Positions 1 to 64,000 of a stretch of DNA of 64,000 bases are shown one piece after another. Within the stretch, counting starts at the first letter, position 1, and the number at the start of each line of letters is the position of its first letter. The stretch spans positions 1-64,000 of the forward strand of contig JAHEDG010000008.1 of the NCBI GenBank assembly GCA_024641335.1. The letters are read 5' to 3'. A model generated the notes under the pieces. That model was not told where the DNA came from and did no database searches. It was given only the letters and a program-made list of their open reading frames with translations. The translations under genes were made by a program, and so were the position numbers. Source of the stretch: Candidatus Zixiibacteriota bacterium. GTDB lineage: Bacteria; Zixibacteria; MSB-5A5; UBA10806.

Positions 1-1487
1 ACAAAACAGGCTATAATTATCGCTATTACCAGGTTTAGGATCAGTCCAGTCCTGACCATATGGGACATTTTTACTCTTCCCGAGGCGAAGACGATAGCGT
101 TGGGCGGAGTAGCCACTGGCAGCATAAAAGCCATAGACGCGGATATAGTCGCCGGGATCATCAGAAGAAGCGGGTTGATATTCAAAGCCAGAGCTGTTCC
201 CTTCATAATGGGCAGGAGAGCCGCGGTGGTGGCGGTATTAGATGTCAGTTCGGTCATGAAGGTCAGGATCAGGCAGACGATGAACACTATAATCAGCGGG
301 TGAAAAGCCAGGTATGGTTTTAAGGCCATGCCTATCTGCTGATCGAGGCCGGTAAGGGTAAAACCGCCGGCAATAGCGAAACCTCCGCCGAACAGCAGCA
401 ATATCCCCCAGGGCAGTTTAAGAGCGGTAGTCCAATCCATCAGGAATTTACCGGGGTATTTTTTCCCTGCCGGAATAACAAATAGCAGTACGGCCATCAG
501 AATGGCCACGGTGGCGTCATGGATATATTCGGGATAAGGCAGCAATCGCGACCAGCCGGGGATAGTAATTATCCCGGTTACGATATCTGCTCTGAAAATC
601 CAGAGTAAGGCGGTAAGGGCGAAAACAACAGCGATTCTTTTTTCGGCCGAATCCATCGCCCCGAGTTTGGCCTGTTCCGCTTTGATGACGTCTCGGCTCG
701 CGCCCTTATCTGTTGAACGCAGCCGCATAACCCGTGTTAAAATGAACCAGGCGAGGGGTAGAAGGATCAGGGTCAGAGGCAGAAAGACCTTGATCCAGTC
801 GAAAAAGCTGATCGCCGGGGCGTCGGGGAAACCCCGCTCGTACTGGCCGAGGAATTCGATATTTGGCGGAGTTCCAATGGGAGTGGCAATTCCCCCAATC
901 GAGGCGCCATAGGCTATGGCCAGCATCAGAATGACCGGAAAATCGGCCTCGCGGTCGTCAGCTGAACCGATTTGCGAGATCACGGCCATTCCGATCGGAA
1001 GCATCATCATAGCGGTCGCGGTATTGGAGATCCACATAGAGAGGAAGGCTGAGCCGCAAATAAAGCCCATAATAATCCTGCCGGGTGACGCTCCGAGGAG
1101 CGAGGCGATAAACAGTGCGATTCTTTTATGCAGCTCCCATTTCTCTATAGACAGGGCGATAATAAAACCGCCCATAAAGAGGTAGATATTGTTGTTGGCG
1201 TAATATTTAACGGTCGCGGCGGATCCGGCGATGCCGAGTACCGGGAATAATATTATGGGCAGAAGCGAAGTTACGGGGATCGGCAGGCAGAGGGAAACCC
1301 AGAAACATGCCATGAGCAGGACCACTCCGGCGGCTGCCGAGGCTTCCCGTGGCATATTCAATCCGGTCAGATCGAACACAAAAACAAAGAACAGGACTAT
1401 ACCGAGAATCAGCCCGATTAATTTACCTCTGGTAAACCCGGTTTCATTATCGGAAACAGCGGAGGCCATCGACAGAATACTTAGCAT
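1..1487 (-). CDS. DASS/SLC13-family anion transporter, 3' end beyond window
   Basis: This is a polytopic inner-membrane carrier of the divalent anion:Na+ symporter family, which moves dicarboxylates, sulfate or related anions. I translated the minus strand from an ATG at 1487. The reading frame stays open to base 1, so the C-terminus lies outside the window. About 495 residues are visible, close to a full family member. Diagnostic motifs are SNTATAMMMLP in the first half, ATPIGTPPN, and a second SNTATAALLPI in the second half. These are the two pseudo-symmetric SNT signatures of the family. The substrate cannot be read from the sequence. There is no ribosome-binding site before 1487, and an in-frame ATG also exists at 1469. 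A short ORF with a good ribosome-binding site (1509 to 1447) overlaps the start in another frame. Confidence 0.88.
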   Translation of the reverse strand, partial: MLSILSMASAVSDNETGFTRGKLIGLILGIVLFFVFVFDLTGLNMPREASAAAGVVLLMACFWVSLCLPIPVTSLLPIILFPVLGIAGSAATVKYYANNNIYLFMGGFIIALSIEKWELHKRIALFIASLLGASPGRIIMGFICGSAFLSMWISNTATAMMMLPIGMAVISQIGSADDREADFPVILMLAIAYGASIGGIATPIGTPPNIEFLGQYERGFPDAPAISFFDWIKVFLPLTLILLPLAWFILTRVMRLRSTDKGASRDVIKAEQAKLGAMDSAEKRIAVVFALTALLWIFRADIVTGIITIPGWSRLLPYPEYIHDATVAILMAVLLFVIPAGKKYPGKFLMDWTTALKLPWGILLLFGGGFAIAGGFTLTGLDQQIGMALKPYLAFHPLIIVFIVCLILTFMTELTSNTATTAALLPIMKGTALALNINPLLLMIPATISASMAFMLPVATPPNAIVFASGRVKMSHMVRTGLILNLVIAIIIACF

Positions 1488-1509
1488 AAATCGCGCAGTA
1501 GGTAAACAT
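1447..1509 (-). CDS. Possible 20-codon leader ORF overlapping the transporter start
   Basis: An ATG at 1509 is preceded by GGAGAAG at a suitable distance and opens 20 codons ending in TAA at 1447-1449. It overlaps the transporter start (1487) in a different frame. The transporter frame itself has a stop just upstream and no ribosome-binding site. Either the short ORF feeds ribosomes to the transporter by translational coupling, or a one-base indel split a longer N-terminus. The peptide resembles nothing I recognise. Confidence 0.25.
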   Translation of the reverse strand: MFTYCAIYAKYSVDGLRCFR

Positions 1510-1650
1510 TAAAAATCTTCTCCAAAAACGAGCGTTATTTCGGACGATATTTCGGATTTTACCCTGATAAATAACCAGCAACAATTAATCGTCATCGTTC
1601 GTAATCCGATATGTGTACAATTTTAACTATTTTTGGAATGGAGCGGATAA

Positions 1651-2310
1651 ATGAGTAAAATGGAGATTTTTATGATCTCGGCGGTTATGGCTATTGCGAT
1701 CATGTCCCCGGCCAAGGGGGCCGATCTGGCAAAACGGCATCAGATAGGACTTCGACTGGGTATGTGGAATCAGGTGACAGACGCCAGAGCCGAGATAGGG
1801 ATCGGTTCGGTGTCCACATCGGTGAACGCCAGCGGATTTTTGGGCGGAATCTCATATTGCCATTGGATAGAGGAGAGCCTGGCTCTCGATGTCCGTTCGG
1901 GGACGATGCTGGCCCAGATCGAAACCAACGCCGGTTTATTCGGGACATCGAGCGAAGCGGCCGGAATCAGTTATATTTTGTTGGGGGTGAAATATTATTT
2001 TCCCCAGTCAACCTATGGAACCGATGTCAGACCGTTCATCAGGGCCGGAATGGGGCCGTATTTCGGCAGTCAGCAGCAGGTGGATATCGACATGGGGGTT
2101 GTTGTAGAATCGCGATCGGAAAGCTCGATAGGCGGGCAGATAGGGGCTGGAGTTGATTTCCCTCTGGGCAAACATTTCATGACCGGAATCGATATCGGCT
2201 ATAATTTCATGTCCGATTTTAAGGAGTCGATCGGAGGGAGTAAGAATTACAGCGGCCCGACAGTGAGTTTCGGAATCGGCTATCTTTTCGGCCGGGGGGC
2301 CGGGCAATAG
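1651..2310 (+). CDS. Outer-membrane beta-barrel protein (porin-like, small)
   Basis: This is a 219-residue protein with a Sec signal peptide (hydrophobic residues about 5-20, cleavage near AKGA). It is followed by alternating amphipathic strands typical of 8-stranded OmpA/OmpX-like barrels. Segments such as GISYILLGVKYYF and PTVSFGIGYLFG are barrel strands, and the last strand lies close to the C-terminus. It probably sits in the outer membrane; ligand and function are unknown. The start ATG is preceded by GGAGCGG. It is divergent from the transporter and not linked to carAB, which has its own promoter. There is no OmpA peptidoglycan-binding domain, so a structural or small-channel role is possible. 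Confidence 0.7.
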   Translation: MSKMEIFMISAVMAIAIMSPAKGADLAKRHQIGLRLGMWNQVTDARAEIGIGSVSTSVNASGFLGGISYCHWIEESLALDVRSGTMLAQIETNAGLFGTSSEAAGISYILLGVKYYFPQSTYGTDVRPFIRAGMGPYFGSQQQVDIDMGVVVESRSESSIGGQIGAGVDFPLGKHFMTGIDIGYNFMSDFKESIGGSKNYSGPTVSFGIGYLFGRGAGQ

Positions 2311-2448
2311 TGAATTAACGATAGTTAAAATAGCTAATTTCGGAAGGGGACGGAAGCTCGCGGCATTCGTCCTTTTCATTTTATCCGCTTAAATCATAAG
2401 AATTTCCGGATTATTGACAACCGAACGAGATTTGATTCGATCATCCGC

Positions 2449-2477
2449 TTGACAACCGGCGCTTGATAAGATAGATT
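2449..2477 (+). promoter_or_regulatory. Predicted sigma-70 promoter of carAB
   Basis: TTGACA at 2449-2454 is separated by 17 nt from TAGATT at 2472-2477. Transcription would begin near 2484, upstream of the carA start. The decamer TTGACAACCG also occurs 35 bp upstream at 2414-2423. No PyrR-type attenuator or clear operator was seen. Confidence 0.55.
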
Positions 2478-2546
2478 CGCACGGCGCTAATAACAGGCTG
2501 GAATTTGAATTCCGGAGATATTAAGGAACCCGCCCGATCCGTTGAA

Positions 2547-3725
2547 ATGATCCAGAAGACCACAAACGCACGACTTGTTTTGGAGGATGGATCGGTATTT
2601 GCGGGACGGCGGTTCGGGGCGTTGACCGAAGCCGAGGGAGAGGTTGTATTCAATACCGCTCTGAGCGGCTACCAGGAGATCCTGACAGACCCGTCATACG
2701 CCGGCCAGATGGTGGTGATGACATATCCTCAAATCGGCAACTATGGAATATCGCGCGAGGATTACGAATCGAGATCCCCGTTTTTAAGCGCCTTGATTGT
2801 AAAGGAAACGAGCCGGATAGTAAGCAACTGGAGAGCCAATTATAGTCTTGACGATTATCTGAAAGCCAAAGGCGTTCCCGGGCTGGAGGGCCCGGACACC
2901 CGGATGCTGGTTCGCCATCTGCGCTCCAGAGGAGCTATGCGTGGAGTGATCGGCAGCGCTGATATAAGTATCGAGGTACTTCTCAACCGGGCCAGATCGG
3001 TACCGTCGATGAGCGGTCGTGATCTGGCCATTACAGTTACCAAAGGGAAAATATATAGCTGGGACGAGAATATCGCGGGGATTAACGGGCATTGGAAACA
3101 GCAGGATCTTTTTGCCGGAAGCCCGGATTACCGTTTTCATGTCGTGGCGGTGGATTACGGGGTAAAATGGAACATATTACGCTGTCTGGTAAATGTCGGC
3201 TGCCGGGTGACAGTTGTACCGGCGACCGCTTCGGCGGAAGATATTCTGGCGCTTCGGCCGTCGGGGATACTTCTTTCCAACGGCCCCGGTGATCCTGACC
3301 CGGTGCGATACGCGGTGGATAATATTCGTAAGCTGCTGGGCCGGGTACCGATCTTCGGGATCTGTCTGGGTCATCAGCTGCTGGGTTTGGCGGCCGGAGG
3401 CAAGACGTACAAGCTCAAATTCGGCCATCGGGGCGGCAATCACCCGGTTATGGACTTGATGACATCCAGGGTGGAGATAACATCGCACAATCACGGATTC
3501 GCTGTCGACGCCGATTCGCTGCCTGAAGATAAAGTAGAGATTACCCATATCAATCTGAACGATAAAACGGTCGAGGGTTTACGGCTTCTTCATGTACCGG
3601 CTTTTTCGGTGCAGTATCATCCTGAAGCGGCTCCGGGTCCTCATGACGCCCAATATCTATTCAGCCGTTTCACCGAGATGATGACCGAATTTCAGAAACA
3701 GCAGGAAGATCATGCCCAAGCGTAG
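2547..3725 (+). CDS. carA: Carbamoyl-phosphate synthase small subunit
   Basis: This is the glutamine amidotransferase subunit that hydrolyses glutamine and channels ammonia to CarB for carbamoyl phosphate (pyrimidine and arginine synthesis). The N-terminal CPSase_sm_chain domain begins at [13 protein letters not shown]. The C-terminal class I GATase domain has the nucleophile in [13 protein letters not shown] and the catalytic His/Glu in QYHPEA. Length from ATG 2547 is 392 residues, the normal size. A TTG 14 codons upstream (2505) is possible but adds residues without family support, and neither start has a strong ribosome-binding site. The 3' end overlaps carB by 14 nt, indicating translational coupling. 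Confidence 0.97.
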
Positions 3726-6700
3726 CGATCTCAAATGTGTGCTGGTAATCGGATCGGGGCCGATTGTCATCGGTCAGGCGTGTGAGTTCGACTATTCGGG
3801 AACCCAGGCGGTCAAGGCGCTTCGCTCGGAGGGGATAAAGGTCGTGCTGGTCAATTCCAATCCGGCCACTATCATGACCGATCCTGAACTGGCCGACCGG
3901 ACGTATATCGAACCATTGACTGTCGAATTCCTGGAGCTGATTATAGCCCGTGACCGCCCTGACGCTATTCTACCCACGGTCGGAGGGCAGACCGCTCTCA
4001 ATCTCACCCTGGCTCTTCACCATGAGAAGATATTGGAAAAATATAATGTGGAGATTATCGGTGCGAGCGCCGAGGCGATAGCCATCGCGGAAGATAGGGA
4101 GCAATTTAAGGACGCTATGGTGGAGATCGGGCTGGACGTTCCCGGCAGCATTCTGGCGTCGAATTTCCAGGAGGCCCAGAGTTTCGTTCGGCACAACGGA
4201 TTCCCGGTAGTAATTCGTCCGTCGTATACGTTGGGCGGTTCCGGCGGGGGCATAGCCTACAATCCTGAGGAGTTCGAGACGATAGTCAATCGTGGTTTGG
4301 GGCTTTCGCCGTCGCATCAGGTATTGGTCGAGGAATCGCTGATCGGCTGGAAGGAGTTCGAGTTAGAGGTTATGCGTGATCACCGCGATAATTTCGTTGT
4401 GGTCTGCTCGATAGAGAACTTCGATTCCATCGGGGTGCACACCGGCGATTCGTTGACCGTAGCCCCGGCGCAGACTCTGACCGACAAAGAATACCAGCGT
4501 ATGCGTGACGCGTCGGCGGCTATTATGAGACGGGTTAAGGTCGATACCGGCGGATCGAACGTACAGTTCGCGGTCAATCCGAAGAACGGCCGGCTGATAG
4601 TGATCGAGATGAATCCCAGAGTTTCCCGTTCGTCGGCGCTGGCTTCCAAGGCGACCGGTTTTCCGATTGCCAAAATCGCGGCCAAGTTAGCAATCGGCTA
4701 TACGCTCGATGAAATCCCCAACGATATCACATTGAAGACCCCGGCGGCATTCGAGCCGGTAATCGATTATGTAGTTACAAAAATACCAAAATTCGCCTTT
4801 GAGAAATTTCCGGAGACCGACACTACTCTGGGCATCCAGATGAGATCTGTGGGCGAGGTAATGGCTATAGGCCGTACATTCAAGGAATCATTTTTCAAGG
4901 CGCTTCGGTCTTTGGAAGCGGTCAAACCGTTCAGGCCGGGAGATCTTTCCAGAGAACAGTTGAGCGCGTCATTGGTAAAACCGAACGAGAACAGAGTTCA
5001 TTTTATAGTGCATGCTCTGGAGCAGGGCTGGACCGTGGATGAGATCGGACGATTGACAAATATCGATCCCTGGTTTTTGGATCAGATAGATCAGTTCGCC
5101 GCCCTGCAGAAACAGCTTCGAGGCAAGCCGTTGGCGGAAGTAACCCGACCGGAACTGGTTTTGGCCAAAGAGTACGGGTTTTCCGACAGGCGTATCGCTC
5201 ACCTGACCGGGTGCGTGGAGGAGGACGTTCGGCGGTATCGCCATGAAAGCGATATCCGTCCTGTTTACAAGCGGGTGGATACCTGCGCCGGCGAATTCGA
5301 ATCGTTCACTCCGTATCTGTACTCGTCATACGAGATCGAGGATGAATCGGATGTCGGATCGAAGAGGAAGATAATGATCCTGGGCAGCGGACCGAACCGC
5401 ATAGGCCAGGGGATCGAATTCGATTATTGCTGCTGCCACGCGTCGTTTGCCCTGCGGGAAGAGGGGGTTACGAGCATTATGGTCAACTGCAATCCGGAGA
5501 CGGTATCGACCGACTATGACACCAGCGACCGCTTGTATTTCGAGCCTTTGACAATGGAAGACGTTCTGGAGATATACTACCGGGAACGTCCCGACGGGGT
5601 AATTGTGCAGTTCGGCGGCCAGACTCCGTTGAAGCTGACTATGCCGTTAGCCAAAGCCGGTGTCCCGATAATCGGCACGCCGCCGGAGTCGGTTGATCTG
5701 GCGGAGGATAGAGAAAGATTCGGCGATTTTTTAAGCCGCCTGGATATTCGCCAACCCGCCCATGCCATGGTCCGTTCGCTTGAAGAGGCCGATGAAGCGG
5801 CCGGCCAGTTGGGATTTCCCCTGCTTTTGAGGCCGTCGTATGTTCTCGGGGGGCGTGGAATGGCGATAGTCTACGGGAAGGAGCGTTTTCACCGGTATCT
5901 CACATCGGCTTTCGATGCCGCTCCGGGTCAGGCTGTGCTGATCGATAAATTTCTCGAGGACGCTGTCGAGGTGGACGTGGACGCGTTGAGCGACGGCGCT
6001 GATTGCGTAATAGCCGGAATCATGCAGCATATAGAGGAAGCGGGGGTACACAGCGGGGATTCGAGTTCGGTATTGCCGACCAATATGATCGGCCAGCGAT
6101 ATTTAGAGGAGATTCGCTCCCTGACTAAACGTCTGGCCAGAGAATTGCATGTTATCGGCCTTATGAATATCCAATATGCCATCGCCGGCGGGGAGATATA
6201 TGTTTTGGAGGTAAATCCGCGGGCGTCACGGACGGTGCCGTACGTGGCCAAATCCAGCGGAATCCCCCTGGCCAAGATAGCCACCAGATTGATGCTGGGG
6301 CATACATTGAGGGAGTTGGGATTAACCGAGGATCTGCGGGTGTCACGTTATTTTGTCAAGACTCCGGTATTTCCTTTTGTCAAATTTCCGGGAGTCGATC
6401 CCAAATTATCCCCGGAGATGCGTTCCACGGGAGAGGTAATGGGTATAGGAGATGATTTCGGCACGGCGTTTTATAAGGCTCAATTATCTGCCGGTCTGAA
6501 ACTTCCGAGTTCTGGGACGATCCTGATCAGCGTCAATGACCTGGACAAGAAGGGCGCCTTAGGAGTAGCCAGACGATTTCAGGGTTTGGGATTCAAGCTT
6601 TTGGCGACCACCGGGACGGCGGGTTTTTTAAGCGATATGGGCGTGGAAGCGGAGATCGTATTGAAGGTCAGCGAGGGCCGCCCGAATTTTGTGGATGTAA

Positions 6701-6930
6701 TCAAGAGCGGTCAGGTCGATCTTATAATCAACACTCCTCTCGGCCAGACATCATTTCGCGACGGCTGGGGTATCAGGACGGCGGCGCTTCAGCATAATGT
6801 TCCGTTTATAACAACTATCCCCGGGGCGATAGCGGCTGTGGAGGCGGTAATCGCGCTTCGTCAAAACCAGATGACAGTCGTTTCGCTTCAGGAGCTGCAC
6901 GGGGCGGAGCAGGCCGCCCGGCGAATTTGA
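3712..6930 (+). CDS. carB: Carbamoyl-phosphate synthase large subunit
   Basis: The 1072-residue synthetase subunit makes carbamoyl phosphate from bicarbonate, ammonia and two ATP. The two homologous halves are plain. Each starts with a pre-ATP-grasp fold ([17 protein letters not shown] near the N-terminus, [17 protein letters not shown] near residue 565). Each continues into an ATP-grasp domain with glycine-rich loops ([19 protein letters not shown]) and Mg-binding [12 protein letters not shown] and [12 protein letters not shown]. The C-terminal about 130 residues form the MGS-like allosteric domain (ATTGTAGFL). It overlaps carA by 14 nt. No other pyrimidine gene is adjacent; pyrG lies 35 kb away in the Kdo operon. 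Confidence 0.98.
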
Positions 6931-7012
6931 ACGAATTTTTATCTATAAATTCGCAACTCATTATTTATCAATAACATATAAGACCCATAACCATATCAAC
7001 AGCGTGACGTTA

Positions 7013-7100
7013 ACATGTAAAATACATGTAAAGAACATGAATAGTCTTTACATATAGTGACGCATATAGTATATGTAAACTACGTGTAAACACTTTACAC
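7013..7100. promoter_or_regulatory. Clustered (A/G)TGTAAA repeats, putative operator of the Fic gene
   Basis: Six copies of a heptamer lie in 88 bp just upstream of the Fic gene. Direct copies of ATGTAAA or GTGTAAA are at 7015, 7026, 7073 and 7084, and inverted copies (TTTACAT/TTTACAC) at 7047 and 7094. Spacing between neighbouring direct copies is 11 bp, one helical turn. 7047-7056 and 7070-7079 form a perfect 10-bp inverted repeat, and 7084-7100 is a palindrome (7+3+7). This looks like a multi-site binding region, perhaps for the winged-helix end of the Fic protein. Confidence 0.55.
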
Positions 7101-7131
7101 TTAATGAATGGAGTTGAAAGAGGAGTTAAGA

Positions 7132-8466
7132 ATGGATGTTTATAAATTACAAAAACCCGATATTGTTGGAAGCATAAACACATTATTCGAAAAACTAAAG
7201 CCCGGTACGGAAATATTCTCATTCATGGAAAATACTAATCGACCGGAATATCTATTCTGGGACAAAGTCCGATATTTGCCCCCCCCTAAGGGTCTGACGT
7301 CCATAGAGTGTTGGGGGCTGGTAAAGTTTTTACGCAAATACTCTCACAGTCGGGTCAAAAGCCCTATCCGCGATGAAAAGGGTATTCATTTTAGTTGGCA
7401 ATCAATACCCGGATTGGATCTTATACTGCACGAAGTAGATATGCGTTTAGGGGGCTTAATCGAATCGAATTTGGTGGATGATCAACAAGCGCGCCGGAGG
7501 TTTATCGCCAGCGGTATTTTAGAAGAGGCTATTGCCTCTTCGCAATTGGAAGGGGCCAATACGACTCGAAAAGCGGCTAAGCGGATGATCCGAGAAAAAA
7601 GAAAACCGGTAAGCAAATCAGAGCATATGATAATCAACAATTATGAGGCGATGACACAAATCGAGGATCAATTGCGGAATGAAAATCTAAGCATGGCCTC
7701 TCTGCTGGGCCTGCACCGTACTCTAACTAAAAACACTATTGATCAAGAAGATATCGGGCGCTTAAGAAACAATTCGGATGAAATTGCAGTATGGGATTCC
7801 GCTCGAAGCGTCATATACCATATTCCCCCGTCCGAAAAATTTCTAAAACAAGAAATTAAGAGTTTTATAGATTACGCCAACGATGTCTCAGAGACTTCAC
7901 AATTTATCCACCCGCTAATCAAGGCGATTCTCCTGCATTTCTGGATCGGATATTTGCATCCCTTTACCGACGGTAACGGCAGACTGGCCAGGGCGATTTC
8001 CTACTGGTACCTGTTAAAAAAACAATACTGGGAGATTTCATGCCTTCCCCTGTCAAGAGTAATCAAGAGATCTCCTGCCCAATATAGAGATGCTTATGTT
8101 TACTCCGAACAGGACGATAACGACCTTACTTATTTCATTGATTATAATATTAGGAAAATATCCCAAGCCAAAAAAGAATTCGAATCTTATGTCAAGAAAA
8201 AACAATCGGAAAACCGTCGAATGGCAACGACCGCCCGATCAACATATAATCTAAATGATAGACAAATACTGCTTTTAAGGTACCTGCATAAAAATCCGGA
8301 AGCGACTACTACTATCAATACCCATTCGAATATCAACGGTATTTCCCGCGTGACTGCCAGGAAAGATCTCGAAGAATTGGAACAGAAGGGATTCCTCGTT
8401 TCGCAAAAGATCGGCAAGGAAAGACCGTTCAGCGCGACCGAAAAAAGTCAAGAGCTGTTCTCATAA
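7132..8466 (+). CDS. Fic-family protein adenylyltransferase with N-terminal inhibitory motif and C-terminal winged helix
   Basis: Fic enzymes usually transfer AMP to hydroxyl side chains of target proteins. The active-site motif HPFTDGNGRLARA (about residues 281-293) is complete, including the catalytic His. An inhibitory helix with SSQLEG (S-x3-E-G) lies about 150 residues upstream, the class II autoinhibited arrangement. The last about 75 residues (LNDRQILLLRYLH... ISRVTARKDLEELEQKG) form a winged helix as in DeoR/MarR-like regulators, so the protein may regulate itself through the upstream repeats. I chose ATG 7132 because AGGAG sits 6 nt before it; an upstream ATG at 7108 lacks this. The gene is more AT-rich than carB and stands alone, convergent with ygiQ, which suggests acquisition by transfer. 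Confidence 0.9.
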   Translation: MDVYKLQKPDIVGSINTLFEKLKPGTEIFSFMENTNRPEYLFWDKVRYLPPPKGLTSIECWGLVKFLRKYSHSRVKSPIRDEKGIHFSWQSIPGLDLILHEVDMRLGGLIESNLVDDQQARRRFIASGILEEAIASSQLEGANTTRKAAKRMIREKRKPVSKSEHMIINNYEAMTQIEDQLRNENLSMASLLGLHRTLTKNTIDQEDIGRLRNNSDEIAVWDSARSVIYHIPPSEKFLKQEIKSFIDYANDVSETSQFIHPLIKAILLHFWIGYLHPFTDGNGRLARAISYWYLLKKQYWEISCLPLSRVIKRSPAQYRDAYVYSEQDDNDLTYFIDYNIRKISQAKKEFESYVKKKQSENRRMATTARSTYNLNDRQILLLRYLHKNPEATTTINTHSNINGISRVTARKDLEELEQKGFLVSQKIGKERPFSATEKSQELFS

Positions 8467-8474
8467 CCGTCGAT

Positions 8475-8490
8475 CGCTGAAGAATCAGCG
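8475..8490. terminator. Small perfect hairpin between convergent Fic and ygiQ genes
   Basis: CGCTGA-AGAA-TCAGCG is a perfect 6-bp stem with a tetraloop in the 18-bp gap, overlapping the ygiQ stop. It lacks a U-run, so a terminator role is only possible. Confidence 0.25.
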
Positions 8491-10188
8491 GGGACGGATT
8501 CGGGTTTTCTGGGTGACTATTTTCTTTTGGATTTCTTTTTTTCGGGTGTCTTTTTCCACGAATATAGTTTCACCGTTAAAGGGGTTCTTTTCGGTGTAAT
8601 ACATAAGCGCGGAATAAGTCGAAGGCAGAGGAACAAAAATCTGGACCTGTTCTGGGTTGAGTTTGAGCCGTCGGGAAGCAAACGATTTCAGCTCTTTCAT
8701 ATCCCTGTCGGCGCATCCGGGGTGGGCGGCTATCAGATAATAAGTCAGGAATTGCTTTTTGTCTTTAGCCCTGGAAAAGGCGTAGAATAAATCGTTGAAT
8801 TCTATCAGCGACTGTTTATCGGGTTTGCCCATCAAACTCAAGACATGATCTTCGGTATGTTCGGGGGCGATTTTCATCTGTCCGGAGACATGATGTTCGA
8901 CCAGATCCTTTAGATATTTTTTCCCGCTCTTTTTATCATCGAGAATCATATCGTATCGCAGACCCGAAGCGACGAAGACCTTTTTGATTCCGGGAATCTT
9001 CCTCAAGCTTCTCAGGAGATTTATCTGCGATGTATGGTCGACATTCATTTTGGAACAGATTTCCGGAAAGACACATCGCTTATCCCGGCAGTTGCCATGT
9101 TTCATTTTTTTGGAGCATTCGAATCCGTACATGTTGGCGGTCGGTCCTCCGACATCCAGGATATAACCCTTAAAATCCGGTTTGCCGGCAATCGTCCGCG
9201 CTTCTTTTGTGATGGATTCGGGCGATCTCCAGTTTACGGTTCGTCCCTGATGGACCGCTATGGAGCAGAAATTACATTCACCGTAGCAGCCTCTATGGGT
9301 AGTGATGGAGTTTCTTATGGTCTCCAACGCTTTGACCTTCCCCCTGCTCTTATAGGCTGGATGAACGTCACGCTCGAAAGGGAGATCGAATATCTGATCC
9401 AGCCGGGATCGGGAGATATTTTCGGCCGGAGGATTTTGAACGAGGTATCGGGTGTCCTGCAGCTGAACGAGGCCTTTGGCGGTGACGGGATCGTTGTTAT
9501 GGTAGAAAAGCTCGAACATTTCCATAAACTTGTTTTTATCGGCAAGAATCCGCTCAAAGGATGGGAGCTCGATATATTCGGCGGGTTTTTCCGAGGATAT
9601 ATAGCATATTCCCCGAAGATCATCAGCGGTTCGACCGGTTTTAAGCTGTTCGGCCAGGCGGATGATCGAATCTTCCCCCATTCCGTAAACCAGATAATCG
9701 GCCTTGGAATCGAAGAGTATAGATTTGCGGATCTTATCGGACCAGAAATCGTAATGTGCGATTCGCCGCAGGCTGGCCTCGACTCCGCCGAGAATAATCG
9801 GTTTGGTATTTTTGAAATATTTTCGAATCAGATTGCTGTAGGCGATCACGGCTCTGTCGGGGCGTCGATTATTGACTCCCCCGGCTGTTAGATCGTCTTC
9901 TTTCCGTCTTTTTTTCGAGGCGGTGTAATTGGCTACCATGGAATCGATGGAGCCTCCGGTAACTCCCCAAAACAGGGCGGGCTCGCCGAATCGAGCGATA
10001 TCGACTCCCGAACCGGTATCCGGCTGGGAGATGATAGCCACCCTGTAGCCGGCCTTCATTAATACGTGGCCGATAACCGAGACCCCGATAAACGGACTAT
10101 CCACGTAGGTATCGCCGGTGATCAGAATAATATCAGGCTTTTCCCAACCTGATTTTTTCAGTTCCTCTTTAGTAGCGGGAATAAACAC
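8485..10188 (-). CDS. ygiQ: YgiQ-family (UPF0313) radical SAM protein
   Basis: This 567-residue protein combines an N-terminal B12-binding-like region (ILITGDTYVDSPF) with a radical SAM barrel. The cluster ligands are in RGCYGECNFCSIAVHQGR, where the CxxxCxxC cysteines bind a 4Fe-4S cluster. A conserved C-terminal extension has APEHTEDHVL and FVPLPSTYSALMYYT, typical of YgiQ. The family is widespread but its reaction is not established. The start is GTG with AAAGGA about 6 nt upstream. It is a single gene; the next minus-strand gene upstream is the pseudouridine synthase across a 139-nt gap. An antisense ORF of 285 codons here has no coding features. Confidence 0.92.
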   Translation of the reverse strand: MFIPATKEELKKSGWEKPDIILITGDTYVDSPFIGVSVIGHVLMKAGYRVAIISQPDTGSGVDIARFGEPALFWGVTGGSIDSMVANYTASKKRRKEDDLTAGGVNNRRPDRAVIAYSNLIRKYFKNTKPIILGGVEASLRRIAHYDFWSDKIRKSILFDSKADYLVYGMGEDSIIRLAEQLKTGRTADDLRGICYISSEKPAEYIELPSFERILADKNKFMEMFELFYHNNDPVTAKGLVQLQDTRYLVQNPPAENISRSRLDQIFDLPFERDVHPAYKSRGKVKALETIRNSITTHRGCYGECNFCSIAVHQGRTVNWRSPESITKEARTIAGKPDFKGYILDVGGPTANMYGFECSKKMKHGNCRDKRCVFPEICSKMNVDHTSQINLLRSLRKIPGIKKVFVASGLRYDMILDDKKSGKKYLKDLVEHHVSGQMKIAPEHTEDHVLSLMGKPDKQSLIEFNDLFYAFSRAKDKKQFLTYYLIAAHPGCADRDMKELKSFASRRLKLNPEQVQIFVPLPSTYSALMYYTEKNPFNGETIFVEKDTRKKEIQKKIVTQKTRIRPR

Positions 10189-10327
10189 TGGTTCCTTTCG
10201 GCTTTCAGTCCCGGCAGAGAACCGGATTCGAATAATCGGCCTTTACCGCAGACAATGTAATCAATGAACGGATATATTGCCTATGAAAAATCGTAAATGC
10301 CCGGCAATCGTGGACATAGTTGTTGAT

Positions 10328-11224
10328 TTAAAACAGCAGTTTTCGAGCGGAGGTGAATTTGAAACGACTGCCGGTAATCGGGTCGTCAAATTCCAGTTCC
10401 CTGGCGACCAGCTGAAGCGGATTTTGAAAATTATCGTACTGCCTGGGCTGGAGTTCGGGATGATAACGATCGTTTAATATGCCGCTGCCGATAAGTTGAA
10501 GATGAAGGCGAATCTGATGGCCTTTGCCGGTAAACGGTTCAATTCTGAATTTTACGAGGTCTCCCCTTTGGTCCGTTTTTTCGATCAGCGTTTTAGCGTT
10601 AACCGGACCGCTTGAATTGATCATTCCAGGCCATTGTTCCGATTCCACAATACGGTTTTCGATAAGCCATCGCGTTAGATTATCATTTTTCGGCCTGGTT
10701 CCGATGGCCTCGTAGATTTTTCTGATTTTCCCGGATCTGAACAGGCGGTGATAAATATCCCGCGTTTTCCTGTTGAGCGAAAAGAGAACAACGCCGGCGG
10801 TTTCTCTATCTATTCGATGCAGTGGCGTGAGGTCCTTATTGCCCAGCGATTTTATCATCCTGTTTAGTAAACATTCTCTGACAAACGGACCGGCGGGCTG
10901 AACAGGCAGAAAATGCGGTTTACAAACAGCCGCGATATGATCGTTGTGAAAAAGAAATCTCACTCTGAAGGGGACGCGGATCTCCTTTGGCGATTCCCGA
11001 AAGTACGAGATTCTCAGGCCGGTTCTATAAGGGGTTCGCAAAGTAACCGTGCCGCCGTCAGGCAGGAAGACCAATCCGTTATTTATTCGGGCCGACCATA
11101 CGTCCCGGCCGATATGAGGGAAACGGAGCTTTAGGTAATCGAGAATAGTGGTATTCCTATTTTTCTGTTCGGGCAGTGTGATAAAAGACGGCTTGAGGGA
11201 TCTGGAGTTTTCAAAGTACTTCAT
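10328..11224 (-). CDS. RluA-family RNA pseudouridine synthase
   Basis: The enzyme isomerises uridine to pseudouridine in rRNA or tRNA. The catalytic aspartate is in HRIDRETAGVVLFSLN (HRxD-x2-T-x-G), with GRxHQIR represented by GKGHQIRLHLQ further on. A short N-terminal S4-like region (GRDVWSARINNGLVFLPDG) may bind RNA. I prefer ATG 11224, preceded by GGAAGAAG, over 11260, giving 298 residues, normal for the family. Specificity (RluC/RluD-like or other) cannot be assigned. It stands alone between the sigma-factor operon and ygiQ. Confidence 0.85.
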   Translation of the reverse strand: MKYFENSRSLKPSFITLPEQKNRNTTILDYLKLRFPHIGRDVWSARINNGLVFLPDGGTVTLRTPYRTGLRISYFRESPKEIRVPFRVRFLFHNDHIAAVCKPHFLPVQPAGPFVRECLLNRMIKSLGNKDLTPLHRIDRETAGVVLFSLNRKTRDIYHRLFRSGKIRKIYEAIGTRPKNDNLTRWLIENRIVESEQWPGMINSSGPVNAKTLIEKTDQRGDLVKFRIEPFTGKGHQIRLHLQLIGSGILNDRYHPELQPRQYDNFQNPLQLVARELEFDDPITGSRFKFTSARKLLF

Positions 11225-11288
11225 ATTGATCTTCTTCCGACGGTTGCCATAGAACGACAATATAGGAGAATATCAGGCGATAGAGAAT

Positions 11289-11329
11289 AATATTTCGGGG
11301 GCCGCGGGAATCAAACCCGGCCGAATATT
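11289..11329 (-). terminator. Hairpin after the anti-sigma gene
   Basis: Just past the anti-sigma stop codon, the outer arms AATATTCGG and CCGAAATATT enclose an inner CGGG-7nt-CCCG stem. This long imperfect hairpin probably ends the sigma/anti-sigma transcript, although no clean U-run follows. The inner stem-loop resembles a tRNA T-arm but no tRNA body is present. Confidence 0.4.
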
Positions 11330-11332
11330 AAA

Positions 11333-11758
11333 CTACTTCGTCCGGTTTAGTATATTTTCATAGTAGGCCTGCGACAGCTCCATAGCGTCGGGAACGGGGC
11401 AGTTTCCAAGCGAATCCGGGGGCGGAGATAATGTAATGTAAGCCGGCGACACCAACGCCGATCGATTATGAATCCAATTCGACGCGCTGTAACCGACGGC
11501 CATTCCGAGCAGAATTAGCGCCGCGACTCTAACAGCCTGATACAGGAGGTCAGACAGCCGGCGGGGGGTCGTCATAGTTAGCATGGGGCGATTCGGCCGA
11601 ATTCCTCCGATAATATCGATATCGCGCCGGAGATTTTCGAGGCGAGTCCGGCACCCCGGACAGGCTGCGAGGTGGTCAGTTATTTCGATATCGGAGAGTT
11701 CATCGGAGTGGATCTCCAGAGCGTAATCCAGAAGTTTATCGTCGTCGGGATGTATCAT
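11333..11758 (-). CDS. Zinc-finger anti-sigma factor
   Basis: The 141-residue protein has an N-terminal anti-sigma zinc-finger (ZAS-like) motif, H-x3-C-x2-C, in ITDHLAACPGCRTRLENL (residues about 27-44). One transmembrane segment follows at about residues 90-110 (AALILLGMAVGYSASNW), and a short periplasmic tail ends the protein. It probably holds the adjacent ECF sigma factor at the inner membrane until a signal arrives. Its ATG overlaps the sigma-factor stop in an ATGA junction, so the pair is translated together. The periplasmic part is too short to be a sensor by itself; the TPR protein upstream in the operon may take part. Confidence 0.82.
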   Translation of the reverse strand: MIHPDDDKLLDYALEIHSDELSDIEITDHLAACPGCRTRLENLRRDIDIIGGIRPNRPMLTMTTPRRLSDLLYQAVRVAALILLGMAVGYSASNWIHNRSALVSPAYITLSPPPDSLGNCPVPDAMELSQAYYENILNRTK

Positions 11759-12291
11759 CGCAGAGCTCCTTTCCGGAGAAGGGTTTCGCGGCAGGATTTG
11801 ACAGCGTAAAAAATACGGGATTTTACGGTTCCCAGCGGTATGCCGAGCAGTTTGGCGATCTCCTCATAGCTGTGCCGACCATAGAAGCGAAGTATAAGAG
11901 GTAGTCGGTGATCCGTATCGAGCGCGGCGATTGTTTCGGCCACCAGCCTGTCGCGTTCATCGATCAAAATACTCTCAAGAGGGGTATGGGAATTGTCCGG
12001 CGGATCGAGACCATCGAGCGGCAGGTTTCGTTTTAGCCGTCTCGATTCTTTCAGCGCCAGACGGTAAGCTATTGTTCCGAGGAAGCCTCCGACTGTGCCG
12101 GCGCAGTTTTTGAGCCTGGCCCTAAGGGCGCGGATGAAGGTCTCCTGCACGACATCATCGGCGGCGGCCGCCGAACCCGTGATCAGAAGCGCCAACCCGG
12201 CCAACCTGGCCTGATGCCGTTCGACCAGCGCGCGCCAGGCTGATTCCTCGCCTCGCCGAGCGCGGATAAGACAATCCCACTCCAAATTCAA
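11755..12291 (-). CDS. ECF-type RNA polymerase sigma factor
   Basis: This is a 178-residue sigma-70 family regulator with region 2 (DDVVQETFIRALRA, residues about 46-59) and region 4 (helix-turn-helix HSYEEIAKLLGIPLGTVKSR near residues 143-162). Regions 1 and 3 are missing, as in ECF factors. The start is a TTG that directly abuts the TAA of the upstream TPR gene, with GGGAGATAA as ribosome-binding site. It overlaps the anti-sigma gene by 4 nt. It probably controls an envelope response that includes its own operon, although I could not identify an ECF promoter. Confidence 0.92.
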   Translation of the reverse strand: MNLEWDCLIRARRGEESAWRALVERHQARLAGLALLITGSAAAADDVVQETFIRALRARLKNCAGTVGGFLGTIAYRLALKESRRLKRNLPLDGLDPPDNSHTPLESILIDERDRLVAETIAALDTDHRLPLILRFYGRHSYEEIAKLLGIPLGTVKSRIFYAVKSCRETLLRKGALR

Positions 12292-13593
12292 TTATCTCCC
12301 CGCGGGCTCCTGGCACTTAATACCCTGGCTTCCGCTCCAGTCATCGATCTCTTTTATATCCGACCCGAAGCGACACCACTCATAGGCGATTTTGGTTCGT
12401 TTTTCTTCGGAAATTAATTTTTCTATATGCTCCCGATACCAGCGGAAAAGCGGGAGACGTATTTCCGGGGCATTCTTTTTAAGTGTTTCCAGGTTGGCCG
12501 CCGCTCCCGTCGCGTAATTGGCGACAATCATCCGCCCTGCATCGGTCAATGGAGCGTTTCTTAAGCGCCAGCTTTCCAATCCCGCCGTACGAAATCCGTC
12601 GATCCATTTTCCGTACGCTTTTCGAAGCTGGTCGGAGTAGGCATTGTTTGATTTTGTCACTATAGTTACCAAGCCCAGATCCCGGCCATTTTCGGTTATC
12701 CGGTTGACCATTTCGGTAAGATAAACTGTCCTGGAAATGTAAACTGGTCGTCCGGCGCGATCGGCCGCTTCGATGATTTTAGTGATAAGCGTATCACCAA
12801 ACGGCCCGGCCGCGGGCATGGTTTTTTTCTTTTCTTTTATCTCCCGGAGAATGGAATCGCGCAGATCATCCAGCTCTTTTTCGCCGATAAACCGGGGAAG
12901 CCCCTGCCCGATCATGTAACTCGGATACCAGGGGGTGTTGAGCAGGCTGCGGTTGACTATGGCGACATCGGGACGAACTTTGAGTATCCGTGTCAGAATC
13001 CATCCGGGGTATGTGTCGTTATCGCCGTTGGTAATGACGATAGCGTTATCGTCAAGGCCGATCAGCATGTTGTAATTGTAGTCCATGACCTCGTCAGCGA
13101 TAACCCCGCTCTCCAGCAGACGGCGCAGAGCCAGATCGAGCTGCTCCTCCTGGCCCGAATCCATGTAGATGGTAACCAGGGAAAACCAGGCATCAGTAAA
13201 GCGCGGATCAATGGATATCGCTTTTTCCAGGTATTTACGGCCCTCGTCATCATCATGCGCGCCGCGGCGTTCCATGCTTTTCAAATACAAGAGGGTCGGG
13301 TTCCAGGGATATATTTTCAGGCCTTTATTCAAGAGTGCCCAGTAATTATCGTCATTGGCGTAACGGGCGGCATACATCCAATTGGCATAGGCGTATTCCG
13401 AGGGGTAAGCGTCGCAATAGTCTCTCCAAAGATCGGCCAGCTTGACATAGGCGTCGTCGTCGTAGATCACCAGTCTCTTGCTTTTTATCTCTTCCGGCCT
13501 GACGACCTCATCAGACCCCTCCGCAAATGACGGTATTGAAATGAGAAGCAATATGCAGGCGATGGCTATAGATTCGGTATTCCGCTTTTTCAT
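12292..13593 (-). CDS. Secreted TPR protein with DUF2723-like C-terminal segment
   Basis: A signal peptide (residues 1-24, IACILLLISIPSFA) is followed by TPR-like helices (about residues 70-180). Then comes a segment NGDNDTYPGWILTRILKVRP plus a VNRSLLNTPWY stretch. As I recall them, DUF2723 membrane proteins carry the same pattern (NGDNDTFPLWY, RPDV, LSLLNTPWY) in their extracytoplasmic part. The protein therefore looks like a soluble, secreted relative. It is the first gene of the operon and touches the ECF sigma gene, so it may be the target or the sensor of that system. The start is ATG with AAAGGAG upstream. Function is unknown. Confidence 0.6.
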   Translation of the reverse strand: MKKRNTESIAIACILLLISIPSFAEGSDEVVRPEEIKSKRLVIYDDDAYVKLADLWRDYCDAYPSEYAYANWMYAARYANDDNYWALLNKGLKIYPWNPTLLYLKSMERRGAHDDDEGRKYLEKAISIDPRFTDAWFSLVTIYMDSGQEEQLDLALRRLLESGVIADEVMDYNYNMLIGLDDNAIVITNGDNDTYPGWILTRILKVRPDVAIVNRSLLNTPWYPSYMIGQGLPRFIGEKELDDLRDSILREIKEKKKTMPAAGPFGDTLITKIIEAADRAGRPVYISRTVYLTEMVNRITENGRDLGLVTIVTKSNNAYSDQLRKAYGKWIDGFRTAGLESWRLRNAPLTDAGRMIVANYATGAAANLETLKKNAPEIRLPLFRWYREHIEKLISEEKRTKIAYEWCRFGSDIKEIDDWSGSQGIKCQEPAGR

Positions 13594-13906
13594 AAATTTC
13601 TCCTTTCTATCAAGATAATCCTCGGACAGCCGAAAAGTTCAAAAAAAAGCTGATATAAAACCTTAAGTGGACCCTGCGGATCTATTTAACAGTTTTAATC
13701 CCGCTGTTTTAAATACGCAAAACTGAATGAATTTTTGAAAATATGATTGGGAGGTTTTTTTTCTGGAAATGGGTTCTTGATACTGTTTGTACTGATCGAG
13801 CTGATCGATAACGTTTTCAATGACGTTCTGAAAATGAAGTTGATCGAGATCGCGATAGACTCGTTAATTTAACCTGAAAAATCCGGCGAGCCAAGTCGTC
13901 CACTCT
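13594..13906. other. Intergenic region between carbonic anhydrase and the sigma operon
   Basis: These 313 bases hold no ORF I can support. They contain the ribosome-binding site and presumably the promoter of the TPR/sigma operon, AT-rich tracts, and a 16-mer at 13707-13722 that recurs exactly at 19064-19079. No clear terminator for the carbonic anhydrase gene was found. Confidence 0.5.
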
Positions 13907-14563
13907 TCAGGTTTCTGAGCCCGGCGCGGAGATCAGGGGTTCGAAGCCGGCGGTCTCCGCTGAATAGGAGAGTAATTCTCCGGAGACAATATCGAAATAC
14001 CAGCCATGAAGAGCGAGCGAATTATTGTCGACTCGTTCACTAATCCAGGGAAACGACAGGAGATTTTCCAGGGAGAGCAAAATAGCGGCCTGTTCGCATG
14101 CCCTCTCCTGCAAGGCAAGGGGTTTTTGGGGCAATTCCCGCAGTACCCGCTCCCTCGCGTGTCTGGCGATACTCACCCAGCGGCCGATGAACTCGTACTG
14201 GTTTTGTGTAATGCCTTCGCCTTTCATGAGTGCCTGGATTCCGCCGCAATTGGAGTGGCCCAGTACGATGATGTGTTCGACTTCGAGGCTCTTGACAGCG
14301 AATTCGAGCGCGGCTCGAATACCGGGAGCTTCTATTTCATGAACGTAGGGTGGAACGAGGTTGGCGACATTGCGGATAACGAAGAGATCGCCGGGGTCGG
14401 CGTCCGTGAGCATGGCAGGGTCAACTCGCGAATCGCAGCATGAAATTACGAGAACTCGAGGCTGCTGACTATGCCGAAGCCTGGAGAAGAGACTTTGTTC
14501 ATCCTGAAAGTATTTAATCTGGAAACGTTCGAAACCTGCAATAAACCTGGCGATGTCCTTCAT
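13907..14563 (-). CDS. can: Beta-class carbonic anhydrase
   Basis: This enzyme catalyses reversible hydration of CO2 to bicarbonate. Zinc ligands are visible as Cys in SCCDSRVDP and as His/Cys in HSNCGGIQAL. The Asp-Arg dyad of CDSR is intact. At 218 residues it has normal bacterial length and no signal peptide, so it is cytoplasmic. AGGAGAAG precedes the ATG. It is monocistronic as far as can be seen. Bicarbonate feeds carbamoyl phosphate and fatty-acid synthesis, but there is no operon link. Confidence 0.93.
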   Translation of the reverse strand: MKDIARFIAGFERFQIKYFQDEQSLFSRLRHSQQPRVLVISCCDSRVDPAMLTDADPGDLFVIRNVANLVPPYVHEIEAPGIRAALEFAVKSLEVEHIIVLGHSNCGGIQALMKGEGITQNQYEFIGRWVSIARHARERVLRELPQKPLALQERACEQAAILLSLENLLSFPWISERVDNNSLALHGWYFDIVSGELLSYSAETAGFEPLISAPGSET

Positions 14564-14686
14564 TCATGCTTCTCCTGTCGCACTCCTCGGCAAAGATTCG
14601 CTGATGATCTGAATATACTCGCTCCCCGGACGACGGTCAACACTCGATTCCCGCGGCTCGGTTACCGACAAAGTATCAGTTTACGC

Positions 14687-14718
14687 AAAATAAAAAGGAC
14701 CGGCCAAATTGCCGGTCC
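14687..14718 (-). terminator. Rho-independent terminator downstream of the broken T9SS-cargo gene
   Basis: On the minus strand, GGACCGGC and GCCGGTCC pair perfectly (8 bp) and are followed by a U-rich run (TTTTTATTTT). It lies about 70 nt past the CTD stop codon and matches the expected end of the ancestral gene. Confidence 0.8.
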
Positions 14719-14784
14719 CTTATCTTATCGGACATCGGCCTTTATCCTGGCGGGATCGTCCGTTTCGGGGGTCGCAGATAATTA

Positions 14785-15209
14785 TCACTTCAACAATATC
14801 ATCCGTTTTGTTTCGGACGTATCGCCTGCTTTTAACCGATAATAGTATATTCCCGAAGGTTGATCTCCGGCATTCCAGATAATCCGCCGCGAACCGGCGC
14901 TTAACCTCGATTGGGTCAGGATCTCTACCCTCTGACCGGCAATATTGAAAACTTCCAGGGTGACAAATGACGTGTTGGACAGTTCGAATTCGATTATTGT
15001 GGAGGCGTTGAAGGGGTTGTCGAGGCGCTATCAGCGGATCGATATACTCCGCTATTGAGACTGGCCAGGTAGATTTCGCCATTTGAATTTAATACGATAT
15101 CTCGAATTACCCCGCCGGGATCGGAGGGTACAGGTTCCCATTGCGCTTTTGATTCGATAGAGATTACCGACAGGATGATCAGCAGTAAGATCGATTTCTG
15201 ACGCTTCAT
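14785..15209 (-). pseudogene. Internally deleted, frameshifted T9SS-sorted secreted protein
   Basis: From ATG 15209 (GAGAGG upstream), about 60 residues read as a signal peptide (ILLLIILSVISIESKAQ) plus one propeller- or BNR-like blade ending SGVYRSAD. This frame then runs into a short tail and stops at about 14994. In another frame, starting around base 15003 and ending at TGA 14785-14787, the sequence encodes an almost complete por/T9SS-type sorting domain (DNPFNASTIIEFEL ... SETKRMILLK). The middle of the gene, normally hundreds of residues, is missing and the two ends are joined out of frame, cutting the CTD inside its first PNPFN motif. The ribosome-binding site and terminator remain. 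This is decay of a large secreted-protein gene by internal deletion. Confidence 0.8.
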
Positions 15210-15352
15210 GATGTATTCCTCTCTGAATCGGATAATGGTTCGCATATAATATAATTAACCGTAAGATTCGATAAGCGGTTCCTTATGTTGTAACGTCATT
15301 TATGGACAAACGCGTCTTGTTGCCCATGTTAATACTAAGGTATTAATATCTG

Positions 15353-15391
15353 AAAAAAACAACCGGGCCATTCGCTGGGAATGACCCGGTT
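15353..15391 (-). terminator. Rho-independent terminator of the subtilase gene
   Basis: On the minus strand a 12-bp stem (one G-U pair) built from AACCGGGTCATT and AATGGCCCGGTT is followed by GTTTTTTT. It lies about 55 nt after the subtilase stop codon. Confidence 0.85.
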
Positions 15392-15446
15392 AGTTCCGCT
15401 TATTTCAGGACATTATAACGCCAGGGTAACGCCCCTTTAAGCGACT

Positions 15447-17759
15447 TTATTTCAGCAGCAACATCCTTTTGGTTTCGGATAATTGTCCGGTCTGCATGTT
15501 GTAGAGATAAACTCCGGAGGCCTGATTTTCGGCGTTCCAGGTGACCTGGTGAGCCCCGGCGGACTGGTATTCATCCACGAGAGTGCTGATTTTTTGTCCG
15601 AGCAGGTTATAGATTTCGATACGCACATTGGAGGGCTCTTCCAGATTGTACCCGATTGTAGTCCGTGCGTTGAAAGGATTGGGGTAATTCTGGTCTAGTA
15701 AGAATTGCTCGGGAATCGAGGAGATTTTGTACGGCTGATCGTCCGGCTGTCTCATGGCGCCGGAGGCGCTGCCGCGGAACTCTATTTCGTCGATGTACAC
15801 GTCGTCGCTATTGTTGCTGGCATCACACATGAAACGCAATTTTGCGTTGGACGGGAAATTGTACAAGGCGCTGGAGATAGCGACGACAGGATTATAGAAC
15901 TGGTTGTTCTGGAAATCAGTACCGGAGACGAATGAGGCGACGGTTTGCCAGGCGGAACCATTGTAGTATTGAACCCAGAAGTCCTCGCCGGTTTCCATGC
16001 TGACGGCGTAGAACCAGAACTGTACTTCGAGCTGGGTATAGCCGGAAACATTGTAAGAGGAGGTATGATAAAATGATGAAGAGGTACCGCTGTTATCCTG
16101 TATATCGGCAGCCCTGCTTCCCTGGTGGGCATATGTTCCACCGTTATAGAGCGACATATCAGAGCCGCCATCGGTGTAGCTGCCCATACCGCCTTCGAAA
16201 TCGTCATAGGTAATGACGGTCCAGGCTCCGGGCGCGCTGACATTGATATAGCCTGTTTTGGTTTCGCCGTCGGAACCATAGGGGTTAGTGGCGGTAAGGG
16301 TTACGGTGTAGGATCCGGCGGAGTTATAGATGTGGCTTGGGTTTTGGGCGGTCGACGTACCGGCGTCACCGAAATTCCAGTTCCATGATGTCGGGTTGCC
16401 GGTGGAGAGATCGGTGAACTGGACGGTCAGCGGAGCAGTTCCGGAGGTCGGAGTTCCAGAAAAATCGGCTATGGGGGGATCGGTCGGTGGAGTCAGTGAT
16501 TGCAGCGCGGCATAAGCGTTGACCAGGCCGTAACCGTAATATTGATCCCAGCCCGCGGAACCCAAATCCAGGGCGGTGTTTTGCATCGCGTTTCTAACCT
16601 GCAGTGGAGTTAACGAACCATTCACCGCCAACAGCATAGCCGCTACGCCGGCAACGTGGGGCGAGGCCATTGATGTTCCCTGGTAGAAGTAATATCCCCA
16701 GCTGGTGTAAGTGGCTCCGAATGTCTGCTGCAGGACTCCATCGACATAACCATCGCCGTTTTGGTCGACACTGGTATCGCCTCCAGGGGCGCAGATATCG
16801 ACATTGGAGCCATAGCTGGAGTATGATGGACGGGTGTTGTCATATCTGGTGGCGGAGACCGAAACGCATTCGACATACGACGCCGGATATTGAGCTATGG
16901 GATTGCCGGAATTTCCGGCGGCGCAGACTATGGTAACTCCGAGTCCGTCAGCGTATCGAACGGCGTTTTGGAGGGTGGAGGTCGATGAGGATGATCCGAG
17001 GCTCATGTTGATCACATCGGCGCCGTGATCAGCGGCCCAGATGATCCCATTAGCCACGGTGGTTAAGGTACCGTTGCCGGACGCGTCGAGAACTTTAACT
17101 GGCATAATACTACAGTTAAAAGCCACTCCGGTTACGCCAAGGTTGTTATTCGTGGTTTGGGCTATCGTACCGGCTACATGGGTGCCATGTCCGTTATCGT
17201 CGTTGGGATGCGAGTCGTTGTTTACGAAATCGTAACCGGGAACGAAATTTGTGCCGGCGAGATCCGGGGCTAATCCGAACGAGCCGTAGTTTTCGTAAGC
17301 CACTCCGCAGTCTATGACGGCTACGACCACGCCTGTTCCGGTCGAGAGATCCCAGGCAGGTCCGGCGTTGATTTTCGGCATGTGCCATTGATAGACATAG
17401 TAGGGATCGTTGGGCGTCATGAAGGCACGCAGGATATAATTGGGTTCGGCGTATTCTATATCAGGTCTGGCGCTGAATTGTTCGACCGCCTCCTCTACGG
17501 TCGACATGGGTGAAATGGCGATTCGCTTGAACCCTATTTGAGGGTTGGCCTCGATCATCCTGGCGCCGAGTTCGGAATAGAGCCTGTTCATCGCTTCGGC
17601 CGAGATGTCGTTCTTGAATTTGACCAGTATTTCCCCGGGAGCGTACTCGATCTTATCGTTTCCGAAGTTCGAGACTCCTATCTTGAAATCCCGGGCGCCA
17701 AAAACGACGCTCGACAGCGCAAAAACAATCGCAATTACAGGGATAACTAATTTTTTCAT
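15447..17759 (-). CDS. Secreted subtilisin-like (S8) protease with PKD and T9SS-type sorting domain
   Basis: This is a 770-residue secreted serine peptidase. A signal peptide (residues 1-21) is followed by an inhibitor-like propeptide (about 35-110, APGEILVKFKN). The S8 catalytic domain has Asp150 (VAVIDCGVA), His191 (NGHGTHVAGT), Asn283 (AAGNSG) and Ser363 (GTSMASPHVAG), so the triad is complete. A PKD domain lies at about 430-510 (WNWNFGDAGTSTAQNPSH). A beta-sandwich region with FWVQYYNGSAW follows, and the last about 80 residues are a sorting domain (LDQNYPNPFNARTTIGYNL ... KRMLLLK). It is probably secreted across the outer membrane by a T9SS-like route and anchored or released; no such secretion gene is in the window. 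Substrates are probably environmental proteins. Confidence 0.93.
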   Translation of the reverse strand: MKKLVIPVIAIVFALSSVVFGARDFKIGVSNFGNDKIEYAPGEILVKFKNDISAEAMNRLYSELGARMIEANPQIGFKRIAISPMSTVEEAVEQFSARPDIEYAEPNYILRAFMTPNDPYYVYQWHMPKINAGPAWDLSTGTGVVVAVIDCGVAYENYGSFGLAPDLAGTNFVPGYDFVNNDSHPNDDNGHGTHVAGTIAQTTNNNLGVTGVAFNCSIMPVKVLDASGNGTLTTVANGIIWAADHGADVINMSLGSSSSTSTLQNAVRYADGLGVTIVCAAGNSGNPIAQYPASYVECVSVSATRYDNTRPSYSSYGSNVDICAPGGDTSVDQNGDGYVDGVLQQTFGATYTSWGYYFYQGTSMASPHVAGVAAMLLAVNGSLTPLQVRNAMQNTALDLGSAGWDQYYGYGLVNAYAALQSLTPPTDPPIADFSGTPTSGTAPLTVQFTDLSTGNPTSWNWNFGDAGTSTAQNPSHIYNSAGSYTVTLTATNPYGSDGETKTGYINVSAPGAWTVITYDDFEGGMGSYTDGGSDMSLYNGGTYAHQGSRAADIQDNSGTSSSFYHTSSYNVSGYTQLEVQFWFYAVSMETGEDFWVQYYNGSAWQTVASFVSGTDFQNNQFYNPVVAISSALYNFPSNAKLRFMCDASNNSDDVYIDEIEFRGSASGAMRQPDDQPYKISSIPEQFLLDQNYPNPFNARTTIGYNLEEPSNVRIEIYNLLGQKISTLVDEYQSAGAHQVTWNAENQASGVYLYNMQTGQLSETKRMLLLK

Positions 17760-18237
17760 TTTGCTTCTCTCCTCAATTAGTCTTTGGAAACATTACTACT
17801 GTATCCATTAAACTACCGATACTTCATAGGCATACCTCCCCCCCTTTTATTGAATTGAAATAAAACCCGGGGGGTGAGTTGAATTATATTGGCTCGAGCG
17901 AAACAGCTCGCCAGGATATCGAATCAAATGATTTCCCCCTTCGTTTAGAGTCAGGCGATTATTTTCGAAAATTATGTTGTTTGCAATTATACTGACTGCC
18001 ATAACAGATTCCCTCCACCCCGACAAACCGGACAAAGAAAAACTGTCATGATCGACATACTATAAAGCCGGATTCGCCAGAATGTCAAGATTAAAATATA
18101 ATATTATATTTTACAACAATTTCTATATATAGATACTATTTCGGAGGTACGGCAAGGGGAACTCCATTTCGTTCAGAGGTTTCCGGAACTACATCCAATT
18201 GGCCGGTTATTCGACTCCGAGATCCACATTGCCGGTT
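17760..18237. other. Intergenic region upstream of the subtilase
   Basis: These 478 bases contain no supported gene. Around 17840-17880 a C-run and a G-run flank TTTTATT/AATAAAA, a possible hairpin about 80-120 nt upstream of the subtilase start that may be part of its 5' leader. A 62-codon minus-strand ORF (17847-18035) has no ribosome-binding site and no recognisable features. Confidence 0.4.
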
Positions 18238-18699
18238 TCAGGAATCGACTCCGGGTGAACCGTAGGTGACGCCGTGTTCCATGTAGAATTTCAGGAGGGT
18301 CAGGGCTTCGCCCCATCCGGCGGCGCATTCCACGATCATCGCCCGGCCTTCCGGCGTGTCTTTGTAACCATCCTCGGTAAGAGTGACAACAGTCCCGTTA
18401 TCTCTGGCGGTCAATTGGATCCGAATCGTGGTGGCTTTATCTTCCGGCCCCCATTGGAAAACAAAAAGATCGGGTTTATTCGCCTCGATAACTTTTCCAG
18501 GAACTTTGAGTGTGTATTTATCGGGGCCCCATTCTTGCCAGCAAAACGAGCAGATTCCGCCCGGCCGAGGATCCAATTCCATCCCGGTTGTAAAAAAATC
18601 ATCCCAGGCGCGCGCGTTTGTTATAGTGTCGTAAACTTTTGCCTGCGGCGCGGCTATGAAAGTTTTCTGTTTGATTTTGCAATCAAGCGATTTTGCCAT
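18238..18699 (-). CDS. SRPBCC/AHSA1-domain protein
   Basis: This is a 153-residue START-like (Aha1/polyketide-cyclase-type) hydrophobic-pocket protein. The features are the N-terminal strand IKQKTFIAAPQAKVYDTITN, the core GKVIEANKPDLFVFQW, the strand TVVTLTEDGY, and the C-terminal helix GWGEALTLLKFYMEHG that closes the cavity. Such proteins bind lipids or other hydrophobic ligands, or act in stress responses; the ligand is unknown. ATG 18699, preceded by GGAGAG, is favoured over 18720. It is a single gene, possibly with a promoter at 18927-18955. Confidence 0.8.
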   Translation of the reverse strand: MAKSLDCKIKQKTFIAAPQAKVYDTITNARAWDDFFTTGMELDPRPGGICSFCWQEWGPDKYTLKVPGKVIEANKPDLFVFQWGPEDKATTIRIQLTARDNGTVVTLTEDGYKDTPEGRAMIVECAAGWGEALTLLKFYMEHGVTYGSPGVDS

Positions 18700-19414
18700 G
18701 TTACTCTCCGTCGCTTCCAATAATATTAGGATCTATTGAAGTGGTTATAATTTCCACTCGTTCTTTGTTGGAATAAACTCGAGCCGGGCTTCAATAATCA
18801 ATCGGCTTTTCAGGCTGCGTCAGGCACGCCTGGGAAAGTCAATCAATCATTCAACGAAGCAGATACATTTTTCCTCTATTGATGAATCAGCTCAAACACA
18901 ATTCGAATTAGCCTTGCCGCAGTCTAAAATAAATATTAAGGCCCTGCCGTGTCAACACCAATTCGCAACCAACGAACTTAGCGGAAATTCATCTGGATTT
19001 GCTGTGATACACGATAAGGCGATACGCATCGGACTTTCGGATCGCGTTAATTGATATTAATTCTTTTAAATACGCAAAATAACTCCATATTAAAAAGTCT
19101 AATTTTTAGGGCAGCTTGAGTTTTATATGGAGTCAGGGGTCCTGCCTTCGGAGCGATCGCCGGCGGCAATCTCCAGTAGCGGAGTGAAGCAAAGTGCCAC
19201 TTTTATATTATCTGACAATGAGTTAACAAACAAGTTTCGGAGCTTTGGATAGTTTTAAATCTCCCTGATCAGCCATACTTAGTCATTCCGCTCTTGATTT
19301 AAAATATTGTCCGCTTGTCCGGCGACCGCATAGCCCCTATTATTAATAATCTATGATTCTTGAAAAGGGGAAGGTGAATTTGAAAACATATCTATGGAGA
19401 AGGAAAATCGAATT
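18700..19414. other. Long intergenic region between divergent SRPBCC and DUF1579-like genes
   Basis: About 715 bases carry no supported gene. On the minus strand TTGACA (18955-18950), a 17-nt spacer and TTATTT (18932-18927) form a possible promoter for the SRPBCC gene. The 16-mer TTTTAAATACGCAAAA at 19064-19079 is repeated from 13707-13722. The rest may be eroded coding sequence, but I could not recognise any product. Confidence 0.4.
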
Positions 19415-19996
19415 ATGACAACTACCAAGAGAATAAGTATGGCAACAATCATTTTATCAGCGATGGCTATGACAGCCATCGGGCAGAGCGCCTCGGGCGA
19501 TCAGATTGAAACCAATCGAGAGATCGCTGTCAAACCGCAGGCGTTCCTGGAATCGCTGGCCGGCAGCTGGGAAGGGATATGCCGGACCTGGTTTCGTCCG
19601 GGGGAACTCGCGGACGAGTCATCGGCGCGGGGCGAATTCAAGTTAATCCTCGGCGGCCGATTTCTTCGTCATACCTACAAGGCGGAACTCCAGGGCAAAC
19701 CTCGCGCGGGAGAGGAGACAATTATCTTTAACTCCGCGGCGAACAAGTATCAGATATCATGGGTGGATGATTTCCATATGAATTACGGGATCATGTTCTC
19801 CGAGGGAGACCGGGATAAAAACGGTTTTGCGGTTATCGGCAAGTATGATGTCGGCCCCGATCAGCCTCAATGGGGTTGGAAGACCGTGTTCGAATTGATT
19901 GACAAGGATCATCTGACTATTACGGCGTACAATATTTTGCCCGATGAAACAGAGGCCAGGGCTGTCGAAACCAGGTATACACGTATTAAGCAATAA
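19415..19996 (+). CDS. Secreted DUF1579-like protein
   Basis: The protein is 193 residues from ATG 19415. A signal peptide (TIILSAMAMTAIG) precedes a lipocalin/nitrobindin-like barrel. Its pattern is LAGSWEGICRTWFRPGELAD, then GEFKLILGGRFLRHTY and QGKPRAGEET, then a C-terminal strand EARAVETRYTRIK. These match the DUF1579 family as I remember it. Function is not established; members may bind small hydrophobic ligands. I prefer ATG 19415 to 19394 because of the purine-rich GAGAAGGA before it. Monocistronic. Confidence 0.68.
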   Translation: MTTTKRISMATIILSAMAMTAIGQSASGDQIETNREIAVKPQAFLESLAGSWEGICRTWFRPGELADESSARGEFKLILGGRFLRHTYKAELQGKPRAGEETIIFNSAANKYQISWVDDFHMNYGIMFSEGDRDKNGFAVIGKYDVGPDQPQWGWKTVFELIDKDHLTITAYNILPDETEARAVETRYTRIKQ

Positions 19997-20043
19997 CAAG
20001 ATTGCCCGGGCAGTCTGAGATATCGGCTCCAATTGATTATAGT

Positions 20044-20067
20044 GTGTCAGGTTCGGAGACCTGACAC
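20044..20067. repeat. Small palindromic intergenic repeat, copy 1
   Basis: GTGTCAGG-TTCGGAGA-CCTGACAC has a perfect 8-bp stem and an 8-nt loop. Related copies with the same geometry lie at 24631-24648 and 25855-25878. It sits between convergent genes and could act as a bidirectional terminator or a dispersed REP-like element. Confidence 0.65.
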
Positions 20068-20116
20068 CGTGGTGGGAGCAGCTATTCCCCGGCCTGAGAG
20101 ACTTCCTGACAGCCTG

Positions 20117-21235
20117 TTATTTCAACAGCAGCATCTTTTTGGATTGCGTAAGGTCGTCGGCCTGGATCTTATAAAAATATACGCCGGACGAGAAACCATT
20201 GGCATTCCATATCGCGCGGTGATATCCGGGGCTCTGATTCATATCGATCAATGTTGCGACTTTACGTCCCAGAATATTGTAAATTTCAATTTTAACGTCG
20301 GCCGATCGCTGAAGCTGGTACTCGATCGCGGTTGAGGCGTTAAACGGGTTTGGATAATTATCTAAAACGAGGAAATCGGCCGGAAGATTAGTATTTTCAT
20401 CCGCGTCAGTCAGGTAGCCGGGGCAAACAAGGACCGCCAGATGAATCCCGATCCAATCTTCTCCGGTAGTGATGGTCAGGGAGTTTATATTTTCGACATC
20501 GGTCAAAGCGAACTGATGATAGTCGGCGTATCCTCCCATATTGCCGGTAAAAACCGCGTATGGTCCATCCATCATATCGCCGTTAAACTCTATGCTTTCG
20601 TTGGAATCGGGTGGGACTTCCCCCGCCTGTGAGATAATCTTAATGACGCCGTCGCCGGTCAGAGTGCTGCGAAGAAGTGTGGTGCTGTATGAATCCCGCA
20701 ATGACTCGGCGCCGTCATTGATGGTTATACTTGTCAGAGGCAGCAGAGTATTTTCATAGATGACCACCAGATAGGCAAGATAGCTGAAATTAAGGTTAGA
20801 TCCGCGGAAAGGATAAGAGCGATTCCCGGAAATCATCGAGGAGACATCCCATCGGTACATAGATAAGTAATAGAGTTCTACATCCTGATCGTAATTCGTT
20901 GGAGGAATGGTGTCCAGCTCATTCCCGTCGAACATACCCCAGGCGTCGGTATAATCCATCTGCCATCCCACGATAGCGAAGTAGGCCTTAACCAATTTGG
21001 AGCCTTCCGGTATATCGGAAAGAACAAATGTCCCGGAGATTTGCGGTCTGCAATTAAATGAGCGGGCGGCGATACTAACCCCGATGTTTCCTTCCCAACT
21101 GAAGAGCGTGGTTAGCGGATTATCGCCGACGGTGGCGATGAGATTGTTATCGTATTGAAACGGCGGAGATTGGGCTAACGCCGAAGATATTATGAATACA
21201 AAGAGGATATAAAATGATAGGATTCTTGCGTACAT
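20117..21235 (-). CDS. Secreted protein of unknown function with T9SS-type sorting domain
   Basis: This 372-residue protein has a signal peptide (residues 1-21, LFVFIISSALAQ) and a beta-rich middle of about 260 residues. The middle contains KLVKAYFAIVGWQMDY and LNFSYLAYLVVIYEN, which resembles adhesin or DUF3344-like sandwich folds. The C-terminal sorting domain starts at LDNYPNPFNASTAIEYQL and ends KKMLLLK. It is probably exported to the cell surface. No catalytic motif is visible. It is separated from neighbours by more than 100 nt on both sides, so it is probably a single gene. Confidence 0.75.
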   Translation of the reverse strand: MYARILSFYILFVFIISSALAQSPPFQYDNNLIATVGDNPLTTLFSWEGNIGVSIAARSFNCRPQISGTFVLSDIPEGSKLVKAYFAIVGWQMDYTDAWGMFDGNELDTIPPTNYDQDVELYYLSMYRWDVSSMISGNRSYPFRGSNLNFSYLAYLVVIYENTLLPLTSITINDGAESLRDSYSTTLLRSTLTGDGVIKIISQAGEVPPDSNESIEFNGDMMDGPYAVFTGNMGGYADYHQFALTDVENINSLTITTGEDWIGIHLAVLVCPGYLTDADENTNLPADFLVLDNYPNPFNASTAIEYQLQRSADVKIEIYNILGRKVATLIDMNQSPGYHRAIWNANGFSSGVYFYKIQADDLTQSKKMLLLK

Positions 21236-21659
21236 AAGTACTCCCTATTTGAGGTCGGTCGAACGGATCATAATACTCATACCCAAATTCCCGAAAAGAG
21301 ACTGCCTTTTCTTCAGTTCGATGTAAAGATAATAGAAATCGCCTCGGGAATCTACTGGAAAATGGATATGACCGCCCGATTTTATATGGTGGGCTTGACG
21401 TCGCGGGCATAAGGAAGGGAGGTTTCGATTTTCACGATATTATAGTTGCTGTCGCGCTGACCTTCCCCCATTCTTTGGTTACCAAATTGTGACCATGATT
21501 TTTATAAGTTATTGTTTGATATTCTCGGGACGTTTTTAACTAACTGTGGCTCCGATGGCCTTAGAACAGTTGCTCTCCGGCGGGCGGCGAAACATGGATA
21601 CGAAATCCGGGCGGGCGCCGGATGCCATCACCCATCATGGGGACGTTTCTAAGCAACGT
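21236..21659. other. Intergenic region between greA and the sorting-domain gene
   Basis: These 424 bases have no supported gene; overlapping ORFs in the region are shadows of greA or of the secreted protein. A GC-rich inverted repeat near 21604-21625 (ATCCGG/CCGGAT) lies downstream of greA and may help end its transcript, without a U-run. Confidence 0.4.
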
Positions 21660-22133
21660 TTACTTAAGGGCGCGAATTTCGGTTATTTTGCCTGTCCAGT
21701 CAATACTCCCAAACTTGAAATTCACGATATCACCTATCTTCTTAGTCACCAGCAATCTTGTCACGGGCGCGCCGACTGTTACCATATCGGGAAACAGTTC
21801 GAGTTCGAATTCCGCCGGTCCTATGAGGTTGTACGTGTGTGATTCCTTTGTTGTTGTATCGACAACAGTTACCGAACATCCGAATGTGACTTTTTCAGGC
21901 AGGCCGTCACCAAGGTCGATTTTTTCGCAATTCAGGTAGCTTCTGAGCCGATGTATGCGTTCCAAGAGCATCGACTGCTTTTCCCTGGCGGCATGATATT
22001 CGGCATTCTCCTTAAGATCACCATGACCGGCGGCTGTACCGATATCTTTCGAGGTCTTATTAATTTCCTTCTCGACCTCGGTAATCTTATCATTTAGAAT
22101 CTTATAAGTACTCTTCAGAATCGGAATTCGCAT
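21660..22133 (-). CDS. greA: Transcription elongation factor GreA/GreB family
   Basis: Gre factors enter the RNA polymerase secondary channel and stimulate cleavage of backtracked RNA. The coiled-coil tip motif GDLKENAEYHAAREKQ (residues about 38-53) keeps the acidic catalytic residues (Asp and Glu of DLxENAEY). The C-terminal FKBP-like domain contains SHTYNLIGPAEFE. Length of 157 residues is normal. The N-terminus departs from the usual YLTxEGxxKL start. It lies 113 nt beyond the displaced 3' end of ssrA and was probably the ancestral downstream neighbour of ssrA before the cassette inserted. Confidence 0.92.
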   Translation of the reverse strand: MRIPILKSTYKILNDKITEVEKEINKTSKDIGTAAGHGDLKENAEYHAAREKQSMLLERIHRLRSYLNCEKIDLGDGLPEKVTFGCSVTVVDTTTKESHTYNLIGPAEFELELFPDMVTVGAPVTRLLVTKKIGDIVNFKFGSIDWTGKITEIRALK

Positions 22134-22246
22134 TTCTTCCTTCCTCGAATTCGTGTACGGGTCACAACAAGGTGGACTAAGTTAATAAACTGCTTCCCAC
22201 CTGGCAACCCTTTTCGATATGGTGTTCTTTGTCGATTTATTTTTGG

Positions 22247-22270
22247 TGGAGGCGGGGGGAATCGAACCCC
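22247..22270. repeat. Distal direct repeat: displaced 3' end of ssrA (attachment site)
   Basis: Twenty-four bases are identical to the 3' end of tmRNA at 24117-24140 (T-arm 3' half plus acceptor strand, read on the minus strand). On the minus strand this copy is followed by CCA (GCCTCCACCA), whereas the copy in the working ssrA gene is followed by GAT. This copy is therefore probably the original chromosomal 3' end, pushed away by insertion. Confidence 0.85.
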
Positions 22271-22705
22271 ATACTCGCGTTGTAGGACAAGGGCATACGG
22301 GCATTGGGACAAAATAATAATGGTATTATCGTCTTGCGATTTCAGTGTCCGCGGAATCAAAAAATACATCCGATATTGCCGAGGCTCAAATCGCGTTATA
22401 AAGGATGCAATAATCTGTCGATAATTAAATAAAGAAAGGTCGACATGGATAGCTACGTTGAGGGCGGATTTACATAAGGGGTACTGATGTTGTATCAGAA
22501 TAAAGTGGCCCTTTGGTCGCGTACTTTGCCGCTTTATGTGCTAACATCACAAATTGCTGCTGGCGGACAGTCTCTGACCGATAATACATTTTTGAAAACA
22601 TCTACTTTTCAATCTATGCCCAATATACTACTTGAATTCACCCATGGTATCGGCCAGTGTCAGGATAGTGTCTCTTATGGGAGTAAAACCGAAAGGGAGG
22701 TGCCA

Positions 22706-23512
22706 GTGGACAATTTATTGCAAAGTTTGAAGCCGAATCAAAGAAAAGGTAGTAAGCCGCGTTGCCATCTATTAACGCATGGCACTCTAGAGCAGATTGC
22801 TGAGCGGTTAAGCAAATTGATCGCACCGTGGGGTTTTGTTTCAGCTACCGACAAATGGATGCCGCAAGGGTTCGATGATGTGACCGAAGCCCAGTTGCAC
22901 AATGCGCCGCGTTTGCTCGATAAAGATACTTACGGTCAAACGCTCAAATCGTGGTGGCTTGCCATCGCCAGTTCCACATCGGTGACCCCAAACTGGGACA
23001 TAGCAAGCACCTGCACTATTGATGATAAACCTGGATTACTTTTGGTCGAAGCCAAGGCACATTTCGAGGAGCTGAAGCAAGACGATCGTTGCGGTGCCAA
23101 TAACAAAAGGAATATTGAACAAATCGGACAGGCCATACGCAAAGCAAATGACGGATTGAACAAGCTCCAGGATGGCTGGCATCTGACCCTCAATGACCAC
23201 TATCAACTGTGTAACCGCTTCGCATGGAGCTGGAAGCTCGCTACTCTCGGAATCCCAGTTGTACTTGTGTATCTTGGATTTCTCAATGCAGATGAAATGG
23301 AAAATTCCTTTTCTGATAGCCAAGCATGGGGTAACGAGATCCGCAGCTATGCAAGAGGCATCGTGCCTGTTAGCGTGTGGGATAGAAAGTTGCTGCTCGG
23401 CGACACACCCATCTGCCCGATCATCCGATCTATAAAAATCCGATTGAATTCGACTGATAACGCAATTAATAAGGCCGACACAAAAGGCATAATGGAAATG
23501 AACCAACGGTAA
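22706..23512 (+). CDS. PD-(D/E)XK nuclease-like protein of unknown function
   Basis: This cassette gene encodes a protein I recognise only as a widespread family of hypothetical proteins. It has a restriction-endonuclease-like signature: Asp in TPNWDIASTC and, after a strand, the ExK of GLLLVEAKAH, matching D...(E)xK. Other conserved-looking blocks are LIAPWGFVSATDKWMPQGF and NRFAWSWKLATLGIPVVLVY. The frame extends upstream to 22487, but those 73 codons look non-coding. GGGAGG lies 5 nt before GTG 22706, giving 268 residues, and the family similarity begins soon after. In a mobile cassette a role in DNA cleavage or defence is possible; this is inference. Confidence 0.65.
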   Translation: MDNLLQSLKPNQRKGSKPRCHLLTHGTLEQIAERLSKLIAPWGFVSATDKWMPQGFDDVTEAQLHNAPRLLDKDTYGQTLKSWWLAIASSTSVTPNWDIASTCTIDDKPGLLLVEAKAHFEELKQDDRCGANNKRNIEQIGQAIRKANDGLNKLQDGWHLTLNDHYQLCNRFAWSWKLATLGIPVVLVYLGFLNADEMENSFSDSQAWGNEIRSYARGIVPVSVWDRKLLLGDTPICPIIRSIKIRLNSTDNAINKADTKGIMEMNQR

Positions 23513-23550
23513 AAGTAAATTCGGGCACTTTCTGACCAGGGAGGCAGAAT

Positions 23551-24051
23551 ATGAGAACATTGCGCACACTTATCGGTCCGGCGATAATCGCTACGGGCCT
23601 TTCTTTCATATCTGGCCAAGCGTCTGCTGATACCAATTCCGATTCTGTGCTACCCCAAAAGATCTACTTCGACAATGGATCAGCGAAGATGAATTTTTTA
23701 GAGGGCTCCTTGTCATGGCAGATTTCGATTCTTCATGCAGACGCGGGTGTCGTGACAAATAACATCGAGATAGATTTGATAGACAAAGGTGGTTTCGTAA
23801 TCGAAACTCTGTATTCGTTTTGTATTGAGTCTAAGCCTTTTTCCCTAACATTATTCAGAGGGATAAGCACTTTACATTCCGATATCAGAGAAATAAAGAC
23901 CCTATTGGTTAGAATCAAGTCTATGGGTGAGGATTTCTGTCATGGGTACGGTGTGAACAAAGGAGAGTTGCAGATAGCTGGCGAGGATCTCATTGAGTGG
24001 GTTAAGACAGCGACTCTATCAGAATATTTAAGACTGCCGACATCCAATTAG
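23551..24051 (+). CDS. Small secreted protein of unknown function
   Basis: A 166-residue protein with a clear signal peptide (IIATGLSFISGQASA, cleavage near residue 26) and a beta-rich mature part with two cysteines (FCIESK, DFCHGYG) that could form a disulfide in the periplasm. AGGGAGG is well placed before the ATG. It starts 38 nt after the nuclease-like gene and is probably co-transcribed with it. I recognise no family. Confidence 0.65.
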   Translation: MRTLRTLIGPAIIATGLSFISGQASADTNSDSVLPQKIYFDNGSAKMNFLEGSLSWQISILHADAGVVTNNIEIDLIDKGGFVIETLYSFCIESKPFSLTLFRGISTLHSDIREIKTLLVRIKSMGEDFCHGYGVNKGELQIAGEDLIEWVKTATLSEYLRLPTSN

Positions 24052-24116
24052 ATACTGCAAATTCGCGCCAATTAGTTTATGTTCTTATTATTGTTTCCTG
24101 TAAACACACAATAATC

Positions 24117-24140
24117 TGGAGGCGGGGGGAATCGAACCCC
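24117..24140. repeat. Proximal direct repeat of the ssrA cassette (attachment site)
   Basis: The last 24 nt of the mature ssrA gene are identical to 22247-22270. This copy restores a complete tmRNA after insertion. The bases just outside the repeat differ (GAT here, CCA at the distal copy, minus strand). Confidence 0.85.
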
Positions 24141-24477
24141 CGTCCGAAGATACCTCCGGGTAACCGTCTACGCGCGTAGGCGAATCTTTGATCTCGAAAG
24201 CGAAGCCGCCAATCGCCGGGCTTCTGCGCTTTCCAGCCCCCTTTGGTTTCGCGTCGCGGGCGGAGACAAGCCGCGATACTATCTCATCTAATCGACGCCC
24301 TGTCCCGAACCGATGAGCGAACCCGGGCAGGACGGGTTACCTAATTAGCTAATTAGGCGGCCAGTGCATACGAATAGTCGTTGGCACTTGTAAGTGTTTC
24401 CGATTGTTTATCGAGGTTACCGGAGACCTCGGCGCGCAGGTTAAACATCAGTCATCCCGTCGAAACCTGTCGCCCCC
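24117..24477 (-). ncRNA. ssrA: Transfer-messenger RNA (tmRNA)
   Basis: tmRNA rescues ribosomes stalled on broken mRNA and tags the products for degradation. The 5' end reads GGGGGCGACAGGTTTCGACG, the typical start, and pairs over 7 bp with CGCCTCC at the 3' end; the T-arm is GGGGGTTCGATTCCCCC. The tag frame (minus strand 24385-24353) encodes ANDYSYALAA followed by TAA, ending in the protease-recognised ALAA. The size of about 361 nt is normal. CCA is not encoded here (GAT follows the discriminator A), unlike the displaced 3' end at 22247, so CCA must be added after transcription. The promoter is at 24499-24527. Confidence 0.95.
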
Positions 24478-24498
24478 ATGTTGTCAAAGAGCGTCATC

Positions 24499-24527
24499 AA
24501 TATAACCATAGGCTTATCTGTGGTCAA
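24499..24527 (-). promoter_or_regulatory. Predicted ssrA promoter
   Basis: On the minus strand TTGACC (24527-24522), a 17-nt spacer and TATATT (24504-24499) lie about 21 nt before the mature tmRNA 5' end, leaving a short leader for RNase P removal. Confidence 0.7.
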
Positions 24528-24630
24528 TGACCCATACTAATATACTCGGAATTGATTATAAAGGTTTCTGTATATCGCCTCGCCACCATCATTGTCAGGC
24601 CAAATCTCCGTACTTGACGGTTCGAAATCG

Positions 24631-24648
24631 TCAGGTTCGAAGACCTGA
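24631..24648. repeat. Small palindromic intergenic repeat, copy 2
   Basis: TCAGG-TTCGAAGA-CCTGA has a 5-bp stem and an 8-nt loop differing by one base from the loop of the copy at 20044-20067. It lies between ssrA and the outer-membrane protein gene. Confidence 0.55.
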
Positions 24649-24718
24649 TGACACCCGCGGAATTGCCGGCTATACGGATCGGGCAACCCCGGGAGATACC
24701 GTCCCATATCCAGGATTC

Positions 24719-25645
24719 TCATTCCCCGAAATTGAAGACGAAATCGATCCAGGGCAGGCCCGGGAAGAATCCCTCCTCCCCAAGGGCGTTGAACAGGGCC
24801 AGATCGACGCTCAATCCCTGGCCGAAAAAGCGGAAACCGTAGGAAACCACTGGGAAATCCGCGCCGGGGAAGATCCAGTTTTCGCTGACGAAGGAGACCC
24901 GTCTGGAGAGCCGTTTCTCCCCCCCGAGCATGAACATCGGTTTATCGGCCAGCTGATCATCGACAAACCCGTATCCCAGGCCGACGGTCAGGCTGCCGTC
25001 GGTATCGCCGAATGTACCGACGCCATAGAGGATGCCGACCAGAGGGCTTTCGTTGTCGATCTCCGGAATGGCTATAAGCAATGCTCCGGCGGCGATATTG
25101 GAATTAGGCGATGTTTTCAGGCCGATCTTCGGGGTAAAATAGAAGACCTGGTTGCCGGGATCGACCCCGGGAAAGAGCGACATCCCGCCCCCGAACGTGA
25201 AATTATCGGTAAAACCGTAGGCGATACCGGGGAAAAAGAGCCAATAATCGGAGAAATACCCGGTTCCTTTCTTGAGCATGCGCGCGGTAGGCGCGAAATA
25301 AAGCCTGGTGGCGTTGGGATTCTCGAACCAGTATTGGCCGGATCGAATAGAGGAGGACGGAACTTCCCTTATCTCGCTTATCTTGAGCGTCGGGATAGTG
25401 ATCTCTCCCAGATCGGTTTTAAAGATCACTTCGTTCTCCCGGATACTCACAATCCGGCCGATCCAGACAGAACCATCGGTTGTACTGACAATCTGCAGGT
25501 TATCAGCATCGGGCAGTTTCACCTTTACGGTCATTCCGGTCCCGTCTCCGGCATAGGATGCGCCGCAAAGGAGAATTAGGGCTAAAATCAATTTAGCCGC
25601 AGCAAGAAAATAAGATCGGAATATTCCTGTTTTAACAGTTTTCAT
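24719..25645 (-). CDS. Putative outer-membrane protein
   Basis: This 308-residue protein has a signal peptide (about residues 1-32, LILALILLCGASYAG). Then comes a small beta domain (STTDGSVWIGRIVSIRENEV, about 50-95) like an SH3/Sm-type loop that reads XX-GRI-V. The last about 200 residues are amphipathic strands (YWLFFPGIAYGFTDNFTFGG ... WIDFVFNFGE), consistent with a beta barrel ending in an aromatic residue region. I recognise no named family. GAGGAGG lies before the start. An antisense ORF of 350 codons covers the same bases and is a shadow. Confidence 0.65.
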   Translation of the reverse strand: MKTVKTGIFRSYFLAAAKLILALILLCGASYAGDGTGMTVKVKLPDADNLQIVSTTDGSVWIGRIVSIRENEVIFKTDLGEITIPTLKISEIREVPSSSIRSGQYWFENPNATRLYFAPTARMLKKGTGYFSDYWLFFPGIAYGFTDNFTFGGGMSLFPGVDPGNQVFYFTPKIGLKTSPNSNIAAGALLIAIPEIDNESPLVGILYGVGTFGDTDGSLTVGLGYGFVDDQLADKPMFMLGGEKRLSRRVSFVSENWIFPGADFPVVSYGFRFFGQGLSVDLALFNALGEEGFFPGLPWIDFVFNFGE

Positions 25646-26005
25646 AATAAGCCTCCTCGGCTGTTTGGAAAATGGTCTGTCGGCTCCCCCCGGCGTCGAC
25701 GAATTTTCTTATCAAATATCGAATTCTTATACAGTATGGCTTGGTCTGATTGACAGGTCAAGTGTAAAACAGGAATCCAAGAGCGCAATTACATTTACTC
25801 GGTTCTGTCAGTTAGGGGCATACCACTCGTCTGATTCCTGGCAGCGAGGAAGGCCTGTCAGGGCGGGGGACCTGACAGCACAAAGATCAGGGATCAGGGA
25901 GAGGAATAAATTTATATGAACGCGAATCGAATTTGGGGGAATTATATTGACAAATCGCTCTTAAGGGAGCTTATAATTGATTAAATCAAAAAACAGGGGG
26001 TTACA
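25646..26005. other. Intergenic region with palindromic repeat
   Basis: These 360 bases lie between divergent genes and contain the third palindromic repeat (25855-25878). An 84-codon ORF at 25665-25919 runs through the repeat and has no ribosome-binding site, so I do not call it. Promoters for the outer-membrane protein and the DUF2934 gene should lie here but none was convincing. Confidence 0.45.
25855..25878. repeat. Small palindromic intergenic repeat, copy 3
   Basis: CTGTCAGG-GCGGGGGA-CCTGACAG has a perfect 8-bp stem and an 8-nt loop. The stem matches the copy at 20044-20067 in 7 of 8 pairs, and the loop differs. Confidence 0.6.
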
Positions 26006-26266
26006 ATGCCTGGCAAGAAACCCGGCGGGGAAAAGACAGTGAAGAAGAGATCGACAGTCAAAAAGGCGGTATCCGGAAAGACTAAGACCAGGGTCTCGAT
26101 GATTAAGCCGGCCAAGGAATCACGGATAAATCTGGAAAATTATCTGGATGAGGTCAAAAAGAGAGCCTACGAGTTATTCCTCGAAAGAGGCGCGGCTCAC
26201 GGTGATAACTTGAGCGATTGGCTGAAAGCCGAGAGTGAAATAAAACGAAAGTACGGCCTTCGTTAA
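26006..26266 (+). CDS. DUF2934-family protein with basic N-terminal tail (paralogue 1)
   Basis: This is an 86-residue protein. Residues 1-50 are rich in Lys/Arg/Thr/Ser (KKRSTVKKAVSGKTKTR), like histone-H1 or AlgP-like tails. Residues 55-86 match the short DUF2934 motif: VKKRAYELFLERGAAHGDN, then LSDWLKAESEI. Function is not established; the basic tail suggests nucleic-acid binding. AGGGGG precedes the ATG. A second copy follows 297 nt downstream. Confidence 0.8.
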   Translation: MPGKKPGGEKTVKKRSTVKKAVSGKTKTRVSMIKPAKESRINLENYLDEVKKRAYELFLERGAAHGDNLSDWLKAESEIKRKYGLR

Positions 26267-26562
26267 GAAAGCGGCCGGAAGAGTTAGGCTCAGCATTCGG
26301 GCTGCCAGACATCAGGGATAGTCCGCGTTCATACTAAATCAAACCTTGATTTACCTGCCCAGTCGATTTTCATGGGCCGGAAATCTGTATTTACCGATCT
26401 TAATTCCTATTATGGAATAACAGTCTATTAAAGACGTTGAACTAAGCAACCGATAATAAAATGTCTTTTGACATATCGAATGAAACATAAATAGGCTGAC
26501 AGCTCGTCGCCGCCCCACCGAACCTATTTAGCAGAACCAATTATTTTTTAAGGAGGCAGACC

Positions 26563-26784
26563 ATGCCTAAGAAAATCACAACCAGAAAGACCGCGGCTCC
26601 GAGAACCGTCGGCACAAAAACAACGGCGAGAAAATCTACTCGCAAACAGAATACCAATCTCAATTCCCAGGCTTATTTCAATAAAGTCAGGGAGCGGGCC
26701 TACGAGATATATCTGCAAAGGGGAACGAGGCATGGCGACCATATGAGCGACTGGCTGGCCGCCGAGAATGAAATCAGACGATAG
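26563..26784 (+). CDS. DUF2934-family protein with basic N-terminal tail (paralogue 2)
   Basis: This is a 73-residue paralogue of the gene at 26006. A Lys/Arg/Thr-rich tail (residues 1-35, KKITTRKTAAPRTVGTKTT) precedes the DUF2934 core VRERAYEIYLQRGTRHGDH and MSDWLAAENEIRR. AAGGAGG before the ATG is a near-perfect ribosome-binding site, which suggests high expression. The 296-nt gap between the two copies has no gene and probably holds its own promoter. Confidence 0.8.
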   Translation: MPKKITTRKTAAPRTVGTKTTARKSTRKQNTNLNSQAYFNKVRERAYEIYLQRGTRHGDHMSDWLAAENEIRR

Positions 26785-27220
26785 ATTATAAGCAGATCAA
26801 TCCGGACTTTCATCACCGCCGGCGATTTATAATACTGCCGGGATTGGTTAAATCTTCATACCTAATCGGGCATCGGATGGCCGACTCGCTTCGCTGATCC
26901 GCCCCACCTCCGAATCAGGTTAAGTACCGCCGATAGATCTTGCTTTTTTACCGTATCCCAGAATCGCCGGTTCGACAGAACTGTCGATTTCGAAAGTATC
27001 GGTATTCAATACAATGTCATCAAGCGAAGAATCATCATTATCCCGGTTTCGAAGAGGATCTTAAAACATATTGACGGCCTGGAACCGATCTTTTTATATT
27101 AATCGTGGCATCGCAGAATCTGCCTTGACATAACATCAGGCCGCGTTGATATATTGTACAGATAAGAGATGAGACTGAATTTAGGGATGTTCCCTGTCTC
27201 GATTGTAATGAAAGGAGGGT
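26785..27220 (+). promoter_or_regulatory. Intergenic region with two candidate promoters for the small membrane protein
   Basis: There is no gene in 436 bases. Two sigma-70-like sites face right: TTGACG at 27071 with TATATT at 27095 (18-nt spacer), and TTGACA at 27125 with GATATA at 27148 or TATATT at 27150. Both lie within 150 nt of the next start codon. Confidence 0.4.
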
Positions 27221-27460
27221 ATGAAATTGTGTTTCTTTTTTTCTTTTCTGCCGGCAACGTTCTGGATAGTAGTAGGATATTTTGTTCTTTTCGCATCTCG
27301 CCGCGCTGACGGAGGAATCGCCCGGTTCGGCTATATTCTCGCTGTCTGGATATTTATTTTAGCTTTGGTTATTCCTATTTGCGGAGCATACGCAACACTT
27401 TCGGGGAATTGTCCGATAGCGACGATATTGAGTTTATTGGAATCAGCCGTTCGCAATTGA
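27221..27460 (+). CDS. Small membrane protein, two transmembrane helices
   Basis: This 79-residue protein has helices at about 4-26 (FFSFLPATFWIVVGYFVLFA) and 36-60 (GYILAVWIFILALVIPICGA). They are separated by a short polar loop (SRRADGGIARF), and two cysteines lie on the far side. AAGGAGG lies only about 2 nt from the ATG, so TTG 27227 could be the real start. No family recognised. Strong ribosome-binding site and upstream promoters support it. Confidence 0.5.
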   Translation: MKLCFFFSFLPATFWIVVGYFVLFASRRADGGIARFGYILAVWIFILALVIPICGAYATLSGNCPIATILSLLESAVRN

Positions 27461-27636
27461 TGGATTACGTCAGGTTTTGATTCGCGGCATATCACGGTTA
27501 CCGGCATTTAATTATCGATAATCGGAGCCGATAATAATAAATAAATCAAGGAACCGAAAGAGCTTATTCTCCGAGCTTAGGATTTCCAGTCGATTTGATG
27601 CTCGCGGTTGAAACAGAATCCAGGGAGGGACAACCG

Positions 27637-28509
27637 ATGATAATTTCTGGAAAATCGTCACCCAAGCCGAGCCTGGTATTCCTGGCAATGATCTGCGCGA
27701 TCGTATGGCAAACGTCCGTCGCCCAGGATTATACCGAAGAGGCCGGAATGGCTAATATCAAGTATCAGGCCGGTCCGGCGACGGTTGAACTGGGCGATAT
27801 CGCCGAGATAACTTTGCCGGAAGGCTACGCTGCAACAGATGCAGACGGCGCGCGGACGATAATGGAAAACATCGAGAATCCAACATCCGGACTGGAATTA
27901 GGCCTGATCGCGCCGGAGGATTTTAGCTGGTTCGTTTTATTCGAGTTCGAGAAGATAGGGTATGTGAAGGATGACGAGAAATCCGATTTGGATTCCAAGG
28001 GTATTCTCCAATCGATCATCGAGCAGACCGAAGAAAGCAATAAGGAACGTAAGAAGAATGGATGGGGAACCCTGACCATAGAGGGGTGGATGATCGAACC
28101 CCGTTATAACACGGAAACCAATAATCTGGAATGGGCTACCCGCGCGGTGGATAATCTCGGGTATTATTCGGTAAATCTCAATACCCGGATTCTGGGACGT
28201 CGGGGAGTAATGTATGTGACTTTAGTCTGCGAACCGGATTCTCTGGAAGGCTTGATGGGACGATACAGCACTCTGATGGATTCATTTTCCTATAAGCCGG
28301 GCAGCAGGTACGGCGAATATGTGCAGGGTGATGAGTTGGCCAAGGTCGGCCTGACGGCTCTTATTTTAGGAGGCGGGGCGGCTGTGGCGGCCAAGACTGG
28401 TCTTTTCAAATGGCTCTGGAAATTGATCGTGGTGGGGATAGCGGCGATTAGCGGTTTTTTCAGGAAGCTGTTCGGGAAAAAGAAATCGCCCCGATTGAAC
28501 GCGAGCTGA
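27637..28509 (+). CDS. DUF2167-family membrane-anchored protein
   Basis: The protein is 290 residues from ATG 27637, which has GGGAGGGA upstream; an in-frame TTG at 27595 is less likely. A signal peptide (LVFLAMICAIVWQTSVAQ) leads into a soluble DUF2167 domain. That domain has ATVELGDIAEITLPEGYA, EDFSWFVLFEFEKIGYV, WMIEPRYNTETNNLEWA and LNTRILGRRGVMYVTLVC. Two C-terminal hydrophobic segments follow (GLTALILGGGAAVAA, LWKLIVVGIAAISGFF) and a basic end. The bulk is probably outside the cytoplasm. The family has no established function. It begins an operon with the gene at 28520, 10 nt away. Confidence 0.85.
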   Translation: MIISGKSSPKPSLVFLAMICAIVWQTSVAQDYTEEAGMANIKYQAGPATVELGDIAEITLPEGYAATDADGARTIMENIENPTSGLELGLIAPEDFSWFVLFEFEKIGYVKDDEKSDLDSKGILQSIIEQTEESNKERKKNGWGTLTIEGWMIEPRYNTETNNLEWATRAVDNLGYYSVNLNTRILGRRGVMYVTLVCEPDSLEGLMGRYSTLMDSFSYKPGSRYGEYVQGDELAKVGLTALILGGGAAVAAKTGLFKWLWKLIVVGIAAISGFFRKLFGKKKSPRLNAS

Positions 28510-28519
28510 CAGGAAATCG

Positions 28520-29668
28520 ATGAGTTACGAGCTATCTTTCTTTCTGGTACTGGTAATTCTATATATCATAGAAACTTTGCGTTCGGTTCCCGCCGACTCG
28601 GTGATTTTCAGTTCTTACCTGGGGAGATGGTTTAAGATAAGATTCCCCGGACGGACGTTCGGGATTCTGAATAGAGGCATTACGGCTGGCAATCCGTTTC
28701 CCCTGTTCGGAATGGTATTTAAGGCCTCTTTCGGATCATTACTAATATCACCTGAAGCTGTAAAACGCGACTTCACATCGTCGAGCGCGTTTTCGGATAA
28801 TCGGAATCAAAACCGAGGTCCGATCAGAATAGATGGAATTGACAGCATAAGAGTTTCGTCAAACACGCTTTTAATCAATGATCGGCCGTTAGCTGATTTT
28901 TTATCTCCGGGGCTTGCCGAGAAAACCGGAGCCCTGCTGAATCGTCTTAGGGCAGAACCGATATCCGGCCGGGAAGATCTGATCACGGATTTTATCAACA
29001 TGACATTCGACAGCCGATCGATATCCTCTGAATTCGCGAGGTTCAGGCACGAGACATTGCTATTAAGGCTGTTTTGCGGAATTCAGTTTATCTCGTTATT
29101 CATGATAGCGCCATACCTGGTTTTCTCTTATGGTTTTTCCGAAGTTATTCTACCCGTTGTTATCACGACTGTTTGCTATTCGATGATGATAGGATTCATT
29201 TACTATTTTACTCATCTGGGGTTATTCGGCCCCGAAGGAATAGGGAGAGCCGGCAGCATATCGGCATTCCTCGTATATCCTCTGGCCTCGATCCGGGCGG
29301 CCGATAATTTATCGTACGACTACCTGACATTTTATAATCCCATGGCTGTCGCTGGGGAGCTATGCCCGAGGAAAACATTTGAAAAACTGGCCGGAGTGAT
29401 GATACGCGAACTTAGATTTCCGGTCAAATCTGGAATCGAAAAGGAAGATTCTTCCGAAAGAGGTATCGAGACTTGGTGGAGTCAGAAGTTGCTTGATATT
29501 ATTGGCTCTTATCTGGAGGGCATAAATATCAATATCGATGATCTGGCCGGTCCGCCGCCAGCTATGGATGATTCGACTCGTTCTTATTGCCCTCGCTGCC
29601 TTCATCAGTACTCTATAGAGGAAGGCGATTGCCCTGACTGCCATGGTGTGTCTTTAAAATCGATATAA
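28520..29668 (+). CDS. Membrane protein with C-terminal zinc ribbon, unknown function
   Basis: A 382-residue protein with an N-terminal hydrophobic helix (LSFFLVLVILYIIETL) and two or three helices near residues 185-235 (LFCGIQFISLFMIAPYLVF, VILPVVITTVCYSMMIGFIY). A C-terminal four-cysteine ribbon reads YCPRCLHQY ... GDCPDCHG. The region between helices contains a conserved-looking IRIDGIDSIRV block. It follows the DUF2167 gene by 10 nt and is probably its partner in the membrane. I recognise no family; the tRNA pair lies just beyond its stop. Confidence 0.6.
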   Translation: MSYELSFFLVLVILYIIETLRSVPADSVIFSSYLGRWFKIRFPGRTFGILNRGITAGNPFPLFGMVFKASFGSLLISPEAVKRDFTSSSAFSDNRNQNRGPIRIDGIDSIRVSSNTLLINDRPLADFLSPGLAEKTGALLNRLRAEPISGREDLITDFINMTFDSRSISSEFARFRHETLLLRLFCGIQFISLFMIAPYLVFSYGFSEVILPVVITTVCYSMMIGFIYYFTHLGLFGPEGIGRAGSISAFLVYPLASIRAADNLSYDYLTFYNPMAVAGELCPRKTFEKLAGVMIRELRFPVKSGIEKEDSSERGIETWWSQKLLDIIGSYLEGININIDDLAGPPPAMDDSTRSYCPRCLHQYSIEEGDCPDCHGVSLKSI

Positions 29669-29673
29669 CAAAA

Positions 29674-29746
<73 letters not shown>

Positions 29747-29770
29747 ATCGACACGTCTATTTACCTAAAA

Positions 29771-29842
29771 TGAGGGTGGATGGGATTGAACCATCGACCA
29801 CCTGCTTAAAAGGCAGATGCTCTACCACTGAGCTACACCCCC
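29771..29842 (-). tRNA. tRNA-Lys (anticodon UUU)
   Basis: A 72-nt cloverleaf has acceptor GGGGGTG pairing with CACCCTC (one G-U), D-arm GCTCAGTGGTAGAGC and anticodon loop CTTTTAA, giving UUU. CCA is not encoded. It lies upstream of the CUU gene on the same strand, so both lysine codons are read from one probable transcript. Confidence 0.95.
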
Positions 29843-29862
29843 GGTATGTCAAGCCAGCCCTA

Positions 29863-29890
29863 ATAATAGATTCCTGCCGCTTTTAGTCAA
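29863..29890 (-). promoter_or_regulatory. Predicted promoter of the two tRNA-Lys genes
   Basis: On the minus strand TTGACT (29890-29885), a 16-nt spacer and TATTAT (29868-29863) end 20 nt before the first tRNA, a typical arrangement for a processed tRNA precursor. Confidence 0.6.
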
Positions 29891-29923
29891 GGAAAAACTA
29901 TCCGGTTTTGACAGGAGAATCGC

Positions 29924-29952
29924 TTGATCGACAGCCAATTGACGGCTAAATT
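29924..29952 (+). promoter_or_regulatory. Candidate promoter placing the Mut7-C mRNA start at its ATG
   Basis: TTGATC at 29924, a 17-nt spacer and TAAATT at 29947-29952 are followed by only six bases (CCGGAT) before the ATG at 29959. No ribosome-binding site exists, so the transcript may be leaderless. Confidence 0.45.
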
Positions 29953-29958
29953 CCGGAT

Positions 29959-30447
29959 ATGAAATTTATCTGCGACGATAACCTGGGCAAGCTCTCCAAA
30001 TATCTCAGAATATTAGGATTCGACACCTGTTTTAGGGAGCCGCTGGACGATAGCGCGCTTTTGCGGATAGCCTCCGAGGAGGAGAGACTAATCTTGACCA
30101 GAGACAATAAGCTGGCGGCGCGTACAGTACCCTTCGGTATCATGGTTATCTGCGGCGATAATCCGCTGGATCAGCTGACCGGAGCGATATCATCCCTCGA
30201 CCTTTCGATCGATCCGGAGCTGTTATTCGCCCGATGTTCTCGATGCAACAGCCGGTGCAAAACAGCTGATAAATCCGAAATTCAGGACAAGGTCTTTCCG
30301 TATATTTTGAAGACCCATGAGATTATAAAAAAATGCCCGGATTGCGGCAGATACTACTGGAAAGGCTCTCACTATAAAGCATTGCTTATTAAATTGCGAA
30401 AGGCGATACCCTCAGGGAACCTGGCGGGAAACTGGCCGGACCCGTGA
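29959..30447 (+). CDS. Mut7-C RNase-domain protein with zinc ribbon
   Basis: This 162-residue cytoplasmic protein begins with a PIN-like fold: FICDDNLGKLSKYLRILGFD, then RLILTRDNKLAAR. The conserved acidic residues (Asp6/Asp7, and Asp in TRD) match the predicted nuclease site of the Mut7-C family. The C-terminal half carries CSRCNSRC and CPDCGRYYWKGSH, a zinc ribbon with the family's WxGSH end. Mut7-C proteins are thought to be RNases; substrates are not known. It starts without a ribosome-binding site and is convergent with the GH57 gene. Confidence 0.82.
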   Translation: MKFICDDNLGKLSKYLRILGFDTCFREPLDDSALLRIASEEERLILTRDNKLAARTVPFGIMVICGDNPLDQLTGAISSLDLSIDPELLFARCSRCNSRCKTADKSEIQDKVFPYILKTHEIIKKCPDCGRYYWKGSHYKALLIKLRKAIPSGNLAGNWPDP

Positions 30448-30452
30448 AGTAG

Positions 30453-32582
30453 TTAGATTTTATTTATTTTAACGAAAATCGTCAGATCGGCTGTTTTTCC
30501 CGGTTGAAGGTCCAGCAGGATAACCGGCATAACTGTGGACTGTTGATAATTCCTTTCGAAACCTCCTTCTGAAAGGCTGATAGTTTCGACGGGGAATCTC
30601 CACCAGGCGAGTTTCCGGTCGGTATTGAGTATAATATCGTATTTCAAGGCCTCATCACGCAAACCTATGGTGTCGGAATCGTCGGTAACGCCAACAGAGA
30701 CCATATTCGACGGCGATAGTTTTTCTCCGTTTTGATGGTAATAACGGTCGGGAGCGTCACCTGCCAGAAGAGACCACGCGGTTTCGATTCCTAAGATCGA
30801 TTGCAGTCGGGCAGAAGATCTGTTCTCAACCCGGTAGGAGACCTCGAACCCGGATTCTTCTGGTTTTAGAATGATTTTTTTACGGAGAAGCACATCGGCC
30901 CAGATATTATTAATCCAGACATGCCCATCCCTGGCCATGATAACGGCAGCGGAATTATCATTTTTATCCAGTTCGGCGCCGAACGGCTGATTGACGAAAT
31001 CGCCACGTTCCGAGTAATCGCCTCCGGCGAACCTTTCCGGGGAGATATCGGTATCGAAGAAATGATCGAGGAAACTAACTCGGCGGTACCAGTCATAGAT
31101 CAGGTATTTTTCCAGCCCCGCTTCTTTTGTTTCGAGACGGTCATGTATGGAGCCTTTGGCATAGCCGTCAGGTTGGCCGGCGGCAGTGAGTTTATCGTGG
31201 TATCCCTCTTTGCGCCGGGTCATGGTATCGACCAGGTTCATCGAAGCCGGCTTGTAATCGAGTTCGAACAGGGACCCGCCGTAGAATGGGGCAACATAGA
31301 GATTCAGGAAAGAGTTTTTGAGGATAATTTCTTCCTTGCCGTCAATATCATAGTCGAACACGTCATATTCGAGAAAGTTTTTTTCTTTGGCGCTTTCCAG
31401 GACAGATTCGGAGGCGATGAATCTGGAATAGGTGGCGTGCCTTAAGTGATTCAGGTAAAGTCCGCCGAATACCCCGTGCCAATAGGGGCAATTGCATTGC
31501 CCCTGCCATTTGAGATCTATTGCTTTGGAAAGTTGTTCGTTTTCGAGTTTCTTTTCCTCGGCCGCCTGTCTGATCTGATAGGTGAGATAGATCATTCTTT
31601 TATGCAGATTATTAGATTCGGAATACTTGGACATGAAATTGCGCCAGAAACCGCCTCGGACCAGGTAGCCGTAACGGTCCCAGAGTTTTTCTGTTTTGAA
31701 TTTCTCTTCCATCTCCTCGTATTCGGAGAAACCGTCAGCCGGCAAGGACCATTGCCCCATTTCGGCGTATGAGGAAGTAGGCAGATAAACCCGCCCCAGT
31801 GGAGGAACCTCTTCGATGGCCTCGTTGAAGAAAACCGGTTTGATCCAGCCGAGATTCTGGGTAAGGAGATGGAAAAACCTTTGCAGCCAACGTTCGTTGT
31901 AGCAGGTATTGAAAGTACCCGGCCAGGCTCCGAATTTCTCGCCGTCGTCGGCGTAGACGACTACGATATCCCCATGGCCGTCATAGAGTTTTTTCAAGAA
32001 ATCGATAGTCTCCTGGGGATCTTTGAAGGGGATGCTGTATCTTAGAAACTTGCTGATCGGGAAAACATAGACAGGAAGCCCCTCGTCTTCGGTAATATAG
32101 TATCCTAAGAGGTCTTCGTCTTTAAGTCCGGCCCAGCGGAAATGGGTATCGTCGAGCAGGGTGAAGTCCATTCCGGTACGGGCCATAAGCGACGGTAGAC
32201 CCGGCTCCCAGATTCTTTCGGCGGTCCACATCCCTTTGGGTACGACTCCGAATTTATTCTCGATATAATTGGACATTTTGACAATCTGTCCGATCTGGTC
32301 TTCCTGGGGAATGACGCTTAGGATGGGCTCATAGAAACCGCCTCCGAGGATTTCGGTTTGTCCGTTATCGACTAATTTTTTTAGAAGATCGAACCATTCG
32401 GGTTTATGTTCCTCTATCCAGAGGTATAGCGGGCCGGTGGTATGCAGGGAGAATTTCAGCGCCGGGTGATTAGCGATAGTCTCCAGGAAAGGGAGATAGC
32501 ATTTTTCATAAGCGTCATTGAAGACCCAGTCGAAATTGCCGACCGGCTGATGAATATGAACGCCGAAAGCGAGTCTGATCAT
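30453..32582 (-). CDS. GH57 alpha-amylase / 4-alpha-glucanotransferase
   Basis: A 709-residue cytoplasmic glycoside hydrolase of family 57 acts on alpha-1,4-glucans. The N-terminal barrel has HIHQPVGNF (motif 1), GGGFYEPIL (motif 2), the nucleophile Glu122 in GMWTAERIWEP, and the acid/base Asp213 in VVYADDGEKFG. The central helical part and C-terminal beta domain match DUF1925 and DUF1926, as in the Thermococcus-type 4-alpha-glucanotransferase, including the full length. It probably works in glycogen or maltodextrin metabolism. It lies 105 nt downstream of hprK and could be read from the same transcript or its own promoter. Confidence 0.92.
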   Translation of the reverse strand: MIRLAFGVHIHQPVGNFDWVFNDAYEKCYLPFLETIANHPALKFSLHTTGPLYLWIEEHKPEWFDLLKKLVDNGQTEILGGGFYEPILSVIPQEDQIGQIVKMSNYIENKFGVVPKGMWTAERIWEPGLPSLMARTGMDFTLLDDTHFRWAGLKDEDLLGYYITEDEGLPVYVFPISKFLRYSIPFKDPQETIDFLKKLYDGHGDIVVVYADDGEKFGAWPGTFNTCYNERWLQRFFHLLTQNLGWIKPVFFNEAIEEVPPLGRVYLPTSSYAEMGQWSLPADGFSEYEEMEEKFKTEKLWDRYGYLVRGGFWRNFMSKYSESNNLHKRMIYLTYQIRQAAEEKKLENEQLSKAIDLKWQGQCNCPYWHGVFGGLYLNHLRHATYSRFIASESVLESAKEKNFLEYDVFDYDIDGKEEIILKNSFLNLYVAPFYGGSLFELDYKPASMNLVDTMTRRKEGYHDKLTAAGQPDGYAKGSIHDRLETKEAGLEKYLIYDWYRRVSFLDHFFDTDISPERFAGGDYSERGDFVNQPFGAELDKNDNSAAVIMARDGHVWINNIWADVLLRKKIILKPEESGFEVSYRVENRSSARLQSILGIETAWSLLAGDAPDRYYHQNGEKLSPSNMVSVGVTDDSDTIGLRDEALKYDIILNTDRKLAWWRFPVETISLSEGGFERNYQQSTVMPVILLDLQPGKTADLTIFVKINKI

Positions 32583-32687
32583 ATAGAATTAGGAAAACAG
32601 TCCTTAGATTTTCCCCTCCCTGAAAATTTCATTAGCCCTTGACCTTTGGCAAAGAAACATTAAGCGTCATCATGCCGGCCGCCATTA

Positions 32688-33653
32688 TTATTCCATATCG
32701 GCTTCAAGATAATTAAGTGTCGTATTTCGCCTGGCGATATCATCGGAGAGCTTTCGTATGAATCTCTGGGCGGTATTCTCGCCATAGACCTTGAGCATGT
32801 GATTCATACTGATAACTTCGGATATTACTGTGATATTCTTGCCGGGCGACACTGGAATGACTACGTACGGAATTTCCACACCTAGGATGGACGTGCGGTT
32901 ATCGTCGATACCCAGCCGGTCGTACTCTTTGCCTTCCTCCCAGCGTTCCAGCCTCACCTCGACCTCGATCCTTTTCTGGACCCGGATCGCCCTGATTCCG
33001 AAGAGTTTTTCGATATCGATAATCCCTATTCCGCGAACTTCCATGTGATGTCCCAGTTTTTCATCGGGTTGACCGACAATGACCTCGGGGGCCTTTTTGG
33101 TGATTTTGACCACATCATCGGCAACCAGTCGGTGTCCTCTCTCTACCAGGTCGAGGGCGCATTCGGATTTTCCGATGCCTGATTTGCCGGTATAGAGAAG
33201 CCCGACGCCGTAAACGTCAATCAGGGAGCCGTGAATGGTGGTTTGGGGGGCGAATATGTTATGGAGATAGGCCGAGACTCTGGTGATGAATTCCAGCGTG
33301 CTGAGATTGGTTTGCAGGACGGCTGTTTGATTTTTTCTGGCATACTCGAGGAACTTAGCCGGCGGCAGGAGCCCTTTGGTGATAATCATAAGGGGCATCT
33401 CAAAAGAAAAGAACCTGGAAAAGCAATCATCCAACTGGACATCATCCAGGCTGTTCAGATAGGAGATTTCGGTTTGTCCGAAAACCTGCGTTCTCTTATG
33501 AGCGAATCTATCGGTATATCCGGCTAAGGCCAGGCCGGGCCGATGAATCTGGCTGTTGTTGAGTTCTTTATCGTACCCGACCCCATCCAGCAGCGGAAAC
33601 AGCTCGAGGAAATCCCGTCTGTCCGCCAGCAATTTTCCGACAGTAAGTTTCAC
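32688..33653 (-). CDS. hprK: HPr kinase/phosphorylase
   Basis: HprK phosphorylates HPr on serine and reverses the reaction, sensing carbon state. The N-terminal domain (residues 1-130) is followed by the kinase domain with Walker A GKSGIGKSECALDLV (about 155-169) and VADDVV. The C-terminal signature has EVEVRLERWEEGKEYDRLG, and a later strand region reads PVSPGKNITVI. Length 321 is normal. The start is GTG, 9 nt after the hpf stop. No PTS gene is in the window, and in many non-Firmicutes the HprK/HPr pair is regulatory. Confidence 0.95.
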   Translation of the reverse strand: MKLTVGKLLADRRDFLELFPLLDGVGYDKELNNSQIHRPGLALAGYTDRFAHKRTQVFGQTEISYLNSLDDVQLDDCFSRFFSFEMPLMIITKGLLPPAKFLEYARKNQTAVLQTNLSTLEFITRVSAYLHNIFAPQTTIHGSLIDVYGVGLLYTGKSGIGKSECALDLVERGHRLVADDVVKITKKAPEVIVGQPDEKLGHHMEVRGIGIIDIEKLFGIRAIRVQKRIEVEVRLERWEEGKEYDRLGIDDNRTSILGVEIPYVVIPVSPGKNITVISEVISMNHMLKVYGENTAQRFIRKLSDDIARRNTTLNYLEADME

Positions 33654-33662
33654 AGGTATAAG

Positions 33663-34025
33663 CTACTCCATCTCATCTTCACCGACGTTATCCTCGTCGG
33701 CTGCCGGTCTCTTTTTGGGCGGTGATTTCTTGACCCCTTTTTTATCTTTGAGCCTGGATTTGTACTTTTTAATCTGGCTTTCCATTTTGGCGATGACCTG
33801 TTCTATGGCCACATACATATCAAACGCTTTGGCTTTCGAAGTCAGCATAGTGCCGTAGACCTTAACAGTCAGTTCGGCAATCTGACGAGATTTTTCGACC
33901 GACATGGTCAGATGACAATCGATGATATGATCGTAATATTTCTCAAGCCTTTTTATTTCGTTTTCGGCGAATGTTTTCAGGTTGTCGGAAAGCTCGAAAT
34001 GTCTGGCTGTAGTTCTAATTTCCAT
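33663..34025 (-). CDS. hpf: Ribosome hibernation promoting factor (short form)
   Basis: This 120-residue HPF/YfiA-family protein binds the 30S decoding region and silences ribosomes in starved cells. The features are the conserved beta-alpha-beta fold IRTTARHFELSDNLKTFAEN, DMYVAIEQVIAKMESQIKKY and a charged low-complexity C-terminal tail (residues 98-120, Lys then Glu/Asp). It lacks the long-form dimerisation domain. AAGGGA lies before the ATG. It lies between glpX and hprK with gaps of 19 and 9 nt. Confidence 0.93.
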   Translation of the reverse strand: MEIRTTARHFELSDNLKTFAENEIKRLEKYYDHIIDCHLTMSVEKSRQIAELTVKVYGTMLTSKAKAFDMYVAIEQVIAKMESQIKKYKSRLKDKKGVKKSPPKKRPAADEDNVGEDEME

Positions 34026-34044
34026 TTAATCATCCCTTCGAATT

Positions 34045-35004
34045 TTAATGATAATCGGGGTCTTTGGCAAAGTGATGTTCGGTGGAAATGAATCTGATGG
34101 TTCCCGATTTTGATCTCATTACGATTGAATGAGTGAACGCGCCGGTTCCGGTGTATCTTACGCCTCTGAGCATATCGCCGTCGGTAACACCTGTAGCGGC
34201 GAGCATAATATTTTCTCCTTTGGCCAGATCCTCCGTTTTAAAAACCGTGTTAAGATCTTCGACTCCCATACGTTTGGCTCTTTCGGCTTCTCCGCTGTTG
34301 CGGGGAACAAGCCGTCCGTGGATAGCCCCTCCGAGGCATCTAAGGGCCGCGGCGGCCAGTACTCCCTCCGGGGCTCCTCCGATACCCATGAGGACATCGA
34401 TTCCGGTACCTGGAATTGCTGTGGCCATAGCGGCCGAAACATCGCCGTCCATGATCAGCCTGATCCTCGCTCCGGTTTTTCTGACCCTTTTGATGAGGTC
34501 TTCGTGCCGTTCCCTATCCAGTACGACGACGGTCAGGTCCGAGATTTCGAATCCTTTGGCTTCGGCGATTTTAGCCAGGTTTTCCTCGGGAGAAGCGTTG
34601 AGATCAATAACCTCGGCGGCATCGGGGCCGACGGCTAATTTTTCCATATAGGTATCGGGAGCGTGCAGAAACATGCCGCTTTCGGCGGCGGCCAGCACAC
34701 TGATAGCGTTGCTGCGGCCGTAAGCCACCGAGTTGGTACATTCCAGCGGATCGAGCGCGATATCGACTTTGAGGTTCCCCCCCTTGCCGACCTTTTCCCC
34801 TATGTAAAGCATCGGCGCTTCATCCCGTTCTCCTTCGCCGATCACCACCACGCCGTCTATATCAACCGAGTTAAAAACTTTTCGCATGGCTTCGACGGCG
34901 GCGCCATCCGCGGCATTTGAATCTCCCCTTCCCATCCACCGGGCGCAGGCCAAGGCGGCTGCTTCGGTAACCCTTACGAATTCCAAGGCCAGATTTTTAT
35001 CCAA
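34045..35004 (-). CDS. glpX: Fructose-1,6-bisphosphatase class II
   Basis: The enzyme removes the 1-phosphate of fructose-1,6-bisphosphate in gluconeogenesis and is metal dependent. Hallmarks are GEGERDEAPMLYIGEKVG (about residues 57-74), ALDPLECTNSVAYGRSNA, the Asp in LIMDGDVSAAMATA and GIGGAPEGVLAAAALRCLGG. At 319 residues it has normal length. The start is TTG with GGGGTG upstream. It is the first gene of a close run with hpf and hprK and sits 225 nt after rpoN. Confidence 0.95.
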   Translation of the reverse strand: MDKNLALEFVRVTEAAALACARWMGRGDSNAADGAAVEAMRKVFNSVDIDGVVVIGEGERDEAPMLYIGEKVGKGGNLKVDIALDPLECTNSVAYGRSNAISVLAAAESGMFLHAPDTYMEKLAVGPDAAEVIDLNASPEENLAKIAEAKGFEISDLTVVVLDRERHEDLIKRVRKTGARIRLIMDGDVSAAMATAIPGTGIDVLMGIGGAPEGVLAAAALRCLGGAIHGRLVPRNSGEAERAKRMGVEDLNTVFKTEDLAKGENIMLAATGVTDGDMLRGVRYTGTGAFTHSIVMRSKSGTIRFISTEHHFAKDPDYH

Positions 35005-35229
35005 ATTTCACCCCGCTGATCTTGATTAAGGCATAAATATCCGAAAATAACAACCGGTTTTGAGTCGCTGGGAGCAGGAAAGATTTTTGGTCTGGTTGAC
35101 TCATATTCTATAGCGATAATTTACCAGAGGAAACGGATGTAGGCAAGGTATTTTATCCCGATTCGATATTGGCCGCTATAAGCTGTTTTATAGATTAACC
35201 TTAGTGACAAGAGGGAGAGTCCCGAAAAA

Positions 35230-36642
35230 TCAGGAGGTTTGTTTGCGGAATCTGGCCGCTTTTATACCCAATTCCTCGCGGTACTTGGTAACAGTGCGGC
35301 GGGCAAGTTTTATGCCTTCTTTTTTGAGTATATTGGCGATCTCCTGATCGGAAAGCGGCATGGCCGGGTTTTCTTTGGAAACTCTCTCCTGGATCATATT
35401 TTTGACCACCCTTTTGGAAAGGTTGTCGCCTTCGGTAGTCGATACTCCGGTATTGAAAAAGTATTTTATCTCGAAAACGCCGAGGGGAGTCTGTACATAT
35501 TTCCCGCTGGCCACCCTGGATATGGTGGCCACATTCATACCGACCTTATCGGCGATCTGTTCCATGGTCAATGGTTTCAAGTGGTCCTCGCCATGTTCGA
35601 AGAACTCTATTTGCTCTTCGACAATAGCCTCCATGACTCTGATCATGGTGCTGCGGCGCTGGTTGATGGCGTTAATCAGCCATCGGGCCTGTTCCAGTTT
35701 TTCCCTGATATAATTTTTGGTGGTTTCGGGCGTCTTATTCCCCCGCTTGATAAGAGAGCGATAAGCCTGGTTGATTCTAAGACGGGGCAGGTTTTTATCA
35801 TTATGGAATACCAGGAATTCGTTGTCGATTTTTTCGACTACCAGGTCCGGCACGACAGCGGAGGCGGCTATGATGAATCGTCCCTGGGCAGGTTTCGGCG
35901 ACAGCCCCTTTATGATATCCAGAGCGGCTTGAATTCTCTCTGGGATGGTATTAGTCATTTTGGCCAATTGGGTAACGCTTTTTTTATCCAGAACATAAAG
36001 GTGTTTATCAACCAGTTCCCAGACAAGAGAATCGTTGAGCCCCTGTTCTTCGAGTTGAGCCAGGATGCATTCTCTAAGATCCCTGGATCCGACACCCGGG
36101 GGATCGAATTTTCTTATAATGTTTAGAGTCCTCTGAACCAGTTCCGGGTCCTTTTGCAGTTCCTGGGCAATGATATTTACCTCATGTCTAAGAAACCCTG
36201 ATTCGTCTATATTGCCGATGATATAGGAGCCTATTTCGATCTCTTCTTCGGTTAGTCGGGCAAAACCGAGTTGTTCGAATAGATGATCATAGAGTGTTTT
36301 TTCGGCGGTTTGGCCGGATTCGGCTCTTTCTTCGCTGGATTCGGAGAAATCGCGGTATGATCCGCCCCACTCGTTATCCTCGCCTAAAAACTCCTGCCAG
36401 TCGATTTTATTATTAAGAGTCTCATCATCTTTGCGTCTTGGTTCCGGCATATCAGGAGGAGTAATTTCCTCTGGTTGTTCCTCAACCTCTTCCAGAAGCG
36501 GGTTTTCGGCCAGATTCTGCCTTAGGACCTGCTCCAATGTCAGAATAGGCTCCATCAGGAGTTTCAGGGATTGGATAAGGTCGGGCCTGACCGAAAGTTC
36601 GGTCCGGAGCGACGTGATTTGAGACATCTTGATATTAGCCAT
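35230..36642 (-). CDS. rpoN: RNA polymerase sigma-54 factor
   Basis: Sigma-54 directs RNA polymerase to -24/-12 promoters and needs enhancer-binding ATPases. The glutamine/leucine-rich region I is at the N-terminus (SLRTELSVRPDLIQSLKLL). An acidic region II is at about 55-105. The core-binding region follows. A helix-turn-helix (MEQIADKVGMNVATISRVAS) and the RpoN box ARRTVTKYREELGI lie near the end. At 470 residues it is complete. GAGGT lies before the ATG. It occupies the usual position downstream of lptB, as in many Gram-negatives. Its leader contains a long hairpin (36657-36708). Confidence 0.97.
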   Translation of the reverse strand: MANIKMSQITSLRTELSVRPDLIQSLKLLMEPILTLEQVLRQNLAENPLLEEVEEQPEEITPPDMPEPRRKDDETLNNKIDWQEFLGEDNEWGGSYRDFSESSEERAESGQTAEKTLYDHLFEQLGFARLTEEEIEIGSYIIGNIDESGFLRHEVNIIAQELQKDPELVQRTLNIIRKFDPPGVGSRDLRECILAQLEEQGLNDSLVWELVDKHLYVLDKKSVTQLAKMTNTIPERIQAALDIIKGLSPKPAQGRFIIAASAVVPDLVVEKIDNEFLVFHNDKNLPRLRINQAYRSLIKRGNKTPETTKNYIREKLEQARWLINAINQRRSTMIRVMEAIVEEQIEFFEHGEDHLKPLTMEQIADKVGMNVATISRVASGKYVQTPLGVFEIKYFFNTGVSTTEGDNLSKRVVKNMIQERVSKENPAMPLSDQEIANILKKEGIKLARRTVTKYREELGIKAARFRKQTS

Positions 36643-36656
36643 TAACTTACCTCATT

Positions 36657-36708
36657 GAGAAGCCTTTTTGCCCCCCGATATTAATATCGGAAGAACGGAG
36701 GGGCTTCT
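36657..36708 (-). promoter_or_regulatory. Stem-loop in the rpoN leader
   Basis: Outer arms AGAAGCC and GGCTTCT bracket a C/G-rich pair and a perfect 16-bp palindrome (36675-36690, CCGATATT/AATATCGG), ending 7-10 nt before the rpoN ribosome-binding site. There is no U-run on the minus strand, so it may be an attenuator, RNA-stability element or processing site between lptB and rpoN. A second inverted repeat (TTTTGGAC/GTCCAAAA) is at 36750-36777. Confidence 0.5.
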
Positions 36709-36922
36709 TGAATTTCGTATGTTGCATATGGAATATACAATGATTTCATTTTTGGACAAGCAAAATGTAGTCCAAAATCGCATTTTTGGCAAAATTAACG
36801 AAAAATAACGCAATTATTATTTTGGAGCCGGTATTTCCAGGACGGGTCAGGATCGATATATTACTGAATAAGCGGTCATGATTCCGTCCATCAGTACGGA
36901 TCGGGTATGGCGATAAGGCAGC

Positions 36923-37678
36923 TTAATTCAGCTTGAATTTCTCGCCGAGATAAATTTTACGAGCCTCGGGATCGTTGGCCAGGAATTCCGAAGTTCCGCT
37001 TTTGAGGATCTCTCCTTCAAAGATGATATAGGCTCTATCTGTGATCGAGAGTGTCTCTCTGACATTGTGATCGGTAATCAGAATCCCCAGGCCTTTATCT
37101 CTTAAGCGGGCGATTATTTTCTGGATTTCTTCGACAGTAATGGGATCGATTCCGGAGAACGGCTCGTCGAGGAGCATGAATTTCGGTTCGGTTACCAGCG
37201 CCCGGGCGATCTCGACTCGGCGTCTTTCACCACCGGAGAGGTTGTAGGCCATCGATTTGGCCAGCGAGGTCACATCGAGGTCCTCGAGTAATTCTTCGAG
37301 ACGCTGTTTTCGTTGAGAGCGGTTCAGGGGCAGGGTCTCCAGGATGGCCATGATATTCTGTTCTACATTCAGTTTTCTGAAGATCGACGGTTCCTGCGGC
37401 AGATACCCGATTCCTCGTCGGGCCCGTTTGTACATGGGCAGATATGTCAGGTCGTTTTCATTCATAAAGATTTTTCCGCCATTGGGGCGAATCAGACCGG
37501 TGATCATATAAAAAGTGGTGGTTTTGCCGGCGCCGTTGGGGCCTAAGAGCCCGACGATCTCTCCGGCGGAAACCGATATGGAGATACCGTTGACCACCCG
37601 TCGTTTTTTATAGATCTTCAGCAGTTCCTCGGATCGCAGAAGCGATGAATTACCATTGGTATTATCATCTTTGTTCAC
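36923..37678 (-). CDS. lptB: LPS export ABC transporter ATP-binding protein
   Basis: LptB powers extraction of LPS from the inner membrane with LptFG. The 251-residue ATPase shows Walker [22 protein letters not shown]-loop [12 protein letters not shown], signature [15 protein letters not shown], Walker [14 protein letters not shown] and H-loop [10 protein letters not shown]. The EPSIFRKL wording is typical of LptB rather than of other ABC ATPases. Its start overlaps the lptC stop by 4 nt. LptF and LptG are not in the window and no lptA lies between lptC and lptB. Confidence 0.95.
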
Positions 37679-38241
37679 GGTAGAATCTCCTTCGAGTCAT
37701 CCCCTTCGAGTATATCTATCTCCTCCTCACCGGAAGGGAGATTGATGATCTCTCCCTTGACATCGCGCAGAATTCTGACATGCTCCAGCCGGCTGTCGGC
37801 CTCCATACCGTACCCGGTGACTATATCTCCGGTACGGATGAGCTTTACATAATCATCGGTTGTAATCAGCCTGGTAATCGGATTCCAATATAGCGATTCG
37901 GTTTGAAGAGTCGAGGAATCGCTTTCTACCACGACATCGCCCCAAACCGAGAATTCTTTCTTTTTCTGTCTGACCAATCCCTCGCTCGAAGTCAAAGTCG
38001 AGCGGTAGCCGCCGTTTTCGTCGTAGAAATCGACCTTGACTTTTTTAGCCAGAGTGGAATCCTCTTTATCGAAAACGTAGAGAGTATCGGCGAAAATGAC
38101 CGCTTCCCTGTGCCCCTGCGACATCAGGGTAATATCGGCATCCACCAGCACCGAATTCGGGATCTTCTCCGCCGAGACCGATTCAGGCGGACTGCCGGTA
38201 TTGCCGCAAGCCAGTATCAGCGGGATAAGCGGAAGGAACAT
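37675..38241 (-). CDS. lptC: LptC-like LPS transport periplasmic protein, putative lipoprotein
   Basis: This 188-residue protein has a short signal sequence ending in a lipobox-like LILAC. It continues as an OstA/LptC-type beta-jellyroll: [56 protein letters not shown] and [19 protein letters not shown]. In E. coli LptC is membrane-anchored and passes LPS to LptA. Here a lipid anchor may replace the transmembrane helix. It overlaps lptB by 4 nt and follows the acyltransferase gene by 11 nt. The visible repeats could also let it take over part of the LptA role. Confidence 0.8.
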
Positions 38242-38252
38242 TTTAAGTCTGG

Positions 38253-39191
38253 CTATTGTGATAGAACCTCCTCCAGACTGTCTTTTACGTCCGGGGACGT
38301 TTTTGGTTTTCTTTTCCAGCGGTCATGAATCCACATCCATTGCGTCGGATCGTGATCAATCAGTTCCTCGAGCGAACGGTTGCATAATGTCAGGCCCTCG
38401 AGGATATCCATATCTTTATTATCGCTCGATGGTATATCGAATGACGGCAGGACTTTTATCATATAGCGGTCGTCGGCTTTGCGGAACATGGCCATCGGCA
38501 CGACCGGCGATCCGGTTTTGCGGCCGATAACCACCGGCCCGGCGGCGGTATTTGCCGGTATACCGAAAAACGGAGCGAAGTATCCTGCGACTTTATCCGA
38601 ATCCAGATCGAGCAGGACACCGAGCATACGGCCATCGTTAAGAACGGATAAAATTCTTTTGGCGGAAACATCGGAGGGCAGGTTCTCCAGACCGAAACGT
38701 TCCCTGTTCTCCACGATTAGCGAATCCAGTCTATGGTCATAGAGTTTTCTTCCGACCACCGACAGCGGTATTTTCTTAACCGAGGCAAACCAGGCGGCCA
38801 TAAGCTCGAAATTACCGATATGTCCGGTGAGTCCGATTACCCCCTTCCCTCGGTCGAAAGCTTCATCGAAACATTCCATGCCTTCGGTATCGATGAGCGA
38901 CTGAAGATCGTCAGGGTTCCATTTTCTCGACTGGATGACATCGGAGGTGTTTCGGGCGATCATGGAGAAACATTCTCGGGCTACCAGTTTTACTTTCAGA
39001 TCGCTCCAGTTATCTTTATAGGCCCGTTTGAGATTATTTTCGGCCAGCCTTCGTTCGGAAAGATCGAGCAGGGCGGCTGCCTCGCCGATAGAGCCGGCCA
39101 GTTTCAAGGCTATGCTTCTGGGGAGGCTTTCAAACAGGTAAATCAGGGCCTTGATCAGATAGTAGATAATGTCGTTTTTCAGATTCTTCAT
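38253..39191 (-). CDS. LpxL/HtrB-type lipid A acyltransferase
   Basis: This 312-residue inner-membrane acyltransferase of the lysophospholipid/lauroyl acyltransferase group has an N-terminal hydrophobic region, then the catalytic H-x4-E in GLTGHIGNFELMAAWF (about residues 120-135). Further conserved blocks are VVGRKLYDH, LLDLDSDKVAGYFAPFFG and the end QWMWIHDRWKRKP. It probably adds a secondary acyl chain to Kdo2-lipid IVA. It lies between kdsD and lptC with gaps of 7 and 11 nt, fitting LPS maturation just before export. The exact acyl chain and position cannot be told. Confidence 0.9.
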   Translation of the reverse strand: MKNLKNDIIYYLIKALIYLFESLPRSIALKLAGSIGEAAALLDLSERRLAENNLKRAYKDNWSDLKVKLVARECFSMIARNTSDVIQSRKWNPDDLQSLIDTEGMECFDEAFDRGKGVIGLTGHIGNFELMAAWFASVKKIPLSVVGRKLYDHRLDSLIVENRERFGLENLPSDVSAKRILSVLNDGRMLGVLLDLDSDKVAGYFAPFFGIPANTAAGPVVIGRKTGSPVVPMAMFRKADDRYMIKVLPSFDIPSSDNKDMDILEGLTLCNRSLEELIDHDPTQWMWIHDRWKRKPKTSPDVKDSLEEVLSQ

Positions 39192-39198
39192 AGAGTGT

Positions 39199-40161
39199 CT
39201 AAACTACCTTAGCTTTAAGCAAGTCATGGAGATGTATTAATCCGACCGGTCGGTCGGTATCATCTGTGATCACCAGACTGGTGATATTCCGATCTTCCAT
39301 AACGGCCACCGCGGCGGCGGCCAGTTCGTCCGGCTTGATCCGTTTCGGATTGGGATTGATGATATCGGCGGCCTTGAGTTGGAAGGGATTATCGTGAGAT
39401 TCGACAGTCCTGCGCAGGTCGCCGTCGGTGAATATCCCGATCAGTTTTCCCTGATTGTCAGTGACTAAAGTCAGGCCGAATCTTTTGGAGGTCATTTCGA
39501 GCACCATCTCTTTGAATCCGGCGTTTTGACCGACAACGGGGAGTTCCTTGCCCGTATGCATGAGATCTTTGACCTTAATAAGCTGCCGTCCCAATGACCC
39601 GGCCGGATGGATGAATGAGAAATCGCTGGCTGTAAATCCGCGAAGCTCCACCAGTGCCGCGGCCAGAGCGTCACCCATAACCAGCGCCGCTGTAGCCGAA
39701 GATGTGGGGACGAAATCGAGCGGACAGGCCTCTGATTTCACCGAGGTATCGAGCACTATATCCGCCTGCCCGGCCAACTGCGAGCCATTGCCTCCGGTCA
39801 AAGCGATAATCGGTACGTCGAGCCGTTTGAACATAGGTACCAGACGAAGAATTTCCTCGGTATCGCCCGATTTGCTTATGACCACAGCCACGTCGCCGGC
39901 CAGCACAACTCCGATATCGCCATGAACCCCTTCGGCGGGATGGACAAAGAAGGCCGGTGTGCCTGTTGAGGACAGCGTGGCGGCTATTTTTTTGCCTACC
40001 TGGCCGGATTTACCGATACCGGAGATAATCACTCTGCCTTTGGTATTAAAGATGAGTCTGACCGCTTTTTCGAATCTCTCGTCGAGCCTATCGGCCATCT
40101 CCCGCAAAGCTTCGGCCTCGCTCAAGATCACGTTTTTAGCGTTATTTAAAAGTGAGTTCAA
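39199..40161 (-). CDS. kdsD: D-arabinose-5-phosphate isomerase (KpsF/GutQ family)
   Basis: The enzyme converts ribulose-5-phosphate to arabinose-5-phosphate, the first step to Kdo. An N-terminal SIS domain contains ISGIGKSGQVGKKIAATLSS and HPAEGVHGDIGVV with the active-site His residues. Two C-terminal CBS repeats are at about 205-320 (FTDGDLRRTVE, MEDRNITSLVITDD). At 320 residues it is typical of KdsD. It overlaps the kdsC stop region by 20 nt, so the two are translated together. Confidence 0.95.
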   Translation of the reverse strand: MNSLLNNAKNVILSEAEALREMADRLDERFEKAVRLIFNTKGRVIISGIGKSGQVGKKIAATLSSTGTPAFFVHPAEGVHGDIGVVLAGDVAVVISKSGDTEEILRLVPMFKRLDVPIIALTGGNGSQLAGQADIVLDTSVKSEACPLDFVPTSSATAALVMGDALAAALVELRGFTASDFSFIHPAGSLGRQLIKVKDLMHTGKELPVVGQNAGFKEMVLEMTSKRFGLTLVTDNQGKLIGIFTDGDLRRTVESHDNPFQLKAADIINPNPKRIKPDELAAAAVAVMEDRNITSLVITDDTDRPVGLIHLHDLLKAKVV

Positions 40162-40693
40162 CCGGATTAAATCCTTTCGCTTTCAAAACCATATCGACGA
40201 ACTCCCTGGCGGCGCCCATGCCGGCATCCCGATTGGTGACGATATCGGCGTATTTTTTCACGTAGGCAGGAGCGTGAGGGACGGTAACGGAGACGCCGGC
40301 CGATTTCATAACCGGAATATCGATCACATCGTCGCCCATAAAAGCGGTTTGTTGCGGGTCGAGTTTATATTTTTTCAGGAGTTTATCGAACGAGAGCCTT
40401 TTTGGTCCGGCGATCTGGAAAAGATCTTTCACTCCCAATTCGCGGGCCCGCGCTGTAGTTGCCGGTGATTTTCGTCCGGAGATAAAAGCGGTGGGAATTC
40501 CGGCCCGCCGGGCGATATACACGGCCATTCCGTCGGCGATGCAAAACCGTTTATACTCGTCGCCGTTTCGCCCCATCCAGACGGTGTTGTCGGTCAATAC
40601 TCCGTCGACATCGAAAATCAGAAGTTCGATTTTTTTTAGTTTTGTTTTCAGGCTATTATGTGATCCTTTTCGCATATAGAGGAATAAATCCAT
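40142..40693 (-). CDS. kdsC: 3-deoxy-D-manno-octulosonate-8-phosphate phosphatase
   Basis: This HAD-family phosphatase removes phosphate from Kdo-8-phosphate. Motif I is LLIFDVDGVLTDNT (both Asp present), motif II lies in TAFISGRKSP, and motif IV is FMGDDVIDIPVM. The protein has no cap domain, as in tetrameric KdsC. The start is uncertain: ATG 40693 is used here, TTG 40711 and ATG 40675 are alternatives, and none has a clear ribosome-binding site. A TTGATT/TAAAAG pair just upstream might be an internal promoter. It overlaps kdsD by 20 nt and follows kdsA. Confidence 0.92.
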   Translation of the reverse strand: MDLFLYMRKGSHNSLKTKLKKIELLIFDVDGVLTDNTVWMGRNGDEYKRFCIADGMAVYIARRAGIPTAFISGRKSPATTARARELGVKDLFQIAGPKRLSFDKLLKKYKLDPQQTAFMGDDVIDIPVMKSAGVSVTVPHAPAYVKKYADIVTNRDAGMGAAREFVDMVLKAKGFNPVELTFK

Positions 40694-40791
40694 CAGGGCT
40701 CTTTTAGTCAATAGAAAAGCGGATAATCAAAGGAGAAGGCATTCTCCGATTTCTATGAAAACTATAAAAAAACGAAATCTTTAATATAGAA

Positions 40792-41610
40792 TTACAGTCT
40801 CGGACTTCGGGCGGCCAGTATATTTTCCACAAGCTTATCGAGATCATCGGTGGGTATCTGGCATTCTTTATCGGAGAGAGCGGTAGACGGCTTGGGATGG
40901 GTTTCGATGAAGAGAGCGTCCACGCCGACCGCCACCGCGGCTCGTGCCAACGGCAGGATGAATCTCGGATCTCCGCCTGACGATCCTCCGGCCGCACCCG
41001 GTTTTTGCACCGAGTGGGTACAGTCGAAAACGACGGGGAAGCCGAGCTCGGCCATGACCACCAAGCCTCGAAAATCGACGACCAGGTCGCGGTAACCGAA
41101 GCTGGTGCCTCGTTCGGTCAATAGAACGCGGTTATTGCCGGTTTCCAGGACCTTTTCGGAGATAGGTTTCATATCTTCGGGCGCTAAGAACTGTCCTTTT
41201 TTTATATTTACCGGCAGCTTTGTTTTGGCGGCGGATACGACCAGGTCGGTCTGACGGCAAAGAAAGGCGGGTATCTGAAGACAGTCGGCCACGTCAGCGG
41301 CCAAAGAGACCTCCTCGGTGGAATGGACGTCGGTAAGTATGGGAAGACCGAACCTGCCCTTGACATCCCTAAGAATGGAAAGGGCTTCGCCTATGCCGAT
41401 AGTGGAGAAGGATTTTCCCGAAAGCCGATTGGCTTTCATATACGACGATTTGAAAATGACGGGGATATTATATTTTTCCCTGATAGCGACAAGTGTCTCG
41501 GCGGTTTTGAAAGTTATCTCTTTCGATTCGACGGCGCAGGGCCCGGCGATCAGTGTTAAGGACTTTCCTCCGACCGTTTCGGCGCCGATACTGACTTTGA
41601 TACGAGACAT
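40792..41610 (-). CDS. kdsA: 2-dehydro-3-deoxyphosphooctonate aldolase (Kdo-8-P synthase)
   Basis: KdsA condenses arabinose-5-phosphate with phosphoenolpyruvate to give Kdo-8-phosphate. The TIM-barrel protein of 272 residues shows LIAGPCAVES, FKSSYMKANRLSG, PILTDVHSTEEV, DCLQIPAFLCRQTDLV, VFDCTHSVQKPG and DALFIETHPKP. The metal-ligand cysteine of LIAGPCAVES suggests the metal-dependent class, although I could not verify all ligands. The start overlaps the end of the upstream lipoprotein gene by one base. 81-99 nt separate it from kdsC. Confidence 0.96.
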   Translation of the reverse strand: MSRIKVSIGAETVGGKSLTLIAGPCAVESKEITFKTAETLVAIREKYNIPVIFKSSYMKANRLSGKSFSTIGIGEALSILRDVKGRFGLPILTDVHSTEEVSLAADVADCLQIPAFLCRQTDLVVSAAKTKLPVNIKKGQFLAPEDMKPISEKVLETGNNRVLLTERGTSFGYRDLVVDFRGLVVMAELGFPVVFDCTHSVQKPGAAGGSSGGDPRFILPLARAAVAVGVDALFIETHPKPSTALSDKECQIPTDDLDKLVENILAARSPRL

Positions 41611-42002
41611 TACTTCTCTTCCAGTTTGACAACTTGCCAGATAGACCGTCGGCCAAGATGCTTAAACGGCCGTTCGAGCGTAATAAGATAGATTTTATCA
41701 GGACGGCGAAGCTCGACCGCCGCGTGAAAAAAACCCTCGCCTTTGATGATGATATCGGTCGTGGAAACCGCGTCGGAATCGGATCGGGCGATCATATCAT
41801 TGATGAAAGCCGAGGATGCGCCTTTAACATCAAGAAACCATTCGAATTCGGATGAATCGACCCATGTCTGGTAACTGGCGGCGAGTTGGTCGCTGGGGTA
41901 GGGAAGCTGGACGGTGATATCGGCTTGATCATCCATACCGCCGCAACCGATGAGAGCAACGATCCATAGCAGGAATAGTATGGGGACGACATGCCTGTTC
42001 AT
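41610..42002 (-). CDS. Small lipoprotein in the Kdo operon, unknown function
   Basis: A 130-residue protein with signal peptide and lipobox (VALIGCGG, Cys20). The mature part has no recognisable domain; it contains [19 protein letters not shown] and a C-terminal strand-rich region ending [10 protein letters not shown]. It overlaps pyrG by 4 nt and kdsA by 1 nt, so it is firmly inside the operon between cytoplasmic enzymes. It may be an envelope-assembly accessory factor, but no function can be read. Conserved position in relatives would be informative. Confidence 0.7.
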
Positions 42003-43663
42003 TTTATCGATTCCCTGATTTTTTTCGCTGTCGGGATTTTGCCGCCTTTAAAATTGACGGCGGCCTTAACCAGCCCGGCGAACAGCGGATGAGGACGCAT
42101 AGGCCGGGATTTCAGCTCCGGGTGAAACTGTCCGGCGATAAAAAACGGGTGCGACGGCAGCTCTATAATCTCGACCAGTTTACCGTCGGGAGAGATACCG
42201 GAGAACTCCAGACCCTCTTTGTTCAGCTTATCACGATATTCGTTATTGACTTCGTAGCGGTGCCGGTGTCTTTCGTCGATCTTGAGGGTGTTATAGAGTT
42301 TTTGCGCCAGACTTCCGGGCGTAATCTTGCAGGGGTAAGAACCGAGCCTCATGGTGGCGCCTTTATCGGTAATATCTTTCTGTTCGTCCATAAGGTGAAT
42401 CACCGGATGGGGAGACTTGTTATCGAATTCGGAAGAATTGGCATCTTCGAATCCGGCCACGTTTCTGGCGTACTCGATGACCGCGCATTGCAACCCCAGG
42501 CATATGCCCAGAAACGGGATGTTATTTTCCCGGACATACTTGATAGCGTCGATCTTGCCTTCTATTCCCCTTTCGCCAAACCCTCCGGGAACCAGCAGGC
42601 CGTCGATATCGGAAAGATGAGCTTCCGGGCCGTCCTCGGAGATTAGCTCCGACGAGACCCAGACCAGTTCGACATCGGCTTTATTAGCACAACCAGCGTG
42701 TATAAACGATTCGATGATGGATTTATAGGCGTCCCGAAGATCGATATATTTTCCGCAGATACCAATTTTCACTTTATGTTCGGGGTTTTTCAGATTATGC
42801 ACCATGGATACCCACTCGGAATAATCGAGATCTTTGCAGAGCAGTTTCAGATAATGAACCATTAGATTATCGAGAAGTTCTTTATGGAACTGAATCGGCA
42901 GTTCGTAGATGGTTTCCATATCCAGATCCTGGATTACGGCTTCCGGGGGGACATTGCAGAAGAGCCCTATTTTCTTTTTAACCTCTCTGGTCAGCGGCAG
43001 AGGGCTGCGGCAGATCAGGATATCTGCGTCCACGCCGATTTCTCTTAGAGCTTTGACCGAATGCTGGGTAGGCTTGGTTTTCAACTCCCCGGAACCCTCG
43101 ATATAAGGAATCAGGGTCAGGTGTATAAACAGGGTATCTTCGTTTTCTTCCTCCAGGGCCATCTGCCTGATAGCCTCGAGGAAAGGCAAAGACTCGATAT
43201 CTCCTACGGTACCGCCGATCTCGATAATGACCACGTCAGCCGGCTCCGGGGTGGCCGCCAGGAGCCTGATTCTGGATTTTATTTCATTGGTGATATGCGG
43301 GATCACCTGGACAGTCGCCCCGAGGTAGCCTCCCTTGCGTTCCCTTTGAATAACAGCGTCGTAAATCTGTCCGGAGGTAATATTGGAGAAACGGTTCAGG
43401 CTGTAATCCAGGAATCTCTCGTAGTGCCCCAGGTCGAGATCAGTCTCGGAACCGTCGTCAAGGACAAACACCTCGCCATGCTGGAAGGGGTTCATGGTCC
43501 CTGGATCGACATTGATATAAGGATCGCATTTCATCATCCGGACATTCAATCCCCTGGATTTCAGCAGCAGGCCGATGGATGAAGCGGCAATCCCCTTGCC
43601 AAGCGACGAAACAACCCCCCCGGTAACAAAGATGTATTTGGTCTTTTTGACTTTTTCAGCCAT
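41999..43663 (-). CDS. pyrG: CTP synthase
   Basis: PyrG makes CTP from UTP, ATP and glutamine. The synthetase domain begins [20 protein letters not shown] and contains [20 protein letters not shown] and [17 protein letters not shown]. The C-terminal class I glutaminase domain has the nucleophile in [18 protein letters not shown] and the catalytic His in [12 protein letters not shown]. At 554 residues it is full length. GAGGGAG precedes the ATG, one base after kdsB. CTP is the co-substrate of KdsB, which explains the pairing seen in many Gram-negative genomes. Confidence 0.98.
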
Positions 43664-43664
43664 T

Positions 43665-44396
43665 CTACCGCTCCCTCTCGCTAATATGCTTCTCCGCCTC
43701 TATAAGATCTTCCTGGGAATCTATCCCCTTGTAATCTCCGTCGACCACGACGGTTTTAATTTTGAATCCATGTTCCAGGGCCCGAAGCTGTTCCAAACCT
43801 TCGGCTATCTCCAGCGGCGAACGCCGCAACGACGGGTATTTCATCAGAAATTCCCTTTTGAAGCCGTAGATGCCCAGGTGCCGGTAATACTTCGCGGAGC
43901 CGATATCGCGATCATAGGGTATTCTGCTTCGGGAAAAATATAAGGCCAAACCCTTGTGATCGAAAACAACTTTTACACTGTTGGGGTCATCGGCCTGCCG
44001 TTCATCCATATGGCAACAGGCGGTGGACATCGGTATTTCCGGATCGTCGAGGGCGGTTATGACGCTATCGATGACCTGGCTCTTCAAAAGAGGTTCATCC
44101 CCCTGTATATTCACAACCAGATCGCATTTTCCAAGACTGGAGAGCGCTTCGGCGACCCGGTCGGTGCCGGTGGGGTGGTCGGGCCGGGTCATGACCACAT
44201 TACCGCCATGGTCCCTGACCGCCGCGGCTATACGGTCGTTATCGGTGGCCACATAAAGTTCGGAAATCAACTCGGATTTTTCCGCGGCCTGAATTACGCG
44301 GACAACAAGAGGCAGGCCTCCGAGCATAGCCAATGGCTTGCCGGGAAACCGTTTCGATTCCAATCTGGCTGGGATTATTCCAAAAACAATCGGCAC
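43665..44396 (-). CDS. kdsB: CMP-Kdo synthetase
   Basis: KdsB activates Kdo with CTP to CMP-Kdo, the donor for lipid A core assembly. The 243-residue nucleotidyltransferase shows [17 protein letters not shown] at the N-terminus, [34 protein letters not shown] and [13 protein letters not shown]. The start is GTG at 44396, without a ribosome-binding site. A very good promoter ends 5 nt upstream, which suggests a leaderless mRNA. It heads the operon kdsB-pyrG-lipoprotein-kdsA-kdsC-kdsD-lpxL-like-lptC-lptB. Confidence 0.96.
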
Positions 44397-44401
44397 AAGT
44401 T

Positions 44402-44430
44402 ATTTTAGTCAATGGCCGGATGAGTGTCAA
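44402..44430 (-). promoter_or_regulatory. Predicted promoter of the Kdo/LPS operon
   Basis: On the minus strand TTGACA (44430-44425), a 17-nt spacer and TAAAAT (44407-44402) are followed by AACTT and then the GTG of kdsB. The expected start of transcription falls on or next to the start codon. Confidence 0.7.
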
Positions 44431-44438
44431 CAAAAACC

Positions 44439-44467
44439 TTGATTTGACGGTCGCGAGACGATAAATT
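44439..44467 (+). promoter_or_regulatory. Predicted promoter of the first GT-C-like gene
   Basis: TTGATT (44439), a 17-nt spacer and TAAATT (44462-44467) are followed by TCCTT and ATG 44473. It is back to back with the kdsB promoter in a 76-bp region and is again placed for a leaderless transcript. Confidence 0.55.
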
Positions 44468-44472
44468 TCCTT

Positions 44473-46308
44473 ATGCCTAAAAGAGATTTGCTTATCGTAA
44501 CGCTTTTCTATATAAGCTTATGCGTACTGTATTATGTTCGCATGATCCTCATAACCGAGCCGGGATTTCCGTTGGACGACGCCTGGATACACCAGGTTTT
44601 CGCCAGGAATATCGCCACCGGCCACGGCTTTTCGTTCAATCCGGATATTCCCGTAGCCGGTTCGACTGCCCCGCTCTGGACCCTGATTCTGGCAATACCG
44701 TGGATGATATTCGGGCCGGTAACCGGAGGGATAATTACCGGAATCCTATGCCAATGGCTGGCTTTGATCGCTATCTATAAGTTGACCGAGATCCTGACGA
44801 AGGATCGCGCTCTATCCTTGCTGGTCGCGATTAGTTCGGTCTTATGCTGGCCGTTGATCTGGGGCGCTCTATCGGGGATGGAAGCCGGTCTTTATTCGGC
44901 ATTATCACTCTGGGGATTGTATTTCTATTTCCGCTCGGAATCATTGGGGGACGCCAGGGATTATTTGGCTTACGGGCTGTTCGGCCTGGCCTCTCTATCG
45001 CGGCCGGAATGCGCATTATTTATAGTCGCCGCCCTTATCCGGGACGCCGCGGTCTGGTGGAAGTCGACCGACAGGGGATATCTGCCGTGGCTGGTCAAGG
45101 TGGGAATTTTAGCGATATTAGCGGCTCCCTATTTCACGCTAACGTATATCAATACAGGCGGGATTTTCCCGAGGACATTCGGGGCCAAGGTCCGAAATGA
45201 CAACTTGATCGCATCGCTTCTCCAATGGAATTGGAAGGCCGCGATTAAGGCGTCAACCGTCCTGCCATATTTTTATATTCAGAATTTTTATCGCCACATC
45301 CTGCTTTTGAATCCGATAATCGCCTATGCCCTTTTCACCGGTCTTTTAAAGTTGGTGAGGGCTTCGCGCGGTGAGAAATCAAAGACGATTATGCTGGCTT
45401 TGTTATTCATCTCCTATGTACCGCTGATGGGGATAATCGCCCCAGTGTTTGCCGCCACGGTACACAATTTTCGAATGATCGACCATCTTCTTTTTCTATT
45501 TATTATGATAGGGATTTCAGGGTTATTCATGGACGTTGAAACCGAATCGCCCCTTTTTAGGAAGATATTGTCAATAGGGGGGATTATTTTTCTATCGATC
45601 GGAATCTCTTTTAATTTCATGGAGGGGACAATCAGCTCTCTTTTGAATCGCAATTCTCTTTTATTCTCGGCCGACGATTTGAAGCGGATATTGTTCGTCT
45701 ATAATAATGCTTGTATCGGGACCAGATCTCTGGGAATAATAATGATTACATCCTCGCTGATAACCATTGGACGTATCCGAAAATTCATCAATACCGGATT
45801 CGTACGTCCGGCTCTTATCTCCGCGGTTCTCATAACAGGAGTTTACGGGGTAATTCGTAACGCCGATCTTTACGCCAACAATGTCAGAAACATAAATGAA
45901 TGCGATGTCTACGCAGCCAAATATCTGGGAGATATCGCCAGGCCGGGCGATTTTGTCGCGGTTAACGACATCGGGGCAATGGGATATTACTCGAAGATGG
46001 AGATTCTCGATTTGAAAGGTCTGATATCTCCGGAAATAACGGTCGCTATGGTCTATAACGATTCGCTCGCCTACGAGCTTATGCTCAGCCAAAAGACGGT
46101 CGACTATGTCGCCATATTACCCAATTGGTTTGATTATTTGCCGAGTCGATCGGATAATTTCCTGCCAATAGCCAGGTTCGGGACGAAGGATAACACGATA
46201 GTTGCCGGCGATACGACGGTGGTCTATAAGGCCTGCTGGCCGGATTCGACCATGAACGCCCATAGGGTTGCCGACGAACAAGCGCCCGGTCGACAGAATG
46301 ATAAATAA
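44473..46308 (+). CDS. GT-C-like polytopic membrane protein (paralogue 1)
   Basis: This 611-residue protein has about 11-13 transmembrane helices. After the first helix comes an extracytoplasmic loop with FPLDDAWIHQVFARN, whose Asp-Asp matches the catalytic loop of GT-C glycosyltransferases (ArnT/PMT type). The C-terminal about 130 residues form a soluble periplasmic domain (AKYLGDIARPGDFVAVNDIG, LDLKGLISPEI, VDYVAILPNWFDYL). It probably uses a polyprenyl-linked sugar to modify a lipid, glycan or protein on the outer face of the inner membrane; the acceptor is unknown. No ribosome-binding site is present; a promoter lies 5 nt upstream. A paralogue follows 17 nt downstream. Confidence 0.68.
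   Translation: MPKRDLLIVTLFYISLCVLYYVRMILITEPGFPLDDAWIHQVFARNIATGHGFSFNPDIPVAGSTAPLWTLILAIPWMIFGPVTGGIITGILCQWLALIAIYKLTEILTKDRALSLLVAISSVLCWPLIWGALSGMEAGLYSALSLWGLYFYFRSESLGDARDYLAYGLFGLASLSRPECALFIVAALIRDAAVWWKSTDRGYLPWLVKVGILAILAAPYFTLTYINTGGIFPRTFGAKVRNDNLIASLLQWNWKAAIKASTVLPYFYIQNFYRHILLLNPIIAYALFTGLLKLVRASRGEKSKTIMLALLFISYVPLMGIIAPVFAATVHNFRMIDHLLFLFIMIGISGLFMDVETESPLFRKILSIGGIIFLSIGISFNFMEGTISSLLNRNSLLFSADDLKRILFVYNNACIGTRSLGIIMITSSLITIGRIRKFINTGFVRPALISAVLITGVYGVIRNADLYANNVRNINECDVYAAKYLGDIARPGDFVAVNDIGAMGYYSKMEILDLKGLISPEITVAMVYNDSLAYELMLSQKTVDYVAILPNWFDYLPSRSDNFLPIARFGTKDNTIVAGDTTVVYKACWPDSTMNAHRVADEQAPGRQNDK
44575..44645 (+). repeat. 71-bp tract identical to 46428-46498 (copy 1)
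   Basis: Seventy-one bases covering the DDAWIHQVFARN loop are identical in the two tandem GT-C-like genes, while flanking sequence has diverged. This points to gene conversion or strong constraint. Confidence 0.85.
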
Positions 46309-46325
46309 GGGACTGTAGGACGAAG

Positions 46326-48134
46326 ATGCCTAAAAAGGATCTGATTATTATAACGGCTATCTATATTACTGTCTGCGCGATTTATTATATATCGGCCATA
46401 TCGAAAACCGAGCCCGGCTTCCCGGTTGACGACGCCTGGATACACCAGGTTTTCGCCAGGAATATCGCCACCGGCCACGGCTTTTCGTTCAATCCGGACC
46501 GTCCGTTCGCCGGCTCGACCACGCCGCTCTGGACACTGATTCTGGTTCCGATCTGGAAGATTTCAGGGCCTTTAGCCGGAGGGATTATCGCCAGCCTGAT
46601 ACTACAGCTTTTGGCCATAACCGGCCTGTACAAGCTGGCCGGAATGCTGACCAAAGAACCCGATCTTCCTCTTTTAGCGGCGATCCTGTCGATCTTATGC
46701 TGGCCGGTAATCTGGGGAGCGCTTAGCGGCATGGAAATCGGACTTTATTCCGCCCTGACGTTCTGGGGATTATATTATTTTATGAGATCCGGTTCGGTCA
46801 GGGACCGGGATACATATACCGCGTATATTATTTTTACTCTGGCTTTTTTATCGAGACCCGAATGCGCCCTGATTCTTATGGCGGCATTGACGCATGATTT
46901 ATTAATCTGGCGGAAAACACCGGAAAAGGAATTTAAATCCTGGCTGATCAAGGGATTGATTATTATTATATTCACCGCGCCGTATTTCATTTTCAATTAT
47001 TCGACATCCGGCAGTATCTTCCCGCAGACATTCACCGCCAAGGTTCAGCACAAAGGTATCATCTCGGCGATATTGAGCGGGAATTTTTTAGGCATAATGA
47101 AGACGTTAACTGTCGTACCGTATTTTTACCTTAAGGACTTTTTCAGCAAATCTCTTTTGCTCAATCCGATCGTTGTATCGGCGTTCACCGCGGGGATTAT
47201 AAGAATCGCGATCGGAGCGCCGCTGCCTAAATCGAGAAGGCTGATGTTTGTGTTGTTGATTATCTTATATATTCCGGCCATGGGAGCTCTTTCCCCCCGG
47301 TACTGGCCGACCTGGCAGCAGTTCCGTTATGTGACCAATCTTTTGCCGCTTGTAATTACAATCGGCATTATCGGTATATTTCAGATCGACAGCTTCGATT
47401 ACCGGAGCTTTAAAAAACCGCTTATCCTGATCGGCTCTGCGCTCGTCTTTTTCGGTTTGGCGCTGATCCTGGTTTCGACCTATATCGATACCCAGTTGAT
47501 TCCTTTGTTCGTTACCGATGTCTCCGGATACAGCCCCGAACGTATTCACGAAATAATCAGGGGGGTGGGATTCGATACATTGAGCTTAGCGGTATTCTTT
47601 ATTGTCTGTTTGGTTTTGCTATTTACTGGAATTCAACGGAAATCGGCCGTCGGCCGGCCCGGTAGAATATTCAAGATCCTAATATTAACTATCGCCTCTG
47701 CAATAACGATTTGGAACGCGCGAATTTACGTAAACTGCGTCAAATATATAAACATGTATGATGTAGCTCCGGCCGCTTATTTAGGGGATATCGCCAAGCC
47801 CGGCGACGTAGTGGCGGTAAATGATATAGGCGCGTTCGGCTATTTTTCCACAATGGAGGTCTTCGATCTTTGGGGGCTGATATCACCGGAATTAACGTCC
47901 GAAATGATAAACAACGATTCATTGGCCTTCGAATATATGCTGCGTAACAAGCGGGTCGATTACGCGGCCATTGTGCCGGCCTGGTTCAGGTATATCCCTC
48001 GAAGAAGCGATGTATTCGTCCCGCTGAAGGAATTCGGCCGGGACGAGGATTCGATATACCCGAGTTTGACGACTATGGTATATAAAACGGTCTGGCCCGA
48101 CTCTACCCTTGAAAATGATCCAGGGCGGAGATGA
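46326..48134 (+). CDS. GT-C-like polytopic membrane protein (paralogue 2)
   Basis: This is a 602-residue tandem paralogue of the previous gene with the same layout: a first helix, then the DDAWIHQVFARN loop, about 11 more helices, and a periplasmic C-terminal domain with AAYLGDIAKPGDVVAVNDIG and FDLWGLISPEL. Identity to the first copy is moderate along the protein except for the perfectly conserved loop at DNA level. AGGACGAAG precedes the ATG, so it uses normal initiation, unlike its neighbour. The last 32 nt overlap the convergent aminotransferase gene. The role is probably glycosyl transfer at the membrane, acceptor unknown. Confidence 0.68.
   Translation: MPKKDLIIITAIYITVCAIYYISAISKTEPGFPVDDAWIHQVFARNIATGHGFSFNPDRPFAGSTTPLWTLILVPIWKISGPLAGGIIASLILQLLAITGLYKLAGMLTKEPDLPLLAAILSILCWPVIWGALSGMEIGLYSALTFWGLYYFMRSGSVRDRDTYTAYIIFTLAFLSRPECALILMAALTHDLLIWRKTPEKEFKSWLIKGLIIIIFTAPYFIFNYSTSGSIFPQTFTAKVQHKGIISAILSGNFLGIMKTLTVVPYFYLKDFFSKSLLLNPIVVSAFTAGIIRIAIGAPLPKSRRLMFVLLIILYIPAMGALSPRYWPTWQQFRYVTNLLPLVITIGIIGIFQIDSFDYRSFKKPLILIGSALVFFGLALILVSTYIDTQLIPLFVTDVSGYSPERIHEIIRGVGFDTLSLAVFFIVCLVLLFTGIQRKSAVGRPGRIFKILILTIASAITIWNARIYVNCVKYINMYDVAPAAYLGDIAKPGDVVAVNDIGAFGYFSTMEVFDLWGLISPELTSEMINNDSLAFEYMLRNKRVDYAAIVPAWFRYIPRRSDVFVPLKEFGRDEDSIYPSLTTMVYKTVWPDSTLENDPGRR
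46428..46498 (+). repeat. 71-bp tract identical to 44575-44645 (copy 2)
   Basis: This is the second copy of the identical 71-base segment encoding the putative catalytic loop of the GT-C-like proteins. Confidence 0.85.
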
Positions 48135-49251
48135 GAAGGTTTATTTCCTCTTCGCTGTTGTAGAAATGAGGAGAGACCCGGATACCGCCTTCCCTGAAGC
48201 TCAATATATATCCTTCATCGGTCAGATATCGGTAGAGTTTCATGGGATCCTGATTTTTGAAGGCAACTATACCTGATCTGCGAGATTCATCCCTGGAGGA
48301 AACCAGATGGAATCTTTTATCGGAATCGAGTATATCGATGAGCTGTTCGGTAAGACGCCTCACCCGATCCCAGATTTCAGGCAGACCGAATGACAGCAGC
48401 AGGTCAACCGAGGCGTTGAGCGCCCTGATATCCTGATAGGGATAAGTACCCAGTTCGAATTTGGCTGGTCCCTTTCTCGGAGTTAAATCGTATTTCATCA
48501 GATCGGAGAAATCGACTTGCCAATCCACGGAAAGCCAGCCGGAAAAAGGGGGATCGATCATGCTTTCGGCCCGCTCGGAGAGATAATAAAAGCCGGTACC
48601 GCATGGTCCCAGCATCCATTTCTGGCATCCGCAGGTAAACAGATCGACTTTCAATGATTCCAGATCGACCGGCATGGCTCCCAATCCCTGGATACCGTCG
48701 ACGCAGAAAATTATCCGGTTATCGGCGCAGAACCGTCCAAGTTTTTCCAGATCGGCCCGATAGCCGTTGTTAAACTGCACCCAGCTGGTATTTATCACCC
48801 GGGTTTTATTATCGGCCAGGGATATAATGGCTTCTTCGTCGATAAAGCCCTGGTTGTTTTTGGCGAATCGGATATCGACACCGCGAGATTTCAATCTCAC
48901 CCAGGGATAGACATTGGCCGGGAACTCGTTATCGGAGACTATGATATTATCGCCGGACGACCATCGATATCCAGCGGCTATGATATTAAGTCCGTAGGAT
49001 GTTGTCGTGGACAATCCTATTCTTTGAAAATCAACTCCGACTATGCCGGCCAGCTTACCGCGGACTGCCTCTATTATTTTGAATGATTCAGCGTCATGGT
49101 TATGGGCTGTTTTCTGCCAGCTGTCCAGATAAAGATCGTAAACCCGGCGCGCCGGAACCGGCAGAGGGCCGTGCGAAGCGTTATTGAGATATATGATACT
49201 ATCATCCAAAAGAAAATTCGAACGCGCTTTTCGCCAATCGATCATACTCAT
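48103..49251 (-). CDS. Class V aminotransferase (cysteine desulfurase/isopenicillin-N-epimerase-like)
   Basis: This is a PLP-dependent fold-type I enzyme of 382 residues from ATG 49251, which has GGAGAGG upstream; 49275 is less likely. Key blocks are YLNNASHGPLPVPARRV at the N-terminus, STTSYGLNIIA for PLP phosphate binding, CVDGIQGLGAMPVDLE with the PLP-binding Asp, and CGCQKWMLGPCG with the Schiff-base Lys. The C-terminal domain ends with IRVSPHFYNSEEEI. The reaction (desulfuration, epimerisation, lyase) cannot be deduced. It overlaps the stop of the CerR-like gene by 4 nt, so the two are co-translated. Confidence 0.85.
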   Translation of the reverse strand: MSMIDWRKARSNFLLDDSIIYLNNASHGPLPVPARRVYDLYLDSWQKTAHNHDAESFKIIEAVRGKLAGIVGVDFQRIGLSTTTSYGLNIIAAGYRWSSGDNIIVSDNEFPANVYPWVRLKSRGVDIRFAKNNQGFIDEEAIISLADNKTRVINTSWVQFNNGYRADLEKLGRFCADNRIIFCVDGIQGLGAMPVDLESLKVDLFTCGCQKWMLGPCGTGFYYLSERAESMIDPPFSGWLSVDWQVDFSDLMKYDLTPRKGPAKFELGTYPYQDIRALNASVDLLLSFGLPEIWDRVRRLTEQLIDILDSDKRFHLVSSRDESRRSGIVAFKNQDPMKLYRYLTDEGYILSFREGGIRVSPHFYNSEEEINLLISALDHFQG

Positions 49252-50228
49252 AGCCAGCCTCTCCTGGAATACCATTCGATTGTCTCCGCGGCTCCTGCCT
49301 TGAAGGAGTATCGGGGAACAAAACCGGTATCTTTTTCAATTGCTGATGTATCAACCAGCCAGTATTTGGCGGACAATTCGGCCGCCTTATCTTCAGTAAA
49401 AATGACCGCCTGTCCCCGTTTACCGGCGATCCATTCGGATAACAGTCCGGCCAATTTCAAAACCGGGACGGGCAGATGGATATCCAGGGCCCTGACACCC
49501 ATAACTTCACTGATTATATCTCCGGCCTGACTGTAGGAATAGGCTTTTTTCTCGGCGATGAAATATACATTTCCCGATACGGTATCGGTTCGGACTGCGG
49601 CCAGAACAGCCCGGGCCAGGTCTTTCACATAAGTGAAATTGATATAGCACTCTCCGGAACCAAAGGTCGGTTTCAGTTTGAATTTCACCGCTTTGAAAAA
49701 GGCCAGCATCTCTTTATCGCGTGGTCCGTATACCGCGGATGGTCTTAGGATGGTAACCGGGAACTGATCTTTAAAATTCAGGACCGCCTTTTCACCGCCG
49801 AGCTTGGATCGTCCATAGGCGGTCAGAGGGCGGGGCGGATGATCCTCGGTGAGGGGCCGGTAAGACGAGGCGGGGCCCGAGGCCGCCATGGATGATATCT
49901 GGATAAATCTGCTGATTTTCGAGTAGTCTTTAGCAGCCTCGAGAAGATTCCCGGTACCCGCGATATTGACAGTATCGAACATAACAGGATCGATGGTTTT
50001 GGTCAACCCGGCATTATTGATAATAATATCTACTCCTTCGACAGCGTCGCGCAAAGACTCCGGATCATTAAGATCTCCATAGAGAAGTTCGAGGTCAATT
50101 CCCTCTATATTGGAGAGATCGGAGGATGGACGGACCAGGGCGCGCACCTGATAATCCGAGGCTAAGAATGCTTCGCAAAGATGAGAGCCGACGAATCCGT
50201 TGGCCCCGGTAATCAGGGCTAATGTCAC
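49248..50228 (-). CDS. Extended SDR; possible 3-ketosphinganine/ceramide reductase (CerR-like)
   Basis: This 326-residue NAD(P)-dependent short-chain dehydrogenase of the epimerase type has nucleotide-binding TGANGFVGSHLCEAF and IINNAGLTK, catalytic Ser in ISSMAASG, and YxxxK in AYGRSKLGGEKAVL. In Caulobacter a protein annotated as NAD-dependent epimerase (CerR) reduces the ketone during sphingolipid synthesis. Here the gene is divergent from a serine palmitoyltransferase-like gene with about 110 nt between start codons, so the same role is proposed by context. A sugar-epimerase role cannot be excluded. The start is GTG with GGAG about 10 nt upstream. Confidence 0.72.
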   Translation of the reverse strand: MTLALITGANGFVGSHLCEAFLASDYQVRALVRPSSDLSNIEGIDLELLYGDLNDPESLRDAVEGVDIIINNAGLTKTIDPVMFDTVNIAGTGNLLEAAKDYSKISRFIQISSMAASGPASSYRPLTEDHPPRPLTAYGRSKLGGEKAVLNFKDQFPVTILRPSAVYGPRDKEMLAFFKAVKFKLKPTFGSGECYINFTYVKDLARAVLAAVRTDTVSGNVYFIAEKKAYSYSQAGDIISEVMGVRALDIHLPVPVLKLAGLLSEWIAGKRGQAVIFTEDKAAELSAKYWLVDTSAIEKDTGFVPRYSFKAGAAETIEWYSRRGWL

Positions 50229-50242
50229 TTCTCTTTATCTCC

Positions 50243-50271
50243 TTGACAATTAAAACAGCGTGCGGTAATTT
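50243..50271 (+). promoter_or_regulatory. Predicted promoter of the serine palmitoyltransferase gene
   Basis: TTGACA (50243), a 17-nt spacer and TAATTT (50266-50271) would start transcription near 50278. This rules out the upstream start at 50222 and supports ATG 50341 as the real start. Confidence 0.6.
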
Positions 50272-50340
50272 CGCTCTTGCCAATAAATTATGCAATGGGT
50301 TGAAGACTCGCAAGACGTTTATTTCGATCCCGGAGAATTC

Positions 50341-51523
50341 GATGGATTTATTTGATAGATGCAAGAACTATAAGGATGCCCGCGCGGTCGAAGCGATGGG
50401 TTTATATCCATATTTTCGGCGTATTTCATCGTCGCCGGATACCAAAGTTATCGCTGAGGGCAGAGAAGTGATAATGATCGGCTCAAATAACTACCTGGGC
50501 TTGACCAATCACCCGAAAGTAATCGAGGCTATTCATCAGGCGGTCGATAAATACGGTTCGGGCTGTACCGGCTCGCGGTTTCTCAACGGCACTTTGGATA
50601 TGCATGTCCTGCTGGAAGAGGAATTGGCCGACTTCATGGGGACGGAATCGGCTTTAGTATTTTCGACCGGTTTTCAGACCAATTTGGGGACTATCTCTAC
50701 TCTGGTCGGAAAAGACGATATCGTTATCGGCGACCGGGCCAATCATGCCTCTATTGTCGACGGCTGCCGGATGTCCTTCGGGGATTTCAAGAAATACAAA
50801 CATAACAATATGGCCGATCTGGAACGTCACCTGGCTAAAAACGGCAATTCCAGGGGAAAACTGGTCGTCACCGACGGCGTATTTTCCATGGAGGGAGATA
50901 TCGCCAATCTGCCGAAGATCACGGAGTTATCGTCAAAATACGGAGCCCGGGTGATGGTGGACGACGCTCACAGTATCGGCGTATTGGGGGAAAACGGCCG
51001 TGGCACAGCTGAGTATTTTCATATCGAGGATCAAGTCGATATAGTCATGGGAACATTCTCCAAATCGCTGGCCTCACTGGGTGGCTTCATCGCGGCGGAT
51101 GAGGATGTCATTCATTATATCAAACATCATTCCAGGGCCCTTATATTTTCGGCGGCGCCTCCTCCGGCCGCAGTCGCGGCGGTCAGGACGACATTGAAGA
51201 TTATGAAATCGGAACCGGAGCGCAGAACCAGGCTATGGGAAATAACCAGGCGAATGCACAAAGAGTTCAAAGGAATGGGATTCGATATCGGAGCGACCCA
51301 AACCCCTATCATCCCGATTATCGTAGGGGAAGATATGAAAACTTTCGCTTTCTGGAAAAGCCTGACCGAGGCGGGGTTATTTACCAATCCGATTATCTCA
51401 CCCGCGGTTCCTCCGGGGCAGGCTTTGATAAGAACCAGCTATACCGCCACCCATACCGACGAGCAGCTCGACCGGGTGCTTCAGATTTTCAAAGATGTCG
51501 GCAAGAAATTCGGGATAATATAA
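50341..51523 (+). CDS. spt: Serine palmitoyltransferase-like alpha-oxoamine synthase
   Basis: This PLP-dependent enzyme of about 393 residues is of the SPT/KBL/BioF group. It aligns from memory with the Bacteroides-type SPT throughout: GLYPYFRRISSS, GSNNYLGLTNHPKVIEA, GSGCTGSRFLNGTLD, DRANHASIVDG, TDGVFSMEGDIANLP, VDDAHSIGVLG and the Schiff-base Lys in GTFSKSLASLGGF. SPT condenses serine with a fatty acyl thioester to 3-ketosphinganine. GGAGAATTCG precedes the ATG. It is followed directly by the GNAT gene and is divergent from a CerR-like reductase, which supports sphingolipid synthesis over threonine catabolism (KBL). Confidence 0.85.
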
Positions 51524-52651
51524 TTGGCCGCGATCGAGATACGCGAGGTCAGCGATAAAAAAACGCTTTCGGCGTTTACAAAACTGCCGTTGTCCCTGTA
51601 CAGGAACGAGCCTTATTATGTCCCTCACCTTTTGGTCGACAGAAAGAAGATATTCGACAAATCCGGAAACCCGTTTTTTCACCATGCCAGGGCAAAATAT
51701 TATCTGGCCTATAAAGACGGCCATATCGCCGGACGAATAGCCGGCATAGTCAATGATCTCCACAACGAATTTCATAACGAGCAAACAGGATTTTTCGGAT
51801 TCTTCGACTGTATCAACGATTTCGAGACCGCGGCTTCTCTTCTGCGGACCGCCGGGGATTTTACCCGCAAAGAGGGGATGGGAATTTTACGCGGACCGGC
51901 GAATTTTTCCACCAATGACGAAGTCGGTCTTTTGATCGAGGGTTTCGATTCTCTGCCCTGTTTTATGATGACCTATAATCCACCGTATTATTTAGATATG
52001 TATGACCGTCTTGGGTTAAAGAAGGCCGAGGATCTGATCGCCTATTATATCGACGATAAGAATCCTCCCCCGGAAAGGATAATGAGAATCGCCGAAAAGA
52101 TCCGGCAGAGAAGCAGGGTGAGAATCCGCAAAATAGATATGAAACATTTCGATTCCGAGCTGGAGCTGATAAGGACCATTTACAATTCCGCCTGGAGCAG
52201 GAACTGGGGATTTATTCCGATGACCGAGGAGGAATTCGAGCATACTGCCGACGATTTCAAGAAAATCATAGATCCGGAGCTGGTTTTTCTGGCTTTTATC
52301 GATGACGAGCCGGCGGGATTTCAACTGGCAGTTCCCGATTACAACCCGGTACTCAGGACAATGAACGGACGGTTATTTCCCGCGGGGTTTTTGAAATTCA
52401 TATATTATACGAAGGTCAGGAGGATAATAACCGGTCTCCGGGTGATAACCATGGGAATAGTCCACAAGTATCAGAAAATCGGACTCGATTTGATATTCTT
52501 CGCCGATATCTATAACGAAGGGCGACGTCGCGGCTATAAGTGGGCGGAGATGTCCTGGATACTGGAACGCAACACGTTAATGAACAAGAGCGCGCTGGAT
52601 ATGGGCGCCCGGCCGTATAAAAAATACCGTATTTACGAAAAGTCTCTTTAG
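51524..52651 (+). CDS. GNAT-superfamily acyltransferase, possible bacterial ceramide synthase
   Basis: A 375-residue member of a large-GNAT family. Recognisable blocks are RNEPYYVPHLLVDRKKIF, FFHHARAKYYLAYKDGHIAG, GFFGFFDCINDFETA, ILRGPANFSTNDEVGLLIEG and MTYNPPYYLDMYDRLGLKK. The C-terminal GNAT-like fold contains MGIVHKYQKIGLD and WAEMSWILERN. The same type of protein lies next to spt in other bacteria and resembles the Caulobacter ceramide synthase bCerS as I remember it. It would N-acylate the sphingoid base. The start is TTG immediately after the spt stop, so translation is probably coupled. Confidence 0.7.
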   Translation: MAAIEIREVSDKKTLSAFTKLPLSLYRNEPYYVPHLLVDRKKIFDKSGNPFFHHARAKYYLAYKDGHIAGRIAGIVNDLHNEFHNEQTGFFGFFDCINDFETAASLLRTAGDFTRKEGMGILRGPANFSTNDEVGLLIEGFDSLPCFMMTYNPPYYLDMYDRLGLKKAEDLIAYYIDDKNPPPERIMRIAEKIRQRSRVRIRKIDMKHFDSELELIRTIYNSAWSRNWGFIPMTEEEFEHTADDFKKIIDPELVFLAFIDDEPAGFQLAVPDYNPVLRTMNGRLFPAGFLKFIYYTKVRRIITGLRVITMGIVHKYQKIGLDLIFFADIYNEGRRRGYKWAEMSWILERNTLMNKSALDMGARPYKKYRIYEKSL

Positions 52652-52677
52652 CTTCGGCAGCAGGACAGACAATAATA

Positions 52678-53487
52678 TCATCTCTGGCAGCGAGGGCAGT
52701 AATGCGCTGATCGTCCTCCGATTTTTTCTCTCCTTATTTTACGTCGGCAATTCACGCAGGGTTGGCTTTCCCGGCCGTACACTCTATGCGAGTTTTGGTA
52801 ACCGCCCTGAACTCCGTCAGCATCCACATAGTCGGATATCGATGATCCTCTGGCCTGGATCGCCTCGTCCAGTATTTCGATAATGACGCTATGGAGTTTG
52901 CCGAGCCTGGCGACACTAATAGCGCGGCAGTTTAATTTCGGACTGATTCCCGCTCTGAATAGAGCTTCATCGGTATAGATATTGCCCAAACCTGAAATTA
53001 CTGTTTGATCGAGGAGCAGGGCTTTGATCATCCTGTTTTTCGATTTGATCGCGGCCAAGAAATCGTCGACACCGAGCTGGTACGGATCGGGGCCGATTTT
53101 CGCCAGGTAATCGAGATCTGGTAGTTTTGATGTTTTCACCAGGTGCAGGTAACCGAATCTGCGGATATCATTGAACCGGATTTCACCGTCGTTCAATTCC
53201 ATGATAAAATGAGTGTGTTTCGCGACTTTGGTATCGGATCGGTCGAGTGTCAGTTTACCGGTCATTTTCAAATGTATGATCAGGGTCCTGCCGCCGGATA
53301 AGGATATGAGGATGTTTTTTCCTTTGCGTTCGATTCCGGAGATGGTCGCGCTCCGGAGTCCGACTCGCGGCAAACGTCCGTCGCGCCAGACAGACCTGGT
53401 GATGATTTTCGCGGTCATGATCTTCTTGCCGACTATTTTATTTCGCAGGTCGTTAACGATGGTTTGTACTTCGGGCAGTTCCGGCAT
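52678..53487 (-). CDS. mutM: Formamidopyrimidine-DNA glycosylase
   Basis: MutM/Fpg excises oxidised purines such as 8-oxoguanine and nicks the DNA. The mature N-terminus PELPEVQTIVNDL supplies catalytic Pro2 and Glu3. The conserved Lys and H2TH region are in IKALLLDQTVISGLGNIYTDE. The C-terminal zinc finger is complete: CVNCRRKI ... HYCPRCQR. At 269 residues it is normal. It is the last gene of a tight leftward run, 4 nt after the transglutaminase-like gene. Confidence 0.96.
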   Translation of the reverse strand: MPELPEVQTIVNDLRNKIVGKKIMTAKIITRSVWRDGRLPRVGLRSATISGIERKGKNILISLSGGRTLIIHLKMTGKLTLDRSDTKVAKHTHFIMELNDGEIRFNDIRRFGYLHLVKTSKLPDLDYLAKIGPDPYQLGVDDFLAAIKSKNRMIKALLLDQTVISGLGNIYTDEALFRAGISPKLNCRAISVARLGKLHSVIIEILDEAIQARGSSISDYVDADGVQGGYQNSHRVYGRESQPCVNCRRKIRREKIGGRSAHYCPRCQR

Positions 53488-53491
53488 AATA

Positions 53492-55408
53492 TTATTCTGT
53501 CCTTTTGAGAATTATCTGTTTATCGGCCTCGGCCCTGGCTGTATTGAAGAACCTGGCCAGAGATTTATTGGCCGACGGCGGAAGATATGATTTTTTCAGA
53601 CCGAATCCTCTGGTAATGGTGACCGAGTTTTCGGCCTGGCGGGCGACGGAGTATATTTCTCCGATATGGCTGTTCAGAGAATAATTTTTGGGCAGCGATT
53701 CGACCTCGAACTGGGGGGCGATATAGAATGTTATCCTCTCGAACTCGAATCTCGGTCTTTTGAGCATAATCGGGTATCGTCTTTGAGAGTCGGGGATATT
53801 AGGCAGATCTTCCCATCGGCCGAGAAGATCCATCGGCATATAGGCCCGTCGGGCGAACGGCCTGATAATCGGATCTGTGGTAAACGAATAGGCTATACGG
53901 TAATCGTCATTGGCGGAATCGGGCGAGAAAGCGATGAATTTTCCCAGTCGAGCCCCGGGAAAGGAGCTGGTCAGTTTTCTTTCCCAGGGCATTTTTCGCT
54001 GTTCCTCGTCGAAGCTTAGAAGATATGACGATATTTCCGGTATCATGGCCCCGGAATATATTTCGGTAGCCTCGCCATGAAGCGCCCCATCCTGGTCGAG
54101 ATAGAGCTTCAGGTGAATAGCCTTGCCGTTTTCCCGATAATCCACATCGGGGATACGGGACAAGTTTCCGGCGGGCTCATCGATCCGAAGAATAGAAGCT
54201 CCCTGATCTTCGAACGGAAGAACTCCCAAATCGCTGACCGGATAAAACGGATCCGCCCAGAGAGTATCGCCATCGATGAAGCAGGCGACTATCAGCCTGT
54301 CAAACCAGAACAGGGCAGGCAGCTCGTCGAGGGGCGCGGTGACATTGCGGGTGGCTGTCAAATATAAGCCGCATGGTACATTCAGATCCTCGAGCAATCC
54401 ATATAGAATGGCGGCGCTATTGCCTTGGGTGCCGCGCCGTTTTTCGATAGCGTCGTCAACGCTCCGCGCCAGGGTGACATCGGAATACTGGGATCTGAAA
54501 TTTCTCCTCACCCAGGTGAACGCCCCGGCCGCTTTGTGTCTTATGTCTCCGGAGACATTTTCGAGCGAATCGATTACCGGATCGAGAGAAGATCCAGATT
54601 CGAGGAAATTCTCCAGTTTATCACCATAAAGCCGGGAAATCAGGAGCCAGTCTACTTTTTGAGTTTCGGGATCAGGCCAGTTTCTGTCCAGGTAAAGAGA
54701 ATAGAATACGCCGGGGATAATTTCCTCGAAGGTCGGGGAAAACTCCTCGTCGTAGAGACCCTGAACATCAGCGGCTATCCACTTATATTTAATTCCGCCG
54801 GAACCTCCGATTCCCTTAAATCGCTCTCTGATCTCATAGGCGGGAAAAGCCGGTGAGACGGCGAATTTGAATACCCATGAATCCGGGATAGTTAATACGA
54901 CTATGGCGGAATCCACAGGGATGGTCTTTCCAAAAAATCTTTTGCCGGCAATACTGGCGTCCGTGGATCTGATAGTCCATTCCAGATGAAGGGCGGCTCC
55001 CGGCTCGGCATGACGGAAATTAATGAAGATCCTTTTGCTGTCGTCGGTAATGTTCCGGGTTACTATATCTTCCTCATCCGACTGGAATATTTCTCCGTCG
55101 GGCAGAACGGTAAAGGCCTTGATATCGATTCGATCGTTTTTTCCCAGCACCGGAGTGGCGGTTCTGGAAAGCGCTGTTCGGCCCCGTTCGGCCAGCACGA
55201 TTTCAGATTTATAATATCGAACATAATCATAACCCCCGTTGCCGTCCGGCCAGATATGAGTAGAGTCATATACCATCGTATAATATCCCATAAGCTCTTC
55301 ATACAGGGGCTGGGCTTTCGCCGCGTTCGGGAAGAATATAATCGACAAAACAAGACTTAATACAAAACGGGGAATTATCCCATTCCGGTCACTTCGATAT
55401 AAAGACAT
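53492..55408 (-). CDS. DUF3857/transglutaminase-like secreted protein with degenerate active site
   Basis: The protein is about 638 residues from ATG 55408, where a signal peptide follows (VLSLVLSIIFFPNAAKAQ); the longer frame to 55534 is unlikely. The N-terminal DUF3857 beta domain (DRIDIKAFTVLPDGEIFQSD) precedes a transglutaminase-like core and a C-terminal beta domain. In the core the Cys motif reads RRGTQGNSAAILYGLL, with Ser where the nucleophile should be. The His position reads FDRLIVACF; only the Asp (TLWADPF) is kept. It is probably catalytically inactive and may bind glycans or peptides. It overlaps the upstream paralogue by 20 nt. Confidence 0.8.
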   Translation of the reverse strand: MSLYRSDRNGIIPRFVLSLVLSIIFFPNAAKAQPLYEELMGYYTMVYDSTHIWPDGNGGYDYVRYYKSEIVLAERGRTALSRTATPVLGKNDRIDIKAFTVLPDGEIFQSDEEDIVTRNITDDSKRIFINFRHAEPGAALHLEWTIRSTDASIAGKRFFGKTIPVDSAIVVLTIPDSWVFKFAVSPAFPAYEIRERFKGIGGSGGIKYKWIAADVQGLYDEEFSPTFEEIIPGVFYSLYLDRNWPDPETQKVDWLLISRLYGDKLENFLESGSSLDPVIDSLENVSGDIRHKAAGAFTWVRRNFRSQYSDVTLARSVDDAIEKRRGTQGNSAAILYGLLEDLNVPCGLYLTATRNVTAPLDELPALFWFDRLIVACFIDGDTLWADPFYPVSDLGVLPFEDQGASILRIDEPAGNLSRIPDVDYRENGKAIHLKLYLDQDGALHGEATEIYSGAMIPEISSYLLSFDEEQRKMPWERKLTSSFPGARLGKFIAFSPDSANDDYRIAYSFTTDPIIRPFARRAYMPMDLLGRWEDLPNIPDSQRRYPIMLKRPRFEFERITFYIAPQFEVESLPKNYSLNSHIGEIYSVARQAENSVTITRGFGLKKSYLPPSANKSLARFFNTARAEADKQIILKRTE

Positions 55409-57203
55409 GACGTTGATTCCTGCGGGAGAGAATAAAATCCCGGAAAGCGTTATAATCGTCGGCCGGAATAATCCCGCCCGAAAACAAGTATCGTCGATGA
55501 AACACCGCGTTATCCAGATCGAACGACATTTCATCCAGAAACTCGAAATTTTCCCGGACCCAGTTGTCCCGGTATTCAGGAGCGTCGATCATGTTACCGG
55601 AGGCTCCGGGAATTCTGACGGTTTCTTCGAGACTGATGGAAGCGGGGCCGCAATACGTACCATCCCGAACATCGGTAAAGATTTCATCCAGAAGAAACGC
55701 AACCAGAGGCGATCCGAGAGAAACACCGCGGGAATTATCGTAATCCCCTGCGGCTATGGTAAAATAGCCGCCAATGATCAGCGAATCGGCGGAATTTTTT
55801 CTGACAATGAAATCCTCGGAAGAGAATTTCCATCCCGATTCCCTTAGGAACATTCCGGTTTCGTCGGCTAGAACGTTTCTATTATTATCTCTAAACAACG
55901 TATTATACTTGCCCGCGGCGTCGTTGGCTAAAACGATATTTAAATCTACTATCAGCGTACTATCTGATTTTCCCGAAAGGTCGAAACACCACGAGATAAG
56001 AGCGTCCGGATCAGGGCCGTCGGGAACCACCCTTAGTCCTGAATAGCCGTCGGTGGCCAGATAGCTTCTGCCTCTGAGCCTTAATGGCGCGAAGGCGAAG
56101 GTCGAGGATTGATCACTGGGATCGAGTATGAATTCTCGTCCATTATCCCTGATCACAGCCACGGCATGATCGAAGAACCCGGGCCAGGGGTGAAGATCCC
56201 TGACGTCCGGGTGTCCGTAGGTCGATATGAGAGCGGGATAAGACTCGATGCCGATAGACCTGTACATGGCGCTGATCAATACAGCCTGGTCTTTGCAATC
56301 TCCGAAACCTCTCCATATAATATCGTCGCATTTATGCGGGCTGAAATCCCCCTTGCCTATTTCGAGAGCGTAATAGATTACAGAATCGGCGACAAACCTG
56401 AATATTGAGTCGAGGCTGTCGGCATGATCGTGAGAATCATCAACCACTATAGCGGCCAGATCGCCGGCCTCGGACAGGGATGTTTCAGTATCGGAGCTTA
56501 ATCCCGCGAAAAAACGTGCCACGTCGAACCAGGAACGGCAATCGTATTCGATTCCGTTATATATGAATGTCTCGGAGCTTAAATATAGATAGACGCTGTC
56601 GGGGCAGGAATTCGGCTCTGCAGGAAGATCCGGCAGGTTATCGGCATGGAATATCCTGATGTTGTCAGCGGATTCGCTTTCAAGGCCCGATGAATCGAAA
56701 TTGAGTTTTACCCGGTTATCCCACCTTACGCGAATGGTGAATCTATTGGTAAAGCATGAGGGGTCTCTTTCGAAACGCGGGAGATAAAGCAGGCTTTTTA
56801 TTTTCAGTTTATATTCATAGTACAGTCTGGCGCCGAGAACCGGGAATCTTAGTGAGATCAGGGCGACCTGAATTCCTCCGAACCGGGCCGCTTCAGGCGA
56901 CGAGAGCATGCGTATATCGTTCCATCTGAGCTTGAACTTTCGACCGTCAGGCAAAAGAGTGTATCCTTTGATATCATCGATTTCGATATAGTCATTGATC
57001 GGTACCGCCAGCTCGGCGTAATCGAAGCCGTCTTCAGAGTAAATTTCGAAGCTCTTATGGATTTTTACCGTAGCTGTCAGGTTTCCCTTTATATCGATAT
57101 CAGCGCTATCCAGAATGCAAATGGCCCCGGCCGCCCGGGCGGGATTCGCCGGAAGCAGAACTCCGGAAATCGCTATTATTATGGAAAGTAATACGGCTTT
57201 CAT
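55389..57203 (-). CDS. DUF3857/transglutaminase-like secreted protein, active-site residues intact
   Basis: This 604-residue protein has a signal peptide (residues 1-24, ISGVLLPANPARA). The DUF3857 domain contains KIHKSFEIYSEDGFDYAELA and IKGYTLLPDGRKFKLRW. The transglutaminase core has the full triad: Cys in GFGDCKDQAVLISAMYRSIG, His in FFDHAVAVIRDNG and Asp in FILDPSDQS. A C-terminal beta domain follows. It is probably periplasmic or surface exposed and acts on peptide amide bonds, but substrates are unknown. Its stop overlaps the next paralogue, and it starts 42 nt after gene A of the membrane module, suggesting co-transcription. Confidence 0.82.
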   Translation of the reverse strand: MKAVLLSIIIAISGVLLPANPARAAGAICILDSADIDIKGNLTATVKIHKSFEIYSEDGFDYAELAVPINDYIEIDDIKGYTLLPDGRKFKLRWNDIRMLSSPEAARFGGIQVALISLRFPVLGARLYYEYKLKIKSLLYLPRFERDPSCFTNRFTIRVRWDNRVKLNFDSSGLESESADNIRIFHADNLPDLPAEPNSCPDSVYLYLSSETFIYNGIEYDCRSWFDVARFFAGLSSDTETSLSEAGDLAAIVVDDSHDHADSLDSIFRFVADSVIYYALEIGKGDFSPHKCDDIIWRGFGDCKDQAVLISAMYRSIGIESYPALISTYGHPDVRDLHPWPGFFDHAVAVIRDNGREFILDPSDQSSTFAFAPLRLRGRSYLATDGYSGLRVVPDGPDPDALISWCFDLSGKSDSTLIVDLNIVLANDAAGKYNTLFRDNNRNVLADETGMFLRESGWKFSSEDFIVRKNSADSLIIGGYFTIAAGDYDNSRGVSLGSPLVAFLLDEIFTDVRDGTYCGPASISLEETVRIPGASGNMIDAPEYRDNWVRENFEFLDEMSFDLDNAVFHRRYLFSGGIIPADDYNAFRDFILSRRNQRHVFISK

Positions 57204-57245
57204 CGCCGGCCAACTATGGTGTTTCAGGAGAAATAACGGTATCCC

Positions 57246-57998
57246 CTAAAGGTTAAAATAATTTCCCAGAGCCGAAACCCAATCGATCAGAAAGTTGAAT
57301 CTACCGATCAGGAGAGAAATCCTGGCCATGACCGTATATCCGAAAGTAGCGCCGAATCCTATCATCAGGGTCCAGATTCCGATTTTAGCCGCCGCGCCCA
57401 GGACACCAGTATGTTCAGCAGAGAAATAAAAATAAGCAAGTCCGCAAACACACCCTAATAATATAATAATATCTCCGATGCCGGTCCAGATTCCCATCAT
57501 ACTGTTTCCATAATAGTATAAAGTGGAGAGGTCGGAGACGATAGTGTTATATATTATGACCGGATTGAACATATTGGCCGCCACCTGCCGAATTACGAAG
57601 CTTTGAATATACAGCGGCAAGGCTACTCCGGCGGAGATTCCGAGATAATAAGCGATGGGCCAGCGGGAGATCCAGGCCTTGCTCTTGAAAAAGCGGGTGA
57701 ACATCAAACACCCGATAACACCGGGAGTCAGATTTGCCAGCAATATCCCGATTTTGGCCGGAATGGATCCTCCGGCGGCTCCGAAGGCCGAAACCGAATC
57801 GACCAGAGGTTCGATCCAGAGGTCGGTCAGGGATGTATGATATAGTATAGCTATCCAGTAACCGGCTGAGATTCCGACTATCAGATGTTCGGCGAATCTA
57901 TAGAACGGGTTATCGCGATAGAGAAACGAGAAAATGCTGAGGGTCAGAAAAGCCGCGACAGTCATCCAGATCAATGTACCGAGAGAAATCTGTTCCAT
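57246..57998 (-). CDS. Membrane module gene A: seven-helix protein, unknown function
   Basis: This 250-residue protein has about seven transmembrane helices. It has the motif YRDNPFYRFAEHLIVGISAG near residues 27-46, the helix IGILLANLTPGVIGCLMF and a conserved end GATFGYTVMARISLLIGRFN. It is a clear paralogue of 61762-62493, which keeps the same motifs. I recognise no named family and see no catalytic motif. The gene order D-C-B-A in one compact run with overlaps suggests a membrane complex. Charged DNPFYRF between helices 1 and 2 is the best candidate for a functional loop. Confidence 0.7.
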   Translation of the reverse strand: MEQISLGTLIWMTVAAFLTLSIFSFLYRDNPFYRFAEHLIVGISAGYWIAILYHTSLTDLWIEPLVDSVSAFGAAGGSIPAKIGILLANLTPGVIGCLMFTRFFKSKAWISRWPIAYYLGISAGVALPLYIQSFVIRQVAANMFNPVIIYNTIVSDLSTLYYYGNSMMGIWTGIGDIIILLGCVCGLAYFYFSAEHTGVLGAAAKIGIWTLMIGFGATFGYTVMARISLLIGRFNFLIDWVSALGNYFNL

Positions 57999-58007
57999 AA
58001 TACCTGT

Positions 58008-58835
58008 CTAAATCCTTTTCCTGGTGGCGAAAAAAGCGATATTTCCGATGATGATGAAAATAATTATGAAGATGTGGGCGACAGAGACCGAGGTCATGGC
58101 CCTGTTGGCGATATCTTTGGGACGCCCGATGAGCTTTTCGTATTCGGCCGCGCCCTTGAGGCCGCCCATTAGTCCGAAAATCTGCTTCGACTGCAAAAAG
58201 GCGTAATAATCGGTGGCGATGACGGCGGTAACTCCCAGGGCCAGCGGCGCCCCGTAACGGCCGTTGGCGTTGTTGATCCAGGAATCGACACCCGACGTGG
58301 CGTTGATATTCACGATGCAGTCGACGTTCGAGTAGTTGTTCACTCCGGCCATCATAGGCAGTTCGTCGAGATTATTGTTATAATAGTCTTTGGGGAACGG
58401 TTTGCGGAAATTTTCTCCCATATTCAGGATGACGATATCGGGATACGGCTTATAGCCCAGGAAAACATAATCTTCGCCATAAGTTTTATCGAATTCAGCG
58501 GCAACAGTCCGCAAATCCTGTTCGATCAGGAGAACTCCCTGAATTTGAAGAGCGGTGGTGATAACTTTGATGCCTCTGGAAAAACAATGTCTTAAAACAG
58601 CTTTGGCCATCGGCTGCAGTTCGGCCATGGTATCAGGCGAATACTCCATCGGCAGCATTATAATAGTTCCCCTCGGCAGAGATTCGAGCCGATCGTAGAC
58701 CGATTGCACTTCGGGAGTGATTTTGATCGGCAGACGTATCACTGTGAGCATCGGGAAAAAAGTGGCCGCGCCTATGACCAGATAGACCCATCGACGGTCC
58801 AGATTGAGCATTTTATTCCAGAATCCGGCGGCCAT
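58008..58835 (-). CDS. Membrane module gene B: alpha/beta domain between two membrane anchors
   Basis: This 275-residue protein has an N-terminal helix (about 15-35, VYLVIGAATFFPMLTVIRL), about 200 residues of alpha/beta character and a C-terminal helix (FIIIFIIIGNIAFFATRKR). The soluble part starts with PEVQSVYDRLESLPRGTIIM. It continues with LQPMAKAVLRHCF, PDIVILNMG, IATDYYAFL and LMGGLKGAAEYEKLIG. Its paralogue at 62500-63408 shares this layout and the last motif. No known family was recognised. The start overlaps the stop of gene C in TAATG. Confidence 0.7.
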   Translation of the reverse strand: MAAGFWNKMLNLDRRWVYLVIGAATFFPMLTVIRLPIKITPEVQSVYDRLESLPRGTIIMLPMEYSPDTMAELQPMAKAVLRHCFSRGIKVITTALQIQGVLLIEQDLRTVAAEFDKTYGEDYVFLGYKPYPDIVILNMGENFRKPFPKDYYNNNLDELPMMAGVNNYSNVDCIVNINATSGVDSWINNANGRYGAPLALGVTAVIATDYYAFLQSKQIFGLMGGLKGAAEYEKLIGRPKDIANRAMTSVSVAHIFIIIFIIIGNIAFFATRKRI

Positions 58836-59485
58836 TATTTACCTCCCCCGAGCCAGGTTCTCTCTACCCCAAGTATGATCTTCAGCGAGGTGGCGGCCAC
58901 ACCCAAACCGACCCCAATATATATAGCCCGTTTGGCGGCAGTATTGGGATAGTCCAGAATGTACCTGGCGAGATCGGAGATTCTCGTCCCCTCCGGCATC
59001 CAGGCGGTTAAGGCGTCGCCGACAGGTATTCTGCCCAGCATAACTATTACGGCCGAGGCCAACAGGAGAGTTGCCAGGACAGTCTTGGCCCTGAACGCTC
59101 TGTAGGCGGCGGAAGCGATAAAAAACGCCAGCAGAGAGAACATTGTGGCCTGCACCGGCGAGAGGACATAAAAGTACATCTTCATGAAAAGTCCTCTGGG
59201 GTCCTGGACAGCCTCAGGGGACGATAATCCGAGAACGGTCATAAAAACCAGCGCCCCTATAGTTACCAGGGAATAGGGCCATTTCTCCTTGCGCCTGGAG
59301 ATCTTGTCGTAATGGAGATTGACCAGGGAGCCAATTCCGACCGCCAGGGTAAAAATACCGATAATGATAGTCCAGTTGAGCGCGTTCTGGTATATGACCG
59401 CGGAGATATTATGAGGCACGAAATACTGCAGGGCCATAAAAGCCCCGCAGATAAAGACGATCACAAGAGGTACTTCTCTTCTCAT
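58835..59485 (-). CDS. Membrane module gene C: six-helix protein
   Basis: A 216-residue protein with about six transmembrane helices. Conserved blocks shared with 63410-64000 are YVLSPVQATMFSLLAFFIAS, AAYRAFRAKTVLATLLL and the C-terminal ILGVERTWLGG, which should lie on one face of the membrane. It overlaps gene B by one base and follows gene D after 46 nt. No family recognised. The small size and short loops suggest a structural or channel-like subunit rather than an enzyme. Confidence 0.7.
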   Translation of the reverse strand: MRREVPLVIVFICGAFMALQYFVPHNISAVIYQNALNWTIIIGIFTLAVGIGSLVNLHYDKISRRKEKWPYSLVTIGALVFMTVLGLSSPEAVQDPRGLFMKMYFYVLSPVQATMFSLLAFFIASAAYRAFRAKTVLATLLLASAVIVMLGRIPVGDALTAWMPEGTRISDLARYILDYPNTAAKRAIYIGVGLGVAATSLKIILGVERTWLGGGK

Positions 59486-59531
59486 CTCTGGCCGCGCTTT
59501 CTTCGGCGATGTATCATATTCATCATAATAA

Positions 59532-60782
59532 TCAGCCGCCTATTACCCAGTTTTTCAGAGCCTCCCCGGCTCCGCTGTCAAAGAGGTAAACAATAGAACC
59601 GATAAGCATCAGGGTTATAGCCATGATTTTCCCCCAGTCCTGAGCTTTCAGGGTCCCCAACTGTTGAGGTTCCTGTGAGAGATAGGCTGACGCCGCGTAA
59701 AGCTCCTCGCCCATCAGCGTATAATCGCAGGCGGCCACAAAAAACGGTATTTGAATGAGCTGATCTGTTCCGGCTATCTGGACCGATCCTGAGACAAAAC
59801 CGGTCTCCGCCAGAACCAGCGACTCGGCATAAAACATCCCCATATAGAAATTAGTGGCCGGTTTTTCTCTCAACATGGTACCATTAACCGAAGCGGTATA
59901 CGGGAATTGATCCTGGGTAACGAAATAAACATCTTTGGGATCGTAATCGTCGGGCCGGCCGGCGGAGGAATAAGCTTCCTTGACTACCTCCTGGCAGATG
60001 GTCATGACGACCGGATCGTAATTAGGCACGATAATCCTGGTTTGATATTCAGCAACCTTTTTGGCCACCCTGGCCAGAATAGTAAAAGCGGCGATGGTCG
60101 CCACCCTCGAAGCCTCTCCCAATCCGGGCACGAACAGGATCGGCCGTCCCATTTCCGTGGCTCGACCTATGGCATCATCGACAGCGTCGATACCCGGGAT
60201 GGGGCGTACATACAAGGTTCCGCCTCGTTTGGCGAGATTTATGAGATACAGAGCTGTCCCGGAAAACAGGGCCATGAATAATAAAACCAGAATTCTCTTG
60301 GTATGAAATAACTGGGCGCCGGGAACCGCTGGTCCGGCTGTTTCGGCATAGAGAGTATCACGGCCGTAAAGAGCGGCGACCTGATAATAGAAATTTTCTC
60401 CGTTTTTCAGATCGGGATCGGAATCGGAATAACCGGTAGAGCCTGCCGGAAGCCTGGTTAAAAACGAAAAGCCATCATCGAGAGAAGCCGAACGATACAG
60501 CAGATAACCATCTACAGAATTGAATATGGTATTATCTCCCGGAGCCTTGCTCCAGCTGATGGAGATAGCTCCTCCGGCGTCGTTTGGGGAATCAGCCGCG
60601 GCCAGATTTTCCGGGGGGCCGGGTTGAGGGGCAAGAGAGCTATATTTGAATACGAACACCGAATCGGGATCGACAAAGGTCATATGAGAATGCGGAGGTT
60701 GAGCCTGTGCGATGTACGCGGATAGGACCGAAAGCAGGGTTACAATCGCGAACATCGGGATTTTTTTACCGGGCTGGATCAT
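59532..60782 (-). CDS. Membrane module gene D: fibronectin-III and DUF6754-like membrane protein
   Basis: The 416-residue protein has a signal peptide (residues 10-28). A fibronectin type III domain lies at about 55-140 (PPENLAAADSP ... GYLLYRSASLDDGF ... YYQVAALYG). A helix (ILVLLFMALFSGTALYLINL) is followed by a presumed cytoplasmic domain (RPILFVPGLGEASRVATIAA, TRIIVPNYDPVVMTICQEVV, DYDPKDVYFVTQDQFPYTAS, FFVAACDYTLMGEELYAAS) and a last helix near the C-terminus. This resembles the uncharacterised DUF6754 family as I recall it. It is the first gene of the D-C-B-A run. ATG 60782 is used; an adjacent TTG at 60785 is possible. A second copy (D') may lie just outside the window. Confidence 0.72.
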   Translation of the reverse strand: MIQPGKKIPMFAIVTLLSVLSAYIAQAQPPHSHMTFVDPDSVFVFKYSSLAPQPGPPENLAAADSPNDAGGAISISWSKAPGDNTIFNSVDGYLLYRSASLDDGFSFLTRLPAGSTGYSDSDPDLKNGENFYYQVAALYGRDTLYAETAGPAVPGAQLFHTKRILVLLFMALFSGTALYLINLAKRGGTLYVRPIPGIDAVDDAIGRATEMGRPILFVPGLGEASRVATIAAFTILARVAKKVAEYQTRIIVPNYDPVVMTICQEVVKEAYSSAGRPDDYDPKDVYFVTQDQFPYTASVNGTMLREKPATNFYMGMFYAESLVLAETGFVSGSVQIAGTDQLIQIPFFVAACDYTLMGEELYAASAYLSQEPQQLGTLKAQDWGKIMAITLMLIGSIVYLFDSGAGEALKNWVIGG

Positions 60783-61001
60783 CAAACTCTTTTCCGGTTT
60801 TCAGGAATTCCGTCATCGCGATCAATACAATCGATTCGAGGTTTTATTCCCGAAAGTGGTTACCTGTTTTTTGTTTTCAACGATTCCGAATCATGCTCGC
60901 GCCGAAAGAGGATTATTTGGCCGCTCTACCGGAATCGCGACGAACAAGATAATATAATCGAGCGATCACCGCACTATTTTTCTGGCAGCCGGGATCAACA
61001 G

Positions 61002-61445
61002 CTAATGATCCATCGTCGGCGGCTGATATTGATAGAGCGAAGTCATCATCTTGATTTCAGCGTCCTTCACCGAGATATGATGCTTCAACAAATCTCTTAT
61101 AGACAGGATACCGAGCAGTCTGTCTTCCTCAACGATGGGCATATGACGGCATCCGACCTGCTTCATCATAGCCAGGCAGGTTTCATAGGAATCGGCGGCC
61201 TGGCACACAACCACATTGGTGGTCATAATCTCGGATACCTTAATTTCTTTGGGATCCTTGCCCGCGCTGACCACGCGATTTAAAATATCCCGTTCGGTGA
61301 ATATGCCTTTCAGTTTACCGTCTTCCAGAACTACAACCGCCCCGATCTTGGCCGCCGTCATCTTGGAGGCCGCGTCCATAACGGTCATCCCGGGCGTAAC
61401 GTAGGTCAGACGTTTTCCCGCCAGAATATCTTTAGCCTGTTCCAT
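61002..61445 (-). CDS. CBS-domain protein
   Basis: A 147-residue protein made of two CBS repeats (a Bateman module), which usually binds adenine nucleotides. The repeats are VTPGMTVMDAASKMTAAKIG ... GIFTERDILNRVVSAG and IMTTNVVVCQAADSYETCLA ... GILSIRDLLKHH. It has no attached enzyme or channel domain. ATG 61445 is placed well behind AAGGGG. It lies between the two copies of the membrane module, 216 nt before gene D and about 310 nt after A', so a regulatory link to the module is possible but not shown. Confidence 0.9.
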   Translation of the reverse strand: MEQAKDILAGKRLTYVTPGMTVMDAASKMTAAKIGAVVVLEDGKLKGIFTERDILNRVVSAGKDPKEIKVSEIMTTNVVVCQAADSYETCLAMMKQVGCRHMPIVEEDRLLGILSIRDLLKHHISVKDAEIKMMTSLYQYQPPTMDH

Positions 61446-61761
61446 GATCATCCCCTTTATCTATGAGACCTGTTTACCAGCTAAGGTCCCGGCTTCTGTA
61501 AACCTAATTGAATTGCCGCTGGTCATTGCCGGGCGAACCCTCTTACTAATAATCGTACAATACCAATTTACCATTTTAGTCCGTTAAAACATAGCTTAAA
61601 ATACTACAACTCATAACTTCTTTGATTTCATCAGCTTTCATCACCGCCGGATTCTTTCCTATCCGTTCACTATGCCTTATACAAATCAGAATGAAAATTC
61701 GATATTCCTTTTGATAGTTTTTGAATAAAGTCAGGGTGAAGCCCCTGAAACGCGGATTATA
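61446..61761. other. Intergenic region between gene A' and the CBS gene
   Basis: This holds the CBS ribosome-binding site and presumably its promoter, and the 3' end of the A' transcript. I see no gene, strong terminator or structured RNA. Confidence 0.4.
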
Positions 61762-62493
61762 TTATCGGATCAGGCCGAGCCAGTCGCCGAAGAGGAAATA
61801 CAATCGTCCGATCAGAAGGGACATACGAGACATGACCGTATAGCCGAATGACGCTCCGAAAGTTACCATCAGGAAATAGATACCGATTTTGGCGCTGAAA
61901 CCGAAGGCCCCTTTGTGCTCCTTGGAAAAATAGAAATAGGCCAGACCGGTCAAAGTGCCGATGACCAGGACCAGGTTTCCGAGGAAAGCGGCGAAATAAT
62001 TATCGAGAGATCCGCCGGCGGCCAGGGCCGAAATTTTATTCAGATCTATAAGAGGAATTACGGTTTTCTGAAGCTGGCTCAGGAAGTTGGATTGGAAATA
62101 GGTGATCATATAGAGTCCGGAGGTGGAACCGACAACGACGGCCAGCGGCCAGCGGGAGATCCATCCGATACTGGGGAACAGACGCATCAGCATCATCAGC
62201 CCAAGAATACCGGCCAGAACATACCATATCCGCTCATCCCATTGTCCGGCTAAGATATTTTGAATGGCGCCGTTATCCTCGGATAAGCCGAGCATTCTGG
62301 TAATCCCGAGATTATCGAAAAGTTTGGGCAGAAGATTCTGGAAATAAAGCGATACGAACCAGTATCCGGCAGAAATCCCCACGAACAAAGCTTCGCAGAA
62401 TTTATAGAAAGGATTATCCTTATAGAGAAACGATGTTATTCCTATGGTCAGGAAAGCGGCAACCCAGACACCGAATTCTGTGGATAAGTGCAT
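61762..62493 (-). CDS. Membrane module gene A': seven-helix protein (second copy)
   Basis: This 243-residue paralogue of 57246-57998 has the motif YKDNPFYKFCEALFVGISAG and the end GASFGYTVMSRMSLLIGRLY, plus YFYFSKEHKGAFGFSAKIGI matching YFYFSAEHTGVLGAAAKIGI of copy 1. It has about seven transmembrane helices. The two copies differ strongly in the middle, so the duplication is old. It follows B' by 6 nt and is the last gene of the C'-B'-A' run. Confidence 0.7.
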   Translation of the reverse strand: MHLSTEFGVWVAAFLTIGITSFLYKDNPFYKFCEALFVGISAGYWFVSLYFQNLLPKLFDNLGITRMLGLSEDNGAIQNILAGQWDERIWYVLAGILGLMMLMRLFPSIGWISRWPLAVVVGSTSGLYMITYFQSNFLSQLQKTVIPLIDLNKISALAAGGSLDNYFAAFLGNLVLVIGTLTGLAYFYFSKEHKGAFGFSAKIGIYFLMVTFGASFGYTVMSRMSLLIGRLYFLFGDWLGLIR

Positions 62494-62499
62494 TATTTA

Positions 62500-63408
62500 C
62501 TAGCCTTTCCTGCCTGATTTACCCCGGGTGGCGAAATAAGCGATATTCCCGATGACAATAAATAATATTACGAAGATATGAGCGGCTGTCTGGCTGACCA
62601 TAAACATGGTAGCCTTGGCCTTATGCCCGACAACCTTTTCCAACTCGGCGGCGCCTTTCATGCCTCCCATCAGACCCGACAACTGACCGCTGTCGAGATA
62701 AGGATAGACCTGGGGAGCCTGTACGGCTGTATTTCCGGCTCCGCAGGCGACATGGAATCTATCGACCGCGAACTGGACCCACTCTACCGTGCCTGGGTAA
62801 CCGGCGGAGAGATTGAAAATAAAATCGAAATCGGAAAGTTGGTTGAGTCCTCTCATTATATCAAATTCTTCAATAGGTTTTCCCAACCTTAGATCGGAAG
62901 CGAAGGCGGCTTTAATGGACGATCCCATCCTCTGAATAACCAATTCGTTTCCAGCCTGGAAACCGAGGTTGACAAAATCGATTCCGTATCTGGCTGTATC
63001 CGGGCCGACGACAATAAGGTCGGTTCCGAAATACAGCGTATCACCGTTTTCCACGATGAATTCGTCTTTGGCTTCATTAATAGAGACAAGCGCCTTATTG
63101 GCCTGCATCGGCCCCTGCGGCCAGAGTCCGATGATCACGAACCTGAGATTGTTTTGTATGAAGTAACGGAAACCGGATTCGGCCATCGGCTGCAGCTCCG
63201 GTTCGGAGCCGGGATCGTAATCGCAGGCGACCATGATCCTGGATCCCGACGGGAGGCTGCTGATAGCGTCGTAGAATATCTGCACCTCGTCGGTGACCTT
63301 GATATTGATTTTTATGCCGAGGAAAATCGGAATGCTGAGAGCCAGGAAGATTACCAGGAATATGATCCGGCGGTCGATAGCCAGGAGTTTTTCAAATATT
63401 CTCTGCAT
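62500..63408 (-). CDS. Membrane module gene B': alpha/beta domain between two membrane anchors (second copy)
   Basis: This 302-residue paralogue of 58008-58835 has an N-terminal helix (IIFLVIFLALSIPIFLG), a soluble domain starting DEVQIFYDAISSLPSGSRIM with LQPMAESGFRYFI and LMGGMKGAAELEKVVG, and a C-terminal helix (FVILFIVIGNIAYFATRGK). Compared with copy 1 it has about 27 extra residues, mainly in the soluble domain. It abuts C' (1-nt gap) and A' (6-nt gap). Confidence 0.7.
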   Translation of the reverse strand: MQRIFEKLLAIDRRIIFLVIFLALSIPIFLGIKINIKVTDEVQIFYDAISSLPSGSRIMVACDYDPGSEPELQPMAESGFRYFIQNNLRFVIIGLWPQGPMQANKALVSINEAKDEFIVENGDTLYFGTDLIVVGPDTARYGIDFVNLGFQAGNELVIQRMGSSIKAAFASDLRLGKPIEEFDIMRGLNQLSDFDFIFNLSAGYPGTVEWVQFAVDRFHVACGAGNTAVQAPQVYPYLDSGQLSGLMGGMKGAAELEKVVGHKAKATMFMVSQTAAHIFVILFIVIGNIAYFATRGKSGRKG

Positions 63409-63409
63409 C

Positions 63410-64000
63410 CTAATCGCCTCCCAGGTAGGTCCGCTCTATCCCGAGAATTACCCGGAGGGCTGTGGATATGAGTCCCAGGGAGATTCCGATCATAATAGCT
63501 CTCTGGCCGGCGACATTAAAGAAATTCATGATGATATTGGAGAGATTGGAAATCTGCCATCCTTCTGGCAAAAAGAACACTCCGCTTAGCCAGTCGCTGA
63601 AAGGCGTCCGTCCGATCATAACCACGAACGCGGCCAGCAGCAGAATCGTAGCCTGGGCGTTGCGGGCTCTGAACGCCCGATATGATGCCGAGGCGACATA
63701 GAACGCCAGCATGGCGAACATGGTAGCTGAAAGCGGAGAATAAACGTTGATATAAAGCCAGTCGAAACTGGTCCCCGGCTCCTGGAACCTTCTGCCGCCG
63801 GAGAAGAAGAAGCCGGCAATGACTATAAGCAAAAAGGAGATTATGGTAACAACAGCGTAGAAGCGGTCTTTATCCTTCTTATAGATCTTATTGAGCGAGA
63901 TCTTCAGAAGATTCAAGGCTCCCAGCCAGATGGCGCAGGCGGCAATGATGGAGAACCAATCCGAGAACATATCGGCCATGAATCCCAACGGGTAATGTGG
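63410..64000 (-). CDS. Membrane module gene C': six-helix protein (second copy), start beyond window
   Basis: This paralogue of 58835-59485 has YSPLSATMFAMLAFYVASAS, YRAFRARNAQATILLL and the C-terminal ILGIERTYLGG. An ATG at 63979 and a TTG at 63988 exist. However, the frame stays open to the window edge, and the residues encoded there (PHYPLGFMADMF) align with PHNISAVIYQNA of copy 1. The true start is therefore probably upstream, outside the window. The gene order predicts a D' gene just beyond the edge. Confidence 0.7.
   Translation of the reverse strand, partial: PHYPLGFMADMFSDWFSIIAACAIWLGALNLLKISLNKIYKKDKDRFYAVVTIISFLLIVIAGFFFSGGRRFQEPGTSFDWLYINVYSPLSATMFAMLAFYVASASYRAFRARNAQATILLLAAFVVMIGRTPFSDWLSGVFFLPEGWQISNLSNIIMNFFNVAGQRAIMIGISLGLISTALRVILGIERTYLGGD

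Follow-up and report, generated by a model that had tools for sequence, protein, structure and literature searches.

Complete D-C-B-A cassettes with DUF6754 in a Zixibacteria-type genome, a candidate multi-subunit membrane complex

The window analysed here, that is, the whole stretch of 64,000 nucleotides, carries on its minus strand the genes A, B, C, D, A', B' and C', which belong to two D-C-B-A cassettes (Table 1), both complete once the sequence just past the window end is taken in. An earlier note had described the first as four membrane genes that overlap or nearly touch, and coordinates, strands and spacing agree with this: D and C are separated by 46 nt, C and B overlap by 1 base and B and A lie 9 nt apart. 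It had also reported a second set, C'-B'-A', upstream in the same order and on the same strand, and the motifs that it listed were found in both window copies, namely YRDNPFYRF / YKDNPFYKF in A, LMGGLKGAAEYEK / LMGGMKGAAELEK in B, and ASAAYRAFRA / ASASYRAFRA and ILGVERTWLGG / ILGIERTYLGG in C. The search for a D' gene past position 64000, proposed in the same note, did find one, C' starting with a TTG codon at 64069, 15 nt from it. The two cassettes share identities of 42% (A), 38% (B), 39% (C) and 42% (D), and the source genome, a Zixibacteria-type MAG, holds four full cassettes, two of them on the contig of the window (C55), one on C5 and one on C44.

Table 1. Cassette genes and neighbouring genes in and just beyond the window
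Feature	Position	Strand	Description and evidence
D, cassette 1 (type II), 417 aa	59532..60785	-	signal peptide, FnIII ectodomain, TM, predicted cytosolic DUF6754, TM
C, cassette 1	58835..59485	-	six-TM, N-in (predicted); alignment, topology, no Pfam family above cut-off
B, cassette 1, 275 aa	58008..58835	-	TM, predicted extracytoplasmic Rossmann-like alpha/beta domain, TM; AlphaFold2, alignment, topology
A, cassette 1, 250 aa	57246..57998	-	polytopic, 6-7 TM helices; alignment, hydropathy, no family
C', cassette 2 (type I), 219 aa	63410..64000, runs on to C55:64069	-	
B', cassette 2, 302 aa	62500..63408	-	
A', cassette 2, 243 aa	61762..62493	-	
D', cassette 2, 525 aa	C55:64085-65662 (= L006:85-1662), beyond window		
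CBS-domain protein between both cassettes	61002..61451	-	PF00571 3e-27; family also beside cassettes in L013, L014
Secreted protein, DUF3857 plus transglutaminase-like, immediately downstream of A	55389..57203	-	PF12969 1.4e-9, PF01841 6e-5
Second DUF3857-type protein, local neighbour downstream of A	53492..55534	-	PF12969 5.8e-6

D is a member of PF20539 (DUF6754), a family without assigned function to which A, B and C do not belong: it matches profile positions 3-249 of 257 with 385.6 bits (E 1.1e-115) against a curated cut-off of 27 bits, which all four D copies of the genome exceed. Its FnIII domain is backed by Foldseek at ~1e-5, the matches listed for D being all to FnIII-type domains, and the FnIII plus DUF6754-like composition proposed for D thus stands. 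Lysine and arginine near the membrane number 6.0 on the DUF6754 side versus 0.9 and 0.3, which under the positive-inside rule puts DUF6754 inside and leads to a predicted topology with a variable ectodomain outside and DUF6754 in the cytosol. The ectodomains differ, consisting of FnIII repeats, a long region of ~650 aa or a PQQ propeller (PQQ/BamB-like), with hardly any ectodomain in some Armatimonadota D proteins, whereas the DUF6754 alpha/beta domain is near-invariant; the invariant polar residues of D are R208, E211, R306, E321 and K380.

C has six helices; its K+R counts per segment alternate (1.8/0.7/3.4/0.8/3.1/0.9/1.1), which puts the N-terminus inside, and topology prediction places its ASAAYRAFRA and ILGVERTWLGG motifs on the cytosolic side. 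The AlphaFold2 model of B (pLDDT 93, pTM 0.88) has an alternating beta-alpha, Rossmann-like fold. Six helices in C and an alpha/beta domain with two anchors in B are what had been read from the sequence; A, which had been given seven helices, is indeed polytopic, but hydropathy yields six or seven. Counts of 3.2 and 2.5 at the two ends of B place its domain outside, but with a domain-side count beside the membrane that is far from minimal (3.0 over both edges together), the predicted extracytoplasmic position depends mainly on these positive ends. A fold search with the B model retrieved generic Rossmann-type folds only (TM about 0.3, best E 4e-4). The alternating beta-alpha fold is common to the OtsA and WaaG glycosyltransferase domains and SDR enzymes, from which B differs in a TM-score of about 0.3, in being anchored at both ends and in being predicted to lie outside the cytosol. 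Strand and helix order are alike in B and DUF6754, a likeness also noticed by eye; homology of the two as domains on opposite membrane faces was rejected (hhalign probability 2.7% and 0.3%), as was a reading of A and C as two related halves (8% and 1.5%).

Searches of A, B and C against Pfam, NCBIfam and PADLOC gave no family match, and sequence searches of the PDB gave no relatives for A and C, chance-level matches for B and weak FnIII matches only for D. No ATP-binding family, transporter signature or substrate was found in A-D, and MotA_ExbB, ExbD, TonB and pilus families were matched neither by D nor by the A, B and C alignments member by member. Nor was an ABC ATPase or permease domain identified among A-D, where only weak matches occur, to TMD0_ABC (8/31 C members, best 1e-5; C' scores 16.2 bits against a cut-off of 27) and to OppC_N (2/35 B members, best 0.012). 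Kinship of C with TMD0_ABC or Acyl_transf_3 was discarded, the weak Pfam matches looking like helix-bundle noise. The possibility raised in the earlier note that a characterised family might explain one of the subunits, and with it the others, is therefore not borne out, since no subunit matches one.

DUF6754 is present throughout the phylum of the window (133/133 genomes) and in 122/125 Cloacimonadota genomes; two other small phyla have it in 13/14 and 16/17 genomes, Armatimonadota in 18/58 and the 14 control genomes not at all. Most Zixibacteria have 2-6 copies. C-B-A directly follows D, in the same order and on the same strand, in 87 of the 93 D genes with room downstream, to which this count is confined. 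Among Armatimonadota, B is present in 17/18 genomes with D and in 0/40 without it (Fisher p 9e-14); D lies apart from C-B-A in two genomes of this phylum, and a third appears likewise split, its D contig being too short to enter the count. The order also seems broken in L112 and L117, but the breaks coincide with N-runs and are poor evidence of genuine exceptions. Chance can be excluded, because dozens of loci again show the subunits next to one another, with E values mostly < 1e-50. The homologues, which might have turned out to lie mostly apart, are thus found together, and gene order along with the co-occurrence of B and D supports the multi-subunit membrane complex suggested earlier: D, C, B and A very probably form one physical complex.

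Subunit distances are correlated for all six pairs (Mantel r 0.82-0.87 over 78 cassettes, with 0/500 permutations as high), and each of the four gene trees recovers the same type I clade of 40 cassettes (support 0.955-0.999). Because the same split into types I and II occurs in the A, B, C and D trees and in two phyla, Zixibacteria and Cloacimonadota, both of which keep both types, the duplication must be old, and the proposal that the subunits were kept together after an ancient duplication agrees with these congruent trees. The window has one cassette of each type.

A mobile, selfish or defence element, which several copies per genome could suggest, is highly improbable: PADLOC returned 0 families at E <= 0.01, D had no match in plasmids and C none in phages, so the defence, plasmid and phage readings were rejected, and all or almost all genomes of two large phyla have the module, whose trees are ancient and congruent. 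A receptor or signalling complex, in which the D ectodomain would bind a ligand, DUF6754 and A-C would relay it inward and the two types would be different receptors, fits an exterior that varies over a constant cytosolic domain, several cassettes per genome and the CBS protein between the window cassettes, whose association is local to close relatives. We consider it unlikely, as a kinase, cyclase or response regulator is never a fixed partner, presence at 133/133 and 122/125 in one conserved array would be unusual for a ligand receptor, and two polytopic subunits with an extracytoplasmic alpha/beta domain go beyond what a receptor needs.

Outside the window, cassettes often lie beside a GlmL-superfamily ATPase trio composed of a long PF13941 protein (~610 aa), a ~375 aa protein with a lipoyl-like stretch and a ~130 aa protein, the first two adjoining cassettes in several phyla. 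The linked ~610 aa protein belongs to PF13941 (MutL superfamily; E 4e-127, 425 bits, cut-off 27 bits), the genome studied here has a copy at C10:16679-18127 (435 bits), and PF13941 is present in 17/18 Armatimonadota genomes with D versus 3/40 without. The linked protein is about 150 aa longer than GlmL/MutL, is usually not beside mutase genes and stays under the cut-offs of NF040745 (GlmL; 229.5 vs 475 bits), NF040744 (Or-4; 219.9 vs 600 bits) and TIGR01319 (168.9 vs 204.05 bits). The trio also occurs without D in G190 and G201, and an ATPase pair in G310, so that it is not exclusive to the D-C-B-A system. One cassette adjoins genuine Or-4/ornithine-racemase-like genes.

That cassette, the tie of GlmL relatives to mutase metabolism, the Rossmann-like fold of B and polar residues that are invariant in B (E72, E233, H254) and in D could all be accommodated by a membrane-bound enzyme complex for lipid, quinone or cofactor chemistry with B and DUF6754 as catalytic parts. 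Such a complex is, in our view, quite improbable, given that no metabolic gene steadily adjoins the cassettes across phyla, that neither a known cofactor motif nor an invariant Cys column appears in the A-D alignments, and that the long PF13941 protein falls below the GlmL equivalog cut-offs.

Cassettes of the source genome have envelope genes around them: cassette 1 is followed by the DUF3857 proteins, cassette 3 by a TPR/TonB_C protein, and cassette 4 is flanked by Amidase_3, Peptidase_M23 and S11. In L117 the ATPase module has genes of the TolQ/TolR/TolB type next to it. The DUF3857/transglutaminase cluster recurs in L013, L014, L015, L017 and the window, its first protein being a local neighbour and probably not a core part. 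The flanking envelope genes vary from one cassette to the next, and their presence may be coincidence. The peptidoglycan-active and Tol-type neighbours, the FnIII and PQQ/BamB-like ectodomains and the near-universal presence in these phyla would suit a structure that scaffolds or tethers the envelope, D's ectodomain serving as the arm by which the inner membrane holds the cell wall or outer membrane; conservation, however, peaks on the cytosolic side, in DUF6754 and the loops of C, rather than outside, and the Armatimonadota D proteins with hardly any ectodomain would lack such an arm, for which reasons this too is an unlikely reading.

The explanation that we favour, with a probability of about one in three as a whole, is an obligate-subunit inner-membrane complex that couples a cytosolic event to envelope transport or assembly. 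D, C, B and A would be the obligate subunits of this single complex, C and A building the membrane core and B being held by its two anchors with the Rossmann-like domain on the outer face. The cytosolic event would be sensed or driven via DUF6754, a step in which the linked ATPase may help, and would be coupled to moving or assembling an envelope substrate, with specificity set by the D ectodomain and the cassette type. For a role in the cell envelope the odds are about even; transport or assembly as the mechanism, and coupling to the ATPase, are more tentative, and the analysis yielded no direct evidence for transport, envelope linking or signalling, the roles listed as possible in the earlier note. 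Equally speculative is the wider proposal of an undescribed class of machines in which A and C, polytopic families lacking known relatives, a periplasmic Rossmann-like B and DUF6754 are energised or chaperoned by the ATPase module. Both types, already specialised, would have existed in an ancestor shared by Zixibacteria and Cloacimonadota, and the machine would perform with its own parts an envelope job of other diderms.

Tol-Pal/ExbBD and the PilM-type actin-like ATPases with their membrane partners are energised or ATPase-assisted envelope machines. By analogy only, D-C-B-A may resemble them in combining several membrane subunits with an envelope setting and a linked ATPase of the actin-like superfamily, but A-D gave no match to Tol-Pal/ExbBD or pilus families, and the TolQ/R/B-type genes in L117 are separate neighbours. 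No open-access paper found names DUF6754 or PF20539, and the literature on Zixibacteria or Cloacimonadota yielded nothing relevant to such a complex; in agreement with the family searches and with the earlier statement that no described system has this gene set, the four-gene machine seems undescribed so far.

Near-universal in several phyla, present in up to six copies per genome and found in 0/14 controls, the module is likely to be basic to the life of these bacteria, and three of its four protein families are without a Pfam or NCBIfam entry. If confirmed, it would represent a new kind of membrane machine, DUF6754 would gain a biological context, and a role outside mutase metabolism would be suggested for one branch of the GlmL/MutL superfamily. 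The two ancient cassette types, in turn, predict two substrates or two partners.

The two sets of membrane-protein genes described in the earlier note were confirmed on the sequence in position and in strand (minus), the conserved motifs it named were found in both window copies, and reading past position 64000, as it had proposed, revealed gene D', which completes the second set. Both sets are tightly packed; cassette 1 has 46 nt between D and C, a one-base overlap of C and B, and 9 nt between B and A. The host genome (2.86 Mb, 98 contigs) carries a third full cassette on contig C5 and a fourth on contig C44, and a search with the C alignment recovered exactly four C genes, one in each cassette.

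Features of the cassettes and of the linked ATPase in the host genome
Feature	Contig	Position	Strand	Remark
D-C-B-A (cassette 1)	C55 (JAHEDG010000008.1)	57246-60785	minus	
CBS-domain gene	C55	61002-61451		
D'-C'-B'-A' (cassette 2)	C55	61762 to beyond 64000	minus	
C' (cassette 2)	C55	64069	minus	start codon TTG; beyond the window
D' (cassette 2)	C55	64085-65662	minus	525 aa; past the window end
PF13941 ATPase	C10	16679-18127		on another contig than the window cassettes

D is a member of DUF6754 (PF20539; Pfam match, E 1.1e-115), a family without assigned function on which a search of open-access literature found no paper. PF20539 occurs in all 133 genomes from the phylum of the window, with 2-6 copies in most of them, in 122/125 Cloacimonadota, in 13/14 and 16/17 genomes of two small phyla reached via genomes G133 and G134, and over the cut-off in 18 of 58 sampled Armatimonadota; it was found in none of 14 well-known control genomes. 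D had no match among the plasmids searched, C had none among the phages searched, and no PADLOC model matched.

The possibility that homologues of the four genes lie mostly apart, which would have spoken against the module proposed in the earlier note, fails on gene order and on co-occurrence. Same-strand C, B and A come, in that order, directly after 87 of 93 D genes from fetched loci with at least 2.6 kb downstream, a fraction that is indicative, the sample being non-random and including some duplicate loci. Of the six exceptions, two are fetches of a single D-D-C-B locus, two contain N-runs in the sequence, and two are Armatimonadota in which D and C-B-A lie on different contigs; genome G283 shows the same separation but was not counted, as its contig stops too early. 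Among the sampled Armatimonadota, B was present in 17/18 genomes with the DUF6754 gene (D+) vs 0/40 without it (D-), with a Fisher p of 9e-14 that is inflated by shared ancestry.

Variants of this arrangement were also seen. Additional B copies lie downstream of cassettes in L020/L127, L075 and L077, and a D- genome of the G133 phylum (L129, G328:C125:24000-34862) has four B-type matches at a contig end (C125:30142-34855), three of these in tandem, where simple ORF calling gives one B and one A gene. In four Cloacimonadota loci (L094, L099, L101, L103) the type II cassette has, after its A gene and in the same orientation, an extra D gene of ~950 aa, and in several Armatimonadota (L080-L085) a short-chain-dehydrogenase-like gene lies directly upstream of D.

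Pairwise distances of the four subunits were compared across 78 complete cassettes, and every pair of subunits gave a correlation of 0.82-0.87 (0/500 permutations as high). This measure cannot tell co-evolution from common ancestry, but it shows that a cassette is inherited as a unit. A type I clade of 40 cassettes is identical in all four subunit trees (support 0.955 for A, 0.999 for B, 0.985 for C and 0.998 for D) and recurs in the concatenated tree (1.0). Types I and II are both present in Zixibacteria and in Cloacimonadota. For each of six Cloacimonadota genomes two loci were sampled, a type I locus whose D is short and a type II locus whose D is close to 950 aa; two of these six type assignments are based on D length and neighbours, as the cassette is absent from the tree. 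The usual Zixibacteria array is Ia, Ib, II (e.g., L108, L109, L119, L128), and that of the window follows it without Ib, cassette 2 being type Ia and cassette 1 type II. The CBS-domain gene sits between them, where many relatives have the third, type Ib cassette. The C44 cassette has no firm placement, the relevant split having a support of 0.415.

Topologies of D, B and C were predicted from K+R counts beside the membrane; A gave no settled topology. For D these counts are 0.9 on the ectodomain side, 6.0 on the DUF6754 side and 0.3 in a third count, which would put DUF6754 on the cytosolic side and the ectodomain on the outer side of the membrane. The AlphaFold2 model of D (pLDDT 78) has a well-modelled FnIII domain, which Foldseek matched to FnIII structures at about 1e-5. 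B (pLDDT 93, pTM 0.88) is modelled as a Rossmann-like alternating beta-alpha domain with a membrane helix on either side, and its PDB matches are all generic Rossmann folds (TM about 0.3); its ends (K+R 3.2 and 2.5) are predicted to lie inside and its domain therefore outside. C is predicted to have six helices, its N-terminus inside and the YRAFRAR and GIERTYLGG motifs facing the cytosol. A, B and C were not over the cut-off of any Pfam or NCBIfam family, member-by-member searches against Pfam gave no convincing weak match, and profile searches against PDB sequences gave nothing for A and C and chance-level matches for B. Given the strict order, inheritance as a unit, two polytopic subunits and one domain on each membrane side, we consider it likely (roughly 85%) that D-C-B-A forms an obligate complex.

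Across phyla, the gene seen most often beside cassettes encodes a ~610 aa PF13941 protein (MutL/GlmL superfamily). It is often accompanied by three further genes, for a protein of ~375 aa that includes a lipoyl-like stretch, one of ~130 aa and a small one of two-TM type. Cassettes with this module next to them occur in Zixibacteria, in Armatimonadota, at a single Cloacimonadota locus and in the G134 phylum. Of the sampled Armatimonadota, 17/18 D+ vs 3/40 D- genomes have PF13941 (E <= 1e-30; p 1e-10). Since the linked protein falls under the NCBIfam GlmL cut-offs, it is a separate branch and does not count as GlmL. Genomes G190, G201 and, in part, G310 have the module but lack D, which makes it a partner rather than a component of the cassettes. 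In L130 (G283:C116), C-B-A, a two-TM-type protein and the module's ~130 aa protein lead directly into a genuine Or-4 GlmL-related gene and an ornithine-racemase-like gene. In L117 (8999-16001) the ATPase and ~375 aa genes are followed by TolQ-, TolR- and TolB-type genes, and similar-sized genes follow the module in L111.

Searches for family membership placed D-C-B-A in no Tol/Exb, ABC or defence family and the linked ATPase outside GlmL; the likeness of D-C-B-A in working to ATPase-assisted envelope machines is an analogy only. As the evidence names no known kind, with structure searches against the PDB covering only B and whole D, we rate the system as a new kind.

Conservation is highest in DUF6754 and the cytosolic loops of C, whereas the D ectodomain is freely exchanged. 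It consists of one FnIII domain or two, spans about 650 aa in Cloacimonadota, takes the form of a PQQ propeller in Armatimonadota, and is nearly absent from a few D proteins. PQQ/BamB-like repeats replace FnIII in L073, L079 and L084. The system may thus have a fixed engine (DUF6754 with the C loops) and an exchangeable outer part. Cassette neighbours in the host genome are envelope genes (Amidase_3, Peptidase_M23, S11, TPR/TonB_C, DUF3857), which vary from one cassette to another. A receptor, a tether and an enzyme are all open readings of such a membrane complex. Based on the conserved core with its exchangeable ectodomain, the envelope neighbours and the Tol-type genes beside the ATPase module in L117, we tentatively propose that D-C-B-A might be a machine for transport or assembly linked to the envelope, which the ATPase may serve.
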